DNA from: Microcoleus sp. FACHB-DQ6
GTDB taxonomy: Bacteria; Cyanobacteriota; Cyanobacteriia; Cyanobacteriales; Microcoleaceae
Reading direction: 5' to 3'
DNA length: 64,000 nt
Assembly (NCBI GenBank): GCA_014695175.1
Contig: JACJNV010000121.1
Coordinates: 1-64,000, forward strand
Position numbers and translations under genes: made by a program. Below the pieces are notes generated by a model that did no database searches, had not been told where the DNA came from, and worked only from the letters and a program-made list of their open reading frames with translations. This document shows positions 1 through 64,000 of this stretch, piece after piece (the first letter of the stretch is position 1; every line of letters starts with the position of its first letter).

Positions 1-1
1 G

Positions 2-145
2 GGATTGTCAATCAGCAAAAAAATTCTGCTAGAAAAACACTGCGCTCAATTGGATTGTATTTCTACGCCAGAGCAGGGAACGCAGTTTATTATTGAGATG
101 CCTACTATCTGTATAGGACCCCATCTCGCGGTAGCTATGGCTTAG
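2..145 (+). CDS. sensor histidine kinase, C-terminal end (partial)
   Basis: The reading frame is open from the first bases of the window to a TAG at 143-145. It reads GLSISKKILLEKH and then a Q-G-T-Q-F-I-I-E-M-P ending, the usual last part of a HATPase_c domain (G2 box GLGLSI followed by the final beta strands). Only about 47 residues are present, so sensor domains and partner cannot be judged. The residues after E-M-P (about 12) are not typical and may be a readthrough extension. Confidence 0.75.
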   Translation, partial: GLSISKKILLEKHCAQLDCISTPEQGTQFIIEMPTICIGPHLAVAMA

Positions 146-246
146 AAAGCTCATCTGGCAATTCATCATATAGCGGTTTTCAGTTGCATGAGAACCGGGT
201 AATTGCTAATTGCTAAGTAATCAGAATTCTGATAGACTTTTTTGGC

Positions 247-280
247 GCCTATCCCCACCCCTGAAGGGGTGGTGATAGGC
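247..280. repeat. palindromic hairpin (IS200/IS605-end-like)
   Basis: GCCTATCCCCACCCCT is followed by a GAA loop and its imperfect complement, giving a long G/C-rich stem. Hairpins of this build occur at the ends of IS200/IS605 elements and in derived small repeats, but no transposase remains next to it, so the origin is inferred. Confidence 0.45.
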
Positions 281-443
281 ACTGCGGATGAAAGGGGCAT
301 TCTTCTAACTTAATTGTGTTGGTTTTTAATATATTTTTTAACAATCTCTTCCAAGCCTTTACCAACTGTGACGTAAAAATACAGCAAATTCCATGTATGT
401 TTAGTACACTGCATTCAGTAGATAAGCGGCTCAAATAACACTT

Positions 444-524
444 TATTCGATCGAGTTTCGTAAAAAAATAGTTAAAGCCTATGAACCCGGTGATACATCA
501 ATTAGAACGCTGCTGAATTGTTGA
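444..524 (+). pseudogene. IS630-type transposase N-terminal relic
   Basis: The frame reads YSIEFRKKIVKAYEPGDTSI and then R-T-L-L-N-C before a TGA. The pattern (F-R-K-K-I-V-x-A-Y-E-x-G-x-T-S-I-R) is the first helix-turn-helix segment of cyanobacterial IS630-family transposases. The rest of the element is missing or too decayed to follow. No start codon is visible directly upstream, so this is a fragment and not a gene. Confidence 0.55.
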
Positions 525-709
525 GCGCGTAAATACAAGATTAACACATCCTGATAGCTCGTTTGACAGGAAAAACTTTTTGTTATTCTACATCACGCAA
601 CAAGTTGCTCAGACATTCCCTTCGACTATTAATTCACTATCTAAAGTTTGCTCATCTTCCGATGCCATATCAAAATCAAAGAAATTATTTGCATCGTATG
701 CGATCGCCA

Positions 710-750
710 GCGTTGCTTAGTGATACCCTAATTCAGCAACGCCTTTTTTT
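710..750 (+). terminator. rho-independent terminator
   Basis: Stem GCGTTGCT (710-717) pairs perfectly with AGCAACGC (735-742) and is followed by seven T residues. It works for plus-strand transcription only. The nearest plus-strand gene stops at 145, so it ends either a very long 3' untranslated region or a separate untranslated RNA. Confidence 0.7.
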
Positions 751-764
751 GTAATACCATCTGC

Positions 765-1457
765 TCAACGATCTTTGCTTTGCTGCAAATGCCGCCAAAC
801 TTCCTGATGACATACGTGCCAAAAATACAGGGCTAAATTCAGAAGAGCTAATAATTTAGTGCCATCTTCTAACATCGCGTGTACTCCTTGACTTTGCAAG
901 TTTAACATATCCTCAAACCGAGAGATAGCGAACAAGAGAAAGGCTGCGACTAATGGCAGGTAAGGAGTGGTTTTCATGTATCGCCAAAACTTAACTCCGT
1001 AAAGGAAAACAGCACTACCATAACACAAATAAATTAATTTCTTAGATATTCCCAACCGAGAAATAATCAAAGTCATCCGAAACCTGTCATCCAGGAAAAA
1101 GACTCCGAGTAGTAAAGCACTAAAAAATAAGAAGATTGCCGCTCGACTGCGCGGATTTTTCTGGCGCAGCACCCCGAAAGTAAATGCACAAATTGCGACT
1201 GGGGTACACCAGAGGATTTCGGAAACTCCGGTTAGAATACCTTCGTAAGGGAACCAGAAATTAAAAGGATCGCTAAACAGGCGTTCAACTCCGTCTCCCT
1301 GATTGTTGAGTTTTGCGTATACGCTCAGCCAGCCCAAAATCAGAACAGTCAGAATGTTAAAAGCCGCTAAAAACCGTACACGAAAAAAGTGTTTTTTGAA
1401 AAATTCTAAAGAATTAGACAGCTTGGGAATTTGATCGAATAAATGCAGATGCTTCAT
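765..1457 (-). CDS. hypothetical six-helix membrane protein
   Basis: A 230-residue protein with about six hydrophobic segments (roughly residues 27-48, 83-97, 106-122, 142-158, 166-181 and 200-216) and short loops, so an inner-membrane protein. The N-terminus is polar and basic (H, K, R) with no signal peptide. I do not recognise the family. It starts 28 bases after the stop of the upstream histidine kinase on the same strand, so the two are probably co-transcribed and the protein may be linked to that signalling pathway. Confidence 0.75.
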   Translation of the reverse strand: MKHLHLFDQIPKLSNSLEFFKKHFFRVRFLAAFNILTVLILGWLSVYAKLNNQGDGVERLFSDPFNFWFPYEGILTGVSEILWCTPVAICAFTFGVLRQKNPRSRAAIFLFFSALLLGVFFLDDRFRMTLIISRLGISKKLIYLCYGSAVFLYGVKFWRYMKTTPYLPLVAAFLLFAISRFEDMLNLQSQGVHAMLEDGTKLLALLNLALYFWHVCHQEVWRHLQQSKDR

Positions 1458-1485
1458 AAAAAATCTCTCTAATTAATAGGGATCG

Positions 1486-2886
1486 TTACTTATTCACGGG
1501 TAGCCAAACCACAAATGTAGTGCCACGCTCCGTTGGATATAATAAATTAGTTTCTGCTGAGGGCAGCCATTCAGGATTGACTGGGGAAAATACTTCTATT
1601 TCTCCTTGCATTTGGCGGACTAAATCCCGGGCGATCGCCAAACCCAATCCTGTCCCAGGAATTTCGGTCTGCGCTTTTTCTCCCCGGTAGTGCCGCTCAA
1701 ATAAATGCTCTAAATCCTGGGGGGGAATGCCGGAACCAGTGTCGCTGACTGCAACTGCTATGGCAGGCAGTTGGCTGTATCCGGCCCGATCGCCCTCCGC
1801 TGCTTTGTACCTTACTTTAATATAAATTTGGCGGCCGGCAGGGGTATATTTCAAAGCATTGTCAATTAAATTGCTCAAAACCTCGCGCAAAGCTCGATCG
1901 TTCGCCCAGACTGGTGGCAAATCCGCCGGAATGTCGGCTACCAATTTCAGATTCCTTTCAGATGCCATCGCTTCGGCGGAAATTAACAGCGGTTTTAAGA
2001 CTTCTGCCACAAAACAGGATTCCTGCAAATTGGCAGCAGGTGACAGCGAGAGAGGAGAATGCCGGATTGATTCGACATTGGAGATTGCTTTTTCTGAAGT
2101 ACCCGATCGCAGTTTTAGATGTGCTTCGCCGGTGTCAACGGTTCGATCGAACTGGCCGAGCAACTCTTGCAGCCGATCGCTCTCTCGGACAATACTAAAA
2201 GCCACATTGCGGTTTTTGTCTTCCGGTACCAGCCGCCGCGTTAACAGCTTGCCAAAAGTTCGCAACGCTGTCAGCGGACTTTTGAACTGGTGCAGCAAAT
2301 TGTGCATCGTGTCGTAAACCTGAGCCTGGATTTGCCGACTCGTACCCAATTCCTGCTGCATCCACTGCGATCGCTGGTCTAAAATGCAGGCTAGGGCTAA
2401 GGTGCGAGCAATTTGTTGTATCTGAGCCTCCTCTCGCTCGTTCCAAGGCCTGTCTTGCCGACCGCTGACTAGAAGTCCCATTACAGCTCCCTCGTGTATC
2501 AGAGGCGTCACAATTTGCCTGCGCTGCTGCCACACATTCTCCGGGCCTTGACACTGATGGGAACTGCGCTCCTCACCCGGAAGTCGCTCGGGTGCGATCG
2601 CCTCTACCGTTGATTCTTCTGCCACAAGAGGCGGCGCCAGCAGTCGCGGTACCGGTTTGACTGTCGAGCTTTCGGAAGATTGCAACCTCAACCCCTGATT
2701 TTCTTCCGATTCGGCTGAGGTTTCTGGGTAAACTGCGATCTGCACCAACTTTGCTTCGCTGCCTTCTACCAACTCTTGTGTCAGGTATACCGCGCTGAAT
2801 TTCGCTCCCAAACTAACGGCGATGGCCACCTGCGAGCGGCAAAGTTTGACAAATTCTGAACTGGCTGGCATTAACATGAGCGCCAC
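1486..2886 (-). CDS. GAF-type sensor histidine kinase
   Basis: A 466-residue cytoplasmic kinase. Residues about 10-170 look like a degenerate GAF sensor domain interrupted by a low-complexity stretch (about 55-115). The dimerisation/phosphoacceptor helix is at about 188-225 with the probable phosphohistidine H199 in the form HQFKSPL instead of the usual HELRTPL. The HATPase_c domain follows with the N box (LSNLIDNALKYTP), DTGSGIP and GTGLGLAIA. There are no membrane segments. It is the first gene of a likely two-gene unit with the membrane protein downstream; no response regulator is adjacent. Signal unknown. Confidence 0.85.
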   Translation of the reverse strand: MALMLMPASSEFVKLCRSQVAIAVSLGAKFSAVYLTQELVEGSEAKLVQIAVYPETSAESEENQGLRLQSSESSTVKPVPRLLAPPLVAEESTVEAIAPERLPGEERSSHQCQGPENVWQQRRQIVTPLIHEGAVMGLLVSGRQDRPWNEREEAQIQQIARTLALACILDQRSQWMQQELGTSRQIQAQVYDTMHNLLHQFKSPLTALRTFGKLLTRRLVPEDKNRNVAFSIVRESDRLQELLGQFDRTVDTGEAHLKLRSGTSEKAISNVESIRHSPLSLSPAANLQESCFVAEVLKPLLISAEAMASERNLKLVADIPADLPPVWANDRALREVLSNLIDNALKYTPAGRQIYIKVRYKAAEGDRAGYSQLPAIAVAVSDTGSGIPPQDLEHLFERHYRGEKAQTEIPGTGLGLAIARDLVRQMQGEIEVFSPVNPEWLPSAETNLLYPTERGTTFVVWLPVNK

Positions 2887-3266
2887 ATTAAGATATCTAA
2901 CGGAATTCTAAGTAAATTACAAACGATCGGCTACCGATTACTGATGAGAGACTTTTAGATTTCAGGTTTCTTTCCTTTGATAGGAGCCACCTATGTTGAA
3001 GGCATGGGGCTTTCATGAACCAAAATTGCCCCGCATCCGGATCCGCGTAGTTTCCACCGATCCCCAAGCTTGGCTCTTGCCGGAAGTTGCGGCCCACCAT
3101 ACCACAACCGCTACACTTTTGTCGATCGGCAGGAATGTTAAGATTATGTCGATATATTAAAAACAGTTGAAATTTTGAGCTAGAACGGATATACTGGCCT
3201 CGGATTTGGTAGCTATCATTACAACCTGTCTGCTCATACTGTCTGCTCACAGAGGAGGTAAAGAAA
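2887..3266. other. divergent intergenic region, with a possible small gene
   Basis: This region separates the minus-strand kinase from the plus-strand DUF3155 gene. It contains the 55-codon frame at 2993-3160 and presumably the DUF3155 promoter. A 130-codon minus-strand frame over the same bases (2897-3289) overlaps the DUF3155 start and has no recognisable domain; I treat it as chance. Confidence 0.4.
2993..3160 (+). CDS. possible small protein of 55 residues
   Basis: ATG at 2993 is preceded by TAGGAG at a good distance (about 6 bases), and the frame runs 55 codons to TAA at 3158. The product begins MLKAWGFHEPKLPRIRIRVV and is basic with no membrane segment. I do not recognise it. The good ribosome site and its position ahead of the DUF3155 gene on the same strand are the only support, so the call is tentative. 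Confidence 0.35.
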   Translation: MLKAWGFHEPKLPRIRIRVVSTDPQAWLLPEVAAHHTTTATLLSIGRNVKIMSIY

Positions 3267-3590
3267 TTGGCCAGGAGACGCAAACGCAAGAGTCGCCGCC
3301 GACAAGAAGGACGCAGAATTTTAGAGTGTGTGCCTCAATATAGCATCGAGAGCGGCGAAGATAAACCCGTAACAGCGGCTCGCAAGTTCATCCATGCAGA
3401 AGGCATTGCTCCCCCAGCTTTGCTGTTAGTCAAGCGTAACGAGCATACCACTGACAGATACTTCTGGGCTGAAAAAGGTTTATTTGGAGCCCAATACGTA
3501 GAAGAGAACCATTTCTTGTTTCCCAGCTTAAAGGTGATGTTGGAAGCTACCACAGAAAAAATTCCTGTGGTGTCAGCCAGCCGCGCATAG
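3267..3590 (+). CDS. DUF3155 family protein
   Basis: A 107-residue cyanobacterial protein of unknown function. The strongly basic start (MARRRKRKSRRRQEGRRIL) followed by a compact domain with A-P-P-A-L-L-L-V-K-R-N and E-K-G-L-F-G-A-Q-Y matches the DUF3155 family. It starts at TTG, supported by a strong site AGAGGAGGT seven bases upstream. The basic tail suggests nucleic-acid or membrane-surface contact, but this is inference. A terminator hairpin lies at 3608-3630. Confidence 0.85.
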   Translation: MARRRKRKSRRRQEGRRILECVPQYSIESGEDKPVTAARKFIHAEGIAPPALLLVKRNEHTTDRYFWAEKGLFGAQYVEENHFLFPSLKVMLEATTEKIPVVSASRA

Positions 3591-3928
3591 CTCAAAATGT
3601 TTAGCTCAAAACATTGACAGCAATGTTTTTCTAAGTCTTTTAACAAAAGCGCGAGAGTTCTCATTGTCTGGAGAGTGCCAACTGAAATTTATGCGAAAAG
3701 TCCTTAGGAATTAGGGTATAAGGAGCCATCGCAAAAGGCTCGATCGCAGCCCAAGGGCGATCGCCACAATTGGCACTTTCACGATAATGGTTTTTTTTAC
3801 TGTTTAGTCGATCGAACAAGTGGATCAAAAAAACAGCCAACGAGGGAGCCCCTCTTGAGTCATCGGTTTGTCAGCTCGAAGTCTAACTACGGCATCTAGC
3901 ATATCAAAAAACGTTCCGCGTCAAACTT
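3591..3928. other. convergent intergenic region
   Basis: Between two converging genes. It holds the terminator at 3608-3630, one HIP1 octamer near 3759, and otherwise nothing that I can interpret. Confidence 0.5.
3608..3630 (+). terminator. terminator of the DUF3155 gene
   Basis: AAAACATTG pairs with CAATGTTTT around a four-base loop and runs into a T tract, 18 bases after the stop codon. Confidence 0.65.
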
Positions 3929-4462
3929 TTAATCGAGCGGTTTCAAATCTAAAGCTTTTTGCATTGCTGCTAGTTCATCGCGGTGAGCTCTGACAGTAAC
4001 AAAGCTCTTGGTTTGGCTTCCCGACTCAGCAACTGATTCGAGTTTGAGGGAGACTTGCTCAGAGCGTCCAGCTTTTTTCCAATAAAATACCCCCGCCAGC
4101 GGGGACAGCAGTACCAAAGCTAGGAAAATTTGGCCTTGCTGGGGAACTAGCATTCCCAAAACCAGCCCCAAGCACAGAGCGCCGCCTGCACTCAGCAGAG
4201 TTAGAAAAATAGCTAGAAACCAACTCGGCCGCACAAAACCCTCAAACGTGACTTTATAGTTGGGGGCATCGACGGCTGCAACTCGGTAAGCTCTATCGGC
4301 AAAATACTGTTGTAAGTCGGCTAACAGTAACTCTTGGGCGCTCTCGGAAGCCAGCTTGACTTGTTCGATTCGATCTTTGACTGAAGCCTTGATGAAGAAA
4401 AACAAGCCAACAGCCAGCAGTAGCGTTAGCACAAATGTTGAAGGAAGAACAGCAGTATCCAT
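3929..4462 (-). CDS. CCB1-like cytochrome b6f cofactor assembly protein
   Basis: A 177-residue thylakoid membrane protein. The first hydrophobic segment is at residues 8-25, then a soluble part (about 30-80), then two helices at about 83-102 and 108-127 and a soluble C-terminus. The order and motifs (L-L-A-D-L-Q-Q-Y-F, V-T-F-E-G-F-V-R-P-S) fit the 'cofactor assembly of complex C subunit B' family, the CCB1 group. In plants CCB proteins help attach the covalent c-type heme on the stromal side of cytochrome b6. The family assignment is from memory of motifs and the function is inferred from the family. Confidence 0.7.
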   Translation of the reverse strand: MDTAVLPSTFVLTLLLAVGLFFFIKASVKDRIEQVKLASESAQELLLADLQQYFADRAYRVAAVDAPNYKVTFEGFVRPSWFLAIFLTLLSAGGALCLGLVLGMLVPQQGQIFLALVLLSPLAGVFYWKKAGRSEQVSLKLESVAESGSQTKSFVTVRAHRDELAAMQKALDLKPLD

Positions 4463-4530
4463 CGGTAGAAGTTTGTGTAATTGAAATTCTCTACTATTAC
4501 TTTACAGAACTTGACATACGAAAGCGCTCG

Positions 4531-4658
4531 AGGACTTACGCAGACACTTTGTTATCAAAATTCGCAGAAAGCTTTGTAGCAAGGCGTTTTGCTCTCCATC
4601 ACCCAATTCCCATATCTCCCCATCGTCGGTAATTCTCAAGTGACAATGCGTAAGTCCT
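4531..4658. repeat. MITE-like element with inverted ends AGGACTTACGCA
   Basis: AGGACTTACGCA at 4531-4542 is matched by its exact complement TGCGTAAGTCCT at 4647-4658, giving a 128-base unit with perfect 12-base inverted ends and no gene. One end of the same family is present at 41033-41044 and another near 26989. Such short non-autonomous elements are common in cyanobacteria. It fills most of the 4463-4782 gap, whose remainder shows nothing else. Confidence 0.6.
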
Positions 4659-4782
4659 GACGTAGTGTAGCTGCTTTAATCGCTGTGCGGCAGGCGATCG
4701 AGCAAAGCGAAGGCAAGGAAGGCAAATCGCTTTGCAAGTAGCGCCAGCTTCTCTTGGGTTTAGGCATCCGATTCAAACTCGG

Positions 4783-5175
4783 TTAACCCGTCTGACCAGT
4801 TTCTAAGGCGCGGGAACGACGATCGGACGCGCCGTTTCCCTGACCGATGTACTCATGCCAGAGACGAGCTAGGTCTTGAGCTTGGTGCCGCCACTCAGGG
4901 AGGATTTGATACATCCGGCGGGGGCGGCCGCGTCCTTCTACTTTTTTCCAGTAACCCGTGATTACGCCTTCATCTTCGAGGAATTTCAGAGCGCTGTAAA
5001 GAACGGTATCAGAAAGTCGGTAGATGGGGAATTCCCTCTCTAGTTGGCCAATCAGTTCTGTACCGTAGGAATCTCCGCGCAATAACACGGAGAGAATGTA
5101 GCACACAGCTAATTCCTTGTTTAGATAAACAGGAGGGGGGTCTTGAAAAAATTGATAGATATGTTCAAACTTCAT
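4783..5175 (-). CDS. PadR family transcriptional regulator
   Basis: A 130-residue DNA-binding protein. Residues about 18-95 form the PadR winged helix: A-V-C-Y-I-L-S-V-L-L-R-G-D-S-Y-G-T-E-L, then L-S-D-T-V-L-Y-S-A-L-K-F-L-E-D-E-G-V-I in the recognition helix, and the wing G-R-G-R-P-R-R-M-Y. A short C-terminal helix follows for dimer contact. The N-terminal 17 residues are an extension seen in cyanobacterial members. It is transcribed alone; no obvious target lies adjacent. The effector is unknown. Confidence 0.88.
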   Translation of the reverse strand: MKFEHIYQFFQDPPPVYLNKELAVCYILSVLLRGDSYGTELIGQLEREFPIYRLSDTVLYSALKFLEDEGVITGYWKKVEGRGRPRRMYQILPEWRHQAQDLARLWHEYIGQGNGASDRRSRALETGQTG

Positions 5176-5516
5176 CTGTCTTGTCCGCTGGAAACTCTCG
5201 TGATACCGTCAGGTTAACGGGAGAGGAAAGCGGGGCGGGAGATGCCGCTTCCTAAGGATTAAGTGGACATCGGGGAAACAGAGGTGCAGTATTTCCCCAG
5301 TGAATGTTGATGGCCCCAAAGGCTTGTCCTGCACTTCGGTAATGTTTGCCTGCCCCTTTGTTGAGGAGCACTGCCGTAACTAGCGCAATTTTTTCCTCTT
5401 CCAATCTATCGCAGCGACTCTTGTCAAGTGTGCGATCGCCTGCCTGAGTTGGCAGTTACTTTGGGAGTTAGTGTTTTAACTGAATTTGCAGTTAATGTTT
5501 GCGCTTTAGCTTGCCT
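5176..5516. other. intergenic region upstream of the PadR gene
   Basis: 341 bases, presumably with the padR-type promoter. A short run near 5450-5500 repeats the phrase 'agttagtgttt / agttaatgttt' but there is no clear operator, hairpin with T tract, or small gene. Confidence 0.4.
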
Positions 5517-5720
5517 TTAAACCGAACTCAGGCCTAACATAGCCCGCAGTGTAAAAGTTAGAAAGACAAAAGTCGCTACAATCGAACTAATCAGGGCGAT
5601 CGCAGTTGCCGGTCGATCGAGCAGGGGTTTGAGTCGCTCGAACAGGAAAAAGAAAATTCCCAGACATATCGTGATGAAAAAGCGCGGGTAGCGAGAGACG
5701 TTATTAATAAAATCTTGCAT
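5517..5720 (-). CDS. ycf33: Ycf33 family (DUF751) membrane protein
   Basis: A 67-residue protein beginning MQDFINNVSRYPRFFITI, the signature of the Ycf33/DUF751 family conserved in cyanobacteria and plastids. Two hydrophobic segments (about 14-28 and 40-60) suggest a small thylakoid or inner-membrane protein. The frame is open further upstream to a GTG at 5768, but family members start at the MQDF methionine, so I chose 5720. Function is unknown in the literature I know. Confidence 0.82.
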   Translation of the reverse strand: MQDFINNVSRYPRFFITICLGIFFFLFERLKPLLDRPATAIALISSIVATFVFLTFTLRAMLGLSSV

Positions 5721-5994
5721 GAGCTTGGTGGGGTAAAGTGTCACAGCACCATCTTTGACTGGTAACACTTGTGAGCGAGTTAGACAATTTTGGCACAGCC
5801 GAAGCTAAATCTGCCGATCGGGCGATCGGGCATTTTTGCCGCCGAGGCTGACATATATAATTCTAACGAAAACTTTTCGCCGATGGCTCCGGCACTGTCT
5901 GTTTAATCCCACGCGACCTCCGGTAAGAACTTCAGAAGTATTTCTATTGAGTTCTAGTTGTGATAAATATTATAGGGCCGTTATTTCTAGATAA

Positions 5995-6108
5995 ATGTCT
6001 GCTGCCGCACCTTCTTTCGTCTTGCCACGTCCCTTTCTGAAATGGGCAGGAGGCCAAACTAGGTTGAAGATATTAAAAACCCAGAGAATCAAACTATGCG
6101 AATTTTAG
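5995..6108 (+). pseudogene. Dam methylase N-terminal fragment
   Basis: ATG at 5995 opens a 37-codon frame ending at TAG 6106-6108. It contains RPFLKWAGGQTRL, the S-adenosylmethionine-binding motif that starts Dam-type adenine methylases, and then diverges (about base 6070) into unrelated residues. The complete methylase at 7400-8290 has RPFLKWAGGKRQLL at the same place; the two DNA copies share TGGGCAGGAGG in inverted orientation. The fragment ends inside the last codons of the converging nuclease gene. It looks like the stump of an older Dam gene cut by the arrival of the R-M pair. Confidence 0.72.
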
Positions 6109-7397
6109 TCTTTGATTTGGGACAAAATCCAAGAAATCCAGCCTTGGACAGTAGACTTACGCCTTTTTATAGTTGTATCATTAATATCGGGACGATTTTC
6201 TGAGATTATTTTACAGATTGCATCTTCTGGCGGAATGTCTCCCTCTTTAAGGGTTAATTCAAATACTAAATAGAAAACTTTTTTTTCTAAAATTTTATCA
6301 ATCAAATCTAGATATTTTAATTTAGGCCTTTTATGTAAAATAGACCTTCCTTCACTTGTCAAGCAAAAACTTACTTTTTTGGTCAGGGTATCTTGATAGT
6401 TTTCTATCAGTCCAATATACAGACCAGCATTAGTATAATAGTCAGTTTGCCTGCGATCGAATTCATAGTTTTCTGTAATATCGTCTTTGGTTAAATCTCT
6501 TTCTAATAACAAGGATAATAAATCTACTACTCTCTCAAATTTATCAGCTTGGGGAAATGGAAGATCGGGCTCTGCAATTACTTGAATATTATTGAATAGC
6601 CGATCGACATCTCTCCTTTGTATTTCTTCGGGAGCGATCGTATAATTCTTTTGTTCTCTCAGTTTCAGAGAGTTATAATCTTCATCATTACTAAATTCAT
6701 AAATGAAAAAGCTAAAAATGTCGTTAGAGTATGTCATCAATACGGGAATCACTTTTTTAGTTAGTTTTTTTGACCACAATCTGTAGGGGTAGTAAAGTTG
6801 TCTAATCAAAAAATCCTCTATGGCGTAGTTCTTAGCTTCTATCAAAACAAAATAGTTGTCACTTTCAAATCCTGCATCTATCTCACACTGAGAATTTTTA
6901 ACCTTAATTGAATAGAGTTTAGTGGCGATATGAGTTATAATATTAAAATCAAAAGACTCTGTAGACATTCTCCCAGAAACAGTATAAACTGTTTTTTCAC
7001 CGACTAAATCATCTATAAGACCGATATTAAACGCACAGTGCAATGCAGAACTCTCCGAATATAAGTTTGTGTAATCTATACTCTCTATCTCGGGTGGAAA
7101 TTCAACAGGTATTACTTCTATCTTACTATCATATCCAACTTTCAAGTGTGTAACAAATTCCCCAATAACGTATTTAGAACGAGAAATTGGCAAGATGGAT
7201 AGATGATTGTCTCGAAAGATATCTGGCAAATTAACCGAGTGATCGAACTTTGCCATCAGCCTGCTTTCTCTTTGCTTATTGATTTGAGCGGCTTCTATTT
7301 CAAAACAACCATTGCGAGCGACTTGTTCTAATATTTTATGCGTTTCAAATAGTGTTTCCCAAGCTTTATCGTTTGCTGTTTTCTTGCTTTTACTCAT
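6105..7397 (-). CDS. type II restriction endonuclease, PD-(D/E)XK type
   Basis: A 430-residue protein. Around residues 168-195 it has Q-C-E-I-D-A-G-F-E, then V-L-I-E-A-K-N, the E/D...(E)xK catalytic core of many type II restriction enzymes. The C-terminus (about 355-430) looks like a winged-helix or helical specificity domain with T-I-K-R-R-K-S-T-V-Q-G-W. It starts two bases after the stop of the adenine methylase, so both are made from one transcript. It probably cuts the same site that the methylase protects, likely GATC or a related sequence (inference). The pair is visibly richer in A/T than its neighbours and has no full HIP1 octamer, suggesting transfer. Confidence 0.8.
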   Translation of the reverse strand: MSKSKKTANDKAWETLFETHKILEQVARNGCFEIEAAQINKQRESRLMAKFDHSVNLPDIFRDNHLSILPISRSKYVIGEFVTHLKVGYDSKIEVIPVEFPPEIESIDYTNLYSESSALHCAFNIGLIDDLVGEKTVYTVSGRMSTESFDFNIITHIATKLYSIKVKNSQCEIDAGFESDNYFVLIEAKNYAIEDFLIRQLYYPYRLWSKKLTKKVIPVLMTYSNDIFSFFIYEFSNDEDYNSLKLREQKNYTIAPEEIQRRDVDRLFNNIQVIAEPDLPFPQADKFERVVDLLSLLLERDLTKDDITENYEFDRRQTDYYTNAGLYIGLIENYQDTLTKKVSFCLTSEGRSILHKRPKLKYLDLIDKILEKKVFYLVFELTLKEGDIPPEDAICKIISENRPDINDTTIKRRKSTVQGWISWILSQIKD

Positions 7398-7399
7398 AT

Positions 7400-8290
7400 T
7401 TATTGAGCCGGAATTTGATAATTTAAAACTAATACTTCATCCACCCTACCTCTTTTCAAGGCATTTGAGTTTATACTTCTTGTTGCCCTAACTTTTATGA
7501 TTGTATCCTGATAATCCTTGTACAAATCCATAATAAAATCTGTACAAGAATTACTCAGCATCACCTTGCAACCTCTTTCAGTTAGATAGTCAAAAAGTTT
7601 TTTTAGTCGTTCTTGTTCGTCTCTATTAAAGCCATTCACATCATAACCAGTAAAAGAAGCTGTTTCCGAAACAGGATCGTAAGGAGGATCGAAATAAACA
7701 AAATCTCCTTTTTTGGCATCTAGAACAGCTTTGGCAAAATCCTGATTTAAGAGTGTAATATCATTGCTATTTAAGTATTTGTTCACAGCTCTTAAAACAG
7801 CGTCATCTAAAAAATTTGGATTTTTATATCTGCCAAACGGAACATTAAACTGCCCTTGGGAATTAACTCTAAATAAACCATTATAGCAGGTTTTATTTAG
7901 ATAAATGATTCGTGCTGCTTTTTCCACTTCAGACAAAATTTCATATTTTTTCGTTGAACGATCTAAGTCTCTCATCTCATAATAAGACGTTTCGCTATTG
8001 CTATATTTATCCTTGCTTAATTCCTCCATCAGCTCATCTAAGGAGTGTTTGATCACTTGATAGCAGTTAATCAGTTCTTTATTGCTATCATTGATAACAG
8101 CTTTTGGGGGTTGTAACTCAAACAAGAGTGCGCCTCCACCTATGAAAGGTTCATAGTATGTATGTTTGCTTGTCATCTTGGGAACATACTTAACAATTTC
8201 GGGCAATAACTGCCTTTTACCTCCTGCCCACTTTAAGAATGGTCTTACTAACGGATTAATTTTCCCTCTTACTAACGTATCGCTTTTCAC
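7400..8290 (-). CDS. Dam family DNA adenine-N6 methyltransferase
   Basis: A 296-residue methylase of the alpha-amino (Dam/DpnM) class. Motif X/I: F-L-K-W-A-G-G-K at about 18-25 and Y-E-P-F-I-G-G-G-A-L at about 46-56; motif IV D-P-P-Y in V-Y-F-D-P-P-Y at about 200. The C-terminus ends E-V-L-V-L-N-Y-Q as in Dam proteins. It transfers a methyl group from S-adenosylmethionine to the adenine N6, in this family usually in GATC. It is the first gene of the R-M operon and so can protect DNA before the nuclease accumulates. No separate controller gene is visible. Confidence 0.92.
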   Translation of the reverse strand: MKSDTLVRGKINPLVRPFLKWAGGKRQLLPEIVKYVPKMTSKHTYYEPFIGGGALLFELQPPKAVINDSNKELINCYQVIKHSLDELMEELSKDKYSNSETSYYEMRDLDRSTKKYEILSEVEKAARIIYLNKTCYNGLFRVNSQGQFNVPFGRYKNPNFLDDAVLRAVNKYLNSNDITLLNQDFAKAVLDAKKGDFVYFDPPYDPVSETASFTGYDVNGFNRDEQERLKKLFDYLTERGCKVMLSNSCTDFIMDLYKDYQDTIIKVRATRSINSNALKRGRVDEVLVLNYQIPAQ

Positions 8291-8453
8291 TCAGATGCCT
8301 CTAACGCTGAACAATTCATTCTAAGTTGAATTTTAGTTCAAGTCAAGAGGAAATGGTGATATTGATTCAAGGTGTAAGTCGCAGTTAAATATATCGACAA
8401 AAGCACCTTGACATAAATCTATTCATCTGATAAGTCTTGGAAAACTATCGGAT

Positions 8454-9389
8454 TTAAGCCGATCGCACTTGAATCACCCCTCGGTCGAAAACCCGTTTGT
8501 CAGTACCGATAGAACTGACAAACATCCGGTCTTCATAGACATCAAACGTCGCAAAACTCAGGCGGCTAGCAGAATACTCCGTCCACTCAGAACGCCCCAC
8601 CGGACGAGTGCCCGCGCCGGCACCGCAAATTAAATAAGTCGTACCGTTAATCGAGCGAGTGCGTTCGTAACTGTGCTCGTGTCCGTTGATATAAAGCTGC
8701 ACGCCGTACTTTTGAAACAAAGGCGCCAAACTCTTAATAAAAGATTGATTCGATCCGTAGACGCCAGAGGAATAAATCGGGTGGTGACCGAACACAACTT
8801 TCCAAGGTGCCGTGCTCTGACTCAACTCTTTTTCCAGCCAAGCAAGCTGATTTTCCCAGTCAGCATTGTGATTGGTATCTAAAGCAAAAAACTGTACCGG
8901 ATCGCGCCGAAAAGTATAGTAGCGACCTTGCATATTAAAACCCGCATATTTAACTTGCTGGTCGCCGTTACCAGTGCGGATGTCGTGATTTCCCAGACAA
9001 GCATAAAATTTTACGTTTTGCTGCAATAACGGCTGATAAGGCTTCTCGAAAACAGCATTAATTTTTTCAAATTCGCCGTTATTGTAGATATTGTCGCCGG
9101 CGAGAACAGCAACATTAAAAGGGTTTTCCCGGTGATATTGCGCCATCGCCTCAGCCACAGCATACTGACCTTCAGCGCCGGTACCGGTGTCGGCCACCGA
9201 AATAAAGCGTAAAATAGGCGGTGAGGCCGGCAATGGGACGATCGCCCTTTCTTCCTCAACGTTAGAAGGCACAGCAGCCTTGGCGTCTGTACCCCAGGCA
9301 GTCCGAAGCTGAAACATTTTCCAGATTCCGGCAACACCTAAGCTGCTGAGACTGCCTAAAATTAGAAAGTGACGGCGTTTGATGCTCAT
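8454..9389 (-). CDS. Tat-exported metallophosphoesterase
   Basis: A 311-residue phosphatase of the calcineurin-like/purple acid phosphatase group. The N-terminus SIKRRHFLILGSL is a twin-arginine-like signal followed by a hydrophobic stretch, so export is expected. Metal ligands appear in order: V-A-D-T-G (about 65), L-A-G-D-N-I-Y (about 99), L-G-N-H-D (about 133), G-H-H-P-I-Y (about 200) and N-G-H-E-H-S-Y-E-R-T (about 235). The substrate is unknown; a periplasmic phosphate-ester hydrolase is the likely role. It is transcribed divergently from the next gene. Confidence 0.88.
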   Translation of the reverse strand: MSIKRRHFLILGSLSSLGVAGIWKMFQLRTAWGTDAKAAVPSNVEEERAIVPLPASPPILRFISVADTGTGAEGQYAVAEAMAQYHRENPFNVAVLAGDNIYNNGEFEKINAVFEKPYQPLLQQNVKFYACLGNHDIRTGNGDQQVKYAGFNMQGRYYTFRRDPVQFFALDTNHNADWENQLAWLEKELSQSTAPWKVVFGHHPIYSSGVYGSNQSFIKSLAPLFQKYGVQLYINGHEHSYERTRSINGTTYLICGAGAGTRPVGRSEWTEYSASRLSFATFDVYEDRMFVSSIGTDKRVFDRGVIQVRSA

Positions 9390-9492
9390 TTTGATTCAGT
9401 TACAACTAATGAAATGATAAATTAAGGTTGAGATGGCTCAACTAAAAATTTATCGCTTTTAGATATATTTGCAACGCCCCAAGGCAGAGAAA

Positions 9493-10524
9493 ATGTCAGA
9501 AGAACAACTAAACCAGTCAACTCCAGAACCGTCTCAATCTCCGACACCGCAGGTTGATTCGGCTGCAAAGTCTGCCCCCACTGGCAGCAAAACTCAAAAT
9601 GCCAGCAGCGCGGTTCCCAAAAATCAGAGAATCAATGCTTTGATGGCCTCGATTGGGAATTTGGGAAAAAAAGGCAAAAAATTACCAGCCGAACCCCCGT
9701 TGCAGCCCCAAAAGCCGCTCGCGCCTACCGCTTCTGACTCAGCAACAGTAACTCCTCCCGCTGTTGCTGCGGAAGTTAACAGCGTGCCACCAAAAGTTGC
9801 TGTAAAATTTGATAAAAAGCCTGTATCCCAACGCAGGGAAGGGAGCTTTTTAGAGAACGTCGGTGTACTTTGGCAAAGTATTGTGCGGTTAGTGCGATCG
9901 CTACTGCCACCATCTACGAACCAGAAGCTGTCCGATCCAATTTTAAACGCCGCCATAGCAGCAATTCTGATCGTTGTAGTCGGTTTAACTTTCAATAGTT
10001 TTTCGGCAAAACCGCCGGAGAAACTAGCAAAAGTGCCTCTCCCAGCAGCGCAGCAATCGGCGCCAACCTTTGACGATTTTGTGGGGCCGGGAACGCCGAA
10101 ATCCCCAGAGGCGATCGCACCGTCTAAGCCAATCTCTGCTAAATTCAAAAGCAAATTGCCCGATTTAGTGGCTCCGGAAAAACCGCAACCAGTAGAAATT
10201 ATCCCACCGCCACCGCTGACGCCCGAACAGTCTCTGATTGCTGGGATTCAAAATCAAGTTACTGACATTAAGAATCGACTGGGCGGCAGTTTAGTTGAGT
10301 CTGTTCAAGCTAATTTTTCCAGCAGCATTTTGACAGTAAAAGTCGCTGAAGATTGGTACAAACTCAGCGAAGTTGAGCAAAATCAACTAGCAACGAAGAT
10401 GTGGAAGGAGGCTAACTCACTCGATTTCAGCAAGTTAGAAATTGCGAATATGCAAGGCAAGTTAATAGCTAGAAGTCCGGTTGTTGGTTCGGAAATGATT
10501 ATTTTAGATAGAGGGATTAATTAG
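9493..10524 (+). CDS. proline-rich single-span membrane protein, unknown function
   Basis: About 343 residues. Residues 1-110 are low-complexity, rich in P, S, A and Q. A single hydrophobic helix lies near residue 155 (A-A-I-A-A-I-L-I-V-V-V-G-L). A second proline-rich linker leads to a folded C-terminal domain of about 100 residues starting T-P-E-Q-S-L-I-A-G-I-Q. The frame is open to a TTG at 9469, but the ATG at 9493 (MSEEQLNQS) fits better. I do not recognise a family; similar architecture is common among cyanobacterial envelope proteins. Confidence 0.75.
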   Translation: MSEEQLNQSTPEPSQSPTPQVDSAAKSAPTGSKTQNASSAVPKNQRINALMASIGNLGKKGKKLPAEPPLQPQKPLAPTASDSATVTPPAVAAEVNSVPPKVAVKFDKKPVSQRREGSFLENVGVLWQSIVRLVRSLLPPSTNQKLSDPILNAAIAAILIVVVGLTFNSFSAKPPEKLAKVPLPAAQQSAPTFDDFVGPGTPKSPEAIAPSKPISAKFKSKLPDLVAPEKPQPVEIIPPPPLTPEQSLIAGIQNQVTDIKNRLGGSLVESVQANFSSSILTVKVAEDWYKLSEVEQNQLATKMWKEANSLDFSKLEIANMQGKLIARSPVVGSEMIILDRGIN

Positions 10525-10833
10525 AATTTAAAGAGTCTGTATCTGTACACCATCTTACCAGCCTTACAGTCCAGGAGGCAGAACCTAATTATGTAGCGTG
10601 TTCCCTGCGTACCTTACGGCTGTTGATTTGTTTGAGAAATATCGAACTTTTCCCAGCTCCGACAGAAGGCTAGCATTAAATCATATGATGTCAGCGGTCA
10701 CGACCACAATTAAATAGGTTTGTAGTGAGGACTTCAGTCCTCATAAAACTACTAGGAATGAAGTTCTCACTAGAAACCTTAGAACGCTTATTTACCCTAG
10801 ATTAAATTAATTAACTTTGAGGAAAATTGAAAA
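10525..10833. other. intergenic region with dispersed repeat
   Basis: 309 bases between two plus-strand genes. It includes a palindromic repeat at 10717-10778 and otherwise shows no gene or clear terminator. Confidence 0.45.
10717..10778. repeat. dispersed palindromic repeat, GAGGACTTCAGTCCTC family
   Basis: The unit starts GTTTGTAGTGAGG and carries GAGGACTTCAGTCCTC, then a weaker complement ending in CTCACTAGAAACC. Related units are at 29990-30050 and 48089-48153. All have outer ends GTTTGTA...TACAAAC or a decayed form, so this is a dispersed inverted-repeat family. Confidence 0.7.
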
Positions 10834-11574
10834 ATGACAATTTTAACTCAAGTCGAACAAGTAGAAATTGAATATCCCAGCAGCGACGGAAACCCGAGGG
10901 CTGAAAGCGGCATCACGCGCGATTACATGACTTACAGCGTAGAAGCTGTCAAGCTTTACTTTCAAGAACGTTCTAATTTTTACCGGTGAGCTAATTGTTT
11001 CATATATTATGAAGAAGGGAACAACCAGGCAGTTGTGGCCCCGGATGTTTATGTGGTGTTTGGATTTTCCAACCACAAAAGGGATAATTATAAAGTTTGG
11101 GAAGAAGGCGGAGTTCCTCCAGATTTTGTGTTAGAAATTACTTCGGCAACAACTCAGACGAAAGACCAAGAAAGTAAACCGGAAATTTAGGGGTCTTTGG
11201 GAGTTAGGGAATATTTTCAGTACAATCCGTGGGCCGATTATTTGAATCCGATTTTACAGGAAGTAGGTTTGATAAACAATCAGTACGAGCCGATTGCAGC
11301 CAACAATATCGCTTTCGATACGCTGTGGTTGTTCAGTGAAGTGCTGGGACGGGAATTGCATATAATTTCAGGAGAATTGAGGTTTAGAGTTCCTGAAACG
11401 GGTGAGTTTTTGAAGACTCACAAGGAAGAAAACCTGGGACGACTGGCGGCGGAGTCAACATTGCGCCAGCTCGTAACTCAACTTTTAAATTCTGGAATGA
11501 GTCTGGAACAGGTAGCGCAAATGATGAATTTATCGACCGTGGAAGTGAGACGAGTGGTAGGGGAAAATTTTTGA
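10834..11574 (+). pseudogene. Uma2-family nuclease-like gene with two in-frame stops
   Basis: The frame from ATG 10834 to TGA 11572-11574 spans 247 codons and reads as a complete Uma2 (DUF820) protein, but has TGA at 10987-10989 and TAG at 11188-11190. The parts keep one frame: K-L-Y-F-Q-E-R before the first stop, then Y-Y-E-E-G-N-N-Q-A-V-V-A-P-D-V-Y-V-V-F-G and V-L-E-I-T-S-A, then L-G-V-R-E-Y-F-Q-Y-N-P after the second. In cyanobacterial homologues the second stop position is usually a Tyr in G-L-Y-x-x-L-G-V-x-E-Y. An intact relative is at 38098-38862. Confidence 0.85.
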
Positions 11575-11637
11575 GCGATCGCACTTTTCCCAGATATCAA
11601 GGATAGTGCGATCGAAGTATTGGACAAAGTGAGAACA

Positions 11638-11657
11638 GTCAACAGTCAACAGTCAAC
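11638..11657. repeat. STRR heptamer repeat (CAACAGT)
   Basis: About three copies of GTCAACA in tandem between the Uma2 pseudogene and the PBP2 gene. The same heptamer recurs at 26780-26832, 33391-33447, 45087-45122 and, as CAACTGT, at 57220-57255. Confidence 0.6.
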
Positions 11658-11670
11658 TATTAACTAATGA

Positions 11671-13512
11671 CTATAGAGGCTTATTAGTAGGTTTAAAACC
11701 CTGCTTTTGAAAATAGGTTCTAAATACCTCTTGAGCAATTGGTGCCGCCGCTACAGCACCATATCCTCCGCCTTCAACTATAACTGCGATCGCAACTTCC
11801 GGTTTGTCAGCAGGAGCAAAACCTACATACATAGAGTTGTCAGGATGACCGGGCATTTCCACAGTCCCAGTTTTGCCAGCACTTAAAGGAATAGTACCGT
11901 CATTCAAGCCGCGGCCTGTACCTTTTTTCACCACCTCAATCAATCCTTGTTTAATGACATTTAAAGTGGCAGGCTTAATACCTGTTGAAATTTTTTGAGT
12001 AACAGGCGTATTGGTTTGAGAAGCCAACAAATGTGGCTGCACTCGCCAACCACCGTTGGCAATAGTTGACACCATCACTGCCAATTCTAGGGGAGTACAA
12101 AGTACCAAACCTTGACCGATCGCCATTGTTACCGTATCGCCCACATACCAATCTTCCCCATACATTTTCTGTTTCTCTGCTGGTATCGGAACTTGACCGT
12201 GATTGGCGCCGTCTATCCCCAAAAGCTCTAAATTAATAGTACCGCCAATGCCCATTTTCTTAGCCCATTTCGCCATTTCTTCCGGCCCAGCTTCCATGCC
12301 TACTTGATAGAAAAACGTATTGCTGCTGTAGGCTAAAGCATCGCGAAAACCGATAACGCCGTAACCGGCGCCGTGTTCGTTAAAGGAAATCCCGCCGATG
12401 TTAATTGAAGAAGAACTTACCAAAGTCGAGTCAGGAGAAAACTTGCCCGACTCCATCCCGGCTACAGAAGTTACAATCTTAAAAGTGCTGCCGACTGGAT
12501 AGCCTTGGACGGCCCGATTTAAAAATGGTTTGTCTGGCCCTTGCAGCCGATCCCATTCTTTTTGAGTCACCTTGCGGGTGAAAATATTGGGATCAAATGT
12601 CGGCCAACTAGCCATTGTTAAAAGAGCGCCGGTTTTCACGTCGATCGCCACAACTGCACCCAGGCGATCGCCCAAAGCTTTTTCCGCCGTTTTCTGCATA
12701 TCTAAATCTAAAGTTAGCTGCACCGGTTTGCCGGGAATAGGCTCTTTTACACCTAAATCTTGGATTTCCTCGCCCTTAGCATTCACCTCGATTAAACGGT
12801 TTCCCCAAACGCCCTCTAAAGTTGAATTGGCTAATTTTTCAACTCCCATTTGACCGACGAGCATCCCCATCGGATATGCAGGATTAGCTTTTAATTGCTC
12901 TAAACTAGCTTCGCCGACGTATCCCAAAAGGTGAGCTGCTAATTGCTGGTGGGGATTGTCTCGGCTCGATTCTACGCGAATTTCAACTCCCCGCAAAGCA
13001 TTAGTTTGTTCTCCCAAAGCGACGAAAGTACCGACATCGATATCTTTACTAATTCGCACTGGTAGGGCTGATTTGTAGCCAACGGCATCGATTTTTTTGA
13101 TAATTTCGGCTGCGGGAAGTTTGACGATCGGGCCGAGTGTAGCGGCGATCTCTTGCCACTCCTGGGCCGATCGCTCTTTTGGCCACACATAGACCGATCG
13201 AGATACGCGGTTAGCCGCAAAAATTTGGCCGCTGCGGTCTAAAATTTGACCGCGAGTCGCTGGGACTGAAACAGGGCGAATGCGGTTATTTTCCGCCCGC
13301 TGTCGGTTGTAGGCTCCCTGTACCAGTTGCAGTTCGGCTAGACGAAATATTGGTAGCGTCACCAAGGTAGTGACGAACAGCATAAAAATCATAACTTGGA
13401 GCGAGCGGCTGCGTTGCCGTGCAGGATTGTCCAAGCCATTTTTGTCGAATCGGATTTTAGAGTTAAAAGAAAAATCGCCAGCCATATTAATTAATCTGCT
13501 CTTTTTATTCAA
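11671..13512 (-). CDS. mrdA: penicillin-binding protein 2
   Basis: A 613-residue class B PBP, the transpeptidase of the elongation complex. One membrane helix (about residues 40-58, M-I-F-M-L-F-V-T-T-L), a PBP dimer domain (about 75-265), then the transpeptidase domain with the active-site S-T-F-K (G-S-T-F-K, about 343), the S-S-N motif (Y-S-S-N-T-F-F-Y, about 392) and K-T-G-T (A-G-K-T-G-T-V, about 547). A second methionine at residue 10 (13485) is an equally possible start. The gene stands alone; in many cyanobacteria it also does. Confidence 0.93.
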   Translation of the reverse strand: MNKKSRLINMAGDFSFNSKIRFDKNGLDNPARQRSRSLQVMIFMLFVTTLVTLPIFRLAELQLVQGAYNRQRAENNRIRPVSVPATRGQILDRSGQIFAANRVSRSVYVWPKERSAQEWQEIAATLGPIVKLPAAEIIKKIDAVGYKSALPVRISKDIDVGTFVALGEQTNALRGVEIRVESSRDNPHQQLAAHLLGYVGEASLEQLKANPAYPMGMLVGQMGVEKLANSTLEGVWGNRLIEVNAKGEEIQDLGVKEPIPGKPVQLTLDLDMQKTAEKALGDRLGAVVAIDVKTGALLTMASWPTFDPNIFTRKVTQKEWDRLQGPDKPFLNRAVQGYPVGSTFKIVTSVAGMESGKFSPDSTLVSSSSINIGGISFNEHGAGYGVIGFRDALAYSSNTFFYQVGMEAGPEEMAKWAKKMGIGGTINLELLGIDGANHGQVPIPAEKQKMYGEDWYVGDTVTMAIGQGLVLCTPLELAVMVSTIANGGWRVQPHLLASQTNTPVTQKISTGIKPATLNVIKQGLIEVVKKGTGRGLNDGTIPLSAGKTGTVEMPGHPDNSMYVGFAPADKPEVAIAVIVEGGGYGAVAAAPIAQEVFRTYFQKQGFKPTNKPL

Positions 13513-13589
13513 CTAACAGGTTGAGACGGTTCCCATCCGGATGATTTGGCAGATGATACAGGGATTATAACTTCTAACTCTTTAGTAAC

Positions 13590-13770
13590 AGACTTGACAC
13601 TCCCCGACCTAAAGGTGCGGGGATTCTTAATTCAGCGACTAACCTTTAAGTGTTGCGTCCTTTCGGCAATACTCCGACTTTTCAACCGTAGAATCCTACC
13701 AATTAACGAGCCTGATTCGCAGCCACCCCAGCGGGTCTGTCTCCAAAAGCGTACTAGAATACTTATCTAG
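13590..13770 (-). mobile_element. IS200/IS605-type tnpB 3'-end relic with terminal hairpin
   Basis: Read on the minus strand, the sequence gives A-F-G-D-R-P-A-G-V-A-A-N-Q-A-R and later L-N-stop-E-S-P-H-L-stop. L-N-Q-E-S-P-x-L is the common last peptide of TnpB in this family, and it is followed directly by the typical end hairpin (TCCCCG...CGGGGA, 13601-13624). Stops and shifts show that it is dead. The left part of the element is not recognisable. Confidence 0.5.
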
Positions 13771-13930
13771 AGTTTGGGTATGCCCTACCCTACTTAACAA
13801 TCCTAAAAATAGTTTGTTTTGACTGGTTTAAGACTTACTGAATTCAGCCTCTAGCTGTTTAAAGAGTTTTCGCTGCTCTGCGTCCCCCGGTTTATGCCTA
13901 AAAGTGTGTCTCATGTCCTGTTTCACGATG

Positions 13931-14155
13931 GCAAAGGAATTTGACCTTGACTTTTATACTATACCCCAGATATCGGAACTTATCGGACTTTTTGAAAAAA
14001 GTTTTAAGAAATTAAAGCTGTCCTAGAAGGACAGGGTTTTAAACCCAAATTTTTGATAAATTCTGTCGATTGGCAGACGAATCAGCCGGATTGTTTGATT
14101 AATGTAGACCTTACATATCAGGTTTTTCTGACAATTCAACTGTTAAGGAGGTAGG
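13931..14155 (+). pseudogene. possible frameshifted short gene, unknown
   Basis: ATG at 13940 gives MAKEFDLDFYTIPQISELIG and a basic helix, closing at a TAG near 14024. A +/-1 shift just before this continues as A-V-L-E-G-Q-G-F-K-P-K-F-L-I-N-S-V-D-W-Q and stops at TAG 14153-14155, next to the ribosome site of the following gene. The protein-like character on both sides suggests one gene of about 70 residues broken by a shift. The hairpin at about 14012 sits at the break. I do not recognise the product. Confidence 0.3.
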
Positions 14156-14161
14156 GGCGCT

Positions 14162-14521
14162 GTGGAACCGATCGATTTTTTGATTGCTTGGCTGGTGACG
14201 GGCAGCAGCTTGCTGCTAATTTCTCAACTGCCGATCGGCGTAGAAATTGACAGCACACCCAAAGCAGTAATTTCCGCTGCGGTTTTGGGAATTTTGAATG
14301 TTTTAATTTTGCCAATTCTGAAAGCTGTTTTTTTCGTGCCGAACCTACTAACGCTGGGATTGCTTTCCGGCCTGTTTGCTTTTGTAATGAACGTGATTGT
14401 TTTTGCCTCGGCTGCGAAGTTAGTTGAAGGATTTAGCTTGCGGATGGGTCTTTGGAGCGCGGTACTGGGGGCGATCGCCTTGGCTGTAGTTAGCAGTTTT
14501 ATCAATGGCGCACTGATTTAG
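14162..14521 (+). CDS. phage-holin-superfamily-IV-like membrane protein
   Basis: A 119-residue protein of four hydrophobic helices (about 5-22, 30-55, 57-82, 95-118) separated by very short loops. The pattern I-S-A-A-V-L-G-I-L-N-V-L-I-L-P-I-L matches the widespread bacterial family annotated as 'phage holin family' (4-TMS). In bacteria these are ordinary envelope proteins and no phage context is seen here. Start is GTG, chosen because AAGGAGG lies ten bases upstream. Confidence 0.8.
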   Translation: MEPIDFLIAWLVTGSSLLLISQLPIGVEIDSTPKAVISAAVLGILNVLILPILKAVFFVPNLLTLGLLSGLFAFVMNVIVFASAAKLVEGFSLRMGLWSAVLGAIALAVVSSFINGALI

Positions 14522-14626
14522 CAACTTCCCCTGATAAAGGGCGATTGAAATCCCTCGATATTTCACACCCTTGCCTTGCGAGTTTAGTTTGTCTAGAACC
14601 GATTTCAATCGCCGAATATTTCTTCT

Positions 14627-14695
14627 CCCTTCTCCCTTCTTCCTTGTCCCCTCTTCCCTCTTCCTTCTTCCCTCTTCGTTCTTCCCTCTTCCTTC
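14627..14695. repeat. TTCTTCCC-type polypyrimidine repeat
   Basis: A run of TTCCCTTC/TTCTTCCC units just after the nanE stop. Similar purine/pyrimidine tracts lie at 53551-53590, 53646-53667, 54733-54803, 54938-54958 and 59327-59367, always near gene ends. Confidence 0.55.
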
Positions 14696-15373
14696 TTAGT
14701 TCCCAATTGCCGACTTATAGGCTCTCACCTTAAGATCGATCCCAGTAATATCTGTCCCCACAACAACAGCCACCGCTCCTAAATCCAAGGCTTTTTTAGC
14801 CATTTCCGGCCCCGATATTCCGCCTTCGCAGATAACGGGAACCTTAAGCTTTTCTACCATTTCCGCAAGCAAATCAAATCCCGGCGGCGAAAAATTTTCC
14901 GTCTGGGAAGTATAGCCAAAAAGAGTAGTTGCTACAGTATCTGCACCCGCTTCGGTTGCCGCGATCGCAGCTTCTATTGTATCTACATCTGCCATCACTA
15001 ATTTGCCCAATTCACTGTGAATTCTGCCGATTAATGTCTTTAAGTCTTCGCCACCAGCAGGACGGTTTCTCAGAGTAGCATCCACGGCAATAATATCAGC
15101 TCCAGAAGCGGCGATCGCCCGCGCGTCTTCAAACCGAGGAGTAATGTAAATCTCGCATCCCGGCAATTGCTGCTTCCAAATCCCAATTATGGGAGCGGAT
15201 ATCTGTTTTCGCACCGCTGCAATGTGAGCCGGAGTGTCAATCCGCACGCCCGAGGCACCTCGATTGATGGCGGTTCGAGCCATTGCCGCAATTACGATCG
15301 GATCGTGCAGCGGCGAATCAGCAGGTGCTTGACAAGAAACAATTAATCCTGTAGGAATTTGATAATTAATCAT
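14696..15373 (-). CDS. nanE: N-acetylmannosamine-6-phosphate 2-epimerase
   Basis: A 225-residue TIM-barrel enzyme converting N-acetylmannosamine-6-phosphate to N-acetylglucosamine-6-phosphate. Family motifs: G-L-I-V-S-C-Q-A (residues 9-16), A-I-N-R-G-A-S-G-V-R, P-I-I-G-I-W-K, Y-I-T-P-R-F-E-D-A, G-A-D-I-I-A-V-D-A-T, V-M-A-D-V-D-T and, near the end, V-I-C-E-G-G-I-S and V-V-V-G-T-D-I-T. Full length for the family. No other sialic-acid genes are near, so it may serve amino-sugar recycling. Confidence 0.92.
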   Translation of the reverse strand: MINYQIPTGLIVSCQAPADSPLHDPIVIAAMARTAINRGASGVRIDTPAHIAAVRKQISAPIIGIWKQQLPGCEIYITPRFEDARAIAASGADIIAVDATLRNRPAGGEDLKTLIGRIHSELGKLVMADVDTIEAAIAATEAGADTVATTLFGYTSQTENFSPPGFDLLAEMVEKLKVPVICEGGISGPEMAKKALDLGAVAVVVGTDITGIDLKVRAYKSAIGN

Positions 15374-15430
15374 GGGGAATAGGGAATGGGGAATGGGGTA
15401 TCGGGCATCGGGTATCGGGCATCGGGCTTT
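15374..15430. repeat. tandem repeat GGGGAATa / CGGGCAT
   Basis: Short tandem units (GGGGAATGGGGAATGG, then four CGGGTAT/CGGGCAT heptamers) fill the gap between nanE and the next gene. Confidence 0.6.
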
Positions 15431-15439
15431 TTTTGTAAT

Positions 15440-15805
15440 TTATTCCCTGTGCCCTATTGAACTCAAATAAGCGTTAAGTTTTGGTAGTAGTTTATCGACA
15501 ATTGGTTTAAATTTGCTTACTTCTTCGCTGGTGATAAGTTGTCTAGCATAGGCTAATCTTAACCAGTTTACTGTTTCGTACAAAGAGCCTCTAGCAATTT
15601 TTACAAAACGCCGATTATCTTGGTCATTATAACGACCTCTTCCTTCAGCAATATTAGCACAGACACTATCTGCCGACCGAACTATCTGTTTGCCCATCGT
15701 ATCTTTTGTGAAGTAATCCCATTTTTTAACAATCTCCCAAATCTGATTCGCCAAACTTTCCGCCAACTTATAAACCTCTAATTCCTCAAAATCAGGTCTT
15801 CCCAT
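15440..15805 (-). CDS. four helix bundle protein (23S rRNA intervening-sequence type)
   Basis: A 121-residue all-helical protein with F-E-E-L-E-V-Y-K-L-A-E at the start, then D-T-M-G-K-Q-I-V-R-S-A-D-S-V-C-A-N-I-A-E-G and F-V-K-I-A-R-G-S-L-Y-E-T. These motifs define the family first seen in intervening sequences of spirochaete and enteric 23S rRNA genes, now known as free-standing genes in many bacteria, where it may act as a small scaffold or as part of mobile cargo. No rRNA gene is nearby. Function unknown. Confidence 0.9.
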   Translation of the reverse strand: MGRPDFEELEVYKLAESLANQIWEIVKKWDYFTKDTMGKQIVRSADSVCANIAEGRGRYNDQDNRRFVKIARGSLYETVNWLRLAYARQLITSEEVSKFKPIVDKLLPKLNAYLSSIGHRE

Positions 15806-15834
15806 AATTACGTCAAAAACTCAATTATATTAAA

Positions 15835-16050
15835 TGCCCAATGCCCAATGCCCCATGCCCCATCCCCCATGCCCAATGCCCCATGCCCCATCCCCAATGC
15901 CCCATGCCCCATGCCCCATGCCCCATGCCCCATCCCCCATCCCCCATGCCCCATGCCCCATCCCCCATGCCTAATGCCCCATGCCCCATGCCCCATGCCC
16001 CATGCCCCATGCCCCATGCCCCATGCCCCATGCCCCATGCCCAATTACCC
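15835..16050. repeat. heptamer minisatellite (ATGCCCC)n
   Basis: About 30 tandem copies of CCCCATG with variants CCCCATC and CCCAATG fill the gap between the four-helix-bundle gene and the stop of the hybrid kinase. The array reaches into the last codons of the kinase. Because the unit is seven bases, all six frames stay open for long stretches and give false M-P-H-A-P-C or G-H-G-A-W-G proteins. Copy number is expected to vary between strains. Confidence 0.9.
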
Positions 16051-18786
16051 ATTACCAATCCCGGTCATTAAAGAAATAATTTTGTCCAGCAATTGCTCAG
16101 GGTGAATCGGTTTAGCCAAACACTCGTTAGCTCCCGCCGTCACGAAAGATATCTGATCTGGCGGAATTTCATTAACGCTTAAAGCTAGAATCTTGATATT
16201 TTCAGTAGCGCGTTTTTGGCGCAGTTGGTGAATTATTTCGCAGCCATTCATACCGGGCAAACGCATATCGACAATCACAGCATTGGGCTGCAAAAGTTCA
16301 ATTTGTTCCACCGCCGCCGAACCTTCAATCATCCACACCACTTGCAGTCCTGCTGCGGTCAGGATATCGCAAATCAGCATGGCAGTTTCTTCATCTTCTT
16401 CCACGAGTACGAGGCTGCCCCGCGAGGAATAATGCAGCGGTAAAGATGAATTAGATTTTTCATAGGTGAATTTTGTGGATTCATCTTTGGTTATAGTTTG
16501 GATGGGTATAAAAACGGTAAAAGTAGAGCCGACATCAACTTTAGAGTTGACTTCGATCGCGCCGCCGTGAAGCTCTACTAACTGTTTAGTTAAGGCCAAT
16601 CCCAGACCGGTGCCGCCGTATTCCCGGCGGTAGGGGGAATCCAACTGCTGGAATTTTTGAAACAAAAGCGATCGCTGATTTTCGGGAATTCCAATGCCAG
16701 TATCTTTGATTTGAAAAACAGCGGTACTCCCAGCAGGTGCAGTACCGAGCTGCCGCACTGCCGGCGTTCGATTTTTATCTTCTGTCACCCAAACTCGCAG
16801 GATGACTCGCCCGCCTTTGGGAGTAAACTTAATCGCATTTCCTAAAAGATTGAAGAGAATTTGTCTCAAGCGGCGCGGGTCAGCAATGAAGCGATCGCAC
16901 TCTTGTTTTATGCGCTGTTCTTGCACCAGTTGCACCCCTTTAACTGCAGCTTTTTCTTTGAAGGCGTGCAGGCTTTGAGATGCTAATTTAGAAAGTGAAA
17001 ATTCACTAATTTTTAATACAGCTTTTCCCGCTTCTACTTGCGATAAATCTAAAATATCGTTAATTAATTCTAATAAGTGGTCGCCGCTGTCTCGGATAGT
17101 TTGCAGGTACTGCCGCTGCTTTTGCACCGGCACTTCTTTACTGCCAACTTTGCCGTAAGACCACCGCAGCAGCGTGTCGGAAATGCCGATGACGCAGGTG
17201 AGGGGAGTCCGCAATTCGTGGCTCATAGCTGCCAAAAATTCGCTCTTGGCGAGGCTGGCAGACTGGGCGGCCACCAGTGCATCGCGCAGTTCTTGCGTGC
17301 GCTCTATTACGCGCTGTTCTGAGGTGCGCTTTTGCTGCTGGACTTGTGCATAAAGTTCGGCTTGGTAAATGGCGATCGCCAAATGTTCTGCTATTTGCCG
17401 CAAAAATGTTTTTTTGCTTTCTTCCCACTCCCGAAGAGTACACTGGTGGGCAATTAGCAGCCCCCACAAGTCGTCTTGAACTACGATCGGCACTAGCAAC
17501 TTCGCGCGCACCTTCGCCCGCCGCATCAACTCTAAAAAACAAGGCTGCGAAGAGTAAGTTGTTTCCACATCCGCAACGCACAAAGCCAAACCTTTGCGAT
17601 ATTTCTCTCTGTCAATGACTCCATTGGTAAAACACTGTGCGTCTTCACTAAAATTCAGTACAGACGAGATAGCATCGTTGGCTAAAGCTTCGTAGGTAAC
17701 GCGACCTAAATACAAGTAAGACCCGGAATTTTCTTGGATTTCGCCCGATCCAGAAACCGCCGCAGGTATTTCTTTAGCTAACTCGCCATTGTGCGGCGCT
17801 GGCACTTTTTCAAATTGATAAATTAACAGGCGATCGACCTCCAAAAACTCTCGCACTCGCTCCACTGCTTTTGACAAAATTACAGGCAATTCCAAACTCT
17901 GGCGGATTTGAGTTGTCACCTGATTCAAAAGTCGCTCTTGTTCGAGCTGCTGCTGCAAAGCATCTTCTACTGGCTGACAAAATGAAATGCAGGAACTGGC
18001 AATTTGTAAGTGATTGACGGCTTCGGGAATCTGGAGCTGTAGCGTTTCTGGAGCTATCACTTTGGGCGCGGAATTTGGCTCTATTTCTGTTTGGTAGTGT
18101 CGGGGTGGGGAACTGTTTGATTTGGCATCTGAAGCGAGAATATCCAGCAAATTTAGGGTAAATTCGCTTTGAACAACTGCCGAGTTGGGCTGTATATTTT
18201 TAATTCCTTGTTTGAGGGCGCGAATGTCAATTTGCCCTGATAGTTTCGGCGTTATTTCTGCGAGTTTGTCTGCGAGGGGAGAGAGGAAATTGGCGATCGC
18301 CCCGGGGTCGAAAGTCAACTGCACATTCAATTGCGAATGGAGATTTTTTTGGCTGTGCTTGTGTCCGTTTGTTGCGAACTCATCTAATAGATTGCCCCGC
18401 AGCAGCGCGCTAAAATGCTCTGATACCACTGCTGCAAACCTTTCCGACGAATTTTGCAGATTTTGAGAATCAGCGATCGCATCGTCGGTCAGCCAAATCG
18501 CCCCTGGGATTTCAGCCATTTGCTGTAACAACTGGTAAGCAGCCTCAAAGGTTGCTAGTGGCAAAGTCCGATTTAAGGTTTTTGGTTTCAATCTAGATAT
18601 TTTCCCGGTTGTTTTAAAGAACAAAATATGAATGCCCCTGTTGTGAGGACGGAACCTAGGACACAGCAGGCGCGGCCAATCCAACAAACTTGAGATGACA
18701 GTAGTCAGAAAGTAGGTAATAGAAGGCCCCGGAGCCAGAGAGCTAATTTCTCCATATATAGCGGTTCTCAATAAAATGAGGTACAC
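16045..18786 (-). CDS. GAF hybrid sensor histidine kinase with receiver
   Basis: Up to 913 residues. Residues about 75-280 are an unrecognised helical N-terminal part; a GAF domain of the phytochrome-like type follows at about 285-470 (L-L-N-Q-V-T-T-Q-I-R-Q-S-L-E); a HisKA domain has M-S-H-E-L-R-T-P-L with phosphohistidine H523; then HATPase_c (N-L-L-G-N-A-I-K-F, D-T-G-I-G-I-P, G-T-G-L-G-L) and a C-terminal receiver with phosphoacceptor D840 in V-I-V-D-M-R-L-P-G-M. The first about 70 residues do not look like protein; the real start may be a TTG near residue 70 (for example before P-L-A-T-F-E-A-A). The GAF lacks a clear bilin Cys, so the signal is unknown. Confidence 0.85.
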   Translation of the reverse strand: MYLILLRTAIYGEISSLAPGPSITYFLTTVISSLLDWPRLLCPRFRPHNRGIHILFFKTTGKISRLKPKTLNRTLPLATFEAAYQLLQQMAEIPGAIWLTDDAIADSQNLQNSSERFAAVVSEHFSALLRGNLLDEFATNGHKHSQKNLHSQLNVQLTFDPGAIANFLSPLADKLAEITPKLSGQIDIRALKQGIKNIQPNSAVVQSEFTLNLLDILASDAKSNSSPPRHYQTEIEPNSAPKVIAPETLQLQIPEAVNHLQIASSCISFCQPVEDALQQQLEQERLLNQVTTQIRQSLELPVILSKAVERVREFLEVDRLLIYQFEKVPAPHNGELAKEIPAAVSGSGEIQENSGSYLYLGRVTYEALANDAISSVLNFSEDAQCFTNGVIDREKYRKGLALCVADVETTYSSQPCFLELMRRAKVRAKLLVPIVVQDDLWGLLIAHQCTLREWEESKKTFLRQIAEHLAIAIYQAELYAQVQQQKRTSEQRVIERTQELRDALVAAQSASLAKSEFLAAMSHELRTPLTCVIGISDTLLRWSYGKVGSKEVPVQKQRQYLQTIRDSGDHLLELINDILDLSQVEAGKAVLKISEFSLSKLASQSLHAFKEKAAVKGVQLVQEQRIKQECDRFIADPRRLRQILFNLLGNAIKFTPKGGRVILRVWVTEDKNRTPAVRQLGTAPAGSTAVFQIKDTGIGIPENQRSLLFQKFQQLDSPYRREYGGTGLGLALTKQLVELHGGAIEVNSKVDVGSTFTVFIPIQTITKDESTKFTYEKSNSSLPLHYSSRGSLVLVEEDEETAMLICDILTAAGLQVVWMIEGSAAVEQIELLQPNAVIVDMRLPGMNGCEIIHQLRQKRATENIKILALSVNEIPPDQISFVTAGANECLAKPIHPEQLLDKIISLMTGIGNG

Positions 18787-19339
18787 ACCGCTCGCAACTG
18801 ATGCCCTATGCGCTATGCCCTATGCTCTATACCCTATGCCCGCCAGAGCACCTCATGTTACTGAGAAAGGCTATAGTTGTCATCTTTCTTCTGGGCGAGT
18901 GACCCCCGCTGCAGCGCTTTACGAGCGCGAAAGCGGTAGGAGGAAACGGGGGGAAGGGATACGGCTATATAATCGATCGCTTCTGGTTGTGTTTGTGAAC
19001 CGGGTTGTTGATGGAAACTAAGCAATTCCACTCCCATTGCTGGGGTGAAGTTAGCACGCGCCTTTGTTTTCTGAGCTGATTCGCCTAATGGCACGTCCTT
19101 AACCCAAATAAAAATGTTTAACCCTTAACGACAGAACAGGGAACTAGCTACGCATCCCCTTGGTGTCATTACTCAAAAAACCTAGACATCAAAGGTCTCA
19201 GGCTGGTCAACTGAAAATGAAGTTTTAGGCCCCAAGCCCAGTCACTTCCGTGCTGGGTCTTTGACTACTTTCAACAATCTTATTCCAGTATTATATTAAT
19301 ATATAATTTGTTAACTTGTACTTAACGCTATCCGGGTAA
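18787..19339. other. intergenic region, divergent
   Basis: 553 bases. It begins with CCCTATG-type heptamer-like units (18801-18840). At 19229-19256 AGCCCAG and CTGGGTCT can form a short hairpin. A 79-codon minus-strand and an 82-codon plus-strand frame here overlap each other and show no domain. Promoters for the plus-strand gene at 19340 must lie in the A/T-rich part near 19280-19325. Confidence 0.4.
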
Positions 19340-20626
19340 ATGAGCAATCTAACTCAACTCACCCCCGATTTCACGATCGGACATCTGCCGTGTCACGACT
19401 TCCAAGTGAGCGCTGCAACTCCAGGACAGGTAGTGGCTGAAAGATTTGAGCAAGAACCCGACCTGCCGGGAGTCATTATTACTCATGAATCACAAGTATT
19501 GGGCATGATTTCTCGCGTCAAATTTCGAGAGCAAATGAGTTTTCCCGATCGCGTAAAACTTTACGGCTCCCACCCGATTCGAGCCTTGTTAGATTTTATT
19601 AGAATTCCGCCTTTGGTGCTTGCGGAAAACTGGAAAGTTGACGATGCCGTGCAAGCCTCTTTCAATAGGCACAAAGACTTGATTTATGAACCGATTATTG
19701 TGGTAATGGAAAACCAAAGCTACCGCATTTTGGACGTTCAAACTCTGGTAATTGCCCAGTCGAGACTTTTATCGCAAGCTAACAAAGTTATTCAAAAATA
19801 CCGAGTAGAAAGACACAAGTATTTGGCGCGACTTCAACAAGAACAGGCTAAGGTTCACGAATGTAATGAGCTTTTAAAAATCCAACAGCGTCAAACAGAA
19901 AAATTGCATACCAATCCCAGTTCCCAGCAAGTGGCACTGGTTAAACAAGCTGAAGAAATTGCTCAAATGAATCAGCGATTTGTGAGGATTGCGAAACTGA
20001 TTTCTTCGGAAGGTCGCCAAGCATTTCAAGCTACTTTTCAAGGTGCTAATTCTATTTGCAACAATACAGATAAAATTTTGGGCGTGGGCAAAGCAATAGC
20101 TAACGATTTAGAAACGGTTAACCGTACTTCCCGAACCATCCGGGAGGCGATCGAACAAGTCAGGCATTTAGCAGTACAGGTGGCTGTAGTTACCAATCAA
20201 ATGGGAAGTCAGCCCAGCGGTCTGAGCAAAGTGAGTCTAGAAATTGGCAGACTGGCAAGTAAAACTTTTGAATTGGGGACTCAAATGGAGCAAATTGCCA
20301 GTCGGTTTAAACTTCGAGTTCACGAACTCACGGAGGCAGCAAGAGCGGGTGCTAATGTGGCTAAATCCGTGACGATCAAGATCGATCGCGCAGAAATGGC
20401 CCTGCTAGAGTTGGAAGAATTAATAGCGGAAAAAAATTTCAATTCATTGACCGCTATCCAAGAACCTTTGGGAGTCATAAAAAGTGTTACCGCTAATTCT
20501 TTAGTTCGAGAGATAGAACACGCAGAAGTAGCGGTTTCAGAGTTGAAAAACTTAGTTAAACATCAAGATTCCTCGCAATATTTGATTCAAAAGATTCAGC
20601 AAGCGCTGAAGTCCAAAAAACCATAA
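19340..20626 (+). CDS. CBS-like/coiled-coil signalling protein
   Basis: A 428-residue cytoplasmic protein. Residues 1-145 match the N-terminal module found ahead of many cyanobacterial kinases and diguanylate cyclases (P-D-F-T-I-G-H-L-P, V-V-A-E-R-F-E, V-L-G-M-I-S-R-V-K-F), a divergent CBS-pair-like sensor. From about 150 to 428 it is nearly all helical, with a methyl-accepting-protein-like stretch (V-R-I-A-K-L-I-S-S-E-G-R-Q-A-F-Q and later alternating hydrophobics). No kinase or output domain. It precedes a multi-receiver regulator on the same strand (193-base gap), so may be a scaffold or chemoreceptor-like partner. Confidence 0.7.
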   Translation: MSNLTQLTPDFTIGHLPCHDFQVSAATPGQVVAERFEQEPDLPGVIITHESQVLGMISRVKFREQMSFPDRVKLYGSHPIRALLDFIRIPPLVLAENWKVDDAVQASFNRHKDLIYEPIIVVMENQSYRILDVQTLVIAQSRLLSQANKVIQKYRVERHKYLARLQQEQAKVHECNELLKIQQRQTEKLHTNPSSQQVALVKQAEEIAQMNQRFVRIAKLISSEGRQAFQATFQGANSICNNTDKILGVGKAIANDLETVNRTSRTIREAIEQVRHLAVQVAVVTNQMGSQPSGLSKVSLEIGRLASKTFELGTQMEQIASRFKLRVHELTEAARAGANVAKSVTIKIDRAEMALLELEELIAEKNFNSLTAIQEPLGVIKSVTANSLVREIEHAEVAVSELKNLVKHQDSSQYLIQKIQQALKSKKP

Positions 20627-20819
20627 AATCCCAGCCCGAATCTAATGAGGTATTTTGAGAAAAAAATTTTAAATAATAATTTACAATTATTCTATTTCAC
20701 TAAAACTATTTGTTATACTGAAGGTGGGTATTTTTAAATTCCGTTGTGAAAGCGCTATTTAATTAAGCCCAAAAACAGATAAAAAGTTCCCAAAAAAGTT
20801 GGAAGGACAGGTGACGGGG

Positions 20820-22742
20820 ATGAAAATCCTGCTGGTAGAAGATGACACAGTTACAGTCAGTTTGCTGACTCAAGCGCTGAACTCTCACAATTACAATGTG
20901 AATGCGGCCGCCGACGGTGAAACAGCGTTGCATTTGGTGCAGGCATACGATTACGACCTGATTGTTTTGGATGTGCAGATTCCTAAACTCGACGGCATTA
21001 GTTTGTGTCGAAAATTGCGATCGTCCGGCTGCCAAATGCCGATTTTACTGCTGACAGCGCTAGATAGCAGCAACGATCGAGTCCAAGGTTTAGAGGCGGG
21101 TGCAGACGATTATGTGGTCAAACCCTTTAATCTCGAAGAATTAATCGCTCGAATTCGGGCTTTGCTGCGCCGGGGTAAGGCAGCTTTGTCGAGTACAAAT
21201 TTGACCTGGGAAAAACTGCAAGTCAACCCGGACACTACGGAAGTAACTTATGCGGAAAAAGTGCTGCACTTGACTCCCAAAGAGTACAATTTGCTAGAAC
21301 TTTTCCTGAGAAATCCCCGGCGCATTTTCAGTCGCAGCGCCATCCTCGATCGCATTTGGTCGGCCGGCGAATTTCCTCAAGAAGAAGCCGTTACCGCTCA
21401 CATCAAGGGGCTGCGGCAGAAGCTGAAAGCAGCCGGGATGACAGTAGATTTAGTGGAAACCGTGTACGGATTGGGCTATCGGCTCAAAAGTCTGCCGGAT
21501 GAGATTGAGAGCCAACAAGTTGGGCAGGAAACGGCAGAAACTGCTAAAACTCAAGAGACTTTATCAACTGAGTCCAGCGGGTCCAGCCAGGAATTAAACA
21601 AAGACGAGCGCCGTCTCAAAGTCTTGAATGCGATTGCCCAAATGCGGGGAAATTTAAAAGCTAATTTTATAGAAAAGGTGGCGATATTCGATCGCGCGAT
21701 CGCTCAACTGAAAAACGGAAGCTTGGAGGGCGAAGTGCGCGAGGAAGCCCAGGCCCAAGCTCACAAATTAGTCGGTTCTTTGGGAACGTTAGGCCTGCCG
21801 AAAGGTTCGGAATTTGCGCGCCAGATAGAACATTTATTCAAGGCTGAAAACATCTTGAAACCGGGGACGGCTCAGGAGATTGAGGGATTTCTGCATAAGC
21901 TCAAACATATATTCGATCGCCCGTCGCCCGAACCAGAAGGCGATTTGGTTCCTGCGGTTTCCCAAAAGCGCCGAATGCTGATTGTTGATGATGATACTTT
22001 TGGGAGCGAGCAACTGAAAACAGTAGCATCGGGTTCCGGCTTCCAGATAGAAGTCGCCAACTCTCCGCAAGCGGCAAGAAATGCGATTTCTCAACAGCCT
22101 CCCGACGCGATTTTGCTGGATTTGACATTTTCCAGATCTCAGGAAAACGGACTTTCTCTCCTAGCCGAACTCCGCAGTGAAAAGCCCGAAATTCCGGTGA
22201 TGGTTTTTAGCGGGCACAATCAATTGAGCGATCGAATAGAAGTTGCTCGTTTGGGAGCTTCGGGCTTTTTACACAAATCTATGCCCCCAGCAGATATACT
22301 CAAAGCAGTCGCCCAACTAATCGACCAGACTGGCCCTGCTGAAGCTAAAGTTATGGTGGTAGACGATGACGTGCATCTATTGGCTGCACTGCAAGTGATT
22401 CTACAACCTTGGGGATTTCAAGTAACAACCTTGGACGATCCCGAAAAGTTCTGGGAGGTACTCGAAACGACTTGTCCGGATTTGCTAATTTTAGATGTGG
22501 AGATGCCCGGTTACAGCGGTATCGAGCTGTGTTTGGCAGTTCGCAACGATTTGCGCTGGAGCAAGCTCCCCGTGCTATTTTTGACAGCTCATTCCGAATC
22601 GGAAATAGTGCGCCAAATGTTTGTCGCAGGTGCTGACGACTACGTGAACAAGCCGATCGTGAAACCGGAATTAATTGCTCGCCTCCTGAATCGTTTGGAG
22701 CGGACTCAACTCAGAAACAGACTGGCTCAAGCACAGCGCTAA
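20820..22742 (+). CDS. OmpR-type response regulator with HPt and two extra receivers
   Basis: A 640-residue multidomain regulator: receiver 1 (1-118, phosphoacceptor D51 in L-I-V-L-D-V-Q-I-P), winged-helix DNA-binding domain (about 125-222, L-T-P-K-E-Y-N-L-L-E-L-F), HPt domain (about 270-350, H315 in A-H-K-L-V-G-S-L-G), receiver 2 (about 387-505, D434 in I-L-L-D-L) and receiver 3 (about 512-632, D559 in L-I-L-D-V-E-M-P-G). Such proteins are common in filamentous cyanobacteria and can collect input from several kinases. The frame opens at 20799, but ATG 20820 (MKILLVEDD) is the standard receiver start. Confidence 0.9.
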   Translation: MKILLVEDDTVTVSLLTQALNSHNYNVNAAADGETALHLVQAYDYDLIVLDVQIPKLDGISLCRKLRSSGCQMPILLLTALDSSNDRVQGLEAGADDYVVKPFNLEELIARIRALLRRGKAALSSTNLTWEKLQVNPDTTEVTYAEKVLHLTPKEYNLLELFLRNPRRIFSRSAILDRIWSAGEFPQEEAVTAHIKGLRQKLKAAGMTVDLVETVYGLGYRLKSLPDEIESQQVGQETAETAKTQETLSTESSGSSQELNKDERRLKVLNAIAQMRGNLKANFIEKVAIFDRAIAQLKNGSLEGEVREEAQAQAHKLVGSLGTLGLPKGSEFARQIEHLFKAENILKPGTAQEIEGFLHKLKHIFDRPSPEPEGDLVPAVSQKRRMLIVDDDTFGSEQLKTVASGSGFQIEVANSPQAARNAISQQPPDAILLDLTFSRSQENGLSLLAELRSEKPEIPVMVFSGHNQLSDRIEVARLGASGFLHKSMPPADILKAVAQLIDQTGPAEAKVMVVDDDVHLLAALQVILQPWGFQVTTLDDPEKFWEVLETTCPDLLILDVEMPGYSGIELCLAVRNDLRWSKLPVLFLTAHSESEIVRQMFVAGADDYVNKPIVKPELIARLLNRLERTQLRNRLAQAQR

Positions 22743-22869
22743 TCCCATTTGAGATTTAAAAAATTAAAGAATTAAAGAATTGAAGAACTGGAAATCACTT
22801 ATGAGAGATGGGTTTCGATCGCGTACCTACAGTTGTATTCTTTTTTTTAAGGGATAACTAGGAACAAAT

Positions 22870-22989
22870 ATGCAGTGTGTGTCCGAAACAACTCAGGAAG
22901 CCTTAGCCCGACTTGGGATTGTTAGATTGTGTGATGCCGACGCGGTGCTTTTGATTGATGCTGGCGCGCCGATCGAGAACACAGGCTAA
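22870..22989 (+). CDS. possible small protein of 39 residues upstream of the phytochrome
   Basis: ATG 22870 follows CTAGGA by five bases; the frame runs to TAA 22987-22989 and codes for MQCVSETTQEALARLGIVRL and 19 more residues. It ends 20 bases before the phytochrome start, so it could be a leader peptide or the cut-off beginning of another gene. I do not recognise it. Confidence 0.3.
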   Translation: MQCVSETTQEALARLGIVRLCDADAVLLIDAGAPIENTG

Positions 22990-23009
22990 TTTAGAGAAGT
23001 ATTAATCAG

Positions 23010-26000
23010 ATGAAAGCAATGGTATTGCCCTCAGACACAGACAATCTCAATGACAGCGACGGCGAACAAATTTACGCCCCGGCTGCGATTCAACCTCATG
23101 GCATCCTTTTAGTGCTGGAATCTCCTGAGTTGAAAATTGTGCAAGTTAGTAACAATATTTTTGAGGATATCGGCATTTATCCCGAAGAACTTTTGGGCCA
23201 ATTTTTACAGGAATTTGTCGAAAGTGAGGAAATTGAGGCTATAGAAAAAGCTTTATTGGAAAAATCCCATCAATCTAACGGTATCAGATTATCATTCAAA
23301 AGTCAAAACCGCCAGTCTTTTTTTCAGGGAACCCTGCATCAATCTAGTTCAGCAGTAATTCTTGAACTCGAGTCGGCTGTTTCCCCAAAACCTAGCGATT
23401 CTTTCAATTTTTATCATTTAGTCCAAGAGCCGATAGACAAAATCCACAAAACACCAAACCTGCAAGTGCTGTGTCAGAAAGCAGTTGAAGAAGTGCGGAG
23501 GATGATCGGTTTCGATCGAGCGATCGTCTATGAATTTGATGCCACAGGTGCGGGGGAAGTTGTCGCCGAAGACAAAGTAGAAAGTTTGGCTCCTTTCTTG
23601 GGACTGCACTATCCGGCTAGCGATATTCCCCCCCAGGCAAGAAACCTGTTCACCATGAATTTAATTCGGTTTATTCCCGATATTAACTGTCAGCCTGTAG
23701 AACTAATTCCTCAGTGCAATCCGCTGACCGGTCGCCCCCTGGATCTGGGCTTCTCTTTGTTGAGAGCAGTTTCCCCTTGCCATGTTCAATACCTCAAAAA
23801 CATGGACATTGGTGCTAGCATGACCTTGACATTAATCAAAGATCAAAAACTTTGGGGATTGATCGCCTGTCACCACCCTACACGAAAGTATGTCAGCTAC
23901 GAAACAAGAAAGGCTTGCGAACTGCTAGCCAAGTTTGTGAATCTAGAACTCAGCTACAAACAAGATAGCGAAAATTGGGAATATGCAATTTATTTAAAAG
24001 AAAATTGCCATAAGTTTGTCGCCAAAATTTCTCAATCACACTGGTTTGTCGAAGGTTTACTTAAATCCCCAGATGAATTGCTGACCTTAGTGGGCGCTAC
24101 CGGTGGAGTTGTTTGTGCCAATGAAAATTTAACAACCATCGGCAAAACCCCGGAATTGGTAGAAATCGAGAGCTTAATTGCTTGGATAAAAACTCAAAAA
24201 ACTAAGGATATTTTTCATACAGATTCTCTCTCAAAACTGTATCCGCCATCCGAGAAGTTTAAAGAAGTTGCTAGCGGTTTGCTGGTACTTGCCCTGTCCG
24301 AGATGCAAAATTATTACATTTTGTGGTTCCGTCCAGAAACAATTCAAACTGTCAACTGGGCCGGTCAACCAGACGGGGAAATTGAAGTTAAACCGGATGG
24401 CAGCCGGCCGCTGTCTCCTCGCAATTCCTTTGACTTGTGGCAAGAAACTGTGAGGTTAAAATCTTTGCCTTGGCAGCGGTGCGAAATCGAAATAGCCGGA
24501 GAACTTCGAGTTGCTATTACTAGCATGGAGTTGCGGAAAACCAATCAGCAGCTTAGCTTAGCTTTGTCGGCTACCAAAATTGGATTTTGGGACTGGGACG
24601 TGCTGAAAAATCGCATAGTTTGGTCCAGGGAACACGAAGAGTTGTTTGGGTTGACCCCGGGCACTTTTGGCGGAACTTATCAAAGTTTGGCAGCTTGCAT
24701 TCACCCAGAAGATTTAAAAAGTATGGAGAATGCTATAAATCAGGCGATCGCCCAGCGCTCGGATTACTGTCACGAAAACCGCGTGGTTTGGCCCGACGGC
24801 AGCATTCACTGGATTGAGGGAAAAGGTAAGTTTTTTTACAACGAAGCAGGCGATGCAGTGCGGATGGTGGGGACAGTTACAGAAATTACCGATCGCAAAG
24901 CTAGAGAATTACAGTTGCGTCTTTTGGAATCAGCAGTCACCACTACTAACGACGCCGTGTTAATTACCGAAGCTGAACCGATTGAGGAACCGGGCCCGCG
25001 AATTCTTTATGTCAACCCAGCTTTCACGCGGATGACCGGCTATACGCTAGAAGAAGTTGTGGGCAAAACGCCGCGCATCTTGCAAGGAGAAAAAACAGAC
25101 CGCGCCAGTCTCCATCGAGTTCGGACAGCTTTGAAAACCTGGCAGCCGGTGCGGGTTGACTCGATTAATTACCGCAAAGACGGGACGGAATTTTGGGTAG
25201 AAATGAGCATTGTGCCCATAGCTGACGAAACAGGTGAGTTTACCCACTGGGTATCAGTGCACCGGGATATTAGCGATCGCAAACTTGCTGAAGCAGCCCT
25301 CCAACAGCTCAACGAACGGTTAGAAATGCGAGTTTTGCAGCGAACCAGAGAACTAGAAAGCTCTCAAGCAGAACTCCGGGAAAGCGAAGCTTTATTTCGC
25401 TCTCTGAGCGAGAGTTCCCCCGTGGGCATTTTCAAAATTGATGCTGAGGGGAAATGTACCTATACAAATCCTCGCTGTCAAGCAATCGGTGGCTTCGGAC
25501 CGACAGCAGCTTTAGGAAAAGGCTGGATGCGGTTTGTTCACCGCGAAGACCTCAAACTAATTCTGTCTAAGTGGTCCCAATCGCAATCGCTAGATGAGGA
25601 ATTTTCCTGCGAATTCCGCCACATCCAGCGAGACGGAACCATCCGGTTTTGTCGGCTTAAAACAGCTCCGATTTTTTCCGACAGATCTCAACTAATTGGT
25701 CACGTCGGCACAGTCACAGATATCACAGAAAGTCGGGCAATTGAGAAAATGAAAAATGAGTTTATTTCGATTGTCAGCCACGAACTGCGAACGCCGCTTG
25801 CCTCCATTCGCGGTTCTTTAGGTTTGCTGGCGGCTGGGGTACTGAAAAATAAACCGGAAACTGCCAAACAGATGTTAGAAATCGCTTCGAGCGATACCGA
25901 ACGGTTAGTGCGTTTGGTCAACGATATTCTAGACTTAGAACGGCTCGAGTCGAGCCAAGTTATTCTCGTCAAGCACTGGTGCGATGCCCAGGTTTTGATG

Positions 26001-26480
26001 CGGAAGTCTGCAGAAGCTGTACTTTCTTTGGCTGCAGAGAGTAACATTCATTTGTCGATTCTGCCCGAAACAGCAAAAATTTGGGCTGACCCCGACAGGA
26101 TTGTTCAACTGCTGGTAAATTTGTTGAGCAATGCAATTAAATTTTCGGCTTCGGGGAGTACAGTAACTCTCAGGGTAGAAGATTTGGGCGATTCCCTACG
26201 GGATAGCTACGCTTCACGGGTTTTATTTGAAGTCAAAGATCGAGGGCGGGGGATTCCTGCGGATAAACTAGAAACAATCTTTGGACGGTTTCAACAGGTC
26301 GATGCTTCTGACTCCCGCCAAAAAGGAGGTACTGGTTTGGGTTTGGCTATCTGTCGCAGCATAGTACAGCAACACGGCGGCAGAATTTGGGCCGAAAGTG
26401 TTGTCTCAGAAGGAAGCAGTTTCTATTTCACAGTGCCCGCACCGTTGGAAGGCGAAGGGGGAAAAAGTTTGGAGGTTTGA
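23010..26480 (+). CDS. phytochrome-type hybrid-PAS sensor histidine kinase
   Basis: 1156 residues. The photosensory module is complete: PAS2 (about 18-125), GAF (about 140-320) with Y-P-A-S-D-I-P (D205) and the bilin cysteine C257 in S-P-C-H-V-Q-Y-L-K-N-M, aligning with C259 of Cph1, and PHY (about 330-500) with the tongue motif P-R-N-S-F at 470-474. Three PAS domains follow (about 515-640, 642-765, 785-910), then HisKA (S-H-E-L-R-T-P-L, H924) and HATPase_c to the end. The Cys position predicts phycocyanobilin, so red/far-red sensing. No receiver domain; a single-domain receiver is encoded 554 bases downstream. An odd segment (residues about 1060-1070) looks repeat-derived. Confidence 0.93.
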   Translation: MKAMVLPSDTDNLNDSDGEQIYAPAAIQPHGILLVLESPELKIVQVSNNIFEDIGIYPEELLGQFLQEFVESEEIEAIEKALLEKSHQSNGIRLSFKSQNRQSFFQGTLHQSSSAVILELESAVSPKPSDSFNFYHLVQEPIDKIHKTPNLQVLCQKAVEEVRRMIGFDRAIVYEFDATGAGEVVAEDKVESLAPFLGLHYPASDIPPQARNLFTMNLIRFIPDINCQPVELIPQCNPLTGRPLDLGFSLLRAVSPCHVQYLKNMDIGASMTLTLIKDQKLWGLIACHHPTRKYVSYETRKACELLAKFVNLELSYKQDSENWEYAIYLKENCHKFVAKISQSHWFVEGLLKSPDELLTLVGATGGVVCANENLTTIGKTPELVEIESLIAWIKTQKTKDIFHTDSLSKLYPPSEKFKEVASGLLVLALSEMQNYYILWFRPETIQTVNWAGQPDGEIEVKPDGSRPLSPRNSFDLWQETVRLKSLPWQRCEIEIAGELRVAITSMELRKTNQQLSLALSATKIGFWDWDVLKNRIVWSREHEELFGLTPGTFGGTYQSLAACIHPEDLKSMENAINQAIAQRSDYCHENRVVWPDGSIHWIEGKGKFFYNEAGDAVRMVGTVTEITDRKARELQLRLLESAVTTTNDAVLITEAEPIEEPGPRILYVNPAFTRMTGYTLEEVVGKTPRILQGEKTDRASLHRVRTALKTWQPVRVDSINYRKDGTEFWVEMSIVPIADETGEFTHWVSVHRDISDRKLAEAALQQLNERLEMRVLQRTRELESSQAELRESEALFRSLSESSPVGIFKIDAEGKCTYTNPRCQAIGGFGPTAALGKGWMRFVHREDLKLILSKWSQSQSLDEEFSCEFRHIQRDGTIRFCRLKTAPIFSDRSQLIGHVGTVTDITESRAIEKMKNEFISIVSHELRTPLASIRGSLGLLAAGVLKNKPETAKQMLEIASSDTERLVRLVNDILDLERLESSQVILVKHWCDAQVLMRKSAEAVLSLAAESNIHLSILPETAKIWADPDRIVQLLVNLLSNAIKFSASGSTVTLRVEDLGDSLRDSYASRVLFEVKDRGRGIPADKLETIFGRFQQVDASDSRQKGGTGLGLAICRSIVQQHGGRIWAESVVSEGSSFYFTVPAPLEGEGGKSLEV
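26188..26222 (+). repeat. palindromic repeat inside the phytochrome kinase domain
   Basis: ATTCCCTACGGGATAGCTAC followed by GCTTCACGGG has the look of the CTACGGGA/GCTACGC small palindromes scattered in cyanobacterial genomes. Here it is read in frame as D-S-L-R-D-S-Y-A-S-R between two beta strands of the HATPase domain. Confidence 0.5.
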
Positions 26481-26731
26481 GATTGCTTCGCGATCGGATC
26501 TGGCGAAAGCTCAAGTTCCTGGCAACCCACGCGGGTAGGATGATTTTGGGAGGCGGATATGTCGATTTTTGGCGTTGCACAATTGGAGGATGATGCTTGT
26601 GGGGAGTAGGGTTAGGCGTCCCGCCTGCGGTGAAAATATATCGGACGGGTTCATGGGCCCATCCCACAAAACAATCAAAATCATCCCGCCATTATGGAAC
26701 GCCGGATTTTTGTGGTCAGGGTTTTAGTAGG

Positions 26732-26865
26732 TGATATCAAATCCGTTAGCATCGGAATAGTAAATTCGAGTTCACTGTTGACTGTTGACTGTTGACTGTT
26801 CACGGCGTCAACAGTCAACAGTCAACCGTCAACATCATGTATGAGTGTAACCGGAAATGATATGA
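26732..26865. repeat. MITE-like element with STRR core, copy 1
   Basis: Starts TGATATCAAATCCGTTAGC and ends CCGGAAATGATATGA; the ends are an imperfect inverted repeat (T-x-ATATCA-xx-TCCG). The centre is a run of GACTGTT/CAACAGT heptamers in two orientations. A second copy lies inverted at 33353-33489. Confidence 0.75.
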
Positions 26866-26873
26866 GTGGCAAA

Positions 26874-26950
26874 ATATAGCAACCTCGCTCGATTAGGACG
26901 TTCTTAAGTGCTGAAACTCTTAATTTTATTGCTTCTTCCTTCTGCTATAT
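26874..26950. repeat. MITE-like element ATATAGCA...TGCTATAT, copy 1
   Basis: Begins ATATAGCAACC, contains TTAGGACGTTCTTAA (here GATTAGGACGTTCTTAAG) and ends CTTCCTTCTGCTATAT. A second copy with the same ends and core is at 60924-61016, upstream of bioY. Confidence 0.65.
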
Positions 26951-27034
26951 CTGTCAAGAAACCCGGTTGATGAGCCAGCGTGCGTAAGTCCTTTTTCGGT
27001 TTACCATGATTAATTTAAAATTAGAGTTTTAATT

Positions 27035-27421
27035 ATGTCAGCAAAGCGCATTCTGGTCATCGATGATGAAAAAAACCTCTGCAGCGTGATTCAGGCCTGT
27101 CTGGAATATGTAGGCGGCTGGATTGTACTAAGCGCGCCTGACGGCAGCCAAGGATTGGTTTTAGCTGAAACTCACCTCCCTGACGCTATTCTGTTAGATG
27201 TGATGATGCCGGATCTGGACGGACTTACTCTGTTTGGTTTGCTGCAAAACAATGCGGCTACTCGGGGGATTCCGGTGATTTTCCTGACGGCTAAGGTGCA
27301 GGCGATGGATTTGAGCCAATTTGCTGATTTGGGGGTAGCGGGGGTGATTGCAAAGCCTTTCGATCCTTTGAGTTTGGCACAGCAAGTGGCGGAAATTCTG
27401 GGTTGGGAACCGTTGCTTTAA
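27035..27421 (+). CDS. single-domain response regulator
   Basis: A 128-residue receiver (CheY-like) with the acidic pair D-D-E near the start (residues 10-12), phosphoacceptor aspartate in A-I-L-L-D-V-M-M-P-D-L-D-G (about 55), switch threonine F-L-T-A-K and the conserved A-K-P-F lysine. No output domain. It is the first gene after the phytochrome on the same strand, which invites comparison with the Cph1-Rcp1 pair, but a 554-base repeat-filled gap separates them, so the link is only suggested. Confidence 0.9.
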   Translation: MSAKRILVIDDEKNLCSVIQACLEYVGGWIVLSAPDGSQGLVLAETHLPDAILLDVMMPDLDGLTLFGLLQNNAATRGIPVIFLTAKVQAMDLSQFADLGVAGVIAKPFDPLSLAQQVAEILGWEPLL

Positions 27422-28487
27422 ACTAGGGTAAAATACATCGCAGATAGCATATCAAACTCGGCAGTTGAAATCGCTACTAGACCAACAAAGTCGGCCCAGC
27501 CCGACGGAAGAATCAAGGGGGCATTAAAGCCGGATGACGATCGAAAATCCGCTTTCTCGTTCTCTTGATTCTTGCGAAAATTACGCAATTATGTTAGTAA
27601 ACCGGGTTTATGCGTCCAGGAAAGTCCTAGTTTTTCCGGCTATTTTCATAATTTCCTCATTTTTTAGATTTAGGTTTGAGATGGATCGGTGATTGATTAA
27701 TTTAAACTCTGATTCCCTAGAAGTTCTAGAGATGATCTCAGGGAGTCGGGGTTTTTTGTTACCTAAAAAGCCGATCGGCTATCACCGTATTTACAGGCAG
27801 AATAACTCCTCCAGAAGTTACGCACACTTGCCTCAAGAACGATTTTTTTAAACGCGGAATCACGGATGCAGCCAAGTTTTTTGCTAAAAAACCCGGTTTC
27901 AGCCTGCTAATCAAAGATTTACGCAGATTTCCCTCAGAAAGCTGGTTTTTTAACCCAGGAACACAGATTTAACCAAGTTTTTGGCTAAAAAACCCGGTTT
28001 TTGCCTAACTGTTGTAATCCCTGCTTCGGCAAAAGTATATTTATCAAAAAAAATGATGGTCTTCATAATTTCCTCATATTTTTTAGATAAAGTTTACTCT
28101 AAGCTCTGGATCTGAAGGTCGATCGCACTTTCAGCAGCATTCCGCTGCCAAAGATCGAACCTGTTGTCAGGAGAGTGCGGGGGAGTGATGGTACTTTCAA
28201 TTAACTGGTGCCACAGCACAACCAACCTAAATAAGTCAGGATATAGGCTTTGCATACCAAACAAACCGCGTTTTGTAACCGGGAAAAACTGAGTTTCTGC
28301 GCCATACCTCTAATTGTTGGCAGGATAACTCAATGCTACAAAAATTAATAACTGAAGATGTGATTCGCGCTCTCGAATAACACCAAAAAAATAAGTCTGT
28401 CGTTTTGTCAAGAGCAAAAGTCGCAATTGCCACTAACAGGCAAAGCCAAGTCTCAGTTAGTTTTTGAAAGAGTGTGGAGATTTTTAA
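27422..28487. other. 1.07-kb intergenic region with hairpins and possible small RNA
   Basis: No convincing gene. It has a terminator at 27711-27757, several AAAAAACCCGGTTT hairpin-like units (near 27883, 27985), and a direct repeat of about 20 bases (TTCATAATTTCCTCAT, near 27647 and 28064). Near 28124-28168 CGCACTTTC and GAGAGTGCG could close a structured stretch. A 34-codon frame from ATG 28188 follows GGGGGAGTG but resembles nothing. Confidence 0.5.
27711..27757 (+). terminator. orphan rho-independent terminator
   Basis: GATTCCCT (27711-27718) pairs with AGGGAGTC (27740-27747, one G-U) and is followed by GGGG and six T. It lies 290 bases beyond the receiver gene, so it ends either that transcript or an independent small RNA. 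Confidence 0.55.
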
Positions 28488-28796
28488 ATGTCTGATCAGC
28501 TATCTTATAAAGGTAACAACCAGATTCTGTGCTATTACGCAAATGTTACCAACCTAGTTCAGGTGGTTCGGATTGGGAACATTCCTAATTGGTACTTTGA
28601 AAGAGTGATGTTTCCGGGACAGCGACTGATGTTTGAAGCTGCTGCAGAAGCAGTCTTAGAAGTTCACACTGGTGTGGTGCCAAGTGCTATTTTATCGGAC
28701 AAGATTCCCTGCTACGTGCTGCGGGTTATAGAAGAGGTAAGTTCCGAGTTTGAGCTGGTGATGACCGAAGAACGATTGGCGGTATTAGCCGGTTAA
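28488..28796 (+). CDS. DUF1830 family protein
   Basis: A 102-residue cyanobacterial protein. I-L-C-Y-Y-A-N-V-T-N, R-I-G-N-I-P-N-W-Y-F-E-R-V-M-F-P-G-Q-R-L-M-F-E-A and L-E-V-H-T are the conserved DUF1830 core. It is small, soluble and of unknown function. The next gene starts six bases after its stop, so the two are probably one operon. Confidence 0.88.
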   Translation: MSDQLSYKGNNQILCYYANVTNLVQVVRIGNIPNWYFERVMFPGQRLMFEAAAEAVLEVHTGVVPSAILSDKIPCYVLRVIEEVSSEFELVMTEERLAVLAG

Positions 28797-28801
28797 AATT
28801 C

Positions 28802-29221
28802 ATGAGAAATCAGACGAGCTCGAGAACGGCCACAAAAATATTAGTTAATGAGTGTTTGGGGACGGGGAAAATGCAGAAAAATCTTGTCAATATTACCTTA
28901 GCTGTAGTCACAGAGGAAGTAGAAATTATCTTGGAGTCTTATCCGAAGCACCCCTACCAACAAGCTTTTTCGCCTTCGGGATTGCGACAAGATTTAATTG
29001 CTTATGTGCTCAGCCGAGTTCCTAATAGATATACTGCGATCGACCCCAGCGAGTCGGTGTCAAACCAAACAGTTCAGGTTCGCTGTTCTTCAGAGCAATT
29101 GCTGCACATAGAAAATTTGATTCATACTGGAATTCGCGAGGTCCTGCACAGCTATCAGAAGATAGATCACCGCCTGCCGGAAGAAGTTAAATTGGATTCG
29201 AGAGTTGCTAGCTGGTTTTGA
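28802..29221 (+). CDS. ComFB-like protein
   Basis: 139 residues, or 116 if the ATG at 28871, preceded by GGACGGGG, is the real start. The stretch N-I-T-L-A-V-V-T-E-E-V then L-R-Q-D-L-I-A-Y-V-L-S-R-V-P-N-R-Y resembles the late-competence ComFB domain (A-A-Y-A-L-N-R-L-P-P-x-Y). In cyanobacteria ComFB-type proteins have been described as cyclic-dinucleotide receptors. The match is divergent, so the assignment is moderate. It shares an operon with the DUF1830 gene. Confidence 0.6.
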   Translation: MRNQTSSRTATKILVNECLGTGKMQKNLVNITLAVVTEEVEIILESYPKHPYQQAFSPSGLRQDLIAYVLSRVPNRYTAIDPSESVSNQTVQVRCSSEQLLHIENLIHTGIREVLHSYQKIDHRLPEEVKLDSRVASWF

Positions 29222-29303
29222 TAGTTTGTTGTCAATGAGGGAGACGCCGAGATTCTCGGCACTCTCGGTTGGGCGAGGTGGAATTGTGTACTGACTGGAT
29301 GGT

Positions 29304-29657
29304 TCAAGACTTTTGGTAATCGCAGCAGGAGTTGCACGGGCCATTGGGATTGACAGCACAGCGCAGAATTTCCGATCGAGCATTAAAACGGCAGCTAGCA
29401 TCTCCGATAACCCAGATGCCGCTTACAAAAGTTCTTTCCGTCGGCGGTGTGGCCGACTGCACGTACAGGGCAATTTTTTGCAGTCGGTAGCGGCCGGATT
29501 TGAGTTGATAGCGGTGGTGGCGTTCCAAAACAGCGTAGGTTTGTCCCTCTAAATCTAGATAGTTCCCCGGTTGTGGCGTCCAATCCAGCCGAATGCTACC
29601 TAAATATTGGCGGGGGTGAGAGAGAATCACCTCTACGGGTAAAGTATTTTGTTCCAT
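29304..29657 (-). CDS. DUF6464 family protein
   Basis: A 117-residue cyanobacterial protein with L-S-H-P-R-Q-Y-L-G-S-I-R-L-D-W-T-P-Q-P-G-N-Y, then Y-A-V-L-E-R-H-H-R-Y-Q-L-K-S-G-R-Y-R and I-G-D-A-S-C-R-F-N-A-R-S. The last 30 residues hold four cysteines (C-R-F, R-C-A-V-N-P, G-P-C-N-S-C-C) that may bind a metal. Function unknown. It converges with the ComFB-like gene. Confidence 0.83.
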   Translation of the reverse strand: MEQNTLPVEVILSHPRQYLGSIRLDWTPQPGNYLDLEGQTYAVLERHHRYQLKSGRYRLQKIALYVQSATPPTERTFVSGIWVIGDASCRFNARSEILRCAVNPNGPCNSCCDYQKS

Positions 29658-30068
29658 GTGGCGGTGCGTTCGCGAACTGAACTAAAGGGGCAAATAGTGA
29701 GCTAAACCGACATCTTCTTCATCTAGAAAGATAAGTTTTTTTAGAGAGAGTAATTTCGGTTGAGGCGCTAAACTTAACTATAGAACCTTTGGCTATCGGC
29801 GGATAGCCGACTAACCAACAGGGTTAGGAAATAAACTTCAACTCGCTTGAGGTAACTAAAGTTAAGTTCGATTAGGTTTGATAAAGCAGTACACGCTGAT
29901 GGTATCGCAACTCGCAGGTTCGATCGATACGCGGTTGAGATTCCTGAACAGATTTTAACGCTTTCCAGGACTTGGGGTGCTTCGGGTGCGTTTGTACTGA
30001 GGACTTCAGTCCTGTGATTTGTATGAGGACTTCAGTGCTCACTACAAACCAAACCGAATTTTTGGCAA
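29658..30068. other. intergenic region with hairpin and repeat
   Basis: 411 bases. GGCTATC-GGCG-GATAGCC forms a hairpin at 29791-29808, and a dispersed palindromic repeat covers 29990-30050. No gene is seen. Confidence 0.5.
29990..30050. repeat. dispersed palindromic repeat, GAGGACTTCAGTCCTC family
   Basis: GTTTGTACTGAGGACTTCAG and TGAGGACTTCAGTGCTCAC with outer end CTACAAACC. The inner palindrome is present twice, as in the copy at 48089-48153. Confidence 0.7.
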
Positions 30069-30800
30069 TCAAAATTCCCAAAAATATGCCATTCCTTCCA
30101 TGATTCCCCAAGCGCAAGCAGAACCAGCTAAATAATGATTTTCAGTGCCGCATTCGCGATGCCATTCTAAGAGTTCTGACAGAGCATTAGCGACGATTAC
30201 TCCCCGGACATCCTGTTCAAACATATTGATATCATTGCCAGAATCACCGCAAACTAATGTTGCCTCAGATGGAATTTGTAGGCGCTTTTGTAAATAAGTA
30301 AGGGCATTACCTTTATTGCTAGTTTGCGGTAAAATATCCACATCGCGATTGCTGCTAAAAATGATTTGACCTGGGAGTCTCAATTCAGTTAACTTTTGCT
30401 GCAAAGTCTGGACAATCGAACTATTTTCTGCTGCTGGTTCCAGACAATAACTGATTTTCCAAGGATTTTGTTCTTTTAGGGATTGGGGTTTAAGCTGGGA
30501 AAACTGCTGAGCTAAAGAGGCGATCGCCATTTTATCCCAGTCTTGAGAAAGATATTCCGCCCAATCTAAATCCAGGGTTCCGTCTTGGTAAATTTCGCTG
30601 CCTACACCTGCGATCAAATAGTCTGGTGCTAGCAGTTGCTTTTGGGCAATTAATTCGCAAGTTGAAGCATAAGAACGCCCCGTAGCATAAACCAAATATA
30701 TTTGCGATCGCTTTGATTGCAAGCGCTGGTTTAAAACTTGAGTTGCTTCGTCATCTCCGACTAGCGTGTTGTCTAAATCTGTAACTAATAAAAACTTCAT
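30069..30800 (-). CDS. spp: sucrose-phosphate phosphatase
   Basis: A 243-residue HAD enzyme that removes phosphate from sucrose-6F-phosphate, the last step of sucrose synthesis. HAD motif I is D-L-D-N-T-L-V (8-14), motif II sits in Y-A-T-G-R-S (about 38-43), the S6PP signature is near G-V-G-S-E-I-Y (about 65), and motifs III/IV are K-G-N-A-L and C-G-D-S-G-N-D (about 180-190). Full length for the bacterial enzyme. The synthase gene is not adjacent. Confidence 0.9.
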   Translation of the reverse strand: MKFLLVTDLDNTLVGDDEATQVLNQRLQSKRSQIYLVYATGRSYASTCELIAQKQLLAPDYLIAGVGSEIYQDGTLDLDWAEYLSQDWDKMAIASLAQQFSQLKPQSLKEQNPWKISYCLEPAAENSSIVQTLQQKLTELRLPGQIIFSSNRDVDILPQTSNKGNALTYLQKRLQIPSEATLVCGDSGNDINMFEQDVRGVIVANALSELLEWHRECGTENHYLAGSACAWGIMEGMAYFWEF

Positions 30801-30964
30801 TTTGGGAATTAGTCAGTAGTCAGTAGTCATCAGCGATCTGGAACCGAGGGCTTCCTAAAATTCTTTTAACTATTTATAAGAATTTGTTAAACCAAACACA
30901 TTTATAAGCAAGCTTATCGTTTAAGATTGGCCCAATTTAATTTTCAACAAGTGGTGTGAGTGGT

Positions 30965-33172
30965 ATGGTGAATAATTCAACCTCCCTTAAAGCTTTTTGG
31001 CTGTCTTTCTTGATTTCTGGTGCCGCAGTGCCTTTGGGGCCGATCGCAGCAACAGCTCAAATTCAGGATACCTCAACTCCAGAAGTTGCGCTAGAAGCGA
31101 GTGCCGTCCCGGAGGCTACCCCAGACGCAGCGCTGGCAGCAGTTAAGATTGAGATACCGCCGTTAGCGGCGGCTGCAGAGACTAAATCAGCAGTCGATCG
31201 CCCTTTACCCGATACAGATGCAGCATGGGTGAATCGTGCTTTACGTCAAACAGATATAGCAAAAGTCGATCGTGCTTTACCTCAAACAGATGCAGCAACA
31301 GTCGATCGTGCTTTACCCGAAACAGATGCAGCAGTCGATCGTGCTTTACCCGAAACAGATATAGCAAAAGTTGATCGCGCTTTACCCAAACAAGATATAG
31401 CAACAGTCGATCGTGCAACAACAGCCCCAGAAATAACGGGGGCAATTCGCGAATTACCCCCCCAGGAGTTAGAAATTGCAAACTCTCCTCAGTCTCAACA
31501 AGTTGCTGAAGCCAACACAGTTGCCGACATCAGCAGCGAGACGGGCACCGCTGATGACCTCAGCATACAAGAAGACGCAGCACAAGTCACCTCTGTTTCC
31601 CAGCTCTCCGACGTGCGCCCCACAGATTGGGCTTTTCAAGCCTTACAATCCCTAGTAGAAAGATACGGCTGCATTGCGGGATATCCAGACGGCACATTCC
31701 GAGGAAATCGAGCAATGACTCGCTATGAATTCGCCGCCGGATTAAACGCTTGCTTAGACCAAATTACCAAACAACTTGGCGGTTCTACTGGTAATTTAGT
31801 CCAGCGAGAAGATTTACTTGCTTTGCAAAGATTGCAAGAAGAATTTGCAGCAGAATTAGCTACATTGCGTGGCAGAGTCGATGCTTTAGAAGCCCGCACT
31901 GCCGAATTGGAAGCCAACCAATTTTCAACTACTACTAAACTAAACGCATTTGCTTGGTTTAACCTGAGTGGAGCTTTTGCGGGCGAGGGAGTCCGAGTTG
32001 AAGCAACAAATGGCAAAGCTGCTCCGCTCGATCGAGTACCCGGGCGCGATCCTGTCACCAACAGACCGATCGTGCAGAGAGTGGACGACCCAGAAATTAC
32101 TTTCAGCCACTTAGTTTGGTTAACCCTCACTACTTCTTTTACAGGGAAAGACCAATTGATTACACAGCTAGCTGTAGGTAACGGAACAGCACCAGCAAAT
32201 CAGTATACTTCTCCGGGTCTTTTTAATACCTTTGGCACTCCTTTTCTAGACCAGACTGCTGGGGTGAATCCCAATGAAGTTATCCTGCGAGAACTTTCTT
32301 ATCAGTTCCCGGTTAGCAACAGCTTGCAAGTAGTAATCGGGCCGAGAATTAATTTCTACCGCTACTTTGACAACAATAATTTTAGCTTTTTCGTGGACGG
32401 TGCGAGCAGTTTTAATTCTAACAATAGCACTTTGTTAACTGCTACCAAACGCGGCGCAGGTGCTTTGGCTTTGTGGGATATCAGCCGCCGATTGAAACTG
32501 CGTGTGGGCTATTTGGGCGAGAGTATGGAATTTTTGCCCACTCCGGTGTTTAATTCCGCTTCCAATCCGTCTCAAGGCTTGTTTGGTGGGACAAATACGA
32601 GTACCGCCGAACTAACATTCAGTCCGAGCGATCGGGCAAATTTGCGGTTTTTGTACAGCCGTTCCAACATCCAGCAAATTGGCGGGCTAATTGGAGCACC
32701 GAATGGCAGGCCGATTAACGGTTTGGCAGATGACGGTTTCGGTGGCCGTCTCGGCAATGCTACTGCCAATACTTATAGCTTTAATTTCGATTGGTCGCTC
32801 AGCCGCCGTTTCGGTCTTTTCGGCCGCTACGGCTACGCCGAAACCAATATATTTCCCAAGACTGACCGACCCGACGGCACGATCAAAACTCAATCTTATA
32901 TGTTAGGATTTGCACTTCCTGATTTCTTCAAAAAAGGAGCTGTGTTTACGGCATCATTTTTAGTACCTTTTGACGTTACTGGCGGTCGGAGGTTTCTGGT
33001 TTCTGGCGGGGGGAATGGTGGCAAGCAGTACGAAATTGAAGCCACTTATTATTTGCCTCTCACCGAGCATATTTCGATCGTGCCGGCATTTTATGCGATC
33101 TGGAATGCCAATAATTTCGATAACAACCCGACAATTTTTGTGGGCAATTTGCGGACGCAGTTTAGTTTTTAA
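30965..33172 (+). CDS. SLH-domain carbohydrate/iron porin (OprB type)
   Basis: About 735 residues. A signal peptide (hydrophobic 10-30, cleavage near A-T-A-Q) is followed by an unusual repeat region (about residues 75-155: 13-residue units such as T-D-I-A-K-V-D-R-A-L-P), an SLH domain (about 215-270, L-S-D-V-R-P-T-D-W-A-F, G-Y-P-D-G-T-F), a coiled coil (about 285-320) and a C-terminal OprB-type beta barrel ending in F-S-F. This is the layout of the major cyanobacterial outer-membrane channels (SomA group), where SLH anchors to cell-wall glycan. The frame opens at GTG 30956; ATG 30965 gives a normal signal peptide. Confidence 0.9.
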   Translation: MVNNSTSLKAFWLSFLISGAAVPLGPIAATAQIQDTSTPEVALEASAVPEATPDAALAAVKIEIPPLAAAAETKSAVDRPLPDTDAAWVNRALRQTDIAKVDRALPQTDAATVDRALPETDAAVDRALPETDIAKVDRALPKQDIATVDRATTAPEITGAIRELPPQELEIANSPQSQQVAEANTVADISSETGTADDLSIQEDAAQVTSVSQLSDVRPTDWAFQALQSLVERYGCIAGYPDGTFRGNRAMTRYEFAAGLNACLDQITKQLGGSTGNLVQREDLLALQRLQEEFAAELATLRGRVDALEARTAELEANQFSTTTKLNAFAWFNLSGAFAGEGVRVEATNGKAAPLDRVPGRDPVTNRPIVQRVDDPEITFSHLVWLTLTTSFTGKDQLITQLAVGNGTAPANQYTSPGLFNTFGTPFLDQTAGVNPNEVILRELSYQFPVSNSLQVVIGPRINFYRYFDNNNFSFFVDGASSFNSNNSTLLTATKRGAGALALWDISRRLKLRVGYLGESMEFLPTPVFNSASNPSQGLFGGTNTSTAELTFSPSDRANLRFLYSRSNIQQIGGLIGAPNGRPINGLADDGFGGRLGNATANTYSFNFDWSLSRRFGLFGRYGYAETNIFPKTDRPDGTIKTQSYMLGFALPDFFKKGAVFTASFLVPFDVTGGRRFLVSGGGNGGKQYEIEATYYLPLTEHISIVPAFYAIWNANNFDNNPTIFVGNLRTQFSF
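31189..31420 (+). repeat. in-frame minisatellite in the porin gene
   Basis: About six units of 36-39 bases, each with GTCGATCGTGCTTTACC or a variant, code for V-D-R-A-L-P plus E/Q/D-T-D-(I/A)-A. The 36/39-base period keeps the frame. Confidence 0.85.
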
Positions 33173-33573
33173 TTCCACGAATGGGAACCCAGAAACCGGG
33201 TTTTTTGACAAAAACACTGCGTTTTACCTCGTACCCAAGGTAAAAAATCCGGTTTCTAAGTAGGGGCGGGGCGGGTTTATATAATTTGTCGATAATTATC
33301 AAAAATATAGGCGAACCCGCCCCTACAAAATTTAACATCATACAAGTCCGAATCATATCATTTCCGGTTACACCGGAATGATGTTGACGGTTGACGGTTG
33401 ACTGTTGACAGTGAACAGTGAACAGTCAACAGTCAACAGTGAACAGTGAACTCGAATTTACTATTCCGATGCTAACGGATTTGATATCAAACGGACATGA
33501 CATAAATTTACACACACTCAATAATTTAATGCGTGTATTCGTGTTCATCCGTGTAGTGCCTTCCTGATTCCTT
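33173..33573. other. intergenic region with repeats
   Basis: 401 bases after the porin. It has AAACCGGGTTTTTT-type units (33195, 33246), a GCGGGTTTATATAATTTG / GGCGAACCCGCCCCTAC inverted pair, and the second copy of the STRR-core element. No gene is seen. Confidence 0.5.
33353..33489. repeat. MITE-like element with STRR core, copy 2 (inverted)
   Basis: The reverse complement of 26732-26865 except in the heptamer core, which has a different number and order of units. Ends are TCATATCATTTCCGG and CGGATTTGATATCA. Confidence 0.75.
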
Positions 33574-36500
33574 CTACTTAATTGGAATGTCGATGATAAA
33601 TTCAGTGCCTTTACCGGGTTCTGAGAAGCACTGCAATTTGCCGTTGTGTTTTTCAACGACAATTTGGTGCGAAATTGATAAACCCAAACCTGTGCCTTTA
33701 CCTACGGGTTTTGTGGTAAAAAACGGGTCAAACAAACGCACAATCTGATCTTCGGGAATGCCCATACCGTTGTCTTTGATCCGAATTAAAATGCTCTTGT
33801 CCTCAATCGTTTCAGTTTGAATGGTAATAGTAGGAGAGATAGAATTTGCGGTGTCTTTTGCTTGGCTGCTGCTTTCTTCCAAGGCGTCGATCGCATTCGC
33901 CAATACATTCATAAATACCTGATTTAACAGTCCGGGATGACAGTTTATTTGCGGCAGTTCTCCGTATTCTTTGATCACTTTAATGCCCTGCCATTTTGCC
34001 TTGGCTTTCAGCCTGGTGTTCAACATTAACAAGGTACTTTCTAAACCTTCGTGAATGTCGGCAGTCTTGATTTTAGCTTCGTCTGCCCGCGAGAAATTGC
34101 GAAGAGTTTGAATAATTTCTACAATGCGCTCGCATCCGGTCTGCATCGAGCTGAGCAATTTGGGCAGGTCTTCTGCTAGAAATTCTAAGTCTATATCATC
34201 GGCTTGTTGCTGAAGTTTTGCTGGGGGATTCGGGTACTCTTCTCGATACACCTGTACGATTTCTAATAAGTCTAGAACGTAGCCTCGGACGTGGCAGAGG
34301 TTGCCAGCGACAAAGCCAACTGGGTTGTTAATTTCGTGGGCAATTCCTGCTAGCACCTGTCCAAGGGAAGACATTTTTTCGGTTTGTACTAACTGCATTT
34401 GAGTTTGCTGCAAGTCGCTCAAAGCTGTTTGCAGTTCTTGGGATTTTTGCCGATCGCGATCGGCGGCGGCGGCCCGTTCTTCCTCAACTCCGATCGCCCC
34501 GGCAATAATTCCGATCAGCTTGCAGTCGGCTTCTGTGGGCGCGATCGACTCGGTGTTGACAACGCACACCGCACCCACATAATTGTCGCCCAGCCGCACT
34601 GCTTGTCCCAGATAGCTTCGCAGTTGGTAGCGGATGACAGCGGGATCGGTTTGGGCGTAGATCGTGTTCTGCAAGTCAGGAATTGCAACAGCCCGATCGC
34701 TTCCTTTGCTGCATACGTCGGTGCAGATGTGGCCCTCGGCGCGATCGACCAGCGGGTAGTCCGGCGGCGCTTGCCAAGTCCCGATCGCGCGCAGCAGACC
34801 GCCACCGACGCGGCTGTAGATGGCGCAGCTTCCGCCCAAAAGCTCGCCGGCTAAGGATGTCAGACGCTGGATGTTCTCAGCGGCGTCGGTGGTGAATCCC
34901 AAAAAGCACTCGTTGATTTTGCTGAGGCGGTACTCTGCTTGCCTGCGCGCCGTCATGTCGCGGGAGTTGATCACAATTCCTTTCACAGCGGGGTCTGCTA
35001 GCAAGTTGATGCCGACACCTTCAAGAAAACACCAAGAACCGTCAGCGCGCCGGAAGCGACCTTCTAGGGCGATCGGATCGCCTGGATTTGCCATCAGTTT
35101 TTCGCCGTCGGAAATCACCGAGGGCAGGTCGTCAGGGTGGATCAAATCGAGAGCAATTTTACCGGCGAGTTCATCGGGTTCGTAGCCTAAAACTCTTTCT
35201 ACAGAAGGGCTTTCGTAAACAATGCGACCGCTGGCGTCGAGAATAGTAATGATGTCGGAACTGTTGAGAATTAGCGATCGCCACTTAGCCTCATTTTGAA
35301 ACAAAGCTGACTCGGCTTGTTTGCGATCGGTAATATCCTCTACCATTTGCAAAATAAACTGTGGCGTTCCCTGACTGCTGTCGATGACAGAGGCGCTGAG
35401 GCGTCCCCACCTGATGCTGCCGTCTTGGCGGAGGTAGCGCTTCTCGATTTGATAAGCTTCGCGGGAGCCCGCGGCCAACTCTTGGCGCAACTGGCGCGAA
35501 ACTTCTGCGTCTTCCGGGTGCGTGCAGTCGTCGAGGCCGACACCGCGCAGTTGAGCTTCCGAGATCCCCAGCATAGCTTGAAATGCCGGATTAGTGGCGA
35601 TCGCAACACCTTCGAGGGTAGCGACTACCATGCCGATCGCAGCGCGTTCAAAAATTGCCCGAAACCGCTGTTCGCTGTCTCGCAAAGCTGCATCCGCTGC
35701 CACTTCCTGGGTGATGTCCCGCCCTGCGACTGCCAAACCTTTGCGCGAACCGTCGGGGTTGAACAGCGGCACTTTCCGCACTTCAAACAAATTGCTGCCG
35801 CCTGTGGGCAAGGAGACAATTTGGCTGCTGGAGGTAAGAGTGCCTGCTTGCCAGGTGGTTTCGTCGGTTTCCTGCCAAGTTAGCAGGATTTCTCTGACTC
35901 TGGGATCGGCGGCGGCAGCGAGTTCGGCAGTAGTTTTGCCCTGGTAGTCTGAGGTTTCCCAGCCCAAAAGTTGGAGGGCGCAGTCGTTGGCAATCAGCCA
36001 GCGCCCCTCGCTGTCTGTGAGGTTGATCGCGTCGGGCACGGCGTTAATCGCGGTTTTCAACCAGTATTCTTGATTTCGCAGGGCTGCTTCGGCGCGCTTG
36101 CGATCGGCGATTTCGGCGACGGTTCCTTCGTAGTAAAGGAGTTCGCCATGTTCGTCGCGGACTTCGCGCACGTTTTCCGAGATCCAGGTAGTGCTGCCGT
36201 CTTTGCGGCGGACGCAGGACTCAAACTCTTTCAGGGAGCCATTTTTGCTGATTTCTGCAATGAAGGAAGCGCGGCGGCCGCGATCGGCGTAAAGGTTTTT
36301 TGCCGAACATTTTGCGATCAGTTCTGAGGGGGAATCGTAGCCGTACATTCGGGCGAGTGCCTGGTTGGCGCTGAGGTAGCGCCCGTCTGGGGCGGTTTGA
36401 AATATGCCTTCGGTGGCGTTTTCAAAGATGCTGCGGTATTTTGCCTCGGCTTGTTTGAGGGCTTCTTCTGCTTGTTTACGATCGGTGATATCAGATTGGA

Positions 36501-36915
36501 CGCCGATGAAGTGGGTGACGAGCCCGCTGCTGTCGCGCACCGGCGAGATGGTGAGTTCGTTCCAGAAGGCGGTGCCGTCTTTGCGGTAGTTTTTCAGAAC
36601 TACTTTGCAGTCATGCTGCTGTTTCAGGGCCACGCGGATTTGATCGACGGCAGCGCCATCGGTATCCGGGCCTTGCAGGAAGCGGCAGTTCCGCCCGATT
36701 ATTTCGCTGCGATCGTAGCCTGTAATCCGCTCGAAAGCCCCGTTGCAGTAGACTATAGGCTTGTCCGGCCGGGTAGCGTCCGCGATCGCGATGCCGTTGC
36801 TGGTAGCTGCCAGGGCGCGATCGTACAGGCGAAATACTTCTTCTATTAAATTCGGTGTGCCGCCAGTACGAGTCGGCGATAGCGTTTCAGAAGGAATGCT
36901 TATATCTATCTGCAT
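33574..36915 (-). CDS. LOV-multi-PAS-GAF sensor histidine kinase (blue light)
   Basis: 1113 residues. The first PAS (about 30-150) is a LOV domain: G-R-N-C-R-F-L-Q-G with the flavin-reactive C77, N-Y-R-K-D-G-T-A-F-W-N-E-L-T-I, and F-I-G-V-Q-S-D-I-T with the photoactive Gln. Four further PAS/PAC units follow (about 155-275, 280-405, 410-535, 538-660), then a GAF domain (about 670-820), a coiled linker, a HisKA with A-H-E-I-N-N-P-V-G, and HATPase_c (L-A-N-A-I-D-A-L, D-N-G-M-G-I-P, G-T-G-L-G-L). No membrane segments. It should sense blue light through FMN. No partner regulator is adjacent. Confidence 0.92.
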   Translation of the reverse strand: MQIDISIPSETLSPTRTGGTPNLIEEVFRLYDRALAATSNGIAIADATRPDKPIVYCNGAFERITGYDRSEIIGRNCRFLQGPDTDGAAVDQIRVALKQQHDCKVVLKNYRKDGTAFWNELTISPVRDSSGLVTHFIGVQSDITDRKQAEEALKQAEAKYRSIFENATEGIFQTAPDGRYLSANQALARMYGYDSPSELIAKCSAKNLYADRGRRASFIAEISKNGSLKEFESCVRRKDGSTTWISENVREVRDEHGELLYYEGTVAEIADRKRAEAALRNQEYWLKTAINAVPDAINLTDSEGRWLIANDCALQLLGWETSDYQGKTTAELAAAADPRVREILLTWQETDETTWQAGTLTSSSQIVSLPTGGSNLFEVRKVPLFNPDGSRKGLAVAGRDITQEVAADAALRDSEQRFRAIFERAAIGMVVATLEGVAIATNPAFQAMLGISEAQLRGVGLDDCTHPEDAEVSRQLRQELAAGSREAYQIEKRYLRQDGSIRWGRLSASVIDSSQGTPQFILQMVEDITDRKQAESALFQNEAKWRSLILNSSDIITILDASGRIVYESPSVERVLGYEPDELAGKIALDLIHPDDLPSVISDGEKLMANPGDPIALEGRFRRADGSWCFLEGVGINLLADPAVKGIVINSRDMTARRQAEYRLSKINECFLGFTTDAAENIQRLTSLAGELLGGSCAIYSRVGGGLLRAIGTWQAPPDYPLVDRAEGHICTDVCSKGSDRAVAIPDLQNTIYAQTDPAVIRYQLRSYLGQAVRLGDNYVGAVCVVNTESIAPTEADCKLIGIIAGAIGVEEERAAAADRDRQKSQELQTALSDLQQTQMQLVQTEKMSSLGQVLAGIAHEINNPVGFVAGNLCHVRGYVLDLLEIVQVYREEYPNPPAKLQQQADDIDLEFLAEDLPKLLSSMQTGCERIVEIIQTLRNFSRADEAKIKTADIHEGLESTLLMLNTRLKAKAKWQGIKVIKEYGELPQINCHPGLLNQVFMNVLANAIDALEESSSQAKDTANSISPTITIQTETIEDKSILIRIKDNGMGIPEDQIVRLFDPFFTTKPVGKGTGLGLSISHQIVVEKHNGKLQCFSEPGKGTEFIIDIPIK

Positions 36916-37327
36916 GAGTTTCTATAAATTGAGTTTATTGTAGAGATCCCGACTGGCAGCACACCCTAGAGTTTAACAGAATTGCCTGTTTTTCACAGGC
37001 AGAAGTTAGAAGGCTATTATGCAGAATTGGGGCGGTAAATCCTACCTGAAAAAAATCTGGCTTCCCTCGTTTTTTTCCTATTTGCTTCTGCCTTGTGCCT
37101 TCTACCTTCATCAAAGGAATCCTACTTGTTAATTTATAATAGCTGTTCCCGGGATCACTCTATCTTTGGTATGGTTTACTTGGCAGGGTTTGGGCGGATT
37201 ACAAGTTCGGCCATTTATTTTTACGATTGAATCAAAATAAGATGCCCGCAGTCTCTATTGAAATATTTTGAATAAAAGACCTAGGACTTAAACGATTCAA
37301 ACTCTTCTCATAAAAAAACTGGAAAAA
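36916..37327. other. intergenic region
   Basis: 412 bases. GCCTG-TTTTTCA-CAGGC at 36985-37001 is a short hairpin. The rest, including a pyrimidine-rich run at 37065-37110, shows no gene. It must contain the promoter of the LOV kinase. Confidence 0.4.
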
Positions 37328-37987
37328 TTAATTTTGAACAAACACAGCAAGTTCTGAAATATCGTCGATCGCGAAAGTCGGTTCTAGGGCGAGACACTGA
37401 GCGCGATCGCCATATCCGTAAGCCGCCCAACAAACATCTACCCCAGCATTTTTAGCAAACAGCAAATCAATCGCTGTATCGCCAACCATTAAAATTTGAC
37501 TGTTATCCAAGTCCGGGAACAGCGGTTTAATAATTGAGTGAAAAACCGCCGCCTCGGGTTTCATAATCATTTCTCCGTTGTCACCTAAAATTAAATCAAA
37601 AAAACTGTGAATCTTCAATTTTTGCAGTAACGAATTCACAAAACTAACGTGTTTGTTGCTAAAAACTCCCAAGCTCAATCCCGACTTGCGCGCCAACTGC
37701 AAGACTTGCTTTGTCCCGGTAAATAACTCTACCTGCTTTTCACCTTCCGTCCGATAATAAGAGCGGTAAGTTTCCACCCATTCAGGAATTGCGCTTTCCT
37801 CGATCGCCGGATGCAGGATTTTAAAAGTATTTGGTAAATTGATGCCGATCGTACCTATAATAGTATCAGCAGCAGGCGGGGCAATATTGTAAATTTCAAA
37901 AGTTTTGGTAAAGCAAAATACAATAGCTTTGTGAGTAATTGCCAAAGTGCCGTCGAAGTCAAAAATAATTAACTTGTACTGACTCAT
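37328..37987 (-). CDS. HAD hydrolase, phosphoglycolate-phosphatase-like
   Basis: A 219-residue HAD superfamily IA protein: motif I D-F-D-G-T-L-A (residues 9-15), a helical cap (about 20-85), motif II G-V-F-S-N-K (about 107), the motif III lysine in M-K-P-E-A-A, and motif IV M-V-G-D-T-A-I-D (about 167). The likely substrate is a small phosphorylated metabolite such as 2-phosphoglycolate, but substrate cannot be told from sequence. Transcribed alone. Confidence 0.82.
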   Translation of the reverse strand: MSQYKLIIFDFDGTLAITHKAIVFCFTKTFEIYNIAPPAADTIIGTIGINLPNTFKILHPAIEESAIPEWVETYRSYYRTEGEKQVELFTGTKQVLQLARKSGLSLGVFSNKHVSFVNSLLQKLKIHSFFDLILGDNGEMIMKPEAAVFHSIIKPLFPDLDNSQILMVGDTAIDLLFAKNAGVDVCWAAYGYGDRAQCLALEPTFAIDDISELAVFVQN

Positions 37988-38097
37988 ATTATTTAATTTT
38001 TTCTATATAGCAACCGGGGTTTTCCCTCACATAATAGCATTATTAATCTTTCCTTTCCCAATTTTAAGTATAATTTTTCAACATTCAAGAGGTCAAC

Positions 38098-38862
38098 ATG
38101 AGTGTCACCGAAAAATCAGAAATTATAGCCACAGATTTCCCAGACCACACTCAATTACCAGACTCAGACGGTACTTTTGTAAAAAATTTTCAAGAACACC
38201 CTCAAAGCATCCTGTTAACAACATCAATTAGACCGATTTTAGAGCAAGTTCATCGGGACAGACAATACTGCATCGGTCAAGATTCCGGTATTTATTGGCG
38301 GGTGGCCCTACCCCCGGAACCGCCAGAAAGAGGAGCCGAAGCACCTGATTGGTTTTACGTGCCAGACGTGCCGCCAACTCTTGACGGAAATCTGCGCCGT
38401 TCCTATGTAATGTGGCGGGAATTAATGCCGCCTCTGATTGTACTTGAATTTGTTTCTGGCGATGGCAGTGAAGAAAGAGACAGGACTCCTCGCCAGGGCA
38501 AATTCTGGATTTACGAGCGGATAATTCGACCTGCTTTTTACGGCATTTATGAAGTCACAAAAGCACAAGTTGAAGTTTATCATTTGGTAGAGGAGCGCTT
38601 CGAGTTAGTCCCACAAAATCAGCGCGGACATTACCCGATCGCACAAATAGGAGTGGAATTAGGCATTTGGCAAGGGGTTTATCAGGGCGTAGAGCTGCCT
38701 TGGCTGCGCTGGTGGGATGCTTCCGGGAATCTGCTGCCGGCGGCTGAGGAACGGGCAGAACAAGCCGAATTGGCTGCAGAACGAGAACGACAAAGGCGCA
38801 TAGAAGCTGAGTTGCGAATTCAAGCTTTAGAAGCGCGTTTGCGAGAGTTAGAAGGCGAGTAA
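38098..38862 (+). CDS. Uma2 family endonuclease-like protein
   Basis: A 254-residue protein of the Uma2 (DUF820) family, PD-(D/E)XK-related and greatly expanded in cyanobacteria. It has W-F-Y-V-P-D-V, P-P-L-I-V-L-E-F-V-S-G-D-G, Y-E-R-I-I and L-G-I-W-Q-G; the C-terminal 50 residues (E-E-R-A-E-Q-A-E-L-A-A-E-R) form a charged coiled coil. Its biological role is not settled. It is intact, unlike the relative at 10834. Confidence 0.85.
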   Translation: MSVTEKSEIIATDFPDHTQLPDSDGTFVKNFQEHPQSILLTTSIRPILEQVHRDRQYCIGQDSGIYWRVALPPEPPERGAEAPDWFYVPDVPPTLDGNLRRSYVMWRELMPPLIVLEFVSGDGSEERDRTPRQGKFWIYERIIRPAFYGIYEVTKAQVEVYHLVEERFELVPQNQRGHYPIAQIGVELGIWQGVYQGVELPWLRWWDASGNLLPAAEERAEQAELAAERERQRRIEAELRIQALEARLRELEGE

Positions 38863-38867
38863 TTCGA

Positions 38868-38899
38868 TTTTAGATTTTAGATTTTAGATTTTAGATTGG
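38868..38899. repeat. heptamer repeat (ATTTTAG)4
   Basis: Four tandem ATTTTAG units directly after the Uma2 stop codon. A related ATTTTGG run is at 49633-49665. Both are seven-base units, as in the other tandem repeats of the window. Confidence 0.6.
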
Positions 38900-39155
38900 G
38901 GATGACTGATGATTATCGGGATGGGGTTCTTCATAAGTTATTCGCAATTATTCAATTCTTCAATCAAAAAGCTAAATTCCCCTCAGTCGCAGGTTCCGGT
39001 AGAGACACGCCAATTCAGTGTCCCTAGGAATATCATGTGCTGTAAAAACCCGATCGCCTAGCAGCCTCCTCAGAAACGATATAAACATTCATCGGTTATT
39101 ATCAAAAATTTGCGTATATTAACTTAAGTATTGCATCACTTTTTGTGTAAGTCCT

Positions 39156-40964
39156 ATGGCACTAATTGTTCAGAAATATGGCGGAACCTCGGTTGGCACA
39201 GTCGATCGCATTTTGGAAGTAGCCAGACGAGTAGTAAAAACAGCACAGCTCGGCAACTCTCTGGTTGTCGTACTTTCGGCGATGGGCAAAACCACCGACG
39301 GTTTAGTTAAACTCGCCAAGGAAATTTCCCCAAATCCCAACAAGCGGGAAATGGATATGTTGCTTTCCACTGGGGAACAAGTCTCGATCGCACTTTTGAG
39401 CATGGCATTGCAGGAAATGGGACAGCCCGCCATTTCCCTCACCGGCGCCCAAGTCGGCATTGTCACCGAAGCCGCCCACACCCGCGCCCGGATTTTGCGA
39501 ATTGACCCGAATCGGCTTGAAAGCCAGTTAAAAAGCGGTAAAGTCGTTGTGGTTGCTGGGTTCCAAGGTATCGCCGATGCCGGAGAATTGGAAATTACCA
39601 CCTTGGGCCGTGGCGGTTCCGACACAACCGCAGTAGCCCTGGCTGCAGCGCTGCGGGCCGACAAATGTGAAATTTATACCGACGTGCCCGGAATTCTGAC
39701 TACAGATCCGCGCTTGGTTGCCGACGCCCAATTGATGGACGAAATCACCTGCGACGAAATGCTGGAATTGGCGAGTTTGGGCGCAAAAGTCCTCCACCCG
39801 CGCGCTGTAGAAATTGCCAAGAATTACGGCGTGCCGCTGGTAGTGCTTTCTAGCTGGAGTGACGCCCCCGGTACGCGGGTAGTGTCCCCACCCCCGAAAC
39901 TTCGGCCTTTGGAGGGTTTGGAGCTCGCAACAGCGGTCGATGCGGTGGAATTTGACTTAGATCAGGCGGGGGTGTCGCTGCTGCGTTTGCCCGATCGCCC
40001 CGGCGTAGCAGCGCGGTTGTTTGGTGCGATCGCGCAGCAAAACCTCGATGTAGACTTAATTATTCAGTCAATTCATGAAGGAAATACTAACGATATTGCC
40101 TTCACCGTGACGCGAAAATCTCTGCAACAAGCCACCGCCGTTGCAGATGCAATTATCCCCTCCCTCGGCAAGAATTCTCGCCCAGAATTGGGAGAACCGG
40201 AAGTGAAAGCAGAAGAGCGGCCAATAGCTAAAGTTAGCATTGCGGGTGCGGGAATGATCGGTCGTCCGAGGGTAGCGGCGCAGATGTTTAAGACTTTAGC
40301 GGATGCGGGAATTAACATTCAAATGATTTCTACATCCGAGGTGAAAGTTAGTTGTGCGATCGATGCCGAAGATTGCGATCGGGCAGTTGCCGAACTCTGC
40401 AAAACATTTGAGGTTGCCAACTCTCCTATTGGGCTGCGTTCATCTTCCCAAAAACCGCCTGCAGTCCGCGCCGTTGCGTTGGATCTCAATCAAGCGCGTC
40501 TAGCAATTCGCCAATTGCCCGATCGACCCGGAGTAGCAGCAAAACTGTTCGGACTTTTAGCCGAGGAAAATATCAGCGTAGATACAATTATTCAGTCGCA
40601 GCGCTGCCACAATATCGACGGCATATTAACTCGCGACATTGCATTTACCGTAGCACAAATTGACGCCGAAGCTGCTAAAAATGCCCTCGAAAAAGCCGCC
40701 CCAGAATTCGGATGGGGCGAAGTAGCAGTCGATACACAAATTGCCAAAGTTAGCGTCGTCGGTTCCGGGATGGTAGCGCATCCGGGAGTAGCCGCAAAAA
40801 TGTTTGAAGCGCTTTCTCGGCAGCAAATCAACATTCAAATGATTGCAACTTCCGAGATTAAAATTAGCTGCGTTGTGGATGAGGAACAAGCCGTAACTGC
40901 TTTGAAGGCAATTCACGCAGCCTTTGAACTTGCCGGCACCGAAAAAATCCAAGTTCCCGCCTAA
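39156..40964 (+). CDS. lysC: aspartate kinase with four ACT domains
   Basis: A 602-residue enzyme phosphorylating aspartate, the first step to lysine, threonine and methionine. The kinase domain (1-245) has [24 protein letters not shown] and Y-T-D-V-P-G-I. The C-terminal half holds two ACT pairs (about 265-415 and 435-595), each with L-P-D-R-P-G-V-A-A and a later I-Q-M-I-(S/A)-T-S-E. The duplicated regulatory region is typical of cyanobacteria and implies feedback by lysine and/or threonine. Confidence 0.95.
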
Positions 40965-40971
40965 TCGAGGT

Positions 40972-41017
40972 TTGTAGTTGCGCTTCAGCGCCGGCTGGGA
41001 CTCAAGCGCAACTACAA
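40972..41017. repeat. inverted repeat TTGTAGTTGCGCTT after lysC
   Basis: TTGTAGTTGCGCTT (40972-40985) and its exact complement (41004-41017) enclose 18 bases. It lies just after lysC and could act as a terminator-like structure, but without a T tract; the sequence has the look of a dispersed repeat. Confidence 0.6.
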
Positions 41018-41050
41018 GCTTCAAAAGTTCATAGGACTTACGCACTTCGA

Positions 41051-41092
41051 CCAAATAAACCGGGTTTTTCCAAAAAACCCGGTTTATTTGGG
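41051..41092. terminator. strong bidirectional hairpin
   Basis: CCAAATAAACCGGGTTTTT pairs with AAAAACCCGGTTTATTTGG around a two- to three-base loop. It sits inside a unit that begins AGGACTTACGCA at 41033, so hairpin and MITE-like end are combined. It probably stops transcription from lysC. Confidence 0.55.
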
Positions 41093-41199
41093 CTCGAAGG
41101 TGCGTATTTTCTTCCCTCAAACCCGGTTTCTCGTCCTCGATGTGTAAGTGCTAAATGTGTTAGCATAAAAAGAGTGAGCGACTTAATGAATTTAATCTT

Positions 41200-41610
41200 A
41201 TGACTCTAGCAAAGGAACAAACTACTGATAGCAGTAGCAACAGCGGTTTATCGAATTTCCGACTCACTGTCGAACGTCTGCTCGAACTTTTAGATTTAGA
41301 AGAAGAGGATGAGTACGGGATTTTGAGACCGACTGAGTATGCTTTCAGAACAGCGATGAAGTTAGTTGTAGAAGCCTATGATGTTTTGGGTGATAATTTT
41401 CCTAAAGCATCCACTGCTACAGACGAGCTAGGTAGTATCAGACTTGCTTGGCAAAATGTAAATGCCGATCGGAGAGTACGCTTGTTCTGCCCGCATAATG
41501 CTGATGATAAAGCTTACATTTATCATCAAAAGAGTGAGGAATATGGCTCGGAAGATATTACTTCAGCAGCAACCTTAGCCCATTGGCTAGAGTGGTTTAA
41601 TAAGGTATGA
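41200..41610 (+). CDS. unknown protein, first of a two-gene pair
   Basis: A 136-residue acidic protein. It starts with a short polar tail, then helices (L-T-V-E-R-L-L-E-L-L, Y-A-F-R-T-A-M-K-L-V-V-E-A-Y) and a beta-rich end (G-S-I-R-L-A-W, R-V-R-L-F-C-P, K-A-Y-I-Y-H). Similar pairs occur in other filamentous cyanobacteria as far as I recall, without assigned function. The next gene, 178 bases on, has the same strand. The layout (two small soluble proteins, patchy genes around) could be a toxin-antitoxin-like module, but nothing in the sequence proves this. Confidence 0.65.
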   Translation: MTLAKEQTTDSSSNSGLSNFRLTVERLLELLDLEEEDEYGILRPTEYAFRTAMKLVVEAYDVLGDNFPKASTATDELGSIRLAWQNVNADRRVRLFCPHNADDKAYIYHQKSEEYGSEDITSAATLAHWLEWFNKV

Positions 41611-41787
41611 CCGATAAATATTCTCGGAGGGAATCAGATGTAGTCCTAAATATCTAATGATTCATTACAGTGGCAAGTAAAATACCAGGTAGCTCCTATA
41701 TTTCTTGTAAAAGACTCTTATAAGTGTGAAAACGTGTGCTATAATAGTTATTATTCGTGAACAGAGTTTATCCGCTCTGCTCTCCGA

Positions 41788-42195
41788 ATGATATGTTATA
41801 ACGAACAACTTATGAGTACGAAATATCAATTCAATACTTTACCTGACAGTGCTATTGTCTATAGAGCTTTACTCCGTCGTCAATGGATTGACGAAGCAAA
41901 TTTAGTTGTATCTTCCGCTTATTTACTGCGAGCAAATGAACCCGGTTTATCGGTGACAATTGCCAGTGTTTGTTCCCCCGAACAATGTGCAGCAAAGTTC
42001 AACAATTGTTTTGGAGTTGCTAGTCTGCAAGTAGGACAAATTCGTGAATTAGGTTTAGATGCAGTACCTGATTCAGCATCCCACGCTCAGATTGTCGGTT
42101 TACCTCAGGTGAAAGATGATCGAAACAGAGCTGAAAGATTGGCCGATTTGTTAGCACAGCGATCGAGCATCGTATGGCAACCTTCGCAAACATAG
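41788..42195 (+). CDS. unknown protein, second of a two-gene pair
   Basis: A 135-residue protein, or 127 if the second methionine (41812, MSTKYQFN) is used. F-N-T-L-P-D-S-A-I-V-Y-R-A-L-L-R-R-Q-W-I-D leads to a short beta/alpha domain with A-S-V-C-S-P-E-Q-C and a C-terminal helix (R-N-R-A-E-R-L-A-D-L-L-A). Small, soluble, not recognised. It has no good ribosome site at either start. An orphan cytosine methylase converges on it 56 bases away. Confidence 0.6.
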   Translation: MICYNEQLMSTKYQFNTLPDSAIVYRALLRRQWIDEANLVVSSAYLLRANEPGLSVTIASVCSPEQCAAKFNNCFGVASLQVGQIRELGLDAVPDSASHAQIVGLPQVKDDRNRAERLADLLAQRSSIVWQPSQT

Positions 42196-42251
42196 CTTAG
42201 CAAGTGAGCTGATCAAATCCGGGTTAAAACCCCTGATAATGCTGGGCGGTT

Positions 42252-43214
42252 TCAACCGCCCAGTATTTCTTTGGCGATCGCCTCCACAACCGGCACACAC
42301 ACCGAATTCCCAATTTGCTTGTAACTTTCCCCCGCACTCGGATAACTCTTAAAATCTTCAGGAAAACCCATAAGACGGTAACATTCCTTCAGCGTCAACT
42401 TTCTCACCATATCTTGCTCAGGAATGTAGATAAAAAACCTGCCCGATGTTTCTTGCGAAGGAATTGTGGGATGCACTCCATCTACCGAATAAATGCGATT
42501 AGGCTGTCTGTGAACTCTTGATAAATGTTCTGTATTCGGCCTCACGCCAGTTTTCCAAGTACCTTTATTTCTGTAACCTACAAACAGAAGTCCCGAATCT
42601 TGCTTTCTCGGAGACTCAATTAAAGTATACTCGGATTTGTCCAATATTTCAAAATCCCCTGTCTCGTCTAGAAATTCCCTGAGTTGCACAGGAAACTTGC
42701 TTTTAAGTCGAGAAAAATTGAATTCTTTACCTTTAGTTGCAATAATGAATATTCTTTCACGATGTTGAGGAATTCCAAAGTCTTTAGCATTCAACATTTT
42801 GTGATTCACGCTGTATCCCAGCTCTCTAAGACTAGCAATAATTACTTTTAATGTATTTCCCTTGTCGTGATGGATTAAGTGCTTGACATTTTCGAGAACA
42901 ACTACTTGAGGTTGCTTTATTTTGATAATTTTACAAATATCCAAAAATAGCGTACCTCTAGTATCTTCAAAACCTAGCTTTTTGCCACAGATGCTAAAAG
43001 GTTGGCACGGAAACCCGGCGACTAAAACATCAAAGTCTTCTAACTCGACGGGATTAATTTTACTGATATCTCCAAAAGGAACCTCACCGAAATTATCCGT
43101 GTAAACTTGTCGGCATTTGCTGTTAATCTCGCAGGAAAAAACGCATTTAAAGCCAATTTTTTCAAACCCTTGTCTGAAACCTCCTATTCCTGAAAACAAA
43201 TCTATAAATTTCAT
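42252..43214 (-). CDS. DNA (cytosine-5-)-methyltransferase, orphan
   Basis: A 320-residue C5 methylase with motif I F-I-D-L-F-S-G-I-G-G-F (3-13), motif IV G-F-P-C-Q-P-F-S (catalytic Cys about 71), motif VI V-L-E-N-V-K (about 115), motif VIII Q-H-R-E-R-I-F-I-I (about 155), a target domain (about 180-270) and motif X G-N-S-V-C-V-P-V-V. It is complete. No restriction gene is adjacent. The target cannot be read from the sequence. Its A/T-rich bases and flanking unknown genes suggest transfer. Confidence 0.93.
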   Translation of the reverse strand: MKFIDLFSGIGGFRQGFEKIGFKCVFSCEINSKCRQVYTDNFGEVPFGDISKINPVELEDFDVLVAGFPCQPFSICGKKLGFEDTRGTLFLDICKIIKIKQPQVVVLENVKHLIHHDKGNTLKVIIASLRELGYSVNHKMLNAKDFGIPQHRERIFIIATKGKEFNFSRLKSKFPVQLREFLDETGDFEILDKSEYTLIESPRKQDSGLLFVGYRNKGTWKTGVRPNTEHLSRVHRQPNRIYSVDGVHPTIPSQETSGRFFIYIPEQDMVRKLTLKECYRLMGFPEDFKSYPSAGESYKQIGNSVCVPVVEAIAKEILGG

Positions 43215-43552
43215 TCTGGCTCAGCTTTAACACAAACAAATCATCTATACAATAATAACCAATTTTGCATCATAGATAAGTGAGCAACGCCTAAAAAAAC
43301 AGAATTACCCGATCCCAGACCTCTTGAAGAAGTCGGGGATATAACAGCGATCGCGTCTTAAGTTCACTCATCAATTTCTCTGTCGAGCCCGATCGACTGT
43401 AGCATAGGAGCGATCGGCAAATTGCAGGAATTGTCGATCGCCCAAAATTTCCCCCGCATTCAACCAACCAATGTCCCAAACTTGTCCCGCAGCCGACTAA
43501 ACTAGAAATAGCAGCAAAAATTACAGCTATTGTTTACTTTCTTTCACCAACC
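43215..43552. other. divergent intergenic region with palindrome
   Basis: 338 bases. An imperfect palindrome at 43311-43340 (ATCCCAGACCTCTTGAAGAAG then TCGGGGAT) matches a repeat style common in cyanobacteria. Several CGATCG/GATCGA sites crowd 43350-43440. No gene is seen. Confidence 0.45.
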
Positions 43553-43936
43553 ATGAGTCAAACCTTGGAAAACCTCACCGCAATCGATGACAAGCTATCC
43601 AAACGCCACATCGACCTCGATCCGGGCGGCTACTTCATCATTTATCTCGATCGCGAAACCAGCTTAATTTGTGCCAAACATTTCACAAACATCATCGACG
43701 ATCGAGGCCTCGCCGTCGATCCCGAAACTGGTAAACCCATCCCCGCCCGTGGCAAAGTAGAACGCACTGAGGTCACACTTTTTACCGGCAGAACCGCCAA
43801 AGAACTTTGTGTCAAAATTCTAGAAGAAACCCGCCCCAGCCCGGTGACAATGTTGGATCACGCGGCTTATCTGGGACGGGAATTTGTGCGGGCAGAAATT
43901 GCATTGTTGAGCGATCGAGAATACGTTCAAGATTAG
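43553..43936 (+). CDS. DUF4346 family protein
   Basis: A 127-residue cyanobacterial/plastid-lineage protein: L-D-P-G-G-Y-F-I-I-Y-L-D-R-E at about 22-35, then H-F-T-N-I-I-D-D-R-G-L-A-V-D-P-E-T-G-K-P-I-P and H-A-A-Y-L-G-R-E-F-V-R-A-E. This is the DUF4346 domain, seen alone or fused to pterin-related proteins. Function unknown. It converges with psb32. Confidence 0.85.
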   Translation: MSQTLENLTAIDDKLSKRHIDLDPGGYFIIYLDRETSLICAKHFTNIIDDRGLAVDPETGKPIPARGKVERTEVTLFTGRTAKELCVKILEETRPSPVTMLDHAAYLGREFVRAEIALLSDREYVQD

Positions 43937-43995
43937 TGCAGCCCTGCCATATTTTCTTGACACAACGGCAACCGATCGGATGCCAGGAGCACCGA

Positions 43996-44718
43996 TCACG
44001 AAAAACCTTGATACCAGAAATAAGTCACCATCGGAATCACTGTCGCCAATACCAACAGCACAACCACAACAACTGTGGCATTGCCTTGGTCGGTTTCTTC
44101 AGCTTTTTTAAACGTGCCTTCAACTTGAATGTTGTCAACAACTTCAGGAGCACCCGGATCGGGTTCGCCTGACAAAACAGTTGCAATGCGCGTACTTGCA
44201 GCCGCAAATGCCTCGTTGTATTTATTGCCTTCCCGCAGCGGGACTTGCACTGTTTCCCCAGCTACACTCTGGGCAATTTCATCGGTTAGCAGGGATTTCA
44301 CCCCTTCCCCCGTCCGAATTGCCGCGCTGTTGGTAACAGTGTCGAGAACGAGTAAAATTTGATTAGTCTGGTCTTCTTTTTCGGGAAACCACTGTTCAAA
44401 CAGTTGGTCGGTGAAAGTGGCAGTCGTTTCGCCGTAGTCTAAGCGGTGGATGGTGACAAACCTGACTTGTTTCCCTGTTTTGTTTTCCAGGTTGTCGAGC
44501 ACGCTGCTGATATTGCTTTCGCTGCTGCGGCTGAGCACGTCGCCTATGTCGAACACCCAAGTTCGATCGCCCGCCGACAACAACGGCATTTCGTAAACGC
44601 CAGTCGCCAATGCCGGCAATACCGCCATCTGGGATGCGATTAGGGCAATCGCGATCGCCGTGGCCAAAGGTTGGAGATATTTTCTCCAGTTAAATAATTG
44701 CTTCAGGAGTCTGGTCAT
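43996..44718 (-). CDS. psb32: Psb32-like TPM-domain protein
   Basis: A 240-residue protein with signal peptide (about 1-39, ending A-L-A), a lumenal TPM domain (about 50-195: V-F-D-I-G-D-V-L-S, V-R-F-V-T-I, N-Q-I-L-L-V-L-D, A-A-I-R-T-G-E-G-V) and one C-terminal membrane helix (about 213-234). This matches Psb32, which protects photosystem II and helps its repair. Membrane anchored in the thylakoid with the domain in the lumen is the likely placement. Confidence 0.87.
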   Translation of the reverse strand: MTRLLKQLFNWRKYLQPLATAIAIALIASQMAVLPALATGVYEMPLLSAGDRTWVFDIGDVLSRSSESNISSVLDNLENKTGKQVRFVTIHRLDYGETTATFTDQLFEQWFPEKEDQTNQILLVLDTVTNSAAIRTGEGVKSLLTDEIAQSVAGETVQVPLREGNKYNEAFAAASTRIATVLSGEPDPGAPEVVDNIQVEGTFKKAEETDQGNATVVVVVLLVLATVIPMVTYFWYQGFS

Positions 44719-44850
44719 GAGGTTAACCGTAAAACTGACTTTTTTCCAAAAATACTATAGAAACCCCCGTAAAATTCATTTTATGTAGGGCAATATTTAC
44801 AATTAGCTCGCCAGTAGAACTCCCCGCCCGATTATTTTAGGATTCTAACT

Positions 44851-45081
44851 ATGGAACCAGCAGACACTTATAAAGGTTGGATTATTCAATCCCAGAAAGT
44901 CTTCTACGTCGAGGTTTGGGATAGCCGCGGCAACCGCCACGTCGCCGTCCAAAATGCCAAGACTGAGGAGGAAGCTTTGGAATTGGCCAAAAAGTGGATA
45001 GACAAATATGAGTCAAAACCCGGAAGAATGGCGATCGACGTACCCCATCCTTTCGGAGACATGATCGATATGCCATTCTAA
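44851..45081 (+). CDS. conserved hypothetical small protein
   Basis: A 76-residue soluble protein starting MEPADTYKGWIIQSQKVFYV, with a beta-strand-rich first half and a helix (E-E-E-A-L-E-L-A-K-K-W-I-D-K-Y). The balanced composition, clean ATG and isolation between two opposite-strand genes make it a real gene. I do not recognise its family. Confidence 0.7.
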   Translation: MEPADTYKGWIIQSQKVFYVEVWDSRGNRHVAVQNAKTEEEALELAKKWIDKYESKPGRMAIDVPHPFGDMIDMPF

Positions 45082-45086
45082 CTCAG

Positions 45087-45122
45087 TTGACTGTTGACTG
45101 TTGACTGTTGACTGTTGACTGT
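45087..45122. repeat. STRR heptamer (GACTGTT)n
   Basis: About four GACTGTT units just after the small gene's stop, ending TGTTTAC. Confidence 0.75.
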
Positions 45123-45136
45123 TTACATTACAGCTT

Positions 45137-45200
45137 GTAGGGTGCGTCAGATAGAGAAAACCTTTTCAAATCGAGCAATTAGTGCAACGGACGCATCCGA
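45137..45200. repeat. GTAGGGTGCGTCAG element, copy 1 (right end decayed)
   Basis: GTAGGGTGCGTCAG at 45137-45150; the other end is reduced to GGACGCATCC near 45190. Better copies are at 49837-49900 and 62443-62507. Confidence 0.6.
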
Positions 45201-45246
45201 ATAATATGCCAGTTGCGTCCAAGAGTGCATTTTTCCTGAAAGACAA

Positions 45247-45792
45247 TTACGAAATTCCTCGCAATTTCCGCGTATTTTCTACCAAACTCCGAGCAAATTC
45301 GTCGAACCTTTCAGACAGTTTTTCATCCAACAATTTACCATCAGGACTAAAAGCTTTCCAAGCTTGTCCGATCGCAATTTGTTCGGGAATTACCCAAGCG
45401 TGCACCCATCTCAAAATCACCCGCAAATCGTTGAGTGCGTTGTTGTTAACTTGCCCTCCCAAAACGCTAATCCCACCCGCAACTTTCCCGTCCAAATGCT
45501 CAAAACTCATCAAATCCAAGGCATTCTTGAGAGCACCGCTGATGCTACCGTGATACTCCGGCGTTGCCAAAATCAAGGCGTCGGCTTGCTTAACCGCATT
45601 CTGCAGCTTTTCCACATCGGGGTAATCGATATAATCATTCTCACCATTGCAGAATGGCAGATTGAGCGATCGCAAATCGAATATTTCAATTTCCGCGCCC
45701 AGGGCTTGCGCCCGTTCTGCTGCCACCTTCAATGCTAACTGGCTGTAGGAACCAGCCCGCAAACTTCCACCAATGCCGACAATTTTTACCAT
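45247..45792 (-). CDS. NADPH-dependent FMN reductase
   Basis: A 181-residue flavodoxin-fold protein. I-G-G-S-L-R-A-G-S-Y-S binds the FMN phosphate (7-17), A-T-P-E-Y-H-G-S-I-S-G-A-L-K-N-A-L-D (about 80-97) is the family signature, and G-G-I-S-V-L-G-G-Q follows. It probably reduces FMN or quinone-like compounds with NADPH. The frame extends 41 codons upstream, but ATG 45792 (MVKIVGIGGSLR) is the normal start. Transcribed alone. Confidence 0.88.
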   Translation of the reverse strand: MVKIVGIGGSLRAGSYSQLALKVAAERAQALGAEIEIFDLRSLNLPFCNGENDYIDYPDVEKLQNAVKQADALILATPEYHGSISGALKNALDLMSFEHLDGKVAGGISVLGGQVNNNALNDLRVILRWVHAWVIPEQIAIGQAWKAFSPDGKLLDEKLSERFDEFARSLVENTRKLRGIS

Positions 45793-46053
45793 AAAGCTTA
45801 AAAACAAAAACTGATTTACTAAAGCGTACTCATTACGAGTATGATTAACATAGCAAGTTCGATCGGCAACTGTCAAGTAAAGTTTCCGATGTAGAAAATA
45901 GAAGGAAGAACACAAGGTTATGGGTAGGAGGGTGAGTGATCGCCCGGTAAGGGAGAACAGACTCGGATCGTTAACAAGCCGCTATTTTGAGGGGCCTCTT
46001 AAGATGCCCGCGAGAGATAAACCCATCCAACACCCGCCATCTTGTTAAAATAA

Positions 46054-48048
46054 ATGAACGTAGCAAACCAAAAGCGGTCAATCTTGGCAGTCTTCAACAT
46101 TGGGCAAAGCAATATGAAAAATTCTTGGAAACACGCATGGCTGGGGCATCTAGCTGTAAACAAAGACAAGTCGAGCCAGAATCCTAAAAAATCAATTCCA
46201 GGACGGAATCTTTGGCGCATCCTGGGCAGTTTGGTGATTTCTCAAGGAATATTGCTCTCGACCCCGGTGTTTGCCGACAGCGCGCCAAACACCATGAGTT
46301 ACAGCCAACTGATCGACAACATAGAAAAAGGGCAAGTCAGTAAAATCGAAGTAGACGAAACTCAAAAAACTGCCAAGGTTAGGCTAAAAAATCAAAAAAG
46401 CGATCAGACCCAATCAGTTAGTCTGTTCGACTACAACAACCGAGAACTGTACTCGCAAATCCGCGCCAAAAAGATTGACTTTGAAGTCAAACAAACAGCC
46501 GACAACGCCGCCGCAGTCAGTTTAGTAGTAAACTTGCTAGTGATTTTTGCAGTGTTGGCAGTGTTGATGGCAATCCTGCGCCGATCGACCCAATCTCAAG
46601 GAAATGCCATGAACTTCGGCAAATCCAGAGCCCGTTTCCAAATGGAAGCTAAAACCGGCGTGATGTTCGACGACGTAGCAGGCATCGAAGAAGCTAAAGA
46701 AGAACTGCAAGAAGTCGTAACCTTCCTCAAAAAACCCGAACGCTTCAACGCCATCGGCGCCAAAATTCCCAGAGGAGTTCTGTTAATCGGGCCTCCCGGA
46801 ACCGGCAAAACAATGCTGGCAAAAGCCATCGCAGGCGAAGCAGCCGTCCCCTTCTTCAGCATCTCCGGTTCCGAATTTGTCGAAATGTTTGTCGGAGTTG
46901 GCGCCTCCCGCGTCCGCGACTTGTTCCGCAAAGCTAAAGAAAATTCGCCCTGCATCGTCTTCATCGACGAAATAGACGCCGTAGGAAGGCAGCGCGGCGC
47001 TGGTATCGGCGGCGGCAACGACGAACGCGAACAAACTCTCAACCAGTTGCTGACAGAAATGGACGGCTTTGAGGGTAACAGCGGCGTGATTGTGATTGCA
47101 GCTACCAACCGCCCCGACGTTCTCGATACCGCCCTGCTGCGGCCCGGCAGGTTCGATCGCCAAGTAACGGTAGATTTACCCAGTTACAAAGGGCGTTTAG
47201 GGATTTTGCAAGTTCACGCGCGCAACAAAAAACTCGACCCAGAAGTTGCCCTAGACACGATCGCCCGCCGCACTCCCGGCTTTTCCGGCGCCGACTTGGC
47301 AAACTTGCTCAACGAAGCAGCTATTCTCACAGCGAGGCGTCGCAAAGACACCATTACTAACCTAGAAGTTCACGACGCGATCGACCGGATCACGATCGGG
47401 CTTACGCTCAACCCGCTGCTGGACAGCAAGAAAAAGTGGATGACAGCATACCACGAAGTCGGACACGCCCTAGTCGCGACCATGCTCAAAAATGCCGACC
47501 CGGTGGAAAAAGTAACGATTATTCCGCGTTCCGGCGGGGTCGAAGGCTTTACTAGCTTTGTGCTCGACGACGAAATGCTCGACAGCGAAGGTTTGAGGAG
47601 TCGGGCTTTGCTGTTAAACCGAATTAAAGTAGCTTTGGGGGGACGGGCGGCGGAGGCTGAAATTTATGGCGATGCTGAAATCGACACCGGTGCCGGTAGT
47701 GATCTCAGAAAAGTTAGCAGTCTCGCGAGGGAGATGGTAACGCTTTATGGAATGTCGGAGTTGGGGCCTGTGGCTTTGGAAAGTCCGAACAATGAGGTGT
47801 TTTTGGGTCAGAGCTGGAATTCGCGATCCGAGTATTCCGAAGAAATGGCAATCAAGATCGATCGCCAAGTCCGGGAAATTGCCTTTGACTGCTACGAAGA
47901 AGCTCGCCGAATAATCCGCGAAAATCGGGCTTTGGTAGACAAACTTGTCGAAGCGCTGTTGGATGAAGAAACGATCGACGGCGATGAATTCCGCCAAATT
48001 GTCGAGCGGTACACCGAGTTGACCAAAAAAGAGTTGGCACCAACGTAA
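46054..48048 (+). CDS. ftsH: ATP-dependent zinc protease FtsH
   Basis: Up to 664 residues; a start at 46114 ([10 protein letters not shown], 644 residues) is equally possible. Two membrane helices flank a lumenal/periplasmic part (about 55-75 and 150-172). The AAA+ domain has Walker A G-P-P-G-T-G-K-T (about 247), Walker B V-F-I-D-E-I-D and second region of homology A-T-N-R-P-D...L-R-P-G-R-F-D-R. The peptidase has H-E-V-G-H (about 471). Cyanobacterial FtsH complexes degrade damaged photosystem II proteins; which of the four paralogues this is I cannot fix from memory. Confidence 0.94.
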
Positions 48049-48049
48049 A

Positions 48050-48209
48050 GAGTCATTAGTCATTGGTCATTAGTCATTAGTTATTAAAGTTTGTAGTGAG
48101 GACTTTAGTCCTCATTACCGAAAAAATAAGGACTTTATTCCTTACTACAAACCAATAAAAATGACTACTAACTAATGACTAATGACTAATGACTACTAAC
48201 TAATGACCA
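48050..48209. repeat. composite inverted repeat between convergent genes
   Basis: TCATTAG-type heptamers (48055-48084) mirror ACTAATGA-type heptamers (48163-48206) around the GAGGACTTtAGTCCTC repeat at 48089-48153. The full 160 bases can fold into one long arm. It lies between the converging ftsH and M23 peptidase genes and may block transcription from both sides. Confidence 0.75.
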
Positions 48210-48210
48210 A

Positions 48211-48831
48211 TTAAGATTGTTGGGAGTACATTTCCCGGAGTACCAAAGCCGGGTCTACCCAGCGGCCGCCGTACTTCAATCCCCAGTGCAAGTGAGGCCC
48301 ACTCGTGCGGCCCGTCATCCCAACTCTGGCAATTCTCGCACCCGCAGGCACGGTTTGACCTTGCCAAATTTGCACGGTACCTTCGCGATCGGTATAATAA
48401 CGCCCGCCGTTAGCCGTTAGCACTCGGCCTCTGAGGTGACAGTAGATGTGTTCCCAATTTCCCGATCGCACCACCATACCAGTGCCGCATCGGCCATCTT
48501 CCCAAACTTCCACAATTTGCCCGCCCCACCAATTGCGGATATAGCTGCCTTCCGGGGCGGCCAAGTCCAACCCGTAATGAAAATCCCCGCCACGGGGGCC
48601 GAAGGGGGAAGTGTATGTTTCAAAGTTTTCGACTGGAAAAGAAGCTTCTTGCCACAAATTACCCGTCGCTACTCTGGTTGGTAAGCCTGACTGAGCTTTG
48701 ACCACCTGCTGCTGCAAATAAGGGCTGATCAACACAATGCCGATCGAAAGTGCCAGCAGCAGCATTTGTCTGAGACGAAAAAAGCGTTTTGCCGTCAGCG
48801 GGCCTCTAGAGTCTTGCAGGATTTTTTTCAC
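48211..48831 (-). CDS. M23 family metallopeptidase
   Basis: A 206-residue secreted or membrane-anchored LytM-type protein. A hydrophobic segment (about 25-42) serves as signal or anchor. The peptidase domain has S-P-F-G-P-R-G-G-D-F-H-Y-G-L-D-L-A-A-P-E-G (H and D zinc ligands, about 76-96) and P-H-L-H-W-G-L (about 184-190). Such proteins cut peptide crosslinks of peptidoglycan, or regulate amidases when ligands are missing; here the ligands are present. Confidence 0.88.
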   Translation of the reverse strand: MKKILQDSRGPLTAKRFFRLRQMLLLALSIGIVLISPYLQQQVVKAQSGLPTRVATGNLWQEASFPVENFETYTSPFGPRGGDFHYGLDLAAPEGSYIRNWWGGQIVEVWEDGRCGTGMVVRSGNWEHIYCHLRGRVLTANGGRYYTDREGTVQIWQGQTVPAGARIARVGMTGRTSGPHLHWGLKYGGRWVDPALVLREMYSQQS

Positions 48832-49250
48832 GGCTCAAAGTTAAATGTGTGTGCGAGTTTGCGTTGTCTGTTAGGCTCCCATCTTGCACCCTTGTCAATA
48901 AAGCTTTCAGGGGCGGGCTTTCGGGCCCACCCCACAAAAAAATCATTCTTTGTGGAACGGGCATCTTGCCCGTTTCTGAGAAGGGTGCAAGATGTAAGTT
49001 ATGCCAATTCGCTGCAAGATTGGCTTTGAGCTCTACCCGCGATCGCGAATCAGTTTATCAACAACGTGTATCTTACTCCATCCAAAACCCGTGTCAAGGC
49101 TTCCGGGTAAATGCCCAGGGGTGATAAAAAAAATTGGCCGAGGAATTCGTGCTGCGGTTGAATTCGATCGAGCTTTTGCTTGACACTATAGTTAAGTTCG
49201 GGGATTTTGGATAACATCCAAAATCTCAAATTCATAACACACATCAAGCA
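48832..49250. other. intergenic region with nested palindromes
   Basis: 419 bases. ATCTTGCACCCTT (48882-48894) and AAGGGTGCAAGAT (48979-48991) enclose AACGGGCATCTTGCCCGTT (48956-48974) and GGGCGGGCTTTCGGGCCCAC. The nested arms resemble the repeat fragment at 26638-26700. No believable gene. Confidence 0.55.
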
Positions 49251-49631
49251 ATGCTTACTGAAATTTTTCCTTTTAGTTTTGCGATAGATGCAACTGCGAT
49301 CGCCGGTGCGTCCTTGTGGTCTTTGGCCCTGTACTGGGGCCTGTCACCCCTGACAGAATGGGTAATCCTGCAACTCAACCGCTGGATGAATTTTGCCGAG
49401 AGATCCCTCTACACCTCGGAAGCCGAGTTTGAAAGAACCCGCCAAGCCAGAGAAGCTCAAAATGCGTTTTACGCTTCGCTGTTGAGCATTGTGCCCTTTT
49501 TGATTGCGGGCGGATTGTGTAATTGGGGCGTAGAATTTTCTCTGGGTACTGGTTGGGCGGTATCTATGGGTACGATCGCCTGTATTGGCGGCGGCGTTTA
49601 CGAACTCGGCCGCCGTGACGGTCAATCTTAG
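49251..49631 (+). CDS. hypothetical membrane protein
   Basis: 126 residues with hydrophobic segments at about 10-32, 72-92 and 98-118 and a charged, helical middle (residues 45-68, E-A-E-F-E-R-T-R-Q-A-R-E-A-Q-N). Probably an inner-membrane or thylakoid protein; conserved in cyanobacteria as far as I can judge by its ordered composition, but not recognised. Confidence 0.65.
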   Translation: MLTEIFPFSFAIDATAIAGASLWSLALYWGLSPLTEWVILQLNRWMNFAERSLYTSEAEFERTRQAREAQNAFYASLLSIVPFLIAGGLCNWGVEFSLGTGWAVSMGTIACIGGGVYELGRRDGQS

Positions 49632-49973
49632 GCGATTTTAGATTTTGGATTTTGGATTTTGGATTGCTCAAGATATTCGGAGATTTACCAGCCTCTAGAA
49701 TTGATCGTAAGCTCAAATCCAAAACTCAAAATCTAAAATAGACGAGCAATTACATAAATCTTTGATAGGGCCGATCAACCGCAGATGTAAGGCAGATAAA
49801 CACAGATAAACGCAGATAATTTTAAGAATAGTTATTGCAGGGTGCGTCAGTTGTACAATCTTCGCTAAATACAGATCGTATTGTTGCTGACGCACCCTAC
49901 GGCCTCAGATTCACTATCACTAATTATGTAGGCACGCACTGCTCACCTTACGTCTGATTTGGGGATAAATCAA
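49632..49973. other. intergenic region with repeats
   Basis: 342 bases. ATTTTGG heptamers (49637-49665), then phrases CACAGATAAACGCAGATAA, then the GTAGGGTGCGTCAG element at 49837-49900. Nothing else. Confidence 0.5.
49837..49900. repeat. GTAGGGTGCGTCAG element, copy 2
   Basis: GCAGGGTGCGTCAG at 49837-49850 and CTGACGCACCCTAC at 49887-49900 form inverted ends of a 64-base unit. Core is A/T-rich and unrelated to the other copies. Confidence 0.75.
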
Positions 49974-51422
49974 ATGAAATACCAACCAGAACCAATATCA
50001 TTAAATCAAGCCCGCGCCGCCTTCCAAAAAATCTGGGGCTACGACGACTTTCGACCACCCCAAGGAGAAATAGTTAGCAGTTTATTAGCCGGAAAAGATA
50101 CAAATATAATTATGCCGACAGGTGGCGGCAAATCAATCTGCTTTCAACTGCCAGCTTTGTTACAAACAGGCTTAACGTTGGTAGTTTCGCCGTTAGTCGC
50201 ACTGATGGAAAATCAAGTGCAAGAATTGCGCGATCGCAATCTGCCCGCTTCCCTCCTCCACAGTCAATTGCCAACAGCGCAGCGCCGACAAACTATGCAG
50301 TCGCTGCAACAAAACAAATTAAGATTGCTGTACCTGTCTCCCGAAACGTTACTCAGCAAACCTGTTTGGGAAATTATCAGTCAGCCCCACATCCAAATCA
50401 ACGGTTTAATATTAGATGAAGCTCACTGTTTAGTGCAGTGGGGTGATACTTTTCGACCAGCTTACCGCCGTTTGGGAACAGTGCGGTCGGCGTTGTTGAA
50501 AGCTAAACCAGCAAACAGTAAAATTGCGATCGCCGCTTTCACCGCTACCGCCAACCCGGAAGCCCAGCAGACAATCAAAAATGTCTTGCAACTGCAAAAA
50601 CCCGAAGCATTTCTGCTAAGTCCCTACCGTTCTAACCTGCACCTGCAAGTGCAGACAGTCTGGACGCCGAGAGGACGCAAACAGCAGTTATTAAATTTTA
50701 TTAAAGAGCGACAAAAACAAGCAGGTTTAGTCTATGTCCGCACCAGAAAAGATAGCGAAAATTTGGCGGATTTGTTGGAAGCAGCAGGTTATGAAACAGC
50801 AGCATATCATGCAGGTTTGAGTCCAGAATCACGACGAAAAATAGAAACAGCTTGGCTGAACAATGAGCTTAAATTCGTGACTTGTACCTCAGCATTCGGT
50901 ATGGGAATTAATAAGCCCGATGTCCGGTGGGTTGTTCACTTTCAAGCACCTTTGCTATTATCGGAATACATTCAGGAAATTGGTAGAGGCGGACGCGACG
51001 GCAAATCGGCGATCGCCCTGACATTGATTAGCGAACCCACGGGTTTGCTTTATCCCGAAGATAAACAAAGAAAGGAATTTTTTCAAGATAAATTGCGATC
51101 GCAATACCGAGAAGCTCAGCAATTAGCCAAAAAACTGCCAGTTAAAGGCGATATAGAAGCAGTTTCCCGCGAATTCCCCGAAAGCGATCTCGCCCTTTCA
51201 ATCTTGCACAGCAGCGGACAATTAACATGGCAAGATCCTTTTAATTATGCGATCAATAAATCTCCACAGCAAAAAGCGGAAAAATTAAATTTTACCGCAG
51301 CCGAAGAAATGGCAAAATATCTCAAACATCGCGAGTGCAGGTGGCAATTTTTGCTGCAAGCTTTTGGGTTTGCCAAGGAAGCTATATCAATGCGCTGCGG
51401 CCACTGCGATAATTGTCGATAG
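49974..51422 (+). CDS. recQ: RecQ-family DNA helicase
   Basis: A 482-residue superfamily 2 helicase unwinding DNA 3'-5' during repair and recombination. Motif 0 region F-R-P-P-Q-G-E-I, Walker A M-P-T-G-G-G-K-S (about 48), D-E-A-H box (L-D-E-A-H-C, about 146), motif III A-F-T-A-T-A, motif VI Q-E-I-G-R-G-G-R-D-G. The end has the zinc-type cysteines C-R-W-Q and R-C-G-H-C-D-N-C, but there is no HRDC domain, so it is the short form. ATG 49974 is preferred over the TTG at 49959 because GGGG lies upstream. Confidence 0.92.
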   Translation: MKYQPEPISLNQARAAFQKIWGYDDFRPPQGEIVSSLLAGKDTNIIMPTGGGKSICFQLPALLQTGLTLVVSPLVALMENQVQELRDRNLPASLLHSQLPTAQRRQTMQSLQQNKLRLLYLSPETLLSKPVWEIISQPHIQINGLILDEAHCLVQWGDTFRPAYRRLGTVRSALLKAKPANSKIAIAAFTATANPEAQQTIKNVLQLQKPEAFLLSPYRSNLHLQVQTVWTPRGRKQQLLNFIKERQKQAGLVYVRTRKDSENLADLLEAAGYETAAYHAGLSPESRRKIETAWLNNELKFVTCTSAFGMGINKPDVRWVVHFQAPLLLSEYIQEIGRGGRDGKSAIALTLISEPTGLLYPEDKQRKEFFQDKLRSQYREAQQLAKKLPVKGDIEAVSREFPESDLALSILHSSGQLTWQDPFNYAINKSPQQKAEKLNFTAAEEMAKYLKHRECRWQFLLQAFGFAKEAISMRCGHCDNCR

Positions 51423-51617
51423 AATTGACGATTATACTCAAACGACTTAACCACTCCCATCCAAGAAACCGGATTTTTTACCGAATCTGCAGACCCAAAG
51501 GAAGCATTACTGTGGAAAAAACTGGGGTTGGGACTTACTGGTGCTCGCGAACGAACTCACAGATGTTATGATTAAGATATTTGCTTTACACGCTTGGCAA
51601 AAAATAGTAAAAAGTAA

Positions 51618-52583
51618 ATGAGAGAAACAGACACTGCGGCACAGATTTACACAGTAGAAAATACAGAGGAATTCGATCGCAGTAATGTCAATCAGCGATT
51701 AGATATTTGGCTGTCAAACCAGATACCGGACTTATCCCGATCGCGAATCCAAACCCTCATATCACAAGGCAACGTCAAAGTCAACGACGAAACCTGCACC
51801 TCGAAAAAAATATCAGTAAAAACGGGCGATCGCATCCAAATTATCCTACCCGAAATCCAAGCCACAAACTTGCAGCCCGAAGCAATTCCCCTTGACATTC
51901 TCTACGAAGACGACAGCCTAATTATCATCAACAAACCAGCCGGATTAGTCGTCCACCCAGCCGCCGGACACCAAGACGGTACATTAGTCAACGCCCTCTT
52001 AGCCCACTGTCCCCTAGCAGAAATAGGCGGAGTTCAGCGGCCGGGAATCGTGCACAGATTAGACAAAGATACAACGGGTGCGATCGCGATCGCCAAAACT
52101 GACATTGCCCACCAACACCTGCAAGCCCAACTCAAAACTAAAACCGCCCGCCGCGAATATTTAGGCATAGTTTACGGGGCTCCCAACACCGAAACAGGCA
52201 CAATAGACCTACCCATAGGGCGGCATCCCACAGACCGCAAAAAAATGGCAGTAGTACCAGTAGAAAAAGGCGGTCGCCCCGCAGTTACTCACTGGACAAT
52301 CAAAGAAAGAATCGGCAACTATTGCTTAATGCACTATCAATTAGAAACCGGCCGCACCCATCAAATTCGCGTGCATACAGCCGAAATAAAACATCCGATT
52401 GTCGGCGACCCGATGTACAGTTCCAACCGTTCCATCGGCGTCAATTTAACCGGACAAGCCCTCCACGCATGGCGGCTGACATTGCAGCATCCAATCTCGG
52501 GAGAATTAATAGAGGCGAGCGCACCTTTGCCCAATCAATTCAACACCCTGCTAAAAATATTGCGGTTGCGGGCTAATATTTGA
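51618..52583 (+). CDS. RluA/RluD-type 23S rRNA pseudouridine synthase
   Basis: A 321-residue enzyme: S4 RNA-binding domain (about 22-85, N-Q-R-L-D-I-W-L, L-S-R-S-R-I-Q-T-L-I), then the synthase domain with catalytic D in H-R-L-D-K-D-T-T-G (about 145), N-K-P-A-G-L-V-V-H-P and G-R-T-H-Q-I-R-V-H. The S4 domain and length fit the RluD group, which modifies helix 69 of 23S rRNA; the exact site is inference. Confidence 0.92.
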   Translation: MRETDTAAQIYTVENTEEFDRSNVNQRLDIWLSNQIPDLSRSRIQTLISQGNVKVNDETCTSKKISVKTGDRIQIILPEIQATNLQPEAIPLDILYEDDSLIIINKPAGLVVHPAAGHQDGTLVNALLAHCPLAEIGGVQRPGIVHRLDKDTTGAIAIAKTDIAHQHLQAQLKTKTARREYLGIVYGAPNTETGTIDLPIGRHPTDRKKMAVVPVEKGGRPAVTHWTIKERIGNYCLMHYQLETGRTHQIRVHTAEIKHPIVGDPMYSSNRSIGVNLTGQALHAWRLTLQHPISGELIEASAPLPNQFNTLLKILRLRANI

Positions 52584-52819
52584 TAATTGGTATAGCAGTC
52601 ACCAAAGCTTTTAGGGCAAGTCGCCATCAGGGGTTGAGAATTTTATCTACCTTGATTGCTTTGTTCAACATTCCCTCCAGGATATTGTTTCTACCTTAAA
52701 TTTTTTTAATAGCACCAGTATCAATTAGATGCTAGTACAAGTCTGGGATGTTACTGGTCTGTACAAATTTGTTGATGTCAAACCTATCAAGGTAGCGGTT
52801 TGTCTCATTTCTCCCAATC

Positions 52820-53497
52820 TTATCTACTTTTAGAGGTGCGAGCGAGTTCTTGCAACCCTGATACCAGATTGCCCAGTTCCATGACGTAAGCACCCCTAAT
52901 CTTCTTTGTGTTGCTAAAACTAACCTTAGCATCGCTAAATACAACTACTGGAGTGACCTTGGTTAACTTCTTAGCTTTTTTGATAGCCGTGACTTCTTTG
53001 GCAATCTGTGCCAGAAAGTCTTTCTCAAAATCTCTCAATTTCCCGTAAGATAGACGCTTGAGCACATCCCCATCCAACAGAACTACGGTTGAGTGAGACT
53101 TCACATCAAGGATAAAATTGACCCCTTTAGGCGATCGCAGCCACACATCGATATCGCCTACTTCCGGCAATCTTAAGTTGTACTCAGCTATCCATCCAGA
53201 TTGGATTAGGGACTCCAAAACTTGCTGAATCTTTTCTTCACCACAGGCCCCTTGGTCAAATCTTTGAGACGACTTCCAAAACGTTTTGCCGTCCTCAATG
53301 AACGGAAGGGCGATTAATGCCCCTATCACAAGAGCCGCGACCAAAAATAAAGGATTAAAAGGTGCTACCACGTATATCAGCAGTGGCAACAACATCAACC
53401 CTGTTGCGGCACCGTACCTGTATAAGGCTTTGGCACGAAGCTGTTTAGCATGGCGACGCAATGGTTTTCCAGCATCTTCGTTATATTGCGGCTGCAT
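52820..53497 (-). CDS. NERD-like nuclease-related membrane protein
   Basis: A 225-residue protein. Two hydrophobic helices at about 30-48 and 50-68 anchor it. Residues about 80-195 are a nuclease-related domain with G-E-E-K-I-Q-Q-V-L, G-D-I-D-V-W and F-I-L-D-V-K-S-H, the D...DxK spacing of the PD-(D/E)XK fold (NERD). Role unknown; proteins of this type may process DNA at the membrane. It lies between RNA modification and phycobilisome genes with repeat-filled gaps on both sides. Confidence 0.72.
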   Translation of the reverse strand: MQPQYNEDAGKPLRRHAKQLRAKALYRYGAATGLMLLPLLIYVVAPFNPLFLVAALVIGALIALPFIEDGKTFWKSSQRFDQGACGEEKIQQVLESLIQSGWIAEYNLRLPEVGDIDVWLRSPKGVNFILDVKSHSTVVLLDGDVLKRLSYGKLRDFEKDFLAQIAKEVTAIKKAKKLTKVTPVVVFSDAKVSFSNTKKIRGAYVMELGNLVSGLQELARTSKSR

Positions 53498-53816
53498 AAA
53501 TGCACCTATGCACTTAGAGTTGACAATGGGAAAAGGTCGAATTATTTTTATTCCTTCTTCCTTCTTCCTTCTTCCCTCTTCCTTCTTCCTGACATCCGTT
53601 ACATCCGTTACATCCGTTACATCCGTTACAGAATCCGTTGCCGAACTTCCCTCTTCCTTCTTCCTAATGACAAAAAATTATGAGTCCCGAGTTTTGGATT
53701 CCAAGTTTAGTAAAAAACTCAAACCTCAAAACTCAAGACTCAAAACTCTTTCAGCCTAAAAGCCGATCGATTCAGTCGATCGCCCGACACAAATAATTGC
53801 ATCAGGGCAGCATCAA
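53498..53816. other. intergenic region full of tandem repeats
   Basis: 319 bases: TTCTTCC polypyrimidine runs, four ACATCCGTT nonamers at 53592-53628, GAATCCGTTGCCGAAC, and another polypyrimidine run. Two overlapping plus-strand frames through the repeats are chance. Confidence 0.7.
53592..53666. repeat. ACATCCGTT repeat family, copy 1
   Basis: Four ACATCCGTT units, then AGAATCCGTTGCCGAACTTC and CCTCTTCCTTCTTCC. The reverse complement of this arrangement, with one ACATCCGTT unit, is at 61601-61650 and a decayed one at 62371-62432. Confidence 0.75.
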
Positions 53817-54575
53817 TTACCGGCGACGGGGAACCATCGTGTCGATATTGATATTAGCCAGTGGCACGCGCTGCGGGGGAGTAGCAGGCAGCGGGATATT
53901 GCGCGCCATACCCAAATAGTTCGACGGATCGCCAGCCTTGGGCTGCTGTTCTTGAGGAACAAAACGGCGGACACTTGTCTGCCAGATGATTTGCGGGAAG
54001 CCAAGCTGCGAACGGTGGTACTCACCGTAGCGGGGCGTCTTCAAGTTGAAAGGAGTGTCCCCTCCAACTCGCTGAGGCAAAATTCGGCGCTGTTGGTAAG
54101 GTATTGTGTCATAGCCGAACTTTTCCAGGTACTCTTCGCTATTGACCAACTCGTCAATAAAGCCTTGAGGCCCCTTATTGGCTACCACGATCGACCAAGC
54201 AATCTTTTCGCGTTCGCTGTAAACATCCCGGCCCAAAATGCGCTGCACGCACATTTCCACAAACCGATAGTTGCTGTTAGTTTGATAATTCCGCTCCAAG
54301 AAAGGAGCCGAAGTCGCCAAACCGCGAATAAAATCCCGCACCGTAATTTGGCCGAACTTGAGTTGCGACTCCAAAGACTTTTGGCGGTTGCTCTTGAGGA
54401 TTTGGTGTTCGCTGTAAATCTGGCGATATCCAGCCCAAATCAAATTATCCATGTCTCCAGGCGAGAGCACATTTTCAGTTGTGAAAATTCTCGGCTGCTC
54501 GTCGCCGCCTACTTCAAAACCAGCAACGCGCTGGTTTTGGCTCTTGGGGGCGTAGCTTAATAAAGGAAGCGCCAC
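53817..54575 (-). CDS. cpcG: phycobilisome rod-core linker polypeptide
   Basis: A 252-residue linker that joins phycocyanin rods to the allophycocyanin core. It starts [16 protein letters not shown]; the linker domain (about 18-185) has [28 protein letters not shown] and [10 protein letters not shown]. The C-terminal 65 residues are the CpcG-specific tail without a membrane helix, so the CpcG1 type. It is followed on the same strand by no other gene; cpcS lies upstream. Confidence 0.95.
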
Positions 54576-55114
54576 GTTAAAATCTCCGTTATCTCAAATT
54601 TCAGAAATAGTTGACACCGCGAGCTGCCAGCATAACGGATACAACTAACCAACATACAGATTAGGGGATTCCCGCAATCTAAATCTGATTTTCCTGAATT
54701 TTTGCAACAATCTGTAACATTTGTTGACTTTGGGGAAGGGAGAAGGAAGAAGGAAGAGGGAAGAAGGAAGAGGGGAGAGGGAAGAGGGAAGAGGGAAGAA
54801 GAGAGTTCTGGCACAAGTCAAATTCACGCCCCGCAAGTCCCCCCTTATTAAGGGGGAAACAAGAATAATCTTGCCCCCTCCCCTTGCTAAGGGGAGGGTT
54901 GGGGTGGGGTGCTTTGTATTTTTGCAAGAGTTCTAAGGAAGAGGGAAGAAGGAAGAAGGCAGTTATGCAGAAAGAAGGCTCGTTCCCCGGAAGCGGGCAG
55001 GAACGCCGCTCGGCGAGGCTCTGCTTCGTCAAACAGGAGGCAAACGGCTCCCGCCAAGCATTCCCAGGCAAAGCTGGGAGAACGAGCTTAAGAGCCGGGG
55101 AACGAGCTTACAAA
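54576..55114. other. intergenic region with repeats
   Basis: 539 bases between cpcG and cpcS: GGAAGA-type polypurine (54733-54803), CCCCCTTATTAAGGGGG (54841-54857), CCCTCCCCTTGCTAAGGGGAGGG (54878-54900) and GTTCCCCGGAAGCGGG / CCGGGGAAC arms at 54978-55106. All are repeat-like; no gene is supported. It must contain the cpcG promoter. Confidence 0.6.
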
Positions 55115-55711
55115 TTACCAGCCCAGAGCCGAATAAAACTCGCTGCCGGTCACTCGATCTGCTGCGGGTTCTGATGTTGCATCCGAGTCTGGTTGCACCC
55201 GAATTTCGGTACAAAAAGTCGATGTGCTGAAACCGCCAAAGCGCTTTACGGTACTCGTCCGCATCCGCACGTTCGGATTAGGAAACCAGAAACGCTCGAT
55301 CGAACTCATCGTCTCGTATTCCGTAATCAGCAGCAGCCCATCCTCATCATCCATCTCAAAACGACCAGCCACCGGCACAATTTCCGCATAGCCCCGTTCG
55401 CGCAACATCAAGCCCTGCCGGGGATTTTCAGGATCGGGGACGATCGCGAAAACCGTAGACCCTTTATGATTCTCATCATCCTTATCCCACGCCATCGAGC
55501 CGTGCCAAGTCACAAAAGCCCCCCCAGCAGCCCGGCTCGGATCGACTTCGTGCATCTTGCAAATCTCGGCGACTCGCGCGTCATCCGCACCCAGCGCCGT
55601 TACCTGAATATTTGAATCCCCAATCTCCGCTTGGCGGAAAGCGAGGTGGTGAGTGCTGCGCTGAGAACGCCACTCCCCAGCACTGCTTTGAAAAAACTCC
55701 ATGGCATCCAT
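55115..55711 (-). CDS. cpcS: phycobiliprotein lyase, CpcS/CpeS family
   Basis: A 198-residue lipocalin-like chaperone that attaches phycocyanobilin to Cys-82/84 of phycobiliprotein subunits. It begins M-D-A-M-E-F-F-Q-S-S-A-G-E-W-R-S-Q-R-S-T-H-H-L, the family start; W-H-G-S-M-A-W-D, S-S-I-E-R-F-W-F-P-N-P-N-V-R-M-R-T-S and E-I-R follow. Full length. CpcS versus CpeS cannot be separated with certainty, but no phycoerythrin gene is seen in the window. Confidence 0.92.
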   Translation of the reverse strand: MDAMEFFQSSAGEWRSQRSTHHLAFRQAEIGDSNIQVTALGADDARVAEICKMHEVDPSRAAGGAFVTWHGSMAWDKDDENHKGSTVFAIVPDPENPRQGLMLRERGYAEIVPVAGRFEMDDEDGLLLITEYETMSSIERFWFPNPNVRMRTSTVKRFGGFSTSTFCTEIRVQPDSDATSEPAADRVTGSEFYSALGW

Positions 55712-55812
55712 ACGAACTAGCTCCTTTGGCTTAGGCTTCCCTGTCTTTACGCCTTTTTATGATAAAGCTCCCCCCACTTAGATGTACTTTTGCTACACAA
55801 ATTAGTCTCAAA

Positions 55813-55851
55813 ATGTCTACTTTGGACATATTGTCAAGCGAATGTTATGAT
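55813..55851 (+). promoter_or_regulatory. candidate nblA promoter and operator
   Basis: TTGGAC (55822-55827) and TATGAT (55846-55851) are 18 bases apart, a fair sigma-70 type promoter. ATGTC-TACTTTG-GACAT (55813-55829), a perfect inverted repeat with a 7-base spacer, overlaps the -35 box and could be a regulator site. TGTA-N7-TACA at 55783-55797 is one base short of the NtcA consensus. All are inferences from pattern. Confidence 0.4.
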
Positions 55852-55940
55852 AGTTTACAATGTAGGAGACACAACAAATCCTGCGAAACGTCATTCCGAT
55901 CAATTTCGCATCAATCTCAGCAAACTGGAGGAGCGATTTT

Positions 55941-56111
55941 ATGGATATGCCTACAACCAGCCTCAGCATGGAACAGCAGTTCAAACTGCAAGTGCTACGC
56001 GAAGAAGTCAAAAGGTTAAGCCAAGACCAAGCTCAGGAATATTTGCTCGAAGTTATGCGGCAAAACATGGTTAAAGAAAACCTGTTCAAGCATTGGATGA
56101 AGAATATGTGA
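55941..56111 (+). CDS. nblA: phycobilisome degradation protein NblA
   Basis: A 56-residue protein starting MDMPTTSLSMEQQFKLQVLR, with V-K-R-L-S, A-Q-E-Y-L-L-E-V-M-R-Q-N-M-V-K-E-N-L-F-K-H, the NblA signature. NblA binds phycobilisomes and guides the Clp protease to them during nitrogen or other starvation. GGAGGAG lies ten bases upstream. It is divergent from cpcS (229 bases between starts) and is followed by a strong hairpin. An overlapping 94-codon frame in another phase is a shadow. Confidence 0.93.
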   Translation: MDMPTTSLSMEQQFKLQVLREEVKRLSQDQAQEYLLEVMRQNMVKENLFKHWMKNM

Positions 56112-56189
56112 ACCCCTCAAGCATTTCTTCACAAAAATCAGCGGCTTGTATCTGCAAAAAGTGCGATCGAGCTATTAAACATAAAACCC

Positions 56190-56222
56190 AGAATCCCGCT
56201 TTCTTGGAGAAAGCGGGATTCT
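56190..56222 (+). terminator. terminator-like hairpin after nblA
   Basis: A perfect 14-base stem GAATCCCGCTTTCT / AGAAAGCGGGATTC with a TGG loop, 80 bases after the nblA stop. There is no T tract, so it may also stabilise the short mRNA. Confidence 0.6.
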
Positions 56223-56317
56223 CTATTCAGAAAAGTTTTATGCAGTTTTTTTTGTAGCTACCAAACTCAGCAAATTAAATGTTTTTAGTCTCTTAAAGAG
56301 GGACGATAGTTTGTGTA

Positions 56318-56340
56318 GCGACAGGTTTCAACCTGTCGGG
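56318..56340. repeat. palindrome CGACAGGTT-ACCTGTCG at the pst operon end
   Basis: GCGACAGGTTTCAACCTGTCG with a short loop sits 3 bases past the pstB stop. It has no T tract on either side and resembles a repeat often found in cyanobacterial gaps; it may act as the operon's end signal. Confidence 0.5.
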
Positions 56341-56343
56341 GAC

Positions 56344-57144
56344 TCAACCAAAACGGCCGCTCACATAATCTAAAGTAGACTCTTCCTTCGGACTTTGGAA
56401 AATTACCTCAGTCTTGTCACACTCCACAAGATAGCCAAACCGCTTCCCATCGTCAGAAAGTTTAGCATTGAAAAAAGCAGTCAGGTCAGAAACCCGAGAA
56501 GCCTGCTGCATATTGTGAGTAACGATCACAATCGTATACTTCTCCTTGAGTTCCCGCATCAACTCCTCAATCTTAATCGTAGAAATCGGGTCAAGAGAAG
56601 CGCAAGGTTCATCCATTAACACTACATCAGGATTAATCGCGATCGCCCTAGCAATACACAAACGCTGCTGCTGGCCGCCCGAAAGAGAAAAACCGCTTTG
56701 CTTCAACTTATCCTTCACCTCATCCCACAAATAAGCTTGGCTGAGCGATTTTTCCACCAGCTCATCCATATCCCCCTTATAATTGTTCACCCTCGCACCG
56801 TAAGCAATGTTGTCATAAATCGACTTCGGGAAAGGATTCGGCTTTTGAAACACCATCCCAATCTTGCGGCGCACCTCCACAGCATCAATATCAGGATCGT
56901 AAAGATTTTGACCCTGGTAATCAATTCTACCCTCTAAACGAAAACCGCTAACTAAATCGTTGAGGCGGTTAAAACATCGCAGGATTGTACTTTTACCGCA
57001 GCCCGACGGCCCAATCAAGGCAGTAATGCGATTTTTAGGAATCTCCATTGAAACATTTTTAACCGCGTGAAAACCGCCGTAAAAAATATTGATATTTTCT
57101 GTCCGTAAAACTGTTTCCGCTTGCTTGTCTAAATCCATCATCAT
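56344..57144 (-). CDS. pstB: phosphate ABC transporter ATP-binding protein
   Basis: About 266 residues. [12 protein letters not shown], Walker [10 protein letters not shown] (about 43), Q-loop V-F-Q-K-P-N-P-F-P, signature [13 protein letters not shown] and Walker [16 protein letters not shown]. The F-Q-K-P-N-P-F motif is specific to PstB. The frame extends to 57195, but the ATG-ATG-ATG run at 57138-57144 fits the family start. Last gene of pstSCAB. Confidence 0.95.
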
Positions 57145-57219
57145 ACAGGTAACAATCCAATCGAATTTTACAAATGACCAATTACAACCGACCAATTACA
57201 ACTGACAAATGACCCATAA

Positions 57220-57256
57220 CAACTGCTGTCAACTGTCAACTGTCAACTGTCAACTG
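57220..57256. repeat. STRR heptamer (CAACTGT)n
   Basis: Four to five GTCAACT units fill part of the pstA-pstB gap (57145-57257), so the operon carries a repeat between two of its genes. Confidence 0.7.
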
Positions 57257-57257
57257 A

Positions 57258-58151
57258 TTAATACACTTTTTTGTGAGTAGCCCAGCGAGAAAGAATACTC
57301 GTCAATAAAACCATCAACACCAAAATCAAAGATGCAGCCCAAGCCAATTCTTTCTGAGCCTTAAAAGGAACCGTTGCAAAGTTGTACACCAAAACCGAAA
57401 GACTCGGAGTTGGCTTATCAAATCCTGCCGGCCAAAAAGGCGAATTTAGCGCCGTGAAAATCAAAGGAGCAGTTTCTCCAGCAGCGCGAGCAATTGCCAA
57501 CGTCACGCCCGTTAAAATAGCCGGAATTGCCGCAGGCAAAACCACCTGCAACACCGTCTGATAATTAGAAGCACCCACCCCAACCGACGCCCATCTAATA
57601 TCTTGCGGGACGATTTGTAGAGCTTCGTCAGTAGTCCGCACAATCGTGGGCAACATCAGCACAGCCAGCGCCGCACCCCCTGCAATTGCCGAAAAACCTC
57701 CCATATTTACCACGAACAAACCGTAGGCAAATACCCCGGCAATAATCGAAGGAACGCCGCTGAGTACATTAGTAGCAAAGCGCACCCAGCGAGCAACTTG
57801 ACCGCTGCTGAATTCCGACAAATAAACGGCTGCCAATACACCAAAAGGCACAGCAATTAAAGAAGCAATTCCTACCGTCATCAATGTACCGAGAATTGCA
57901 TTAGCAATACCGCCTCCCGATAGTCCGGGCGGTGGTGGCAGCTTGGTAAACAAGTCTAAATTCAGGCGATTGAAACCTTGTACGGTGACGTAGTAAAGCA
58001 CTGCAAACAAAGGCAGCAGAGTGAGTGCCAGACTAGCTCCAGCCAGTACAGTCATCCCCAGACTAAACAGCGCTTGTGGGCTGTTTTTAACCTTCTTCAA
58101 ACTTCCTGTTTTCGATACCAAAGGATTCTCATCGGAGACGCTATTTGACAT
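57258..58151 (-). CDS. pstA: phosphate ABC transporter permease PstA
   Basis: A 297-residue inner-membrane permease with six helices, starting near residue 30. The cytoplasmic coupling loop has A-L-Q-I-V-P-Q-D-I-R-W-A-S-V-G-V-G-A-S (E-A-A-like), and I-A-R-A-A-G-E-T-A-P-L-I is the PstA signature. It forms the channel with PstC. 34 bases separate it from pstC upstream. Confidence 0.95.
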   Translation of the reverse strand: MSNSVSDENPLVSKTGSLKKVKNSPQALFSLGMTVLAGASLALTLLPLFAVLYYVTVQGFNRLNLDLFTKLPPPPGLSGGGIANAILGTLMTVGIASLIAVPFGVLAAVYLSEFSSGQVARWVRFATNVLSGVPSIIAGVFAYGLFVVNMGGFSAIAGGAALAVLMLPTIVRTTDEALQIVPQDIRWASVGVGASNYQTVLQVVLPAAIPAILTGVTLAIARAAGETAPLIFTALNSPFWPAGFDKPTPSLSVLVYNFATVPFKAQKELAWAASLILVLMVLLTSILSRWATHKKVY

Positions 58152-58185
58152 AAACTAAAACTATGTAGGAAATTGCGGCCAACTT

Positions 58186-59142
58186 CTAGTTGTACTTCGC
58201 TCTTACTCGAGAAACAATCCACTCTGCCAAAATATTAACAATCAGCGTCAGAATAAACAGAATTAGCCCCGTGTACATCAGAGCCGCCACTTGCAATCCC
58301 GAAGCTTCGGCAAATTGATTTGCCATCAAAGAAGCAATAGTATTTGCAGGAGCTAGCACAGAAGCACTTAACTGATTGGAATTGCCAATTAACAGAGTTG
58401 CGGCCATTGTTTCTCCCATTGCGCGACCGAGCCCGAGCATAATTCCGCCGACAATGCCGGAAAAAGCCGCCGGTACGAGTACCCTAAAAATGGTTGTCCA
58501 GCGAGTAGCTCCCAAACCGAGAGATGCTTGCCGCAAATCGGGCGGGAGACTTGCCAAAGAGTCGCGGGAGATAGCAGTAATAATGGGCAAAGTCATGATT
58601 CCCAAAATTACTCCGGCTGGCAACATTCCCGGGCCGACTGGCGGAGTGCTAAAAATCGGCAGCCATCCGAAGTTACCGTTGAGAAACTTTCCGACAGTGC
58701 TAATAATGGGAATCAATACAGCAATTCCCCACAAACCGTAGACTACGCTGGGAATGGCAGCTAAAAGTTCTACTAAAAAAACCAAAGCTGTACGCACTGG
58801 CAGCGGCAAAAAATCTTCACTTAAGAAGATGGCAGTCCCTACTCCTAATGGTACAGCAATTAGGAGCGCGATCGCCGAACTGACGATCGTCCCGTAAATC
58901 ATCGGCAGCGCACCGTACTCTTCTTTAACCGGATTCCAGCTACTGCCAAACAGAAAGCCCAAACCGTACTGTTGAATCGCAGGTAAAGCCCTGTAACCAA
59001 CGGTGAGCGCGATTGCCAGCAAAATTACACCAACTCCTATGCCCAAAATCCGCGTGAGCCAGATAAAGCCTCGATCTAAGGATTTTTCTGCCCCAGAGCG
59101 CGATCGGCTCTCTGATTGAGCGCTGTGATTATCTGAAATCAT
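58186..59142 (-). CDS. pstC: phosphate ABC transporter permease PstC
   Basis: A 318-residue permease with six helices. L-P-P-D-L-R-Q-A-S-L-G-L-G-A-T is the coupling loop and L-G-R-A-M-G-E-T-M-A-A-T-L the PstC signature. A TTG start at 59157 would add five residues, but ATG 59142 (MISDNHSAQ) is more likely. Between pstS and pstC is a 230-base gap with repeats (59143-59372). Confidence 0.95.
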   Translation of the reverse strand: MISDNHSAQSESRSRSGAEKSLDRGFIWLTRILGIGVGVILLAIALTVGYRALPAIQQYGLGFLFGSSWNPVKEEYGALPMIYGTIVSSAIALLIAVPLGVGTAIFLSEDFLPLPVRTALVFLVELLAAIPSVVYGLWGIAVLIPIISTVGKFLNGNFGWLPIFSTPPVGPGMLPAGVILGIMTLPIITAISRDSLASLPPDLRQASLGLGATRWTTIFRVLVPAAFSGIVGGIMLGLGRAMGETMAATLLIGNSNQLSASVLAPANTIASLMANQFAEASGLQVAALMYTGLILFILTLIVNILAEWIVSRVRAKYN

Positions 59143-59372
59143 AGAAAAAAAAACCAAATATATAGTAGCGAAAAATAGCCTGTTTCAGAAAAAGCTAGAA
59201 GGAAGCAGAAAGAAAGACCATAAATAAAATCAAAGAGGGGCGGGTTTATTAATCCCCTGACTTTTCAACAAATATTTCTGGTAAAACCCGCCTCTACAGA
59301 AATATCTCTCTTTTTTTCTTCCGTCTGCCGTCTTCCTTCTTCCTTCTTCCCTCTTCCTTCTTCCTTCAATTG

Positions 59373-60557
59373 CTATTGGGCAACCTCAATCTTGTAGTCT
59401 GCGCTGATGCCGTCAGCGGCCGCGGCTACTTTTTCTTTAACGCTTTGGGGCAGAGGAACGTAGCCCAATTCGGAACTAACTTTTTGACCTTCAGTTAAGC
59501 CGTATTCAACCATTGCCTCGATGGCTTTGGCTTTGTTGGGGTCAGTAACTGTTTTGGGGACGAGCATCCAAGTGTAGGTGACAATTGGATAGGATTGAGC
59601 GCCTTCGGGGTCTTCGATAAATGCTCGCAGGTTTTCCGGCATGGGCACAGTTGCTAAAGCTTGAGAAGCTGATTCGTCGGTAGGTGCGACAAAGCTGCCT
59701 GCTTTGTTTTCCAAAGATGCAAATTTGACATTGTTGTTTTTGGCATAGCCGTATTCTATGTAGCCGATGCTGCCGACGGTTTGCAGAATTTGGGCTGTGA
59801 CGCCTTCGTTGCCTTTTGCGCCTACGCCTACGGGCCACTCTACTGTTTTGCCGTCGCCTACTGCACTTTTCCAGTCGGGGCTGATGGCACTCAGGTGTTT
59901 GGTGAAGACGGCGGTGGTACCGCTACCGTCGGAACGGTGGACGATGGTGATGGCTTGGTCTGGCAATTTAGCGGTCGGGTTGGCGGCTGCTATTCTGGGA
60001 TCGTTCCAGTTGGTAATTTTACCGGCGAAGATATCTGCGTAAACATCCCGTGGCAGTTTCAGTGGTTCGGTTAAGTCTGGCAGGTTGTAGCCGATGACGA
60101 TGCTGCCGGCTGTCATGGGCAGCAAGATCACGCCTTTGTCGGCTGGAACTTTGGCGATTTCGTCGTCTTTCATGCCGGTGTCGCTGGCCCCAAAGTCTAC
60201 TGTGCCTTTGGTAAATTGTTCGACTCCGGCGCCGCTGCCTACAGATTGATAGTTAATTTGTACTTTGGGGTTGGTTTTGTTGAAGTCTTGAAACCAACGC
60301 TGGTACAGAGGGGCGGGGAATGAGGCGCCGGCTGCGGTGATGGCTACGTCTGAGGCTAGGGCGAGTTTGGTGTTTTCCGCTGTGCCTGTGGCTGCAACGG
60401 GGGAAGCGCCGGGTGATGCTGCGGTGTCGCCGGGGCTGGGGCTGCTGCTCGCGTTTGGGCTCTCACTGCGGCAAGCTGCTACACTGAGGGCGATCGCCAT
60501 TACGGTAATTGCTGTAGTCAGACGCTTTGGATTAATCAAGTTGAGACGAAAAAGCAT
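59373..60557 (-). CDS. pstS: phosphate ABC transporter substrate-binding lipoprotein
   Basis: A 394-residue periplasmic phosphate receptor. Lipoprotein signal with lipobox V-A-A-C (Cys29), an S/P/A-rich linker (30-75), then the binding domain: A-A-G-A-S-F-P-A-P-L-Y-Q-R-W, Y-Q-S-V-G-S-G-A-G-V-E-Q-F and R-S-D-G-S-G-T-T-A-V-F carry the phosphate ligands. The frame goes on to 60698, but ATG 60557 begins the signal peptide. First gene of the operon; a candidate Pho box lies upstream. Confidence 0.95.
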   Translation of the reverse strand: MLFRLNLINPKRLTTAITVMAIALSVAACRSESPNASSSPSPGDTAASPGASPVAATGTAENTKLALASDVAITAAGASFPAPLYQRWFQDFNKTNPKVQINYQSVGSGAGVEQFTKGTVDFGASDTGMKDDEIAKVPADKGVILLPMTAGSIVIGYNLPDLTEPLKLPRDVYADIFAGKITNWNDPRIAAANPTAKLPDQAITIVHRSDGSGTTAVFTKHLSAISPDWKSAVGDGKTVEWPVGVGAKGNEGVTAQILQTVGSIGYIEYGYAKNNNVKFASLENKAGSFVAPTDESASQALATVPMPENLRAFIEDPEGAQSYPIVTYTWMLVPKTVTDPNKAKAIEAMVEYGLTEGQKVSSELGYVPLPQSVKEKVAAAADGISADYKIEVAQ

Positions 60558-60613
60558 AGGTATAAAAAATCTGCGATCGTTATATGGGTGTCCCGCATCA
60601 GCATAGCGCGCAA

Positions 60614-60632
60614 AAGTAAAGATTAGGTTAAG
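60614..60632 (-). promoter_or_regulatory. candidate Pho box upstream of pstS
   Basis: On the minus strand CTTAACCT (60625-60632) is followed after three bases by CTTTACTT (60614-60621). The cyanobacterial SphR/PhoB box is built of 8-base CTTAACCT-like repeats with 3-base spacers. One unit is perfect, the second matches six of eight, a third is not clear. It lies about 57-75 bases upstream of the pstS start codon. Confidence 0.5.
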
Positions 60633-60923
60633 AATCTTTACACTTAATCGCCATTTAATATTAATTAATATTATTAATGTTATTGAGGAGCTTGACAATC
60701 GTGATTTTATAAGATAAGCGCAAGATAAAGTGGTACGGAAACCAGCATTCGATCGCCCGATCGCGAAAAAGTCCCGATTAAATTATCACAAGATCCAGGC
60801 TTGAGAACCAGAAAACCATACAATGGTGGTTGTTTTGACAGTAGTGCTAGTATTAATAATTTAAAAGCTGCGGGCATTGAAGCTTGCATCTGACAAATAC
60901 ATTTTGACGAATGCTGTTTGATG

Positions 60924-61016
60924 ATATAGCAACCGCCCTGACGGTTAGGACGTTCTTAATTGCACAAACATAAACGGTCGATTGCAACTTCGGTCTTCCT
61001 TCTTTCTTCTGCTATA
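60924..61016. repeat. MITE-like element ATATAGCA...TGCTATA, copy 2
   Basis: ATATAGCAACC, TTAGGACGTTCTTAA and CTTTCTTCTGCTATA match the element at 26874-26950. Its last base touches the ATG of bioY at 61017. Confidence 0.65.
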
Positions 61017-61595
61017 ATGCCTGCTCCTATTGAACTAATCTGGGCTGTTATTGGTTTGCTCCTGACGATAGGAGGCACTTTTTTGCCTGCATCTGTCACA
61101 ATTCCGATTGGGTTGTGGGACGATCGAGGACTTCAGGCCTACTCTTTAGGTGTTACCTATCAAATTGGAGCCGTCTTGCTAGTAGGCTGCATGGGGGGGA
61201 AAAATGCTGCGGCTCTCTCGCAAATTGCCTATTTGGCATTAGGATTAACTGGGTGGCCAGTTTTTTCTCAAGGCGGCGGCATCGGCTATCTCAAAGAAGC
61301 GAGTTTTGGGTATTTGCTGGGTTTTGTGCCTGGTGCTTGGGTGTGCGGCTGGGTGGCTTTTAAGGTGGCTTCGCGGCTGGAATCTATGGCTTTTAGCTGT
61401 TTGTGCGGTTTGTTCACTGTTCACGCGATCGGCTTAATTTATCTAATTTTTACTTACTGGCTGCCTCCGGCAAAAAAAACACCTTTATTCGATGAGATTC
61501 TTAAATATTCGGTTTATCCCCTGCCGGGACAATTGGCGGTAGTTTGTGCGATCGCAGTGCTGTCATTTACTTTGCGCCGTTTGATGTTTTATTAA
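61017..61595 (+). CDS. bioY: biotin transporter BioY
   Basis: A 192-residue membrane protein of about six helices, the substrate-binding (S) part of an ECF-type biotin transporter. G-G-T-F-L-P, Y-Q-I-G-A-V-L-L-V-G, Y-L-A-L-G-L-T-G-W-P-V-F and Y-L-L-G-F-V-P-G-A-W-V-C-G fit BioY. The frame opens at TTG 60960, inside a repeat; ATG 61017 is the family-like start, though no ribosome site precedes it. No energising ATPase gene is near, so it would use shared ECF parts or act alone. Confidence 0.88.
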   Translation: MPAPIELIWAVIGLLLTIGGTFLPASVTIPIGLWDDRGLQAYSLGVTYQIGAVLLVGCMGGKNAAALSQIAYLALGLTGWPVFSQGGGIGYLKEASFGYLLGFVPGAWVCGWVAFKVASRLESMAFSCLCGLFTVHAIGLIYLIFTYWLPPAKKTPLFDEILKYSVYPLPGQLAVVCAIAVLSFTLRRLMFY

Positions 61596-61600
61596 TTGCG

Positions 61601-61679
61601 AAGGAAGAAGGAAGTTCGGCAACGGATTCTGTAACGGATGTCAGGATGAAGGATGAAGGATGAAGGATGAAGGATGAGG
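61601..61679. repeat. ACATCCGTT family copy 2 plus GGATGAA heptamers
   Basis: AAGGAAGAAGGAAGTTCGGC then AACGGATTCTGTAACGGATGT is the reverse complement of 53620-53660; it is followed by four GGATGAA heptamers (61645-61677). Confidence 0.75.
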
Positions 61680-61844
61680 TAACTGGTAATTGTGCAAAAT
61701 AAGGTTATACTATACATTGCGAAACGGGAGAGTCATCTCGCTGCGGCTCGGATTGCTTTGCTGCACTGCATTCTGCTCGCGATGACAAGTGAGATTGGAG
61801 TAAATTCTCTCATGCCCGATGCCCCATTTTCTATTGCTTAATTC

Positions 61845-62366
61845 ATGCGTTTTAAAAGAAATCCCTTGTTCTGGATTGCTGCGGTTATCAGTTTAGTTTT
61901 AGACCACCTGACTAAGTTTTGGGTGGTACAAAATTTTGACTTGACACTTCCTCCGCAGACGCAGCCGCTGTTACCTGGGGTGTTTCACTTCACTTATGTT
62001 GTTAATACTGGTGCCGCTTTTAGTATGTTCAGCAATGGCGGGGCGATGTGGTTGCGCTGGCTGTCTTTGGGCGTTAGTGTGGGATTGATGGTGCTGGCTT
62101 GGTTCGGGCCGCGAATTAACCGCTGGGAACAAGCTGGCTACGGTTTGATTTTGGGGGGAGCACTGGGGAATGGGATCGATCGATTTGTTTCGGGCCACGT
62201 TGTAGATTTTATCGATTTTCGGCTGATTCGGTTCCCCGTATTTAATCTAGCCGATGTGTTTATTAATGCTGGGATTATCTGTTTGCTGATTGCAACTTTT
62301 AACAGTGCACCGCCTACTCCGACTACTCCGAGAACTCAGGACGATCGCAATTCTATTTCAGAGTAA
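61845..62366 (+). CDS. lspA: lipoprotein signal peptidase (SPase II)
   Basis: A 173-residue four-helix membrane aspartyl protease that removes signal peptides from lipoproteins such as PstS. Catalytic aspartates are in G-N-G-I-D-R (about 109) and F-N-L-A-D-V (about 137); V-V-N-T-G-A-A-F-S is the third conserved box. Full length with a polar C-terminal tail. The bioY-lspA order recurs in other cyanobacteria as far as I recall. Confidence 0.95.
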   Translation: MRFKRNPLFWIAAVISLVLDHLTKFWVVQNFDLTLPPQTQPLLPGVFHFTYVVNTGAAFSMFSNGGAMWLRWLSLGVSVGLMVLAWFGPRINRWEQAGYGLILGGALGNGIDRFVSGHVVDFIDFRLIRFPVFNLADVFINAGIICLLIATFNSAPPTPTTPRTQDDRNSISE

Positions 62367-62370
62367 CTTT

Positions 62371-62432
62371 GAAGAAGCAAGAAGGAAGTTCGCCAACGGA
62401 TTGGCATTATTGGGATGTCACGGATGTAACAG
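62371..62432. repeat. ACATCCGTT family copy 3 (decayed)
   Basis: GAAGAAGCAAGAAGGAAGTT, GCCAACGGATT and TGTCACGGATGTAAC keep the order of copy 2 with substitutions. Confidence 0.55.
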
Positions 62433-62442
62433 CTAACTAACG

Positions 62443-62507
62443 GTAGGGTGCGTCAGGGGGGAGATTCTTAGTTTGTGGTCGCCACATTCAACCCTGAGGC
62501 ACCCTAC
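62443..62507. repeat. GTAGGGTGCGTCAG element, copy 3
   Basis: GTAGGGTGCGTCAG (62443-62456) and CTGAGGCACCCTAC (62494-62507) are inverted ends with one mismatch around a 37-base core. Confidence 0.7.
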
Positions 62508-62571
62508 AATGACTTTGGTAATGGCTTAAAATGAGATAAGAACAGACCTATTGTTAAAACTAAATTTGCCC

Positions 62572-64000
62572 GTGACTCCTAATCCCTTTGCTCAAGAACG
62601 CTTACTATTTGCCCCAGCAACGCCCGATACTGATGCTATCCCGACTATTTTTGCTTTTCCCAACGAGTACACCGTGGGTATTACCAGTCTCGGCTATCAG
62701 ATAGTGTGGGCAACTTTGGCTGTGCGATCGGATATTGAAGTGGGCCGTTTATTTACTGATATCCGGGAACAACTTCCCCGAAATCCCGAATTACTGGGAT
62801 TTTCGCTTTCTTGGGAACTAGACTATGTAAATATTCTTAATTTATTGGAATCTCTAGAAATTCCGATTTGGGCGTCAAAACGAACTGATAATCATCCGAT
62901 AGTATTCGGCGGTGGCCCGGTTTTTACTGCTAATCCCGAACCTTTTGCCGATTTTTTTGATGTGATTTTGCTGGGAGATGGCGAACATCTCATTGACAAT
63001 TTTATTGATGCTTGTAAAGAAGTTCGTAAAGCAGACAGATTAACTAAATTGCGGCATTTAGCTCAAGTTCCGGGAGTTTACGTTCCCAGTTTGTACGAAG
63101 TAACTTATCTGGATGCGGCTGAGGGTATTAAATCGATTCAGCCTGTCGATTCGGGAATTCCCAGCATGGTTGAAAAACAGACTTATCGCGGCAATACTTT
63201 ATCTGCTTCGACTGTGGTGACAGAAAAAGCAGCTTGGGAAAATATTTACATGGTGGAAGTGGTTCGGAGTTGTCCGGAAATGTGCCGTTTTTGTTTGGCA
63301 AGTTATCTGACTTTGCCGTTTAGAACTGCGAGTTTGGAGGGTTCGCTAATTCCGGCGATCGATCGCGGTTTAGCTGTGACTAATCGTTTGGGTTTGTTGG
63401 GTGCTTCGGTCACTCAGCACCCGGAATTTGAAGCGTTGCTGGATCATTTGAATCATCCAAAATACGACGGCGTGCGTCTGAGTCTTTCTTCGGTACGGAC
63501 GAATACGGTGACAGTTAAATTGGCCGAAATATTGACCAACAGAGACAGCAAATCTGTGACAATTGCGGTGGAAAGCGGGAGCGAGCGCCTCCGCAAAATC
63601 GTCAACAAAAAACTCACAAATGACGAAATAATTCAAGCTGCTATCAATGCTAAGGCGGGCGGCTTAAAGGGAATTAAACTTTACGGGATGGCGGGAATTC
63701 CCGGCGAACAAATGGAGGATTTAGAGGAGACGGTGGAGATGATGCGGGCGATTAGAAAAGCCGCTCCCGGTTTGCGGTTGACTCTGGGATGCAGCACTTT
63801 TGTCCCGAAATCTCACACTCCTTTTCAGTGGTTTGGAGTGAATAAAGATGCGGAGAAGAGGCTGAAGTTTTTAGATAAAGAATTGCGTAAGCTGGGTTTA
63901 GAATTTAGACCTGAAAGCTATAACTGGTCTGTGATTCAGGGTTTGTTGTCAAAGGGCGATCGGCGGTTGTCTCGACTGTTGGAATTAGTGCGGCATTACG
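62572..64000 (+). CDS. radical SAM protein with B12-binding-like N-terminus (partial)
   Basis: At least 476 residues; open at the window end. It starts MTPNPFAQERLLFAPATP at GTG 62572 (a TTG at 62551 is in frame). The first about 200 residues resemble a cobalamin-binding Rossmann domain (Y-T-V-G-I-T-S-L-G-Y-Q, V-F-G-G-G-P-V-F-T-A-N-P-E-P, L-L-G-D-G-E). The radical SAM core has the cluster motif C-P-E-M-C-R-F-C (CxxxCxxC) at about 232-239 and E-S-G-S-E-R-L-R later. The reaction is unknown. Confidence 0.88.
   Translation, partial: MTPNPFAQERLLFAPATPDTDAIPTIFAFPNEYTVGITSLGYQIVWATLAVRSDIEVGRLFTDIREQLPRNPELLGFSLSWELDYVNILNLLESLEIPIWASKRTDNHPIVFGGGPVFTANPEPFADFFDVILLGDGEHLIDNFIDACKEVRKADRLTKLRHLAQVPGVYVPSLYEVTYLDAAEGIKSIQPVDSGIPSMVEKQTYRGNTLSASTVVTEKAAWENIYMVEVVRSCPEMCRFCLASYLTLPFRTASLEGSLIPAIDRGLAVTNRLGLLGASVTQHPEFEALLDHLNHPKYDGVRLSLSSVRTNTVTVKLAEILTNRDSKSVTIAVESGSERLRKIVNKKLTNDEIIQAAINAKAGGLKGIKLYGMAGIPGEQMEDLEETVEMMRAIRKAAPGLRLTLGCSTFVPKSHTPFQWFGVNKDAEKRLKFLDKELRKLGLEFRPESYNWSVIQGLLSKGDRRLSRLLELVRHY

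Follow-up and report, generated by a model that had tools for sequence, protein, structure and literature searches.

Apparent exchange of one restriction-modification system for another of the same predicted GATC specificity between ycf33 and a phosphatase gene of Microcoleus

On the plus strand at positions 5995-6108 of the window, the 64,000-nucleotide stretch of Microcoleus DNA that was analysed, there is a small open reading frame of 37 amino acids, MSAAAPSFVLPRPFLKWAGGQTRLKILKTQRIKLCEF, which begins like a Dam methylase and stops doing so after about 24 codons, next to a restriction-modification (R-M) operon on the opposite strand. The question raised by this locus is what the frame is a part of, and what happened to the rest of the gene. 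In the initial annotation it was proposed that an incoming R-M unit had replaced or cut a resident orphan Dam gene, by which the same methylation was kept and a nuclease was added. The features of the locus are listed below.

5517-5768, minus strand: ycf33 (DUF751), the left flank of the exchange locus
5995-6066, plus strand: Dam stump, codons 1-24, remnant of a displaced resident Dam/DmtA-type methylase, 71-96% identical to full Dam of 22 relatives
6067-6108, plus strand: part of the 37-codon frame that is not Dam, lying antisense to R's 3' end and the region beyond
6068-8446, no strand: R-M cassette, in place of Dam from codon 25 onwards and of the PF20472 nuclease gene of relatives
6105-7397, minus strand: R, predicted type II restriction endonuclease with a PD-(D/E)XK core, from the PADLOC match, motif and structural model
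7400-8290, minus strand: M, Dam-family (D12 class) adenine methylase with a GTG start, predicted to act on GATC, from the TIGR00571 and 2dpm matches
8291-8446, no strand: spacer upstream of M, common to the R-M genomes of the genus
8454-9389, minus strand: metallophosphatase gene, the right flank of the exchange locus

The Dam-like start of the frame and its early end were borne out by comparison with relatives. Residues 1-24 matched the N-termini of full Dam proteins from 22 genomes of the same genus at 71-96% identity, with E values as low as 2.6e-10 in single-genome searches. In the frame's final 13 codons the sequence is no longer Dam and comes from the DNA past the 3' end of R; this tail was found only in five stump-bearing genomes and was absent from the genomes with Dam. 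The left junction was identical in these five genomes (G000, G012, G025, G005 and G022, with the window's genome among them). Several conserved positions of the stump have changed: the Lys of the GGK motif is Gln (GGQ) in the window, two substitutions were found in FLKWAGG in G025, and the stumps of G005 and G022 carry a frameshift. Judged from these sequences, the stump is a derived, decaying remnant of Dam. It is highly improbable that the 37-codon frame has been retained as a functional small gene, since the frame, although intact in G000, G012 and G025, is frameshifted in G005 and G022 and absent from G002 and G004, conserved Dam residues are altered elsewhere, and in G012 the region upstream of the stump has been replaced. 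The candidate of a conserved peptide was rejected on this comparison of stumps across genomes. G002 and G004 share the cassette and its right spacer with the other R-M genomes and lack the stump, which calls for either loss of the stump or a different history of their cassette.

A mobile-element-like sequence of 462 bp was also observed at positions 13594-14055 of the window, with a hairpin-like start (CTCCCCGACCTAAAGGTGCGGGG) and the end AGAAGGACAGGGTTTTAAACCC. It is possibly a non-autonomous element of the IS200/IS605 type. It is absent at this position from the sister genomes and has 15 full or partial matches in the window's own genome, and G012 has a 98.7% copy of it immediately before the Dam stump (locus L109, 7908-8378).

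A complete Dam gene was found where the stump would place it. Full Dam genes (289-301 amino acids from this start codon, with a MSAAAPSFVLPRPF-type start) lie between ycf33 and the metallophosphatase gene in 22 of the 29 same-genus genomes, while the R-M pair occupies the locus instead of Dam in 7 of the 30 genomes of the genus, the window's included. The remaining genome, G015 (7% contamination), has neither pair at the locus and carries a distant Dam without synteny. The 37-codon frame was absent from every genome lacking the R-M pair, and no second intact Dam was found elsewhere in the window's own genome. That a resident Dam was cut and that the R-M pair now stands in its place thus agrees with both the full Dam of the relatives and the lack of another intact copy.

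To locate the edges of the replaced segment, the window was compared by blastn with two Dam genomes, G019 and G021. Homology ends at 6067 and is back at 8447, and the cassette was therefore taken as 6068-8446; its G+C content is 34%, against 46% in the flanks, and on the right it reaches the phosphatase gene at that gene's 3' end. The end of the nuclease gene had been placed at the break, with an overlap of four bases. The overlap is real (R and the frame share 6105-6108), but the break itself falls at 6067/6068, some 38 bases short of the stop codon of R. No direct repeats or target duplication flank the window cassette. Two inverted copies of TGGGCAGGAGG, which had been suggested as a guide for recombination, do exist, at 6043-6053 on the plus strand and 8220-8230 on the minus strand (0.02 expected). 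A guiding role was rejected because neither junction falls at the repeat, the copies are in opposite orientation, and the match is perfect only in the window's genome among the five stump genomes, being imperfect in the others. Both copies lie within the conserved KWAGG codons of two related genes, and by its sequence the repeat is merely this shared motif.

The operon itself was recognised correctly as an opposite-strand methylase-nuclease pair, in which R (6105-7397, 430 amino acids) and M (7400-8290, 296 amino acids) form a two-gene unit on the strand opposite to the frame. M is a D12 Dam-family methylase with the catalytic DPPY motif; it matched TIGR00571 at 1.3e-90, and its nearest solved structure is DpnM, the methylase of DpnII (2dpm, 4.4e-85). 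R consists of three Pfam domains of unknown function (DUF6996, DUF6997 and DUF7226) and matched the PADLOC model REase_II at 2.7e-100. Its PD-(D/E)XK motif, CEIDAGFES...LIEAK, is made up of E172-I-D174 and E187-A-K189, and the residues E172, D174, E187 and K189 were invariant in sets of 11 and of 53 sequences. M is directly upstream of R at 77 of 85 loci. An AlphaFold2 model of R built from the 53-sequence alignment reached a pLDDT of 92 (a single-sequence fold reached only 33 and was discarded). In this model the putative C-terminal winged helix, residues 278-426, resembles part of FokI (Z 9.1 over 143 residues) and the nuclease-like domain, residues 103-255, resembles region 6-150 of BpuSI (Z 7.4); these likenesses rest on moderate Z values, since Foldseek gave no PDB match below E 0.001 for the model. 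From the methylase, the linked nuclease and the motif, the window pair is predicted to be a type II R-M system.

What was displaced appears to have been a pair of genes as well. Downstream of Dam in the relatives, and convergent to it on the other strand, is a gene for a nuclease of 160 residues (PF20472, PD-(D/E)XK, 3.0e-47) in which the motif ECKWQ is invariant. This gene adjoins Dam in 22 of 22 Dam genomes of the genus (19 intact, 3 decayed) and is absent from all seven R-M genomes, so that the two pairs are mutually exclusive within the genus. The pair is also found in other families; outside the genus PF20472 is convergent to Dam at 10 of the 11 loci fetched, and most of these convergent loci adjoin ycf33, the phosphatase gene or both. 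PF20472 gave no match in PADLOC, NCBIfam or PDB, and its role in restriction is therefore deduced from fold family, catalytic motif and linkage; R and PF20472 have no profile similarity to each other. The resident Dam and PF20472 are in form an R-M system, in which PF20472 would be the restriction enzyme. No mention of PDDEXK_11 was found in the literature searched, and the convergent Dam-PF20472 pair is apparently undescribed.

At three loci, L113 (G008), L114 (G017) and L031 (G007), the nuclease is broken and Dam is intact; these loci look like naturally occurring stages on the way from R-M pair to orphan methylase. L105 (G102) departs from the convergent arrangement, since a PF20472 relative and several Dam-like genes stand there in tandem on a single strand.

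The premise that the resident Dam was an orphan fails because the PF20472 nuclease or its remnant stands beside Dam in all 22 Dam genomes; the nuclease was exchanged, not added, as Dam already had a partner. It is still conceivable that the particular recipient had a solitary Dam to which the incoming unit brought a nuclease, since Dam often occurs without PF20472 in the order's other genera, three genomes of the genus have a decayed nuclease, and genome G127 of another family has Dam without PF20472 together with the R-M operon, so that the recipient could have been Dam-only at the time of the swap. We consider this unlikely, given the nuclease or remnant in every Dam genome of the genus and a right junction of the cassette in the start region of the PF20472 gene.

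The initial annotation had also held that the methylation stayed the same, and predicted specificity indeed seems unchanged. Exactly one Dam-family methylase (E <= 1e-20) was found in each of the 30 genomes of the genus. M and the resident Dam are about 45-48% identical and form separate clades in the tree, where the displaced Dam groups with the ycf33-linked Dam genes, which we take to be of the DmtA type. The residues with which EcoDam contacts GATC (K9, Y119, N120, L122, R124, P134 and Y138) are present, by the criterion of sequence, both in M and in the Dam of G019. One Dam-family methylase per genome, these contact residues in both enzymes and the DpnM match of M suggest that the GATC mark probably persisted through the change of nuclease. 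For M, Dam, R and PF20472 alike, action on GATC is predicted from homology. With 298 GATC sites where a Markov model predicts 314, the window is not clearly depleted in them, a count which does not discriminate. An excess of HIP1 (GCGATCGC) is usual in cyanobacteria; 48 copies against 0.7 expected from base composition were counted in the window (1-64000), and every copy contains GATC.

The R-M pair is scattered over the genus. Trees with the R-M genomes as one clade were rejected for rpoB (p-AU 9e-46, 6 state changes), gyrA (p-AU 3e-7, 5 state changes) and both genes jointly (p-AU 3e-55, 6 state changes), in which the counts of changes are approximate because the rpoB and gyrA trees conflict on some placements (G022/G029 and G025). 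The number of swaps is likewise uncertain, because trees of single genes conflict as a result of recombination within the genus. Clustering of the R-M label was no greater than in shuffles on the rpoB and joint trees. The flanks are not linked to the cassette type: in the window's clade no fixed differences between R-M and Dam genomes were found in 600 bp on each side, with 36 and 30 polymorphisms shared between the two types. The window flanks are nearest to the Dam genome G019 on both sides (97.3 and 97.2%), compared with 92.7-95.1% to other R-M genomes when the replaced left side of G012 is set apart. Since the junction is common, the distribution scattered and the flanks unlinked, the cassette has presumably spread by recombination in its flanks. 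These sequence patterns indicate that the cassettes, which are unrelated and alternate between the same flanking genes ycf33 and phosphatase, behave as alleles exchanged by homologous recombination.

The tree of M within the genus roughly tracks species groups (G000, G012 and G025; G005 and G022; G002 and G004), as would be expected if the R-M pair had been gained once in ancient times, inherited only vertically and lost several times in favour of Dam. This history is quite improbable, because a return to Dam and nuclease at the same base pairs would need recombination with a Dam genome anyway, the flanks show no differentiation between R-M and Dam, and G000 and G019 share flank haplotypes.

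The association of this R-M pair with the locus extends beyond the genus. Homologs of M and R adjoin ycf33 in Trichodesmium, Okeania, Symploca, Nodularia and Richelia, and adjoin the phosphatase gene in a Phormidium and in an uncultured Oscillatoriales genome. In G127 (locus L196, 1231-6036) the order is ycf33, complete Dam, R, M and phosphatase, a direct duplication (about 65 bp, diverged) flanks the R-M insertion, and the sister genomes G055 and G144 represent the empty site. This coexistence of Dam and the R-M pair is a plausible intermediate. It shows the arrangement required by a path of two steps, in which the R-M pair was inserted by the phosphatase gene beside a complete Dam, and the redundant Dam was then deleted down to codon 24; the empty site and the duplication also favour such a path. 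Opposed to it are the lack of any genome in the genus with both genes and of a direct duplication around the window cassette, and a substitution in one step explains the genus equally well. The two-step path is somewhat less likely than not, and it is compatible with the explanation preferred here, from which it differs in path only.

Other arrangements were noted among these loci. R adjoins ycf33 with no M directly upstream at L212, L214, L215, L216 and L217 (Okeania) and at L210 (Trichodesmium); at L210 and L207 M lies at a distance of 1-1.3 kb, which looks like the outcome of an insertion into the operon. A search for further Dam stumps between R and ycf33, at loci outside the stump-bearing genomes, gave only one weak candidate, at L219 (Richelia sinica FACHB-800), where between the end of R at 5308 and the start of ycf33 at 5771 a frame MVSQIPKQTCPRPF...RELVKQY resembles an independently decayed Dam start beside the R-M pair; 1 of 1000 shuffles was as good, before counting the loci tried.

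The explanation we prefer, with a probability of roughly 0.8, is that at a cassette locus an R-M system gave way to another one while GATC methylation was maintained. The interval between ycf33 and the metallophosphatase gene would be a cassette locus for GATC-type methylation, with the DmtA-type Dam and the convergent PF20472 PD-(D/E)XK nuclease on the other strand as the resident state of the genus. Some ancestor would have received an unrelated R-M operon, made up of a DpnM-like M and a DUF6997-type R, in place of the stretch that runs from Dam codon 25 through the start of the PF20472 nuclease gene, and the stump of 24 codons would have been left. The new M would maintain GATC methylation and so protect the cell both from leftover old nuclease and from the new R; because GATC stays methylated, one system could replace the other without killing the cell. 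This reading presupposes that both methylases act on GATC and that both nucleases cleave. The cassette would then have passed among Microcoleus lineages, probably after DNA uptake, by homologous recombination in the conserved flanks.

A broader proposal is more tentative, and we hold it at slightly less than even odds: that in cyanobacteria Dam and PF20472 form an R-M system of convergent genes which is ancient and as yet undescribed, and that the ycf33-phosphatase interval is a long-lived allelic GATC locus at which the essential mark is constant and the nuclease turns over. If this is true, the 'orphan' DmtA of cyanobacteria would often be the surviving half of a Dam-PF20472 system. In theory, R-M systems resist replacement by killing the cells that lose them, except when they are replaced by systems protecting the same sequence. 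For this theory the locus offers a natural series, with the resident pair, the decayed nuclease, both methylases together (G127) and the replaced state with a stump. The locus also suggests a tie to restriction for the GATC methylase that nearly all cyanobacteria possess, which would then not be purely a housekeeping orphan, and it points to PF20472 as an uncharacterised nuclease family.

Several known systems can be compared with this locus. R-M genes have been described as inserting with a long target duplication (Nobusato et al. 2000, via PMC3874152 and PMC3031569). The insertion in G127, which adjoins the same phosphatase gene and has a duplication of about 65 bp, resembles this mode, unlike the window cassette, which is a substitution without duplication. 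It is established that Dcm spares cells losing EcoRII, as a methylase of the same specificity relieves the addiction to an R-M system (PMC3874152). The cyanobacterial locus is similar in having two enzymes of one predicted specificity, so that loss of one system need not kill, and differs in being a natural exchange between two linked pairs and not a laboratory test. From these facts we infer a swap without killing. According to Elhai 2015 (PMC4390886), DmtA methylates GATC and is essential in Anabaena PCC 7120, its phylogeny is incongruent with that of the strains, horizontal transfer has occurred, and predicted GATC restriction genes are found on two branches of the methylase tree. The displaced Dam, assigned here to the DmtA type, fits that account in the incongruent phylogeny and the predicted GATC restriction genes, whereas the convergent PF20472 nuclease, the shared locus and the stump are not described in the part of that report which was consulted (PMC4390886).

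The restriction cassettes of the pneumococcus occupy one locus and are swapped through flanking homology. They comprise DpnI, DpnII and DpnIII, alternative GATC restriction cassettes carried by different strains of Streptococcus pneumoniae (PMC12707154, PMC3573125). The cyanobacterial locus likewise harbours alternative systems of predicted GATC type, and the methylase of DpnII is the closest solved structure to the M of the window. Unlike the Dpn cassettes, each of the two cyanobacterial alternatives has the appearance of a conventional R-M system, with one methylation type for both, and no methyl-dependent (DpnI) alternative was seen at this locus; a gene stump lies at one edge, and the locus is cyanobacterial, with ycf33 and the phosphatase gene as its neighbours. 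Of the known cases the pneumococcal DpnI/DpnII/DpnIII locus comes nearest, here in a cyanobacterial form that has kept a molecular scar.
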